From the IMG/VR virus record IMGVR_UViG_3300025880_001831, positions 1 to 22,330 of that record: 22,330 nt of DNA, one strand, 5' to 3'. Position 1 is the stretch's first letter. Each line of letters opens with the position of its first letter. Of the stretch, positions 1 through 22,330 are shown piece by piece. This DNA is from a virus. The notes below the pieces were generated by a model, which did no database searches, was not told where the DNA came from, and saw only the letters and a list, made by a program, of their open reading frames with translations. The position numbers were made by a program, and so were the translations under genes.

Positions 1-235
1 GGGCTGGTACAGGTGGTTATGACGAAGTAAAGCCACAGCGCAGATCTCCATCTAATACAGGCGGATACGACGAAGTAAAGCCACAGCGCAGATCTCCATC
101 TAATACAGGTGGTTATGACGAAGTAAAGCCACAGCGCAGATCTCCATCTACCGCAGTTGCGATGCGTAGTGCACCAGCTCAGGCTGGTACAGGCGGATAC
201 GACGAAGTAAAGCCACAGCGCAGAAATCTTTCGGT
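1..235 (+). repeat. Tandem 48-nt coding repeats (four GYDEVKPQRR units)
   Basis: Four near-identical units start near 12, 60, 108 and 192. The GGY codons alternate: units 1 and 3 use GGTGGTTAT, units 2 and 4 use GGCGGATAC. The alternation suggests duplication of a two-unit (96-nt) block. The repeats are in frame within the upstream gene and are not a CRISPR array. Confidence 0.85.
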
Positions 236-251
236 TATGAGGGCAAAGTAA
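1..251 (+). CDS. C-terminal end of a repeat-bearing protein (5' end outside window)
   Basis: Open frame from base 3 to the TAA at 249-251; the start lies upstream of the window. The visible tail contains four copies of the motif GGYDEVKPQRR. The first three are separated by RSPSNT/RSPST linkers at an exact 48-nt period (TAT/TAC codons at 18, 66, 114); the fourth (198) follows a longer insert. The tail is rich in Lys/Arg/Pro/Gln and looks disordered and basic, which would suit a nucleic-acid or scaffold contact, but that is a guess. I do not recognise the family. The next gene begins immediately after the stop codon, so the two are probably co-transcribed and co-translated. Confidence 0.8.
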   Translation, partial: AGTGGYDEVKPQRRSPSNTGGYDEVKPQRRSPSNTGGYDEVKPQRRSPSTAVAMRSAPAQAGTGGYDEVKPQRRNLSVMRAK

Positions 252-569
252 ATGCTAATTAGCGAAGTTATAGTAAAAGAAGATCAAGTTGAGGTATTAA
301 ATGCTCTGGAGGAAATAATTACCAGAGCAAAAGCCAATGGCAAAACTAAAATACCAACCAACTTGGTTCTTGCTAAACTTCGTGCAATGGGATTTAGTAT
401 CGACGTCAAAAGTTTACTTGATCTACTAAACAGTATTACAAGTGTCGGATCAAGTAATAAGAAAGACATCACACTGGATACAGCGTTACCCCGTTCTAAC
501 GTTGATCCAGCTGATGATACTGTGGAAAAGATGGCTAAAAAGCAAATGAATAAGGATGATGAACTGTGA
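252..569 (+). CDS. Small phage protein of unknown function (105 aa)
   Basis: ATG follows the upstream TAA with no gap, with GAGGG about 10 nt upstream serving as ribosome-binding site. The protein is predicted helical in its first 65 residues (VEVLNALEEIITRAKANG, VLAKLRAMGF) and ends in a charged tail (DDTVEKMAKKQMNKDDEL). The N terminus MLISEV resembles the short N-terminal pieces of other proteins in this window, but here it runs directly into the helix. Its stop overlaps the GTG start of the next gene, and it lies among structural genes, so a virion or assembly role is plausible. I cannot assign a family. Confidence 0.75.
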   Translation: MLISEVIVKEDQVEVLNALEEIITRAKANGKTKIPTNLVLAKLRAMGFSIDVKSLLDLLNSITSVGSSNKKDITLDTALPRSNVDPADDTVEKMAKKQMNKDDEL

Positions 570-1186
570 CGTACTATATTAACAAACAAGAAGCCAGATC
601 AATGGCTAGAGCAGATCTCATAATATTCGATGAAGTTAATGCAATAATGAAGCAGATTATTACTGATGCAGGAAATGGTCTGTACGAAACTACTGTGTCT
701 GATGGCACTACAATGACTGAAAGTACTCCACAGATTTCAATCACAGGCAGTGTTTCAAATCCAACTATTACTGGTACACCAACACTGATAATTGCTGGAT
801 CGACAATTACACTTGGTACTAGTGGTACAAATCTAAACAGTATTATTGCTGATGTTAATGATGCGGCAGTAAGTGGCGTAGTAGCAAGTAAAAACACTAG
901 TAACAACCTTGTGTTAACATACACTGCACTAGCGGCGACTGCATGGCAAGTTACAATCGGCGCAGGTACTGCTAACACAGACTTGGGATTGACAGCCGGA
1001 ACAACAGCAGCTACAAATCCGAGTAGTGTTGATTACTTTAGTGTATTGCGGGGCATGACCAGTGACAGAGCTAAAACTGATCAAATGAATCAAGTTATTA
1101 GTTATTTTGAAAACTTAGGCTACACCATTAGTAGATTAACAAACTCTGCTACAAACAAAACTTTCAAATGGGTAATTAGTTATTGA
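566..1186 (+). CDS. Probable virion protein with flagellin-IN-like beta domain
   Basis: GTG start overlaps the stop of the gene before it (GTGA), with AAGGA about 10 nt upstream, so translation is likely coupled. The N-terminal 40 residues are helical; residues about 45-150 are a Thr/Gly/Ser-rich beta region of the form TLIIAGSTITLGTSGTNLNS, then IIADVNDA, GVVASKN and NLVLTYTA. This order resembles flagellin-IN and similar modules in flagellar hook-associated proteins and in phage tail or neck proteins. The C terminus (residues 160-206) is helical. Low Lys/Glu and high Thr/Ser content fit an exported or virion surface protein. The exact structural role is unknown. Confidence 0.7.
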   Translation: MTYYINKQEARSMARADLIIFDEVNAIMKQIITDAGNGLYETTVSDGTTMTESTPQISITGSVSNPTITGTPTLIIAGSTITLGTSGTNLNSIIADVNDAAVSGVVASKNTSNNLVLTYTALAATAWQVTIGAGTANTDLGLTAGTTAATNPSSVDYFSVLRGMTSDRAKTDQMNQVISYFENLGYTISRLTNSATNKTFKWVISY

Positions 1187-1211
1187 CACTGCATACTGTT
1201 GATGTTATATT
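1183..1211 (+). promoter_or_regulatory. Consensus sigma70-type promoter for the nuclease gene
   Basis: TTGACA (1183-1188), 17-nt spacer, TATATT (1206-1211). The start codon at 1218 is only 6 nt beyond the -10 box, about where transcription would begin, so the mRNA is predicted to be leaderless; there is no Shine-Dalgarno sequence. Confidence 0.7.
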
Positions 1212-1217
1212 AGCAGT

Positions 1218-1883
1218 ATGTTAAACATTACTTCACCCTACCCGTATAAAGAATTTAAACGCAAAAGTGTAGGAGGCAAACGTCTATACGAAAACCCCTA
1301 TGGCGATCCTGTACCTAGTGTGACTACTATCCTCAGTAAAACAAAGGATATGACACACCTTAATGCTTGGAAAAAGCGAGTGGGTGAAAAGAAAGCACAA
1401 GAGATTGTAACTGAAGCCGCAGGTGTAGGTTCAATAATGCATGCGATGCTAGAAGCATGGAGCCTTAACCAAGAGTACACAGGCCAGAACATGCTACAAG
1501 CCAAGATGATGGCAGAGACCGTTATTAAAAACGTAGAAGCTGACATTGACGAAGTTTGGGGTAGCGAAGTAAACTTGTGTTACCCAGGTCTATATGCAGG
1601 AACCACCGACTTAGTGGGCATATACAAAGGACGTCCAACTATTATGGACTTTAAACAAACAAATCGTCCCAAAAAGCGTGAATGGATTGATGATTATTTT
1701 ATGCAAGCCGCCGCTTATGGAATGGCACACAACGAAGTGTTTGGTACAAAGATCGAACACACTGCTATCTTTATGTGTAGTCGAGATTGTGATTGGCAAC
1801 TGTGGGAAGCAGGACCAGAAGAGTTTAAAGTTTGGGAAGAAAAATGGGCAAACAGAGTAGAAGAGTTCTACAACTTGTCATAA
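1218..1883 (+). CDS. PD-(D/E)XK nuclease (RecB/Cas4-type fold)
   Basis: 221 aa. Motifs in order: GVGSIMHAMLEAW (about 70-82), the metal-binding Asp in YAGTTDLVG (about 129-137), DFKQTNR (about 144-150), which is the D-x-K core, and the helical Q..AY motif in FMQAAAYGMAH (about 161-171). This is the usual order of RecB-like exonucleases; phage relatives degrade or process DNA during replication and recombination. No zinc/iron-sulphur cysteine cluster is evident, which argues against a true Cas4. It has its own sigma70-like promoter between structural genes on late promoters, so it is probably expressed earlier than its neighbours. The ATG lies 6 nt after the -10 box, predicting leaderless translation. 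Confidence 0.85.
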   Translation: MLNITSPYPYKEFKRKSVGGKRLYENPYGDPVPSVTTILSKTKDMTHLNAWKKRVGEKKAQEIVTEAAGVGSIMHAMLEAWSLNQEYTGQNMLQAKMMAETVIKNVEADIDEVWGSEVNLCYPGLYAGTTDLVGIYKGRPTIMDFKQTNRPKKREWIDDYFMQAAAYGMAHNEVFGTKIEHTAIFMCSRDCDWQLWEAGPEEFKVWEEKWANRVEEFYNLS

Positions 1884-1886
1884 ATA
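1879..1886 (+). promoter_or_regulatory. T4-type late promoter (CATAAATA)
   Basis: Matches the NATAAATA late -10 element of T4-like phages and overlaps the end of the nuclease gene. The next ATG is at 1905, preceded by AGGAG, so this transcript would carry a short leader with a Shine-Dalgarno site. Confidence 0.7.
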
Positions 1887-1904
1887 CTGTATCAGGAGCA
1901 AGCG

Positions 1905-2567
1905 ATGGCAGATACACGAATCAGTAAAATTAAAGTTAGGCAAGGTGATTTCTCAGACTTGCCAGTATTAGATCCAGGTGAAATTGGATATGCGAAAGAT
2001 GTTAGGCGGTTATTCATCGGCAACGACACAGTAAACGTAGGGACTGCCAATGGTGTACTTACACAGTTTGTAGTACCAATTGCTCTTAGTCAACCAAATA
2101 TTGTAACAGTGTTTGTGAACGGCTTCGTACAAGATCCTAGCATTTATAGTATTACAGGTACTACACTAACTTTTCCAAGTGCTCCGGCAGCCGGTGAAGT
2201 GACAGTTGGATTCAATAGTGAAATTGAGATTGATAGTGATGTAACACAAATTGATCAAGTACAATTGGCTGCTAATGCTAGTAACAGTGATACTGGATTT
2301 AGTGTCGACACCACAGGACATAATATTGCTATTATCGATTATACATTAGAAAGCACAAACGGCGTACGAGTTGGTCAGATTCGTATGGCCACAGACGTTA
2401 GTGCATCTACCAGTACAATTGACGACACTTATACAGAAACCGCTACAATAAATGTGCAGTTCAACGTAGATATATCTGTGGGCAGTTTGATGAAGCTACA
2501 ATATACAGATTATGACAACTTAATCAGCAAATTTAAATATACATATAAACTTTGGAACAGCAATTAA
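1905..2567 (+). CDS. Tail-fibre-like virion protein
   Basis: 220 aa. Residues about 8-40 contain KVRQGDFSDLPVLDPGEIGYAKDVRRLFIGN, the repeating tail-fibre/adhesin N-terminal pattern (x-L-x-x-GEIGY.....RLFIG) that occurs in many phage fibre and receptor-binding proteins. The remainder is beta-rich and Thr/Ser/Asp-rich (FVNGFVQDP, TLTFPSAPAAGEVTVGF), as in fibre shafts. A late promoter and AGGAG lie directly upstream. The likely location is the tail or neck; whether it is the adhesin or an accessory fibre cannot be told from this window. Confidence 0.75.
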   Translation: MADTRISKIKVRQGDFSDLPVLDPGEIGYAKDVRRLFIGNDTVNVGTANGVLTQFVVPIALSQPNIVTVFVNGFVQDPSIYSITGTTLTFPSAPAAGEVTVGFNSEIEIDSDVTQIDQVQLAANASNSDTGFSVDTTGHNIAIIDYTLESTNGVRVGQIRMATDVSASTSTIDDTYTETATINVQFNVDISVGSLMKLQYTDYDNLISKFKYTYKLWNSN

Positions 2568-3007
2568 ATCACAGAGCTTGGTTTGAATCCCCAAAAACTC
2601 GATTGAGTATGTGGCGAGAATTCAGACAAAGCCTAGACATCGATAATACACTAGAAGTCTGTCAAACTGTAATGGATTGGTGGAAAAGTGCGCCTTTAAG
2701 TAGCATGACAATAGACCCAGTTGACCACAAAAGTTGGCCTACGCCTTGGGAGATGTTGCACAAAGGAGATTTTTGTGAGGACAGCCTTGCACTAGGAATG
2801 GCGTACACTATATACTATGCTAATAATAAGATACCGATTGAGTTGGTATTTGTACAAAATAAAAAAGACAGTATACAACGCCTGTGTGCTATTGTAGCAG
2901 AAAAGCACCTGCTTAATTATACACATGGTGTCATAAGTAATAGACCAGCCACAGATACAATTGTCTACAAGATAGACATTGACAATGTGGTAAAAAGCAG
3001 TTATTAA
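2552..3007 (+). CDS. Conserved-looking phage protein, function unknown (up to 151 aa)
   Basis: The frame opens after a stop at 2546-2548. The first possible start is TTG at 2552, overlapping the previous gene; the first ATG is at 2609 (MWREFRQS), leaving 132 aa. Neither start has a convincing Shine-Dalgarno site. Notable features are a Trp-rich segment (VMDWWKSAP) and WPTPWEMLHKGDFCEDSLALGMAYTI, a pattern that looks conserved and enzyme-like, with one Cys beside acidic residues. I do not recognise the family. It directly precedes nrdA, and its 3' end contains the -35 box of a likely nrdA promoter. Confidence 0.65.
   Translation: MEQQLNHRAWFESPKTRLSMWREFRQSLDIDNTLEVCQTVMDWWKSAPLSSMTIDPVDHKSWPTPWEMLHKGDFCEDSLALGMAYTIYYANNKIPIELVFVQNKKDSIQRLCAIVAEKHLLNYTHGVISNRPATDTIVYKIDIDNVVKSSY
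2979..3007 (+). promoter_or_regulatory. Probable sigma70-type promoter for the nrd run
   Basis: TTGACA at 2979-2984, 17-nt spacer, TATTAA at 3002-3007 (TAATAT at 3005-3010 is an alternative with longer spacing). The nrdA ATG follows at 3036, with GGAGAGG upstream. Confidence 0.45.
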
Positions 3008-3035
3008 TATAAGAATGATGGAGAGGTAAACAATA

Positions 3036-5342
3036 ATGAGCGAAATTCAAGTAATCAAACGAAATGGTGGTAAAGATACATTAGACTTAGAAAAGTTACA
3101 CAAAGTAGTATTTCATGCATGCAGAGATATTAATGGCGTAAGCCCAAGTGAAGTAGAAATTAAAAGTAGTTTACAGTTTTATAACGGTATCACCAGTAGT
3201 GAGATTCAAGAAACGCTTATTAAAAGTGCAGCTGATTTAATCAGTGAAGACACACCAAACTATCAATGGGTAGCTGGACGACTGATTGTGTATCATCTAC
3301 GCAAAATGGTATATGGCAGTTACGAACCTCATCACCTATTAACCACAGTTAAAGACAATGTTGCAGAAGGGTGGTATGATCCTGCACTGTTGGAAGATTA
3401 TACAGAAGAAGAATGGAACGAACTAAACGATTACGTTAAACATGACAGAGACGAAAACTTTACCTATGCTGCTATGGAACAATTCCGCGGCAAGTATCTA
3501 GTGCAAAATCGTGTAACAAACGAAATTAAAGAAACACCACAAGTGGCATATATGTTAATTGCAGCAACACTGTTTGCAGATTATCCAAAAGAAACACGTA
3601 TGCGTTGGGTAAAAGATTATTACGATGCAGTTAGCAATTTTTCTATTAGTTTGCCTACTCCTGTTATGGCAGGTGTACGCACCCCGCAACGCCAATTTAG
3701 CAGTTGTGTACTCATTGAAAGTGATGACAGCCTCGATAGTATTAATGCTACTACTAGTGCTGTTGTTAAATACGTATCACAAAAAGCAGGAATTGGTATC
3801 GGAGCCGGAAGTATACGGGCTCTCGGATCCCCCATACGTCGAGGTGACGCCTATCATACCGGAGTCATCCCATTTTTTAAAATGTTCCAAAGTGCTACAA
3901 GGAGTTGTAGCCAGGGTGGTGTGCGAAACGGCGCCGCAACCTTATATTACCCCATATGGCACTATGAAGTAGAAGACCTACTTGTGCTAAAGAACAACAA
4001 AGGCACAGAAGAAAATCGTGTGCGTCAAATGGACTACGGTGTCCAATTTAGTAAGTTGTTTTATGAAAGACTAATCAATAACGGACAAATTACATTGTTT
4101 AGTCCAAGTGATGTTCCTGGACTATATGAAGCATTTTTTGCAGACCAAGACAAGTTTAAAGAGTTGTATGAACGTGCAGAACGTAATACAAAACTACGTA
4201 AGAAAACTATCGGTGCAACTGAGCTATTCAGTATGTTTATGGAAGAGCGTAAAAACACAGGACGCATTTACTTGCAGAATGTAGACAATGCAAACACACA
4301 CAGTTCGTTTAAACAAGATGTTGCACCAATCAGACAAAGTAACTTGTGTGCAGAAATTGATTTGCCAACTAAACCTCTTAACGACTTCAATGACGAAGAG
4401 GGTGAGATTGCATTGTGTACACTGAGTGCGATCAATTGGGGCAATATTAAAAAGCCAGAAGACTTTGCAAAGCCGTGCGAACTAGCAGTGCGTGGACTTG
4501 ATGCATTACTGAGTTATCAGAACTATCCAGTTAAAGCGGCGGAACGTGCTACAGCAGGTAGACGTCCTCTTGGCGTTGGCATTATTAACTTGGCATACTG
4601 GATGGCAAAGAATGGCATGACATACAGCAACCCAAACTTGGAAATGATTGATACATTTGCAGAAGCATGGAGTTACTATCTAATCAAAGCAAGCGCAGAC
4701 CTAGCAGTAGAGAAAGGCGCATGCTTGTGGAATGAAGAAACAAAATATAGTGCAGGACTTACGCCCAACCAGACATACAAACAAGATGTAGATGAACTGG
4801 TACCACACAAAGAACGTATGCCGTGGAGAGAACTGCGTGATCAATTAAAACGCACAGGTATTCGTAACAGTACACTAATGGCTCTTATGCCTGCTGAAAC
4901 ATCAGCACAGATTAGTAATGCCACAAACGGTATTGAGCCACCACGTAGCCTAGTAAGTGTTAAGCAAAGTAAACACGGAGTACTCAAGCAAGTGGTTCCT
5001 GGTATTCATCATCTCAAAAACAAATATGAACTACTGTGGGATCAACGCAGCCCAGAAGGTTATATGAGTATTATGGCAGTATTGCAAAAATATATTGACC
5101 AGGGTATCAGTGTAAACACCAGCTATAATCCGGTGTTCTATGAAGACGAAAAGATCAATATGAGCGAAATGCTAAGACACTTGCTGATCTTTTACAAATA
5201 TGGTGGAAAGCAATTGTACTATTTTAATACGTTTGATGGACAAGGCGAAATAGATATTGACAAACTCAATGAATCTGCTAATATAGAAGTCGAAGACGAA
5301 TATCTATTACAAGACGAAGAATGCGATAGCTGCACAATTTAA
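3036..5342 (+). CDS. nrdA: Class Ia ribonucleoside-diphosphate reductase, large (alpha) subunit
   Basis: 768 aa, full length. It reduces ribonucleoside diphosphates to deoxyribonucleotides, supplying DNA precursors. Visible parts: N-terminal ATP-cone (residues about 3-90, VIKRNGG...), the redox Cys in FSSCVL (C224), the active-site loop NLCAE (N436, C438, E440), the partner Cys in IALCTL (C461), the paired tyrosines of the radical path in LYYFNT (Y728, Y729), and the C-terminal shuttle cysteines ECDSC (C763, C766). All key residues are present, so it should be active. GGAGAGG precedes the ATG. nrdB follows after 9 nt and a glutaredoxin after that, giving a self-contained reductase with its own electron donor. 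Confidence 0.97.
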   Translation: MSEIQVIKRNGGKDTLDLEKLHKVVFHACRDINGVSPSEVEIKSSLQFYNGITSSEIQETLIKSAADLISEDTPNYQWVAGRLIVYHLRKMVYGSYEPHHLLTTVKDNVAEGWYDPALLEDYTEEEWNELNDYVKHDRDENFTYAAMEQFRGKYLVQNRVTNEIKETPQVAYMLIAATLFADYPKETRMRWVKDYYDAVSNFSISLPTPVMAGVRTPQRQFSSCVLIESDDSLDSINATTSAVVKYVSQKAGIGIGAGSIRALGSPIRRGDAYHTGVIPFFKMFQSATRSCSQGGVRNGAATLYYPIWHYEVEDLLVLKNNKGTEENRVRQMDYGVQFSKLFYERLINNGQITLFSPSDVPGLYEAFFADQDKFKELYERAERNTKLRKKTIGATELFSMFMEERKNTGRIYLQNVDNANTHSSFKQDVAPIRQSNLCAEIDLPTKPLNDFNDEEGEIALCTLSAINWGNIKKPEDFAKPCELAVRGLDALLSYQNYPVKAAERATAGRRPLGVGIINLAYWMAKNGMTYSNPNLEMIDTFAEAWSYYLIKASADLAVEKGACLWNEETKYSAGLTPNQTYKQDVDELVPHKERMPWRELRDQLKRTGIRNSTLMALMPAETSAQISNATNGIEPPRSLVSVKQSKHGVLKQVVPGIHHLKNKYELLWDQRSPEGYMSIMAVLQKYIDQGISVNTSYNPVFYEDEKINMSEMLRHLLIFYKYGGKQLYYFNTFDGQGEIDIDKLNESANIEVEDEYLLQDEECDSCTI

Positions 5343-5351
5343 GGGAATAAC

Positions 5352-6479
5352 ATGAGCGTATTAAATCAAAATCAACGGAACAAGCACCTCGACAGTTTAA
5401 TGTTTCTAGACCCGAACGGCGGTGTAGATATTCAACGTTATGACACATTGAAATACAAACAGTTTGATAAACTAACAGACAAACAACTAGGATTCTTCTG
5501 GCGTCCAGAAGAAGTAGACGTACTCAAAGACAGTGCAGACTTTAAACAGCTGACAGAACATGAAAAGCATATCTTTACAAGTAATCTTAAAAGACAAATC
5601 TTGTTGGACAGTGTACAAGGTCGTGCACCAGCTGACAGTTTCAATCCACTAGTTAGTTTGCCTGAATTAGAAAACTGGGTAACAACATGGACGTTTAATG
5701 AAACGATCCACAGTCGCAGTTACACACATATTATTCGTAATGTATACAGTAATCCAAGTATCGTATTCGACGAGATGATGGATATTAGTGAAATTATGGA
5801 TTGTGCAGGCGATATTAGTAAGCACTACGATGATCTTATTGAAATGGGTATGTGGTATAACCTATTAGGTGAAGGAACACACACAGTCAACGGTAAGAAA
5901 ATCACAGTGGACAAATATGAACTTAAAAAACTAATCTGGAAAGCTATGATGAGTGTAAACATCCTTGAAGGCGTTCGCTTTTATGTGTCGTTTGCATGTA
6001 GCTGGGCATTTGCTGAACTTAAAAAGATGGAAGGCAATGCTAAGATTATTAAACTTATTTGTAGAGATGAGAATGTACACTTGGGTAGTACCCAAACGTT
6101 ACTTAAACTGATGCCCAAAGATGATCCTGACTTTGCTCGTATCCAAGAAGAAACTCAGGACGAAATGGTACAACTATTTGTAGATGCAGTAGACCAAGAA
6201 AAAGCATGGGCAGACTATTTGTTCAAAGACGGATCGATGATTGGGCTTAATGCACAACTGTTGCACGAATATGTCGAATGGACTGCCAACAAGCGTATGA
6301 CCGCTGTAGGACTACCTAGTCCATACAAAGGCGGAAGTAATCCTTTACCGTGGACTGCTAAATGGATTGCTGGTGCAGAAGTACAAGTAGCACCGCAAGA
6401 AACAGAAATTAGTAGTTATGTTATTGGCGGCACCAAACAAGATGTTAATGGTAATACATTCTCAGGTATGAAGCTATGA
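5352..6479 (+). CDS. nrdB: Class Ia ribonucleotide reductase, small (beta) subunit
   Basis: 375 aa ferritin-like protein that carries the diiron centre and tyrosyl radical for NrdA. Ligands and radical residue are visible: D86 (QILLDSVQG), E117 and H120 with radical Y124 (ETIHSRSYTHI), E206 (ILEGVRF), and E240/H243 (RDENVH). The C-terminal tail (NTFSGMKL) would dock on the large subunit. AAGGGAA precedes the ATG. The stop codon overlaps the glutaredoxin start (ATGA), so translation is probably coupled. The tyrosine places it in subclass Ia rather than the Tyr-less Ic type. Confidence 0.97.
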   Translation: MSVLNQNQRNKHLDSLMFLDPNGGVDIQRYDTLKYKQFDKLTDKQLGFFWRPEEVDVLKDSADFKQLTEHEKHIFTSNLKRQILLDSVQGRAPADSFNPLVSLPELENWVTTWTFNETIHSRSYTHIIRNVYSNPSIVFDEMMDISEIMDCAGDISKHYDDLIEMGMWYNLLGEGTHTVNGKKITVDKYELKKLIWKAMMSVNILEGVRFYVSFACSWAFAELKKMEGNAKIIKLICRDENVHLGSTQTLLKLMPKDDPDFARIQEETQDEMVQLFVDAVDQEKAWADYLFKDGSMIGLNAQLLHEYVEWTANKRMTAVGLPSPYKGGSNPLPWTAKWIAGAEVQVAPQETEISSYVIGGTKQDVNGNTFSGMKL

Positions 6480-6751
6480 TCACAGTATACAGTAAACCAC
6501 TGTGCGGATACTGCGACATGGCCAAAGACTACTTAAAGAAAAACAATATCCAATACGAAGAAATACGAGTGGATACCAATCCAGAAGCTCGAGAGTTTCT
6601 CATAAATGAAGGGCATAGAACTATGCCTCAAATTTACCATGATGGTAAACTCTTAGTAGCAGGTGGAGGTATGGCACTTGTACGTATGGACCCAAACCAA
6701 GTAAAAAAACTCATAGGAGAAGTTGTAGATGTTGGTGATTTCAAACTTTAA
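6476..6751 (+). CDS. grx: Glutaredoxin
   Basis: 91 aa. Thioredoxin-fold protein with the active site CGYC at residues 9-12 and the cis-proline motif TMPQI near residues 49-53, followed by the Gly-rich GGGMALVRM segment of the glutathione-binding region. It would re-reduce the C-terminal cysteines of NrdA, as T4 NrdC does. The start overlaps the nrdB stop, and the 3' end overlaps the next gene by 23 nt, so the reductase genes and this donor form one translational run. Confidence 0.93.
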   Translation: MITVYSKPLCGYCDMAKDYLKKNNIQYEEIRVDTNPEAREFLINEGHRTMPQIYHDGKLLVAGGGMALVRMDPNQVKKLIGEVVDVGDFKL

Positions 6752-7067
6752 AAAAGGTGATGTAATCACCGTAAAACTAAGCACAGGGGAAGAACTAGTG
6801 TCACGATTTGAAAGTTCTAACTCAGACGAACTTAAACTGGTAAAACCCACTGTGCTTACACTTAATCCTCAAAATGGACAAGCAATGCTTATTGCATGGC
6901 TAATGAGTATCGATGCACACAACAGTGAACCAGTTAGTGTCAAAGGCAGTCAAATTGTAGCAACAGCAAGGACAATCAAAACCCTTGCAGACAGCTACAC
7001 ACAAAGTACTAGTGGAATTACACCTGCAAGTTCATTGGGCGGGTTAACCGAGAGTCTAAAACTCTAA
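6729..7067 (+). CDS. Small Sm-like (Lsm-type) beta-barrel protein, putative
   Basis: 112 aa. Residues about 7-55 (FKKGDVITVKLSTGEELVSRFESSNSDELKLVKP...) show the short-strand pattern of Sm/Lsm or SH3-like barrels: GDxVTVxLxxGEExxxx, an acidic turn, then a hydrophobic strand. The C-terminal third is Ser/Thr-rich and probably flexible. Fold assignment is by pattern only; RNA binding is not shown. The ATG at 6729 lies inside the glutaredoxin gene. It sits at the end of the nrd run, immediately before a late promoter. Confidence 0.7.
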   Translation: MLVISNFKKGDVITVKLSTGEELVSRFESSNSDELKLVKPTVLTLNPQNGQAMLIAWLMSIDAHNSEPVSVKGSQIVATARTIKTLADSYTQSTSGITPASSLGGLTESLKL

Positions 7068-7073
7068 TAAATA
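7066..7073 (+). promoter_or_regulatory. T4-type late promoter (AATAAATA) driving a leaderless start
   Basis: The box overlaps the stop codon of the Sm-like gene. The ATG of the PAAR gene is 5 nt after its last base, with no Shine-Dalgarno sequence between them. Confidence 0.75.
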
Positions 7074-7078
7074 GTAGT

Positions 7079-7372
7079 ATGAATTACGTACACAGACAAT
7101 TTGATTCGAGAGCATGCGGAGCAACGACTATAACTCGTGTTCCCAATGTTAGAGTTAATGGAAGATTTATTAGTATAGATGGTGATGTTAACAACCACGG
7201 ATCGGGCGGATTGATAGCAAGCGAAACTGTTGGCAAAGTTAGAGCAATGAATATACCTATTATTGTTTTAAATAATAACGCAAACGCAGACAATCTTTGT
7301 CCCGGAGGTTCTCATTGTAATCCTAAAGCAACCACTGCTAGTCCTAATGTACGAGCGGGGAGCGGCCAATGA
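7079..7372 (+). CDS. PAAR-domain tail-spike tip protein (T4 gp5.4-like)
   Basis: 97 aa. The pattern RQFDSRACGATTIT...VRVNGRFISIDGDVNNHGSGG...GSHCNP follows the PAAR repeat family: short beta strands that form a sharp cone, with His and Cys residues (H in NNHGSG, H and C in GSHCNP) suited to bind one metal ion at the tip. In T4-like phages this protein caps the central baseplate spike and pierces the outer membrane. It is transcribed from the late promoter 5 nt before its ATG, and it overlaps the next gene by ATGA, as expected for late baseplate genes. Confidence 0.85.
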   Translation: MNYVHRQFDSRACGATTITRVPNVRVNGRFISIDGDVNNHGSGGLIASETVGKVRAMNIPIIVLNNNANADNLCPGGSHCNPKATTASPNVRAGSGQ

Positions 7373-9903
7373 GCTTCAAAGATTTTGCGTCAGGCTTGCA
7401 AAATGCAAATGACTATTTAGATGCACGACATCATATTAGCGGAACACTTGCTGCCGGCGAAGATGCAGCTAGGATAGTAACACAGGCACAGTATAGTTTC
7501 ACACTCAGAGAACTGTTATGTCAAGCACTTAGTGGAAATGGTATAAAACTACCAAATGTGCAATTATGTTTACATGCTAATATTCAAGAACTACTAAAAC
7601 TTCCTAACATTCAAGGCGAAATAGCTGATGCACTAAACAATCTATTAGGCAGTGTAGAAAGTTTCATGGATCATACTAAGATAGACAGTGTGCTAGGCAG
7701 ACTAAACCTGGTGCTAGCAGAAGCACAAAATGTTGCAAACTTAATTAATTTCTGTAGTGCTCCGGTTAATCCTATTGCTATTCCGAATATGTTAGAACGT
7801 GCTATGGGCAGCTTCTTAGGCGCAGGTAAACAACTTGCAAATGATATTGGAAGTATAGACCCGAGCAACGTATGTGCATGTATTAGTACAAGTGGCGGCT
7901 TTAATGCTAGTGTATTCAATGGTGGAGTGCTAGGAAATATAGCAAATCAAATTGATGCAATTACAAACGGTAGTTTAATTCAAAGTGAAATAGATAATAT
8001 TGTATCGCAAGTTAGTGGTATTGGAGACAGAATGTCCAATATGATTAACTTTGAAAACAGCATATCAGGATCGTATGCACCAGGCGGGAGTCAATTTGCT
8101 ACGCCAGATAGTAATTGCAATAGCGAAATTGGAATGTTACACAATCCAGGTGATGGACCGATAAGTGGAAATAGTAGACTTACTAGCCAGTTAAAAAGTT
8201 TATATGATAGACTAGCTGCTTATCCTGTGCAGTACAGCTTAGGCGAAGCGACAGGTGCTGGACACCAATACGATCAAAACGGCGACAGAGTCTTTGGTGG
8301 TGATATTATTGAATATCCTAATATTTTTCATTTATTATTAGACGATGAAATGTTAGCACTATTAAAAGCAGCAGACGACCCACAACCAAACATAGACACA
8401 CAGACACCTGTATATGACTATTGCGGAAACATCATTGGTTATACAGCTGAATACACTCAACAAGAAATAGAAACTAGTGCTGGAAGTACGCCTACAGTTC
8501 CTAATAGTCCTGGATTTAAAGCAGGAGGATTTATTACAGATGGCACAACTACTGCAGGTAGTAGTAATGCTGTTAGTGGCACTACTGTAATTAATAATTT
8601 TAATAATAGTGGAAGTAATTTATATCTTGTTAGTAGTGAGGAAGGTATGTTAGCCTTACAAACCAATACAGATGATATTGTTGTAAGAACAGACATTTTA
8701 ACTATTTTTACTAGAAAAGACGCTGGGCTCAATAATAGCGGAACACTTTCTGATTATCAACAAGCAACCTCTACATTATTTGATTTCTTATCAAATTTGA
8801 ATACCGAAACTCAAAGTGGAATAATTGTTAAAGATAGTGGCACAAGTAAAGCTAGAAGTGTTGAAGGTACTAGCGGGCAAACTCGAGTTGTTAACGGAGA
8901 CGGCTTGGGCGGTAATATCAAAGTTGAATTAGAAGAAAATACAAGAATACCAGGAACTGCCGCTATTAAAATACCAAGCGGATCAACTGCACAGCGACCG
9001 AATACAGAAGTAGGCGAAATACGTTACAATACAGACAGCGATAGAATAGAAGCATATTTTGGCCCAAGCACTACTTGGCAGAGTTTAGCTATATTACCAG
9101 ATATATTATCTAGTAGTAGTTTTATAGGTAATATCGGTAGTGGCAAAGAAATATTCAAACAAACTTTAAACAACAACAGTGAGTTACGTTCCTTAACCAG
9201 CAGTAGCAGTATTCAGTTAACACAAAACAGCGATGATATTTTTATTAGCGATAATCTTACAGCAAGTAATGTTGGAAGCGGCGCACAGTTATTTAAAAAC
9301 AGGAATACTGATAATTTTCAGTTTAAAACAATCACAAGTGTAGACAGTAGTGTAACAATCACACAAAATACAGACACTGTCGATATTAGTGGCGACCCAA
9401 ATGTGAAGAAAGCTTCAATAACAACCACCGGCGGCGGCGCAACAGATGTACAAATCAACGGTGTGTATCCAGAACCTGCTAGTGGTAAAACTTGGTTCTT
9501 CACAGCATTTGCAATAGGTCGTGCTAATACAGGACAAGTGCAGAGTTTTAAAATTGAAGGCACAGTTGATAATCAAACAGGTACTCCTACTATTGTTGGT
9601 AATAGTATTATGAAAACAGATTACCAACGCAGTACAAGCGATGCAATAACAGCAATATGGGATCCAATGATCGCATACACAACAGGGGAATCTGTTGAAT
9701 ATGACGGCAACATATACGAAGCTAATACCGCTGTTGCTGGTAACGAACTAAGTCCTGATCAGAACAGCAACTGGACCGTGACCTACACAGGCTGGAACTT
9801 TACTGCACAGATAGTCAACAATAATTTCCGTGTTAAAGTAAAAGGCGATGCTACTGCCGCTAATGTCGATTGGAACGTTAGATTTACATTCCTAGAAGTA
9901 TAA
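7369..9903 (+). CDS. Large baseplate/tail-fibre-like protein with beta repeats and a CBM5/12-like module
   Basis: 844 aa, coupled to the PAAR gene (ATGA) with GGGAGCGG upstream. Residues 1-300 are mostly helical and contain several Cys. Residues about 540-555 (AQRPNTEVGEIRYNT) are the tail-fibre signature that commonly introduces a shaft or chaperone-like region. Residues about 580-690 hold two beta repeats of the form GSG..LFK...N..F/L+++TS..S..+TQN+D...IS. Near residues 762-802, IWDPMIAYTTGESVEYDGNIYEAN...P....NW matches the spacing of type 3 chitin-binding (CBM5/12) domains. I infer a tail protein that contacts a host surface sugar; the exact position in the virion is unknown. Confidence 0.8.
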   Translation: MSFKDFASGLQNANDYLDARHHISGTLAAGEDAARIVTQAQYSFTLRELLCQALSGNGIKLPNVQLCLHANIQELLKLPNIQGEIADALNNLLGSVESFMDHTKIDSVLGRLNLVLAEAQNVANLINFCSAPVNPIAIPNMLERAMGSFLGAGKQLANDIGSIDPSNVCACISTSGGFNASVFNGGVLGNIANQIDAITNGSLIQSEIDNIVSQVSGIGDRMSNMINFENSISGSYAPGGSQFATPDSNCNSEIGMLHNPGDGPISGNSRLTSQLKSLYDRLAAYPVQYSLGEATGAGHQYDQNGDRVFGGDIIEYPNIFHLLLDDEMLALLKAADDPQPNIDTQTPVYDYCGNIIGYTAEYTQQEIETSAGSTPTVPNSPGFKAGGFITDGTTTAGSSNAVSGTTVINNFNNSGSNLYLVSSEEGMLALQTNTDDIVVRTDILTIFTRKDAGLNNSGTLSDYQQATSTLFDFLSNLNTETQSGIIVKDSGTSKARSVEGTSGQTRVVNGDGLGGNIKVELEENTRIPGTAAIKIPSGSTAQRPNTEVGEIRYNTDSDRIEAYFGPSTTWQSLAILPDILSSSSFIGNIGSGKEIFKQTLNNNSELRSLTSSSSIQLTQNSDDIFISDNLTASNVGSGAQLFKNRNTDNFQFKTITSVDSSVTITQNTDTVDISGDPNVKKASITTTGGGATDVQINGVYPEPASGKTWFFTAFAIGRANTGQVQSFKIEGTVDNQTGTPTIVGNSIMKTDYQRSTSDAITAIWDPMIAYTTGESVEYDGNIYEANTAVAGNELSPDQNSNWTVTYTGWNFTAQIVNNNFRVKVKGDATAANVDWNVRFTFLEV

Positions 9904-9906
9904 ATA
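9899..9906 (+). promoter_or_regulatory. T4-type late promoter (TATAAATA)
   Basis: Exact match to the T4 late consensus, overlapping the stop of the fibre gene. A transcript would begin near 9912, the first base of the hairpin that follows, and run on to the gene at 9994. Confidence 0.6.
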
Positions 9907-9910
9907 CTGT

Positions 9911-9951
9911 GTCAAGAAGAAAATCAATCTTTTTTTGTCTTTTTTCTTGAC
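9911..9951 (+). terminator. A/T-rich stem-loop, possible weak terminator or leader hairpin
   Basis: GTCAAGAA (9911-9918) pairs perfectly with TTCTTGAC (9944-9951), with further A:U pairing and long T runs inside the loop. The 3' arm supplies most of the TTGACA box of the next promoter. It lacks a GC-rich stem followed by a U tract, so termination is uncertain. Confidence 0.45.
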
Positions 9952-9975
9952 ATTCGAGTCGTCTTGCCATAAACT
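9947..9975 (+). promoter_or_regulatory. Consensus sigma70-type promoter
   Basis: TTGACA (9947-9952), 17-nt spacer containing GTCGTCTTG, TAAACT (9970-9975). Start of transcription is expected near 9982, 12 nt before the next ATG. Confidence 0.7.
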
Positions 9976-9993
9976 CTTACTATACAAGAAGCT

Positions 9994-10347
9994 ATGAACA
10001 GACGTCATGGCACAATTATTGAACTAAAGAATAGGCAAGATGAAAGGCATAAAACAATGAGGTCGAAAGACACTGGCAACGGAAGGCGTATACTGGCAAA
10101 AGTAGAGGTCCCATTAAGCGTAGAAGATATTACAATATATGCATTGCGATATCTAGTAGAAGTTGGTGACGATGATCCTAAGGATACAATTGTTAACAGC
10201 AACAAAAGAGAAGTATTTAATATGGCAAAGAACGCCATATTCCGTTGGGGCACCGAAGAACCCAAAGTATATGTTGCACAACATATGAACGGCAGTTTTC
10301 AACCAATTCAGCAAGTGGTAAAATATAAATTTCCGGAGTGCGATTAA
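9994..10347 (+). CDS. Small phage protein of unknown function (117 aa)
   Basis: The ATG at 9994 lies just after a consensus promoter, with AAGAAG as a weak ribosome-binding site; an in-frame ATG at 10057 is a possible shorter start. The N-terminal 35 residues are strongly basic (RRHGTIIELKNRQDERHKTMRSKD). The rest has a mixed alpha/beta pattern with no motif I recognise. It ends in TAATG with the next gene, and the pair has the size and position of early host-takeover genes. That role is inferred from the promoter only. Confidence 0.7.
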   Translation: MNRRHGTIIELKNRQDERHKTMRSKDTGNGRRILAKVEVPLSVEDITIYALRYLVEVGDDDPKDTIVNSNKREVFNMAKNAIFRWGTEEPKVYVAQHMNGSFQPIQQVVKYKFPECD

Positions 10348-10670
10348 TGAGCAATATTATTGACTTTGCAACAGAACGTGCAAAACGTAAAAGCGGAATA
10401 CATGATTCAAAGCTACTAGAAGACATTATTGACACTGGTTTTGATCCATGTGATCCAGTTGAATTGGACAACTACTACAGTTGGAAGAACTTCGAAGGAC
10501 AAATTAACGAAACACTGTATACAGATGATGCATGGACAGATGAAGCTATTCAGCGTTTACTGGTAGATATTAAAGCAGTAGATCCAGATCAACCGTACAC
10601 TGTAACCATTGATGCAAACTTTGATGATACATATGAATTTAATTTCAATTTAGACGATGAAAAAGGTTGA
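10347..10670 (+). CDS. Small acidic phage protein of unknown function (107 aa)
   Basis: I choose ATG at 10347 (MSNIIDFATERAKRKSG) because CCGGAG lies 7-10 nt upstream and the start overlaps the previous stop as TAATG; a start 9 nt further upstream exists but lacks support. The protein has a short basic N-terminal helix and then a highly acidic body ending in DANFDDTYEFNFNLDDEKG. No catalytic motif is evident. It could be a binding partner or inhibitor of a host protein; nothing in the sequence says which. Confidence 0.7.
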   Translation: MSNIIDFATERAKRKSGIHDSKLLEDIIDTGFDPCDPVELDNYYSWKNFEGQINETLYTDDAWTDEAIQRLLVDIKAVDPDQPYTVTIDANFDDTYEFNFNLDDEKG

Positions 10671-10695
10671 CACTAAGACGTCTTGATGCTAATAT
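10667..10695 (+). promoter_or_regulatory. Consensus sigma70-type promoter with palindromic spacer
   Basis: TTGACA (10667-10672), 17-nt spacer, TAATAT (10690-10695). The spacer contains the perfect palindrome AAGACGTCTT (10675-10684). The downstream 14 bases GTATGTATAAGTTA are identical to those after the promoter at 11418. Confidence 0.8.
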
Positions 10696-10728
10696 GTATG
10701 TATAAGTTAGATACAACGGAGAAGAAAT

Positions 10729-11043
10729 ATGCAAGTAGCAGTAATCCACACAGCGTTCGAAGATACACCACGTACAGTAGCATTTGTTGATGTACCAGAA
10801 GAAATCTCAGCGTTTGGCACTACAGATGAATGTTTAGAATACGCATACCGTTGGACAAATAATATTATGGGCAGTTGGAGCCGTAACGATATCGAAGACA
10901 ACGGCGACCATAACCCTAACGTAACTGTTATGGCACCATTGAACGAAGGTGGCATGGGACTACGGTCAACATCAATGGGAGACCAGATGTTGATTGGTAA
11001 TAAGAAATATGAAGTCGCAATGTGTGGCTTCGAGGAAGTATAA
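10729..11043 (+). CDS. Small phage protein of unknown function (104 aa)
   Basis: ATG follows GGAGAAG at an 8-nt distance, 27 nt beyond the expected transcription start of the promoter at 10667. The product is acidic in its first half (HTAFEDTPRTVAFVDVPEEISAF) with a central helix (ECLEYAYRWTNNIMGSW) and a Gly/Met-rich stretch. Strong promoter plus strong ribosome-binding site suggests high early expression. I do not recognise the family. Confidence 0.75.
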   Translation: MQVAVIHTAFEDTPRTVAFVDVPEEISAFGTTDECLEYAYRWTNNIMGSWSRNDIEDNGDHNPNVTVMAPLNEGGMGLRSTSMGDQMLIGNKKYEVAMCGFEEV

Positions 11044-11116
11044 TACAGGAGCAGTATTTGGGAGGATACAAGCAACGGGCACGAGCCCACCCATTACTCA
11101 ACTGAAAGGAACCCTC

Positions 11117-11368
11117 ATGAGTAACATTCGTAAACAAACCGCAATCGAATTTGTAAAGATTGCATACAACGCTACAAAAATCATTGCAGTATCAATGACA
11201 GCACTAATATCTTGCATTGGACTGATGTATCTAATTGGCTGGCGAGGCGACACTGCCTTGTTTGGCGGCATGATAGTATACTTGGTCATGGGTGCAGTAT
11301 GGTGCATGTTTGATTCAGCAAAGCACACAGCTAAGATGAAGGAGAAATATCCAGACTTAGAACTGTAA
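11117..11368 (+). CDS. Small membrane protein with two transmembrane segments (83 aa)
   Basis: I choose ATG at 11117 (MSNIRKQTAIEF) because AAAGGA lies 8 nt upstream; the frame is open further upstream, but that part overlaps the previous gene. Two hydrophobic segments are visible: about residues 22-42 (KIIAVSMTALISCIGLMYLIG) and 48-66 (ALFGGMIVYLVMGAVWCMF). A basic N terminus and a charged C-terminal tail (AKHTAKMKEKYPDLEL) are consistent with an inner-membrane hairpin. Such small early membrane proteins in phages may act in superinfection exclusion or lysis timing, but nothing specific is seen. It is followed by an intrinsic terminator. Confidence 0.75.
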   Translation: MSNIRKQTAIEFVKIAYNATKIIAVSMTALISCIGLMYLIGWRGDTALFGGMIVYLVMGAVWCMFDSAKHTAKMKEKYPDLEL

Positions 11369-11386
11369 AAAAATTATAAGTCATTG

Positions 11387-11416
11387 AAGTGCAAGGATTC
11401 TTTCTTGCACTTTTTT
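11387..11416 (+). terminator. Rho-independent terminator
   Basis: AAGTGCAAG (11387-11395) pairs with CTTGCACTT (11404-11412) around an 8-nt loop, and the T run 11411-11416 follows the stem. It is the clearest intrinsic terminator in the window and abuts the next promoter. Confidence 0.88.
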
Positions 11417-11417
11417 G

Positions 11418-11446
11418 TTGACATCAAGACATCTTGGTGCTAAACT
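11418..11446 (+). promoter_or_regulatory. Consensus sigma70-type promoter, near-copy of the one at 10667
   Basis: TTGACA (11418-11423), 17-nt spacer with the palindrome CAAGACATCTTG (11425-11436), TAAACT (11441-11446), then the same GTATGTATAAGTTA as the promoter at 10667. Confidence 0.85.
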
Positions 11447-11480
11447 GTATGTATAAGTTAAACAAAACGAGGTACTAACA

Positions 11481-11783
11481 ATGCAAGCGATTGATTATTC
11501 CAGCTACACAGCGTACACCACTGCTAGAGCACAACAAGGACTGCAAGTTATTCCAGAACGTTTGTTTGATGCTCTTAAAGCAGATGAAAAGATGCATAAC
11601 CAATTTAAAGCGGATATGAAATCTTTTATTGCACTGGATGAAAACAAAGAACAAGACGGTAGTATTAATTGGAACTTCATTGATAGTGATATGTTTGCTA
11701 AGTGGAGTGTGTTGTTAGACGGTGAACACTACACTAGCTGGTTCGATGATGCTGCTGATGAAATTGAAGGAGCAATGGTATGA
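11481..11783 (+). CDS. Small acidic phage protein of unknown function (100 aa)
   Basis: First gene after the strong promoter at 11418; the ribosome-binding site is GAGGT about 10 nt before ATG. The product is acidic and helical, with a Trp/Phe-rich second half (NWNFIDSDMFAKWSVLLDGEHYTSWFDDAADEIEGAMV). Its stop overlaps the next start (ATGA). Promoter strength and position suggest an early-expressed gene. I see no family signature. Confidence 0.75.
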   Translation: MQAIDYSSYTAYTTARAQQGLQVIPERLFDALKADEKMHNQFKADMKSFIALDENKEQDGSINWNFIDSDMFAKWSVLLDGEHYTSWFDDAADEIEGAMV

Positions 11784-11965
11784 TACGGATTTTTAATTCA
11801 GCTTACTGCGGTGAGCGTTTTATAGACTTTAGCGAAGTCAATGTAGTGACACAAAAGGTTGACTACAATGCAAAACCTTATATACTGTTTGAGCATAAGG
11901 ATTATCCACTTGGTGCATTACGTGCTGAGTATGATGGTTCTTATTGGCAGTGTGATTTAGACTAG
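11780..11965 (+). CDS. Very small phage protein of unknown function (61 aa)
   Basis: Translationally coupled to the gene before it (ATGA overlap, with GAAGGAG upstream inside that gene). The sequence alternates short beta strands with aromatic residues (VDYNAKPYILFEHKDYPLGALRAEYDGSYWQCDLD), suggesting a small beta-sheet domain. No known motif is seen. Confidence 0.7.
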   Translation: MIRIFNSAYCGERFIDFSEVNVVTQKVDYNAKPYILFEHKDYPLGALRAEYDGSYWQCDLD

Positions 11966-11975
11966 GAGACCAAAT

Positions 11976-12158
11976 ATGGTACAAGAACTCGAAGATATCC
12001 AAACACTTGAAAGTGCAATCATTGCATTTCAAGAAGGTGCAAGTGATGAAAAGCGAATGGCATTATCGTCGCTAGAAAATATGATTGCAACAAAGAAAGC
12101 AATTGTTGAAGAGTTTGAAAAACAAGCTCCAGACTATCAGTTTCAACTTGACATTTAA
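11976..12158 (+). CDS. Very small helical phage protein (60 aa)
   Basis: ATG preceded by AGGAGA at 8 nt. The sequence is almost all helix with heptad-like hydrophobics (LEDIQTLESAIIAFQEGA, ALSSLENMIATKKAIVEEFEKQ), so it may form a two-helix hairpin or dimer. The last codons (QLDI) contain the -35 box of the next promoter. Function unknown. Confidence 0.7.
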   Translation: MVQELEDIQTLESAIIAFQEGASDEKRMALSSLENMIATKKAIVEEFEKQAPDYQFQLDI

Positions 12159-12176
12159 CAATTTATATATTATATT
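12148..12176 (+). promoter_or_regulatory. Consensus sigma70-type promoter
   Basis: TTGACA (12148-12153), 17-nt A/T-only-like spacer, TATATT (12171-12176). The spacer lacks the palindrome seen in the two upstream promoters. The next ATG at 12203 has AGGAGC upstream. Confidence 0.8.
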
Positions 12177-12202
12177 ATGCGTAATTAGGAGCGTGTATAA
12201 CA

Positions 12203-12433
12203 ATGAGTAAGACTACCTACGAAGTTGAAACTGTATTTTACAATACCCACGGCGGCGTTAAGACAAAAAACTGTGATTTGTTCAGTTCTAAAAAACAGGC
12301 AGTAAGTCATATGCATGGACAGATTAAACAAAAAGACTATCTAGTGCAACGTGGTAAAATCAAAGACGGAACTGTACAACTGGTTGACGAGCATGGCAAA
12401 GTCAGAGAACAGTTAAGTCTTGGCGAACTGTAA
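12203..12433 (+). CDS. Small basic phage protein of unknown function (76 aa)
   Basis: Begins 27 nt after a consensus -10 box, with AGGAGC about 11 nt before the ATG. The product is Lys/His-rich and reads as alternating strands around one helix (SSKKQAVSHMHGQIKQKDY). A small RNA- or DNA-binding domain would fit the charge, but there is no motif to prove it. It precedes the lysin gene by 24 nt. Confidence 0.7.
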   Translation: MSKTTYEVETVFYNTHGGVKTKNCDLFSSKKQAVSHMHGQIKQKDYLVQRGKIKDGTVQLVDEHGKVREQLSLGEL

Positions 12434-12457
12434 ATATAATAATCAAGAGGCAGAACT

Positions 12458-12955
12458 ATGAAACATTTTATTGCAGCAGCAGTGTTGTTGTTATCAGCCG
12501 TTCCAGTACCGGCAGCGGCTCAGAACTTTGAATTGGAAAAACTATTCCCACAGGTGCAGTGCATGGCACTGAACGTATACTACGAAGCAAGAGGAAGTAA
12601 TTTAGCAGATCAAGCCGCAGTAGCAGACGTTGTTATGAATCGTGTAAATGACAGACGTTATCCTAATACAGTTTGTGAAGTAGTTAAGCAAGGTATGAAA
12701 AATGCTGACGGAAGTATGAAGCGCCACGCCTGTCAGTTTAGTTGGTACTGCGATGGAAAGTCAGACAAACCAAAAGATCAGGACCGTTGGGTAGAAGCAC
12801 AATCAATTGCATGGAACATGGTTGAAGAAGGTAAATTTCGTGGTATTACAGAAGGTGCCACACATTATCATGCTACATATGTAGAACCCCGGTGGGCTAA
12901 AACACTACAACTAGTTGGACGAATAGGCGCACACATTTTTTATCGTTGGGAGTAA
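12458..12955 (+). CDS. Secreted cell-wall hydrolase of the SleB family (candidate lysin)
   Basis: 165 aa. Residues 1-21 form a Sec-type signal peptide with an Ala-x-Ala cleavage site (PAAAQ). The mature part follows the SleB/Hydrolase_2 order: CMALNVYYEARGS with the catalytic Glu (E43), VADVVMNRVNDRRYPNTVCEVV, CQFSWYCDG, then GATHYHATYVEPRWAKTLQLVGRIGAHIFYRW. This family cleaves peptidoglycan as a lytic transglycosylase. A Sec signal means it can reach the periplasm without a classic holin pore. It is preceded by AAGAGGCAG. It could be the endolysin, or an enzyme acting in virion release together with an unseen partner. Confidence 0.9.
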   Translation: MKHFIAAAVLLLSAVPVPAAAQNFELEKLFPQVQCMALNVYYEARGSNLADQAAVADVVMNRVNDRRYPNTVCEVVKQGMKNADGSMKRHACQFSWYCDGKSDKPKDQDRWVEAQSIAWNMVEEGKFRGITEGATHYHATYVEPRWAKTLQLVGRIGAHIFYRWE

Positions 12956-12964
12956 TACTTCTAG

Positions 12965-12972
12965 CATAAATA
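12965..12972 (+). promoter_or_regulatory. T4-type late promoter (CATAAATA) driving a leaderless start
   Basis: The kinase ATG at 12978 is 5 nt after the box; the gap TATAC holds no ribosome-binding site. Confidence 0.75.
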
Positions 12973-12977
12973 TATAC

Positions 12978-13670
12978 ATGCTAATAAACGAAATTATATC
13001 ACACGAACTTAATGAGGGTCCAAATGACCCTCATATTTTTAAAGCAATATTCCTAGCAGGAGGACCCGGCAGTGGCAAAAGCTACGTTGCCGGTAAACTT
13101 TTGAGTGGGTTTGGTTTGAAAACTGTAAACAGTGATGATATTTACGAATATTTGGCTAAAAAACAAGACTTGGATTTAAGTGATCCAGATCAAGTTTACA
13201 GTGACAGAGGGCAGGAAATACGTAGTCGTGCAAAAGAACTCACGATGTCACAGCAATCTGGTTATATACATGGCAGACTTGGTTTAGTCATTGACGGTAC
13301 CGGCAAGGACGTTAATAAAGTAAAAAAACAAAGTGAGTCTCTTAAATTGCTAGGATACGAAACAATGATGTTGTTTGTAAACACTAGCGAAGATGTAGCA
13401 CAAGCACGTAATACGCAACGAGCTCGTCGCTTACCCACTAAAGTTGTTAACAAAATGTGGAATCAAGTACAAGATAATATCATGGGCTTCCAACAAGTGT
13501 TTGGTGCAAGTAATTTCTTTGTAGTTGATAATAGCGGCGGACAAGAAGATCCAGAGCGTAAACAAAACTTTGAACAGATTTATAAAAATGTTAGAACCTG
13601 GGTAAACAGTCCTGTACGCAATAGACAAGCAATCGCTTGGCATGCGGTTCAAGCAAAATCCGATAAATAG
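12978..13670 (+). CDS. P-loop kinase (AAA_33/zeta-toxin-like), possibly packaged in the head
   Basis: 230 aa. Walker A is GGPGSGKS (residues 28-35) after a hydrophobic strand (AIFLA). NSDDIYEYL follows, as in polynucleotide- and zeta-type kinases, then LVIDGTGKD (Walker B-like strand) and an Arg-rich lid (RNTQRARRLP). The substrate is not evident: nucleotide, sugar-nucleotide, RNA end or protein are all possible. The first 13 residues (MLINEIISHELNE) stand apart from the fold and resemble a capsid-targeting sequence cleaved after L/I-x-E. It is made from a late promoter with ATG only 5 nt downstream, which also suits a virion component. Confidence 0.8.
   Translation: MLINEIISHELNEGPNDPHIFKAIFLAGGPGSGKSYVAGKLLSGFGLKTVNSDDIYEYLAKKQDLDLSDPDQVYSDRGQEIRSRAKELTMSQQSGYIHGRLGLVIDGTGKDVNKVKKQSESLKLLGYETMMLFVNTSEDVAQARNTQRARRLPTKVVNKMWNQVQDNIMGFQQVFGASNFFVVDNSGGQEDPERKQNFEQIYKNVRTWVNSPVRNRQAIAWHAVQAKSDK
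13662..13669 (+). promoter_or_regulatory. T4-type late promoter (GATAAATA)
   Basis: The box overlaps the stop codon of the kinase. The next ATG is at 13698, with AAAGGAT upstream, so this one carries a leader with a ribosome-binding site. Confidence 0.65.
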
Positions 13671-13697
13671 TATATAGTAACAAAGGATTTTGAATAA

Positions 13698-14045
13698 ATG
13701 TATACATACCAATGCAGTATAATACGAGTAATAGACGGGAATACGATTGATGCAATTATTGATCTTGGATTCAACGTTACTATAAGACAACGGATTAAAT
13801 TATATGGCGCTAATGTATCGGACGTTCGTAGTGATAACGAGCAAGATAGAAGCAAGGCCATAGCAAGTAAAAATCGACTGACAGAGCTATTAGGTAATGA
13901 ATTTATATGCGAAACCATTTTAAATAAAAGAGGTAAAGCAGGACGTACAATGGGAAAACTTTATACTATCGATGCTGCAGGTACAAAATCTGATGTGGGC
14001 GAGAAGATGATAACTGAAGGCTTCGCTGAGAGATTCGGGGACTAA
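13698..14045 (+). CDS. Staphylococcal-nuclease-like protein with altered active site
   Basis: 115 aa. The OB-fold pattern of SNase is visible: CSIIRVIDGNTIDAII (usual form VxDGDT), QRIKLYGANVSD (usual form RLxGIDxPE), a helix (SKNRLTELLGN), GKAGRTMGKLY (usual R87 segment) and a final KMITEGFAE helix. Relative to active members, the first Arg reads as Lys, the Asp of the GIDxPE motif is Asn, the Pro is Ser and the Glu is Asp; the second catalytic Arg is present. It is therefore either a weak nuclease or a nucleic-acid-binding remnant. AAAGGAT precedes the ATG, and a late promoter lies upstream. Confidence 0.8.
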   Translation: MYTYQCSIIRVIDGNTIDAIIDLGFNVTIRQRIKLYGANVSDVRSDNEQDRSKAIASKNRLTELLGNEFICETILNKRGKAGRTMGKLYTIDAAGTKSDVGEKMITEGFAERFGD

Positions 14046-14046
14046 A

Positions 14047-16059
14047 ATGATTTTTGGAATATTAGTAATGTTTATTGCACTGTGTATCAGTGCCGTAGCA
14101 ATATATTATAGTGTAGCAGGACTGGTCGCAATTTTTGCCGCCGCTGCCTTGCCAATTATAATTATGGGAGGTGTATTAGAAGTTGGTAAACTTGTAACCG
14201 CTGTATGGCTACACCGATATTGGCAGCGATCAGCTTGGTGGCTCAAAACTTATCTAAGCATATCAGTTGTTGTACTCATGTTTATTACAAGCATGGGTAT
14301 TTTTGGATTCTTAAGTAAAGCGCATATCGAACAGACTAGTGCTGCAAATGAACAAGTAGCACAACTGGAAAGAATGGATGCCGAGATAGTTCGTCAACAA
14401 GAGATTATCGCTAGAGCAGAAGCACGTATTGTCAAAGGCGAAGCTGATGCTGATAACCAAGACGTGGGTATCCAAGATAAAATTGATGCTGAACAAGCTA
14501 GAATCGACAATGCGTATACCAGACGTCAGCCTAGTATTGATGAACAACAAGCCATTATTACAGCGCAAGAAAACGCACTAGCAAACCGTGTAGCAGTATA
14601 CGAAGATGAAATTGCTAGTTTGGATACCGAATTAGCAAGATTAAATGGTGTAGTCGACAGCTATAGAGCCGAGCTAGAAGGCACTAGTGTTGCTAGTGTT
14701 GAACAACAAGTACAGCCTTACAGAGATCAAATTGCACAGTTGGATATAGATTTAGAACGTATCAATACACAAGCAAATGAATATGAAGCACGTATCAGCA
14801 ATATTGATATAGACACAAGTGCAGTTGATAGTTTGAAAGCACAAATTGCCGCAGTTGAAGAATCTATTGTTGTTACTACAAATAAATTACAAAGTACTGA
14901 ACGTGCTAAGATACAAGAAGGTCAAGCGATCATTGGTGTTACTAGTGACGGATTATTCGGCGGTAATACACGTAGAGCACTTGAGACTTGGGTTACAGCA
15001 CAGCAAGCTCGTATTGTTCAGCTACAATCACAAGAAACACAACTAAGAACACAAGCACAAAACACAGTGGATGCTGAACGTACTCGACTTACTGATCTGG
15101 TAAAAGATCTGCGTGGCCCACAAACAACACGTATCGACCAGCGTAAGCAATCGTTGTTGGATACTATCGATACTATACGAAATGATGCGGCTAGTGGATT
15201 AGACACAACGAAAGCAAACATACAAGCCAAGATAGATGGTGTACTAACTACAGATATTCCCACTAACAGAGAAGCACGTAAAACTGCACAAAGCACAATT
15301 ACAGAATTGCGTAACAAAGAAGATCCTAGAATCGAAAGTGCCAGAACAGAAATAGCCAGAATACGTGCAGTTGCAGAAGACGAGATTGCAAATAGCCAAA
15401 CAGTTATACAACGCCTGAGAGATCAAATACAAGTCGGCGACAATGTTGATTTAGATACACTCATTGATGAACAAAATGAACGTGTCAGACTTGCAAACAA
15501 TGAAATTGATAGTATAATTGAAACAAAGTTTGCACTACAAGCAGAAGCACGTAAGCTGGAAGCAGAAGTCGGGCCAGTAAAATATATTGCTGAATTTGTA
15601 TATGGCGGCGAAGCTGATAGAGATATACTAGAAGAGGCAGTACGTTGGGTTATACTTACAATTATATTTGTATTCGATCCACTGGCAGTTATGTTATTGA
15701 TTGCAGCACAGTATACGTTTGAATGGAATAGAAAACCAAAAGTAAAAAAGTCAGAGCCAGTGCAAGAAGATCCAGTATACGAAGATGTTGATCAACAAAT
15801 TATAGACGACGAGTTTAAAGATAGTGATATCGAAGAGTTATTAGAAAAAGCAGACCCCGAAGTTTTACAAGAGGTTGCCGACGAACTTGAAAAAGAAGTT
15901 GACAAAACACCATATGACCCATATACTGATAATAGAGAAGACAGTGAACTTAATGCACAGCAATTAAGTCAGAGACATAATATGAAATTATATAGTCCTG
16001 ACGGAAGACTTGCTAGTTCAGGAAAAACTATTAAAAGTATAAAAATTAAAAAGGATTAA
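14047..16059 (+). CDS. Large membrane-anchored coiled-coil protein with a peptidoglycan-binding-like insert
   Basis: 670 aa. Three hydrophobic segments open the protein (about residues 2-21, 23-45 and 66-88); another lies near 531-556 (VRWVILTIIFVFDPLAVMLLIA). Between them is a roughly 430-residue charged coiled coil, broken near residues 290-316 by QAIIGVTSDGLFGGNTRRALETW, which follows the peptidoglycan-binding pattern (G...DGxFGxxTxxAL..W). The C-terminal about 110 residues are acidic and then basic, probably cytoplasmic. The layout suggests an envelope-spanning protein. I cannot name the family; superinfection exclusion or envelope remodelling are possible roles. GGGG precedes the ATG, and the gene starts 1 nt after the nuclease-like gene stop. 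Confidence 0.75.
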   Translation: MIFGILVMFIALCISAVAIYYSVAGLVAIFAAAALPIIIMGGVLEVGKLVTAVWLHRYWQRSAWWLKTYLSISVVVLMFITSMGIFGFLSKAHIEQTSAANEQVAQLERMDAEIVRQQEIIARAEARIVKGEADADNQDVGIQDKIDAEQARIDNAYTRRQPSIDEQQAIITAQENALANRVAVYEDEIASLDTELARLNGVVDSYRAELEGTSVASVEQQVQPYRDQIAQLDIDLERINTQANEYEARISNIDIDTSAVDSLKAQIAAVEESIVVTTNKLQSTERAKIQEGQAIIGVTSDGLFGGNTRRALETWVTAQQARIVQLQSQETQLRTQAQNTVDAERTRLTDLVKDLRGPQTTRIDQRKQSLLDTIDTIRNDAASGLDTTKANIQAKIDGVLTTDIPTNREARKTAQSTITELRNKEDPRIESARTEIARIRAVAEDEIANSQTVIQRLRDQIQVGDNVDLDTLIDEQNERVRLANNEIDSIIETKFALQAEARKLEAEVGPVKYIAEFVYGGEADRDILEEAVRWVILTIIFVFDPLAVMLLIAAQYTFEWNRKPKVKKSEPVQEDPVYEDVDQQIIDDEFKDSDIEELLEKADPEVLQEVADELEKEVDKTPYDPYTDNREDSELNAQQLSQRHNMKLYSPDGRLASSGKTIKSIKIKKD

Positions 16060-16070
16060 ACATAAACCCA

Positions 16071-16493
16071 ATGAGGGAAAATGCAATTTTTACAGTAACA
16101 CCACCGGAACTAATGCTTCCTTCAAGTGGACCAATGGTAACAATCGTAAGTTCGAATATTAAATTTGTGCAAACGATAGAAACATTATATGATAATATTT
16201 TTAACACAGTAAGTGTAGTATTATATTACCCAAATGGAAAAATTACAGATAAAAACTTAGCATGGATGCTAAGTGTTATGCGTCTGAGTGACACTGTTTA
16301 TGTAGACTTAGACGATCTAGACGAATTAGGCATTGCGTTAGTTTTAACTGCAGATACTAAAAATGTATACATAAATGAAAAAAATAAAAAGTCGGGAGTA
16401 GTGAAAATATTGAATAGTATAGGTAAACAAATTTTTGAAAGTGTAGATGATTATAGTGCGTTTGTAATCGAGGGATTAGATTACGATGCGTAG
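16071..16493 (+). CDS. Phage protein of unknown function (140 aa)
   Basis: The gene begins 11 nt after the coiled-coil gene; the ribosome-binding site is weak. The protein has an alternating strand/helix pattern (MVTIVSSN, FVQTIETLYDNIF, SVVLYYPNG, YVDLDDLDELGIALVL, VYINEKNKKSG), consistent with a small alpha/beta domain, with a cluster of Asp residues in VYVDLDDLDELG. No signature is recognised. Its 3' end overlaps the IF-3 gene by 8 nt, so it belongs to the same translational run. Confidence 0.7.
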   Translation: MRENAIFTVTPPELMLPSSGPMVTIVSSNIKFVQTIETLYDNIFNTVSVVLYYPNGKITDKNLAWMLSVMRLSDTVYVDLDDLDELGIALVLTADTKNVYINEKNKKSGVVKILNSIGKQIFESVDDYSAFVIEGLDYDA

Positions 16494-17007
16494 ACAAGCA
16501 GAAACTCGTAAACTAATTAATAAAGATATTAAGCACCCCAATCTCAGAGTTATAAAAGAAGATGGACAACAACAGATATTGTCTCGCTATGATGCAGTAA
16601 AACTCGCAGAAAATTATGGCAAAGATCTTGTTGTTATAAATGAAAAAGCAGACCCTCCTATAGCTAAACTATTAGATGCAGGTAAATACTTTTATGAATT
16701 AAAACGTAAAGAAAAAGAAGCGGCCAAACGACAACGTGAAAGTCAAATTGTTGTTAAAGAAATGCAGTTTAAACTGGGTATCGGTGACAACGATTTTGAA
16801 ACTAAACTAAAAAACATAGATAAATTTTTAGACAAAGGCAACAAGGTTAAGTGTGTTATACGCTACAGAGGTAGAGAAAACGCTAATAAACAGCAAGGTT
16901 TCGGGATCATGGAGCGTATTGCAGATAGCCTTGAAAATAGTCACTGGGACGCCAAACCCAGCTTAAACGGAAACCGCCTAATAGGCATATTAACGAGGAA
17001 AGAATGA
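16486..17007 (+). CDS. infC: Translation initiation factor IF-3, full length
   Basis: 173 aa; both domains are present. N domain (residues about 10-75): LINKDIKHPNLRVIKEDGQ, then DLVVINEKADPPIAKLLDAGKYFYE, the standard IF-3 signature. The Lys/Glu-rich linker (72-88) leads to the C domain, with VVKEMQFK, DNDFETKLKNIDKFLDKGNKVKCVIRYRGRE and the final NRLIGILTRKE. IF-3 binds the 30S subunit, keeps it apart from 50S, and proofreads start codon and initiator tRNA. Length is close to cellular forms, so this is an intact gene and not a fragment. The start at 16486 has GAGGGA upstream. bS21 follows by an ATGA overlap. Confidence 0.93.
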   Translation: MRRQAETRKLINKDIKHPNLRVIKEDGQQQILSRYDAVKLAENYGKDLVVINEKADPPIAKLLDAGKYFYELKRKEKEAAKRQRESQIVVKEMQFKLGIGDNDFETKLKNIDKFLDKGNKVKCVIRYRGRENANKQQGFGIMERIADSLENSHWDAKPSLNGNRLIGILTRKE

Positions 17008-17243
17008 ACAAAAATTATAACAAACCGTCATATGAAAAACGTGGATTATATGTAGAGGTACGTGGTAACGACGTGGCTCGTGCATTACGAAAACTTAAGA
17101 AACTAGTAAACGCAGAAGGCATGGTCAAAGACATGCGTAAAAAAGAATTTTACGAAAAACCTAGTGCAGTTAAAAAACGTGAAAAAGCACAAGCACGTAA
17201 ACGACATCTTAAAGAATTAGCTAAAAAGAACGAAAACTTATAA
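17004..17243 (+). CDS. rpsU: 30S ribosomal protein bS21
   Basis: 79 aa, basic. The family pattern is clear: LYVEVRGNDVARALRKLKKLVNAEGMVKDMRKKEFYEKPSAVKKREKAQARKR (usual form VxVRxNExxxxALRRFKR...RxREFYEKPSxxRxRKxxxAxRR). bS21 sits on the 30S platform beside the anti-Shine-Dalgarno end of 16S rRNA. Phage-borne copies are known from marine phages and can be incorporated into host ribosomes. It is translated by overlap with IF-3 (AGGAAAG then ATGA). The pair IF-3 plus bS21 is what makes this locus unusual. Confidence 0.93.
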   Translation: MNKNYNKPSYEKRGLYVEVRGNDVARALRKLKKLVNAEGMVKDMRKKEFYEKPSAVKKREKAQARKRHLKELAKKNENL

Positions 17244-17248
17244 AAAAG

Positions 17249-17280
17249 GTGTTGACATTACGGTCAACACATACTATATT
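17249..17280 (+). promoter_or_regulatory. Consensus sigma70-type promoter overlapped by an inverted repeat
   Basis: TTGACA (17252-17257), 17-nt spacer, TATATT (17275-17280). GTGTTGAC (17249-17256) and GTCAACAC (17263-17270) form a perfect 8-bp inverted repeat over the -35 box, the usual place for a repressor site. Without a T run it is a poor terminator for bS21. Transcription should begin near 17287. Confidence 0.75.
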
Positions 17281-17299
17281 ATATACATAGCTTGAGTAT

Positions 17300-17386
17300 T
17301 TTGAAATACACACCGGAGTAGATATACCTGCTTTCCAGTGTATGGGACAAGACCTCACAAGGGTACAAGTGAGTGTGTATTTCAAA
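17300..17386 (+). ncRNA. Long stem with two inner hairpins (multibranch RNA fold)
   Basis: TTTGAAATACACAC (17300-17313) pairs perfectly with GTGTGTATTTCAAA (17373-17386). Inside are a GTAG/CTGC hairpin (about 17315-17336, extended by GGA/TCC) and a CTCAC/GTGAG hairpin (17354-17373). An alternative pairing of ACAC (17310-17313) with GTGT (17338-17341) would compete with the outer stem, as in switching RNAs. It does not match a riboswitch class I can recall with confidence. Confidence 0.6.
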
Positions 17387-17574
17387 GTAGCTCGAACATT
17401 TAGTTACTTTATTTCCTAACTGTAACAAGAAAGGACCCCACTAGATAAGAATTATAGTGGCACTACAAGAGTAACAACGTAGTAGGGGTTGCGCCATAAT
17501 ACGCACGTTAGGGACCACGGTTAGTTCCTAAATTACTAAATAAACATGTAGATGCCAATAGGGTCTACGTTATC

Positions 17575-17596
17575 AATCTTGCTTTAAAAGGAGATT
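17575..17596 (+). promoter_or_regulatory. ROSE-like hairpin sequestering the Shine-Dalgarno site
   Basis: AATCT (17575-17579) pairs with AGATT (17592-17596); U17580 pairs with G17591 as a wobble; G17581 is bulged; CUU (17582-17584) pairs with AAG (17588-17590); the loop is UAA. The strand therefore reads CUUGCUU against AAGGAG, the same arrangement (UUGCU with a bulged G facing the Shine-Dalgarno) as the final hairpin of ROSE thermometers in front of alphaproteobacterial small heat-shock genes. The ATG is 3 nt beyond the stem. Confidence 0.65.
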
Positions 17597-17599
17597 ACT

Positions 17600-17797
17600 A
17601 TGCAAGCAAATTACATCAACGGACTAGTGGACCAAATCCACACACAAACAAAAACTTTCCTCAACACAATTGATCCAAGTGAACAGTACACAACGCCTCT
17701 ACGGGCAATGGCTGACGCAAACACAGAGTTTGCTAAATCTTGGGCAACTGCAACAGAATCAATGACCACTGCTTATACAGCGGCATTGAAAGCGTAA
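17600..17797 (+). CDS. Small helical protein, possibly phasin-like (65 aa)
   Basis: ATG at 17600 with AAAAGGAG upstream, the site that is paired in the thermometer-like hairpin. The product is amphipathic and helical (YINGLVDQIHTQTKTFLNTI, FAKSWATATESMTTAYTAALKA), Ala/Thr-rich toward the end, with no Cys or catalytic residue. The second half recalls phasin-type helices, but the resemblance is weak. It is followed after 11 nt by the Hsp20 gene and is probably co-transcribed with it. Confidence 0.7.
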   Translation: MQANYINGLVDQIHTQTKTFLNTIDPSEQYTTPLRAMADANTEFAKSWATATESMTTAYTAALKA

Positions 17798-17808
17798 GGG
17801 GATTGGAT

Positions 17809-18243
17809 ATGAATAGATTAACAACATTAGACATCAATAAACTTACTCCATATGCTGTTGGCTTTGATAGAGTATTTGACGATATGTTCAAATATGTAAA
17901 TCATAACCAAAATAGTACAGGGGGATATCCACCTTACAACATCGTACGTGATGGTGAGAAGTTTCAAATTGAAATTGCACTAGCTGGTATTGCCAAAGAA
18001 GATTTGGATATTACAGTAGCAGAGGGTGTACTTACAGTTGAACACACACCAGAAGGTGAAGTAGAGTCTAGCGGATGGGAATGGTTACACAAAGGCATCA
18101 GCCAGCGTCATTTCAAACGCAACTTTACACTTAGCGACGACATTGTAGTAAATGGATCTAGAATGGAAAATGGTATGCTATTCATCGAACTAGAGCGTAT
18201 TATTCCAGAAGAGAAGAAACCACGCACTATTCAAATCAAGTAA
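17809..18243 (+). CDS. hsp20: Small heat-shock protein, Hsp20/IbpA type
   Basis: 144 aa from ATG 17809 (MNRLTTLDINKLTPYAVGFDRVFDDMF); the frame is open upstream but GGGG about 9 nt before this ATG and the typical IbpA N terminus fix the start. The alpha-crystallin domain spans about residues 40-135: YPPYNIVRDGEKFQIEIALAGIAKEDLDITV, then GWEWLHKGISQRHFKRNFTLSDDI and NGMLFIELERIIPEE, with the C-terminal I-x-I anchor (IQI). It holds unfolded proteins for refolding. T4-like marine phages often carry such a gene. Here it lies second in a run headed by a thermometer-like leader. Confidence 0.95.
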   Translation: MNRLTTLDINKLTPYAVGFDRVFDDMFKYVNHNQNSTGGYPPYNIVRDGEKFQIEIALAGIAKEDLDITVAEGVLTVEHTPEGEVESSGWEWLHKGISQRHFKRNFTLSDDIVVNGSRMENGMLFIELERIIPEEKKPRTIQIK

Positions 18244-18249
18244 CCAAAA

Positions 18250-18271
18250 GTGGGGGAGTAAAATCCCCCAC
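18250..18271 (+). terminator. Strong GC-rich hairpin after hsp20
   Basis: GTGGGGGA (18250-18257) pairs perfectly with TCCCCCAC (18264-18271) around GTAAAA. There is no T run after it, so it may protect or process the 3' end of the message or act as a factor-assisted terminator. Confidence 0.6.
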
Positions 18272-18278
18272 AATTCAC

Positions 18279-18286
18279 GATAAATA
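18279..18286 (+). promoter_or_regulatory. T4-type late promoter (GATAAATA) driving a leaderless start
   Basis: The clpS ATG at 18292 is 5 nt after the box (gap TTAGT). Confidence 0.75.
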
Positions 18287-18291
18287 TTAGT

Positions 18292-18594
18292 ATGGAACAA
18301 TCAACAGAACAAACTATAAATAATATTGGGCTAAACACACCTAGACCTAGTAAATATAAAGTCGTGCTACATAACGATGACCATACACCCATGGAGTTTG
18401 TTATCGAATTGCTTAAAAATGTATATAATCATAACCAAAATAGTGCTGAAGAAGTTACATCACATGTACACAACGAAGGCAAAGGTGTTGCAGGTATATA
18501 CTACTATGAAATTGCTGAACAAAAAGTAAGCGAAAGTTTACTATTCAGCAGAACAGCCGGATATCCACTCAGTTTTGACATAGAAGAGGTTTAA
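18292..18594 (+). CDS. clpS: ClpS-like ATP-dependent Clp protease adaptor
   Basis: 100 aa. ClpS core: KYKVVLHNDDHTPMEFVIELLKNVY with the N-degron pocket residues NDD (N28, D29, D30), T32 and M34; then HVHNEGKGVAGIYYYEIAEQKV with the pocket His (H60); and YPLSFDIEE. ClpS delivers N-degron substrates to ClpAP, so a phage copy could redirect host proteolysis. A flexible N-terminal tail (residues 1-20) is present, as needed for ClpA control. It is transcribed from a late promoter 5 nt before the ATG, with no ribosome-binding site, and its stop abuts the GMP reductase start. Confidence 0.93.
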   Translation: MEQSTEQTINNIGLNTPRPSKYKVVLHNDDHTPMEFVIELLKNVYNHNQNSAEEVTSHVHNEGKGVAGIYYYEIAEQKVSESLLFSRTAGYPLSFDIEEV

Positions 18595-19776
18595 ATGCGA
18601 ATAGAAGACGAGACAAAATTAGACTACTCTGATGTCTTGATTAGACCGAAGCGTAGTACACTAGGATCACGAAAAGAAGTAGAGATGCAACGAAGTTTTG
18701 CATTTAAAAATTATAGAAATCCAAAACATAACTCCGATGAATTACCTTATGGTTATCCAGCACATGGCGATTATGATTACGAAGGCATTCCTATTATGGC
18801 TAGTAATATGGATGGAGTTGGTACATTCGCTATGGCAGATAGACTGAGTGAACTTAATGTGTTTACTTGTCTTGTTAAAACATACAGTGTACAAGAATTA
18901 GTAGATTACTTTAATGGAGAAGTGCCTAGCCGTACAGAACATGTTGCTATGAGCATTGGCATTAAAGAGTCAGATCAACGTAAATTCAGTGATGTATACA
19001 AACAAGTTGGCGATAAACTAAAATATGTATGTATAGATGTAGCAAACGGATACAGTCAGCGTTTCATTGAATATGTTGCTGAGTTTAGACTGTTGTACCC
19101 TACTATCGTTATTATTGCAGGTAATGTTGTTACCGCAGATCAAACACAGGAGTTAATCCTAAATGGTGCTGATATCGTTAAAGTGGGAATTGGCCCTGGT
19201 AGTGTATGCACTACTCGCATTCAGACTGGCGTGGGGTATCCCCAACTTTCGGCAGTTATCGAATGTGCAGATGCGGCTCATGGTCTCGGTGGACATATTA
19301 TTGCTGATGGCGGCTGTACCTGCCCTGGTGACGTGGCTAAGGCTTTTGCTGCCGGAGCAGACTTTGTAATGCTTGGTGGTATGCTGGCCGGACACGATGA
19401 AGGCGGCGGCGAAGTTATTACAAAATATTACGAGACAAATGAACTTAACTATGAAATGAGCCAAGGCACAGCTGGCGGATTTGAGAAAGTTATAGAAACA
19501 AAAAAGTTTGTACAGTTCTACGGTATGAGTAGTACCACAGCCAATGATAAACATTTTGAAGGTCTCAAAGACTATCGCAGTAGTGAAGGACGTACAGTGC
19601 TTGTGCCATACCGAGGCCCAGTTGTAGTAACACTACAAGATGTACTGGGAGGTGTGCGTAGTACACTCACATATGTTGGTGCAAACTGTCTCAAACAACT
19701 TAACAAATGCACAACGTTTATTAAGGTAAACAATCAATTCAATAAAACTTATGAAAGAACAACGACTGGAAATTAA
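18595..19776 (+). CDS. guaC: GMP reductase (IMPDH/GMPR family)
   Basis: 393 aa. It carries the TIM-barrel sequence set of GMP reductase: [57 protein letters not shown] with the catalytic Cys (C205), [50 protein letters not shown], and YRSSEGR with the catalytic Glu (E331). The CBS domains found in most IMP dehydrogenases are absent, which favours GMPR. The reaction is GMP + NADPH to IMP + ammonia. It is longer than the usual about 347 aa because of an insert near residues 38-62. The start follows the clpS stop directly; GAAGAGG lies within clpS. Confidence 0.93.
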
Positions 19777-19782
19777 TAAATA
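19775..19782 (+). promoter_or_regulatory. T4-type late promoter (AATAAATA) driving a leaderless start
   Basis: The box overlaps the guaC stop codon; the next ATG at 19788 is 5 nt beyond it (gap GTTGT). Confidence 0.75.
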
Positions 19783-19787
19783 GTTGT

Positions 19788-21155
19788 ATGAGAGCATTTG
19801 AACTATTATCAGAATCTAGAGGTGTAACCGCGAGAACGCAGGGTGAAACCTACATCAGTAACACCGACGAAAACGACGTTTTAACCATACAAGACATACT
19901 TGTATTACCAAAAGAAGGTAATGCATTTAGAGATATGGATGAAATGCTAAGTGCAGTTGAAGGTGCTGTTCCCGACAAAAATTCTCAAGTCAATGATAAC
20001 AATCCAAACAGCGGCTCACTTGCTGCTGTAATTGCTACTGTAACAGACAAAGATAACAATCCACAATATTGGGTACGTTACTTGAAAAGTATTCCAGCTG
20101 CTGGAATACACGGTACATGGAAAACGCTAAATGGTTACAAGTTTAGTGCAGGTGTTGAAAAAGAAAGCCTTCCAATTAAACCAAGTGATATCATCACAGA
20201 CGAAAACTATCGCAGTCGTGATGAACTAGCTAATGCAGTAGTACAAGGCACAGAACAATTAGTACAAGGTACAGGCAACGAAGACCTAGCAGTAGTAATG
20301 AAATCTGCTGTAGAGCAAGCAAAAACAGGTCGAACAGAAGATATTGACGGCGCAGGAAAGTATTTCAATGTACTACAAAAATATGCAGGCGAGTACTTAG
20401 GACCTATTGCATTAACTAGTACAGTAGGTGGCGCTAGTGTCGGCGGCGATACAGGTAAATTATTTGCAGCATTCGAAGTCAATAACTTCTTGGGGGCAAA
20501 AATTATGTTCCCGCAAAACGTATCACAAGAACTAATTGACAGTTATATACAACTAGCAGACGGACGCCAAGTACAGATCAGTAGTAAGATTAGTACAAGT
20601 GGTGGAGCTGCTAGTAGTCTTAGCGGCGTGTACAAACAAATGACACCTGAGATTGAAGCGCAGTACCCACGTGGTAGTCTTATTATCAAGACACTGGCAA
20701 CAGAAAGCGCAGTAAACGGTCCATTAAAAGTAGCACGTAGTTTACAATTAATTAATCAGCAAGACATTGTTGCACTCAATGATTTAGACAAGCGCAGTCA
20801 AAGTATTCAAGACTTGGGTACAGAACGTTTGCAACGTATGACAACTGAACAAGGTGTGCAAAGCGGTACACTACAAAGACCAGACTATAGAGTATTTTGG
20901 CATGCTATGACAGCGATTGTTAATCAAATGGTTCCCATAGTAAACAGTATGGATGAATTTAAATCTGCAATGCTAGCTGTACTAAACAATAACCAATATG
21001 TACAATTAGTAACACAAGGTAAACAAACAAATGATGCAGTAACGTTATCTTACTTTACTAAATTTCCAGCAGTGTTTGCAGGCGACAGTCAATTGGTTAA
21101 CAAGACTTATTTTGCTACAGGGCAAAAAGGTCGTATAGGATTCAAACTAAAATAG
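19788..21155 (+). CDS. 455-aa virion-type protein of unknown function with capsid-targeting-like N terminus
   Basis: The first 10 residues (MRAFELLSES) resemble the T4 capsid-targeting sequence, with L-S-E as a candidate prohead-protease site. The body has no recognised catalytic set, but YIQLADGRQVQISSKISTSGGAASSLSG (about residues 251-278) recalls the strand-turn Q-x-S-x-K element of some PD-(D/E)XK nucleases. The protein is polar, Gln/Asp/Ser-rich and lacks transmembrane segments. It is expressed from a late promoter 5 nt upstream of its ATG. My best inference is an internal head protein that enters the host with DNA; the enzymatic role is open. Confidence 0.7.
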   Translation: MRAFELLSESRGVTARTQGETYISNTDENDVLTIQDILVLPKEGNAFRDMDEMLSAVEGAVPDKNSQVNDNNPNSGSLAAVIATVTDKDNNPQYWVRYLKSIPAAGIHGTWKTLNGYKFSAGVEKESLPIKPSDIITDENYRSRDELANAVVQGTEQLVQGTGNEDLAVVMKSAVEQAKTGRTEDIDGAGKYFNVLQKYAGEYLGPIALTSTVGGASVGGDTGKLFAAFEVNNFLGAKIMFPQNVSQELIDSYIQLADGRQVQISSKISTSGGAASSLSGVYKQMTPEIEAQYPRGSLIIKTLATESAVNGPLKVARSLQLINQQDIVALNDLDKRSQSIQDLGTERLQRMTTEQGVQSGTLQRPDYRVFWHAMTAIVNQMVPIVNSMDEFKSAMLAVLNNNQYVQLVTQGKQTNDAVTLSYFTKFPAVFAGDSQLVNKTYFATGQKGRIGFKLK

Positions 21156-21207
21156 CTGCGCACTAGCGCACAGTTGCACAAAACGCATATCGTCTTTGCG
21201 CATACAG

Positions 21208-21232
21208 CACTAGTAAACCATGGTTTTTAGTG
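21208..21232 (+). terminator. Stem-loop, possible terminator after the 455-aa gene
   Basis: CACTA (21208-21212) pairs with TAGTG (21228-21232), and the inner AAACC/GGTTT arms (21215-21219 with 21222-21226) form a perfect 12-nt palindrome. The following bases are A/T-rich but have no clean T run. Confidence 0.45.
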
Positions 21233-21241
21233 TTATATTAA

Positions 21242-21249
21242 AATAAATA
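21242..21249 (+). promoter_or_regulatory. Late-promoter-like box (AATAAATA)
   Basis: Matches NATAAATA within an A-rich stretch, so chance is possible. A transcript would begin near 21255 and carry the hairpins at 21265-21360 as its leader. Confidence 0.5.
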
Positions 21250-21264
21250 AAAGTACAACAACAA

Positions 21265-21360
21265 GCGTCCTCAGCTTGCAAAAAATGAGGGGCAGGCGCA
21301 GACTGCCATATCAAGCGAATGACGCCAGGAAAAGACCTGGGGTATTGCTTTCCTCAAGCA
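21265..21360 (+). ncRNA. Structured RNA leader with four hairpins
   Basis: GCGTC (21265-21269) pairs with GACGC (21321-21325) to close a unit that contains CTCA/TGAG (21270-21289) and GGCAG/CTGCC (21291-21307). CCAGG/CCTGG (21325-21340) and TGCTT/AAGCA (21346-21360) follow. The density of short GC-containing stems is far above the A/T-rich surroundings. I cannot match it to a known class. Confidence 0.55.
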
Positions 21361-21386
21361 TCCAAAACTGAATATGGAGATTCAAA

Positions 21387-21557
21387 ATGGTTAATATACT
21401 ATACAATAACCTTGCGAGCTTGTTTGCGAGGAAAAATAAGCACTCTGACGATATGCGACTATACGCAAAAACAGAATACAAAAATGATTGGCAATTTGCT
21501 TATCACTACATGATGACACACAACGGCAATGGGCCACGAATGGGAGTACACAACTAA
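21387..21557 (+). CDS. Micro-gene of unknown function (56 aa)
   Basis: ATG at 21387 has GGAGA 8 nt upstream and runs to TAA at 21555-21557, whose last base begins the next ATG. The product starts MVNILYNNLASLFARKNKHSDD and ends HYMMTHNGNGPRMGVHN; it is helical, basic at first and His/Asn-rich at the end. It is the first gene after the structured leader. I do not recognise it; its N-terminal part loosely resembles the leading helix of small DUF1127-type proteins. Confidence 0.65.
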   Translation: MVNILYNNLASLFARKNKHSDDMRLYAKTEYKNDWQFAYHYMMTHNGNGPRMGVHN

Positions 21558-21817
21558 TGACACAAGCAATTTTAACAGCATCAACTATCTTAACAGACGC
21601 AGTACAAGGACTGATGGACCTTATACATGATATGAAAATTAAATCACAAAAACGTGCATTGGTACGTAAAACAAAAATTGAACTGTCAAGACTTTCAGAC
21701 TATGAGTTAAAAGACTTAGGTATTGGTCGTAGTGATATTACTTCAATTGCTAATGGAACCTTTCACGATAACAGAAGTGTTGTAGAAGCAAACCGCAACT
21801 TGGGAGGTTGGGTATAA
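21557..21817 (+). CDS. DUF1127 (YjiS-like) protein (86 aa)
   Basis: Start at 21557 chosen because it overlaps the previous stop (TAATG) and has GGGAG about 10 nt upstream; the frame is open earlier without support. The DUF1127 signature is at about residues 35-62: LVRKTKIELSRLSDYELKDLGIGRSDI. This family of small Arg-rich proteins is widespread in Alphaproteobacteria; some members are linked to RNA turnover and stress. The extra N-terminal helix (TQAILTASTILTDAVQGLMDLIHDM) may be an interaction or membrane-surface segment. Phage-borne copies may mimic host ones, but that is inferred. Confidence 0.85.
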   Translation: MTQAILTASTILTDAVQGLMDLIHDMKIKSQKRALVRKTKIELSRLSDYELKDLGIGRSDITSIANGTFHDNRSVVEANRNLGGWV

Positions 21818-22005
21818 TGGAAGCAGTAGGAAACACACCTGTAACAACACCAAAATTTATTAGAACACTTGGCAAGTATGCTGTTGCATTCGCAATGGGC
21901 GTATGGGCATTTGGTGAATCAGCAGGCAGAGCAAGAGCCGCTGCTGAACTATCACGTCAAGGTTTTCACAAAGAAGCCAAAGCACTTATGTTGGAGAGCA
22001 AATAA
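21817..22005 (+). CDS. Small protein with one hydrophobic helix (62 aa)
   Basis: ATG at 21817 overlaps the DUF1127 stop (TAATG), with GGGAGG upstream. Residues about 16-32 (LGKYAVAFAMGVWAFGESAG) form a moderately hydrophobic, Gly-containing helix, followed by an Arg/Ala-rich helix ending AELSRQGFHKEAKALML. That ending resembles the matching part of the next gene (RELRNKGMYKKADEI), so the two may be related. Function unknown. Confidence 0.72.
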   Translation: MEAVGNTPVTTPKFIRTLGKYAVAFAMGVWAFGESAGRARAAAELSRQGFHKEAKALMLESK

Positions 22006-22139
22006 TGTTTAAACGTTTTATCAAAGCAATGGAATATCGTTCATACTGCATGGCTATTCGTGAACTAAGAAACAAAGGCATGTATAAAAAAGCTGATGAA
22101 ATCTCTGAGTTCAAAAACACTATGTATCCAACACACTAA
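22005..22139 (+). CDS. Micro-gene of unknown function (44 aa)
   Basis: ATG at 22005 overlaps the previous stop (TAATG); the ribosome-binding site GGAGAG lies inside the gene before it. The product is MFKRFIKAMEYRSYCMAIREL followed by RNKGMYKKADEISEFKNTMYPTH: a basic, helical peptide whose pattern A-x-x-EL-x-x-xG-x-x-K-x-A matches the C-terminal half of the previous protein. It is below the size often used for gene calling but has a coupled start and clean frame. Confidence 0.65.
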   Translation: MFKRFIKAMEYRSYCMAIRELRNKGMYKKADEISEFKNTMYPTH

Positions 22140-22172
22140 GACTGCTACGTTTTAGCGCACTAAAAAATACAA

Positions 22173-22209
22173 TAGCAGGCTTGATTTTTTTTCAAAGTCT
22201 GCTATATAT
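22173..22209 (+). promoter_or_regulatory. Stem-loop overlapping a possible promoter
   Basis: TAGCAG (22173-22178) pairs with CTGCTA (22199-22204) around a T-rich loop. TTGATT (22181-22186) and TATATA (22203-22208), 16 nt apart, form a plausible promoter for the gene at 22235. Confidence 0.45.
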
Positions 22210-22234
22210 ATATATTATATGGAGGCACTAAATA

Positions 22235-22282
22235 ATGAGCGAACAAACTAACTATTGTACTACAAATTGCACTTTATCGTAA
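22235..22282 (+). CDS. 15-codon open frame behind a strong ribosome-binding site (leader peptide or broken start)
   Basis: GGAGG (22221-22225) lies 9 nt before ATG 22235, an almost ideal site, yet the frame MSEQTNYCTTNCTLS stops after 15 codons at 22280-22282. The +1 frame is open from 22239 through the end of the window (reading ANKLTIVLQIALYRN, then NMDVEFRIMKPNKK) and looks protein-like. Possible readings are a short leader peptide, a +1 frameshift site, or a one-base sequence error. Confidence 0.4.
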   Translation: MSEQTNYCTTNCTLS

Positions 22283-22289
22283 TACCAAT

Positions 22290-22330
22290 ATGGATGTGGA
22301 ATTTAGGATTATGAAACCAAATAAAAAATT
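22290..22330 (+). CDS. Start of a gene cut by the window end
   Basis: In-frame ATGs at 22290 (MDVEFRI) and 22311 (MKPNKK). TTTAGGA lies before the second, so 22311 is the better start if the gene does not begin at 22235 through a frameshift. Too little sequence remains to say more. Confidence 0.4.
   Translation, partial: MDVEFRIMKPNKK

Follow-up and report, generated by a model that had tools for sequence, protein, structure and literature searches.

The 22,330-base stretch of viral DNA analysed here, hereafter the window, is an IMG/VR fragment (virus record IMGVR_UViG_3300025880_001831) that encodes a full-length translation initiation factor IF-3 and an overlapping ribosomal protein bS21, followed on the same strand by Hsp20 and ClpS. 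We propose, with a probability of roughly 0.55, that this arrangement supplies IF-3 late and free of feedback, together with coupled bS21, and that this would raise initiation on phage mRNAs, within a protein-quality cassette. The genes, folds, conservation, synteny, promoter motifs and start-codon class of the module are documented below. What appears to be new is the immediate and conserved infC-rpsU adjacency, extended into a ClpX/Hsp20/ClpS cassette; earlier publications cover phage IF3, phage-encoded bS21 and the presence of Hsp20/Clp genes around bS21, each separately. No description of the cassette as such was found in the open-access literature searched.

The infC gene (16486..17007, + strand) starts with ATG and encodes a 173-residue protein belonging to phrog_9787. 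Both of its Pfam domains are complete, with IF3_N (9.6e-21) covering residues 11-79 and profile positions 1-70 of 70, and IF3_C (1.1e-23) covering residues 88-172 and positions 1-86 of 86. The rpsU gene (17004..17243, + strand) encodes a 79-residue bS21 that matches Ribosomal_S21 (PF01165) at 2.6e-17 and 62.7 bits, against a cut-off of 27, over profile positions 2-54 of 55. All these domain scores lie well over the Pfam cut-offs. The profile and the alignment place the conserved basic helices of the Ribosomal_S21 domain in the window bS21, which also carries, when aligned with E. coli bS21, an N-terminal extension of about 13 residues rich in basic and aromatic residues. The two genes overlap by ATGA at 17004-17007. 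The Shine-Dalgarno (SD) sequence of bS21 (GAGGAAAGAATGA) sits within the final IF-3 codons, and GAGGAAAGA ahead of the bS21 ATG is identical in 10 of the 10 sequences compared. An earlier note on this DNA had described a complete two-domain IF-3 beside bS21 with an ATGA overlap, and the coordinates and Pfam matches bear it out.

Near pairs with enough changes gave dN/dS values of approximately 0.09-0.12 for IF-3 and 0.05-0.17 for bS21, with 0.085 for the window IF-3 compared to that of L002. The exception is IF-3 from the pair L005-L011, whose value of 0.59 is derived from just 2 synonymous and 5 nonsynonymous changes. By this measure purifying selection on both genes is strong; the IF-3 frame is conserved in relatives, with both domains complete, rather than decayed. 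Chance or decayed open reading frames are ruled out for infC and rpsU by the complete domains and the dN/dS values. The AlphaFold (AF2) model of the window IF-3, built from a 29-sequence alignment, has a pLDDT of 90.5 and resembles the 30S-bound IF-3 (5lmn_X) with a TM of 0.85; helix 65-86 links the N- and C-terminal domains. Residues Y75, K110, R129 and R133 of E. coli IF-3 are kept in the window protein, and R99, R112 and R116 are changed to lysine. The 30S-contact and discrimination residues are thus, in the alignment, kept or conservatively changed. On balance, we lean towards infC-rpsU being a genuine, selected, phage-made translation-initiation module, its function being predicted from the families of the two proteins.

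A scan of IMG/VR with the IF-3 alignment, as the earlier note had proposed for the infC-rpsU pair, yielded 80 loci, 53 of which are non-redundant (≤95% identical, window counted). The bS21 start lies at most 120 nt past the IF-3 end in 33 of these 53, and 30 of the 33 paired loci have the order IF-3-bS21-Hsp20-ClpS on one strand. ClpX is located directly ahead of IF-3 in 12 cassette loci, none of them from the window's clade; the 8 window-clade contigs searched, which are fragments, gave no ClpX hit above the cut-off. The cassette loci include IF-3s merely 30-42% identical to the window IF-3, and one cassette lies on a 452 kb jumbo contig (L151). Pairwise distances of the four cassette proteins co-vary (Mantel r 0.80-0.90, with 0 of 2000 permutations as high). 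Because the gene order is kept across very distant viruses, the cassette is very likely a functional unit, with host-translation takeover as its predicted role. A second scan, seeded with bS21, found IF-3 present in 32 of 37 cases; both scans share the bias of being seeded with window relatives, so these cassette frequencies hold for this part of the tree. Among 80 bacterial infC loci, bS21 was found in none within the flank examined, up to about 3 kb, and a fragment of a host operon is rejected on this ground.

Such grouping might simply reflect late use, with four housekeeping boosts assembled in one island and no specific joint action of IF-3 and bS21. Hsp20 and Clp proteases are frequent near phage bS21, which is transcribed late, in many phages for which no IF-3 was reported (PMC9723584), and separate promoter motifs precede hsp20 and clpS in the window. 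Salicola phage SCTP-2 has bS21-ClpS without IF-3, and nearby bS21 is absent in about 20 of the 53 viral IF-3 loci, so both proteins can work apart, which counts against the supply reading. Within the 33 paired loci, however, neither infC nor rpsU is found alone, and bS21 translation is tied to IF-3 by the 4-nt overlap and by the SD buried in infC. We consider a mere island of late functions very improbable. Since both genes are intact, conserved and syntenic, a joint role at the 30S subunit is the natural reading.

In the IF-3 tree, a single branch (92/96) has 50 of the 54 viral sequences on the same side, and the window IF-3 falls inside well-supported viral sets. The remaining four (L165, L167, L170 and L177) seem either to be lineages of their own or to be poorly placed in the tree. 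A recent capture of IF-3 from a host is rejected because of this split and because the closest bacterial IF-3s found are about 35-44% identical and come from mixed phyla. A permuted alphaproteobacterial tmRNA is encoded by four related phages, approximately 9 kb downstream of the cassette (L005 19050-19426, L010 19982-20438, L011 19948-20332 and L013 18839-19348), with the tags ANDNYAPEMALAA, ANDNRAPAMAIAA and ANANRAPEMALAA in these relatives. This suggests an alphaproteobacterial host, and the hosts of the cassette viruses are probably alphaproteobacteria. Two-piece tmRNA in marine phages has been published (PMC9004378). The T4-type major capsid protein gp23 is present in L151 and L163 and was not found in the window-clade fragments.

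The third and fourth cassette genes of the window encode a small heat-shock protein (hsp20, 17809..18243, + strand; PF00011 4.8e-18, phrog_432 1.4e-38) and a ClpAP N-degron adaptor (clpS, 18292..18594, + strand; PF02617 2.5e-27). Residues N34, D35, T38 and H66 of the N-degron pocket are kept in 33 of 33 phage ClpS proteins, and M40 in 24 of 33; the window ClpS reads NDDHTPMEF. The conserved pocket makes ClpS action plausible. ClpS, and ClpX where present, may then send host IF3, bS21 or competitors to ClpP, with the phage copies taking their place. The conservation of the cassette with ClpX/ClpS and the intact pocket agree with such proteolysis, and a protease that removes host bS21 has been speculated for bS21 phages (PMC9976891). 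Against it stand the lack of a ClpX match above cut-off in the window-clade fragments searched and the fact that ClpS might just as well act in general late proteolysis, and we find replacement through proteolysis unlikely.

The genes from 13698 to 17243 are packed head to tail in what is presumed to be a late operon. Its first gene encodes a phrog_452 endonuclease (13698..14045, + strand). The next, g14047 (14047..16059, + strand), encodes a large membrane/coiled-coil protein and is kept directly upstream in close relatives; its spacing, 12 nt to the next gene, would place it in the infC transcription unit. The following gene, g16071 (16071..16493, + strand), overlaps infC and encodes a conserved protein with no assigned function. 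A homologue is present just upstream of IF-3 in 20 window-clade loci, in the position taken by clpX in jumbo-type relatives. Its AF2 model has a pLDDT of 88, and a fold search returned only a weak deoxyribosyltransferase-like match (E 2e-3). Elsewhere in the window, positions 21488-21817 encode a DUF1127 protein, a small arginine-rich domain of host type here found in a phage, and positions 3-251, the end of an open frame, consist of tandem repeats of 15-16 residues (GGYDEVKPQRRSPSNT).

A T4-type late promoter motif, ATAAATA (13663..13669, + strand), precedes the operon. The sequence GATAAATAGTATA or a close variant is kept before the nuclease gene in 7 of 8 orthologous places, and the interval between 13663 and infC contains no further late motif. 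The motif NATAAATA is the T4-type late promoter of cyanophages (PMC2984593), and in 17 related contigs late motifs number 105 on the + strand versus 8 on the other. From these motif positions, T4-like NATAAATA late promoters precede late genes in the window relatives. Just after rpsU is a sigma-70-like promoter, TTGACA-N17-TATATT (17252..17280, + strand), which matches 11 of 12 consensus positions; TTGAC...TATATT lies at the same place in the relatives compared. A second 11/12 match is located at 15899, inside g14047, so expression earlier than late may occur.

The earlier note had suggested that the module re-tunes 30S subunits toward phage mRNAs. SD pairing stronger than -4 kcal/mol was observed for 64% of window genes versus 17% of random places; the count covers 33 listed starts, among which g11099 and hsp20 are misplaced, leaving the picture unchanged. 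By this estimate phage genes mostly have ordinary, strong SD sites, so there is no odd class of start sites that needs re-tuning on the SD side, and re-tuning toward SD-less messages is rejected. The suggestion thus holds as far as conserved, syntenic genes for the 30S initiation site are concerned, but not for the SD sites. Taken as re-specification, the idea would have phage IF-3 and bS21 alter the start sites that the 30S subunit accepts, for example with the anti-SD exposed or proofreading relaxed, so that phage mRNAs win over those of the host. Both proteins are located at the centre of start-site selection, the window bS21 has its N-terminal extension, and in Flavobacterium, bS21 changes both the selectivity for mRNAs and the dependence on IF3 (PMC9976891). 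The ordinary SDs on most phage genes, and the kept or conservatively changed residues linked to start discrimination (Y75, R99/K99) in phage IF-3, speak against this re-specification, which appears rather doubtful.

A second class of initiation, which would also suit re-specification, is nevertheless predicted. Several SD-less genes have ATAAATA followed by ATG exactly 5 nt on, at 7067, 12966, 18280 (clpS) and 19776 in the window (4 sites versus 0.18 expected), and 36 such sites versus 1.55 expected occur in the 17 related contigs, which are partly redundant. Orthologues of four genes, clpS included, recur among them, and the pattern is also enriched over a reversed-pattern control in Pelagibacter phage Mosig and in the 452 kb L151. 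Since in T4 the late TATA box is found roughly one helical turn ahead of the transcription start (PMC2988020), the RNA 5' end would be at or next to the ATG. We thus predict a class of leaderless late mRNAs, clpS among them. Extra or high IF3 inhibits leaderless translation, according to reviews (PMC9031893). This conflicts with a simple over-supply of IF3, which is therefore not obviously good for all late genes, and it is the sharpest question raised by the cassette.

The start codon of infC bears on supply. An in-frame ATT at 16480 is a possible alternative start in the window, but ATG at 16486 is better supported because the corresponding M[RK]xF site in relatives has ATG or TTG. Aligned at this site, TTG appears to serve as the start in L109, L123, L134, L137, L139 and L140, and ATG in other close relatives. 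In bacteria, infC often begins with an AUU-type codon, which allows IF3 to repress its own synthesis. An ATG, GTG or TTG start is unavailable before the domain in 30 of the 79 bacterial loci but in only 2 of the 52 from phages (p 2.7e-6), these counts being bounds since the availability of a codon does not prove its use. Judged by available codons, phage infC is almost entirely without the AUU/AUA/AUC-type start that IF3 autoregulation requires. This near-loss fits an extra supply of IF-3, and we infer from the start-codon class that phage infC has left the IF3 feedback loop.

Between rpsU and hsp20, the window contains a conserved RNA element, R1 (17479..17572, + strand), ahead of g17600 and hsp20. 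It forms three helices, in which 9 of 17 pairs are changed on both sides and 99.3% of cells are paired (16 sequences). A CTAAATA motif (17536-17542) and a TAAATAA late-promoter-like stretch are embedded in R1. The element lies at the same place in L002-L013, L019, L116-L138 and L217, and the R1 model matches 24 cassette loci, with weak matches before hsp20 in Mosig (E 0.005) and L162 (E 0.011); a 19-base pattern from its core is found in 56 stretches of IMG/VR. The window part has no Rfam match, a DNA-level search of named phages with the intergenic RNA gave no match, and R1 was not found in six alphaproteobacterial genomes, in a search run without a positive control. R1 is thus not assigned to a known Rfam family; in relatives, what lies upstream is manA RNA (RF01745), located between bS21 and R1 (L019 6292-6499, L012 10769-10973 and L005 10788-10991) and above the gathering score in L019 only. 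The window has a long hairpin at about 17295-17395 in its place, and seems to have lost manA RNA while retaining this hairpin instead. Between R1 and hsp20, g17600 (17600..17797, + strand) encodes a short protein that reads as phasin-like from its sequence and has no family match in Pfam or PHROG; it is kept in most close relatives and absent in some, such as L019.

For the late, feedback-free supply that we favour, the ATAAATA promoter at 13663 would drive one late transcript from which IF-3 would be made, and the ATGA overlap would couple translation of bS21 to it. Phage infC, starting with ATG, GTG or TTG, would escape the IF3 feedback that holds down many host infC genes. The phage IF-3 would split 70S ribosomes and keep 30S subunits available, and the phage bS21, whose added N-terminus would bind RNA, would exchange onto the 30S next to the anti-SD. 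Together they may raise initiation on abundant, mostly SD-led phage late mRNAs, with Hsp20, ClpS and, in jumbo relatives, ClpX completing a late cassette for protein production and quality. We infer the expression, 30S binding, exchange and initiation gain of phage IF-3 and bS21 from their genes. A pelagiphage bS21 enters E. coli ribosomes, which speaks for the supply reading; the near inactivity of these ribosomes in E. coli extract counts against it (PMC6375957). A more elaborate proposal is that clpX-infC-rpsU-hsp20-clpS forms a ribosome-remodelling cassette, in which phage IF-3, released from IF3 feedback, and bS21 are installed on the 30S, ClpX/ClpS remove the host counterparts, and the IF-3:bS21 balance orders SD-led versus leaderless late translation; we regard this as quite improbable. 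The purpose of bS21 and IF-3 in phages has been a standing question since 2019-2020. A coupled, late-driven IF-3/bS21 cassette with protease adaptors offers a defined unit for deletion, expression and purification, and links the takeover of translation by phages to start-codon feedback and leaderless initiation, both of which have established assays in laboratory strains.

Many jumbo phages are known to encode full-length IF-3 (PMC7162821, PMC7824862), including 121Q/RaK2-like phages, Atu_ph07, AP-J-162 and the huge phages of Al-Shayeb et al. 2020, and the jumbo-phage protein shares PHROG 9787 with the window IF-3. Translation hijack is proposed for both: IF3 and bS21 have been put forward as host-translation hijackers in huge phages, where bS21 likewise carries N-terminal extensions of basic/aromatic character (PMC7162821). 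Reviews of jumbo phages mention IF3, ClpS and Hsp20 separately (PMC7824862), and in Sinorhizobium phage AP-J-162, which has both IF-3 and bS21, ClpX adjoins IF-3 (PMC11242549). The idea that an intact IF-3 beside bS21 is unusual thus stands for the immediate, conserved adjacency but not for the presence of IF-3, or of both genes, in a phage. Unlike the window, jumbo-phage IF3 reports describe no overlapping infC-rpsU pair.

Named phages would, from their gene orders, carry worn versions of the cassette. Agrobacterium phage Atu_ph07 has ClpX-IF-3, then bS21 about 1.3 kb on, followed by Hsp20, thymidine kinase and ClpS; Phosso has ClpX-IF-3 with bS21 7 kb further on; SCTP-2 has ClpX-bS21-ClpS and no IF-3; and Mosig has bS21 and Hsp20 with no IF-3 in its whole genome. 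The bS21 proteins of Atu_ph07 (gp713, L024 5097-5348) and SCTP-2 (gp193, L186 7989-8249) are annotated only as hypothetical proteins. The phage bS21 systems studied previously (Mizuno 2019, Chen 2022), such as HTVC008M, Mosig and huge Bacteroidetes-linked phages, have Hsp20/Clp neighbours as in the cassette, and those checked are without IF-3, unlike the window cassette. The bacterial gene order offers a further comparison. In the bacterial infC-rpmI-rplT operon a ribosomal protein gene lies downstream of IF-3, as in the phage pair, but the partner here is bS21, which is absent within about 3 kb of the 80 bacterial infC genes. Finally, bacterial infC often requires a start other than ATG, GTG or TTG, whereas phage infC hardly ever does.
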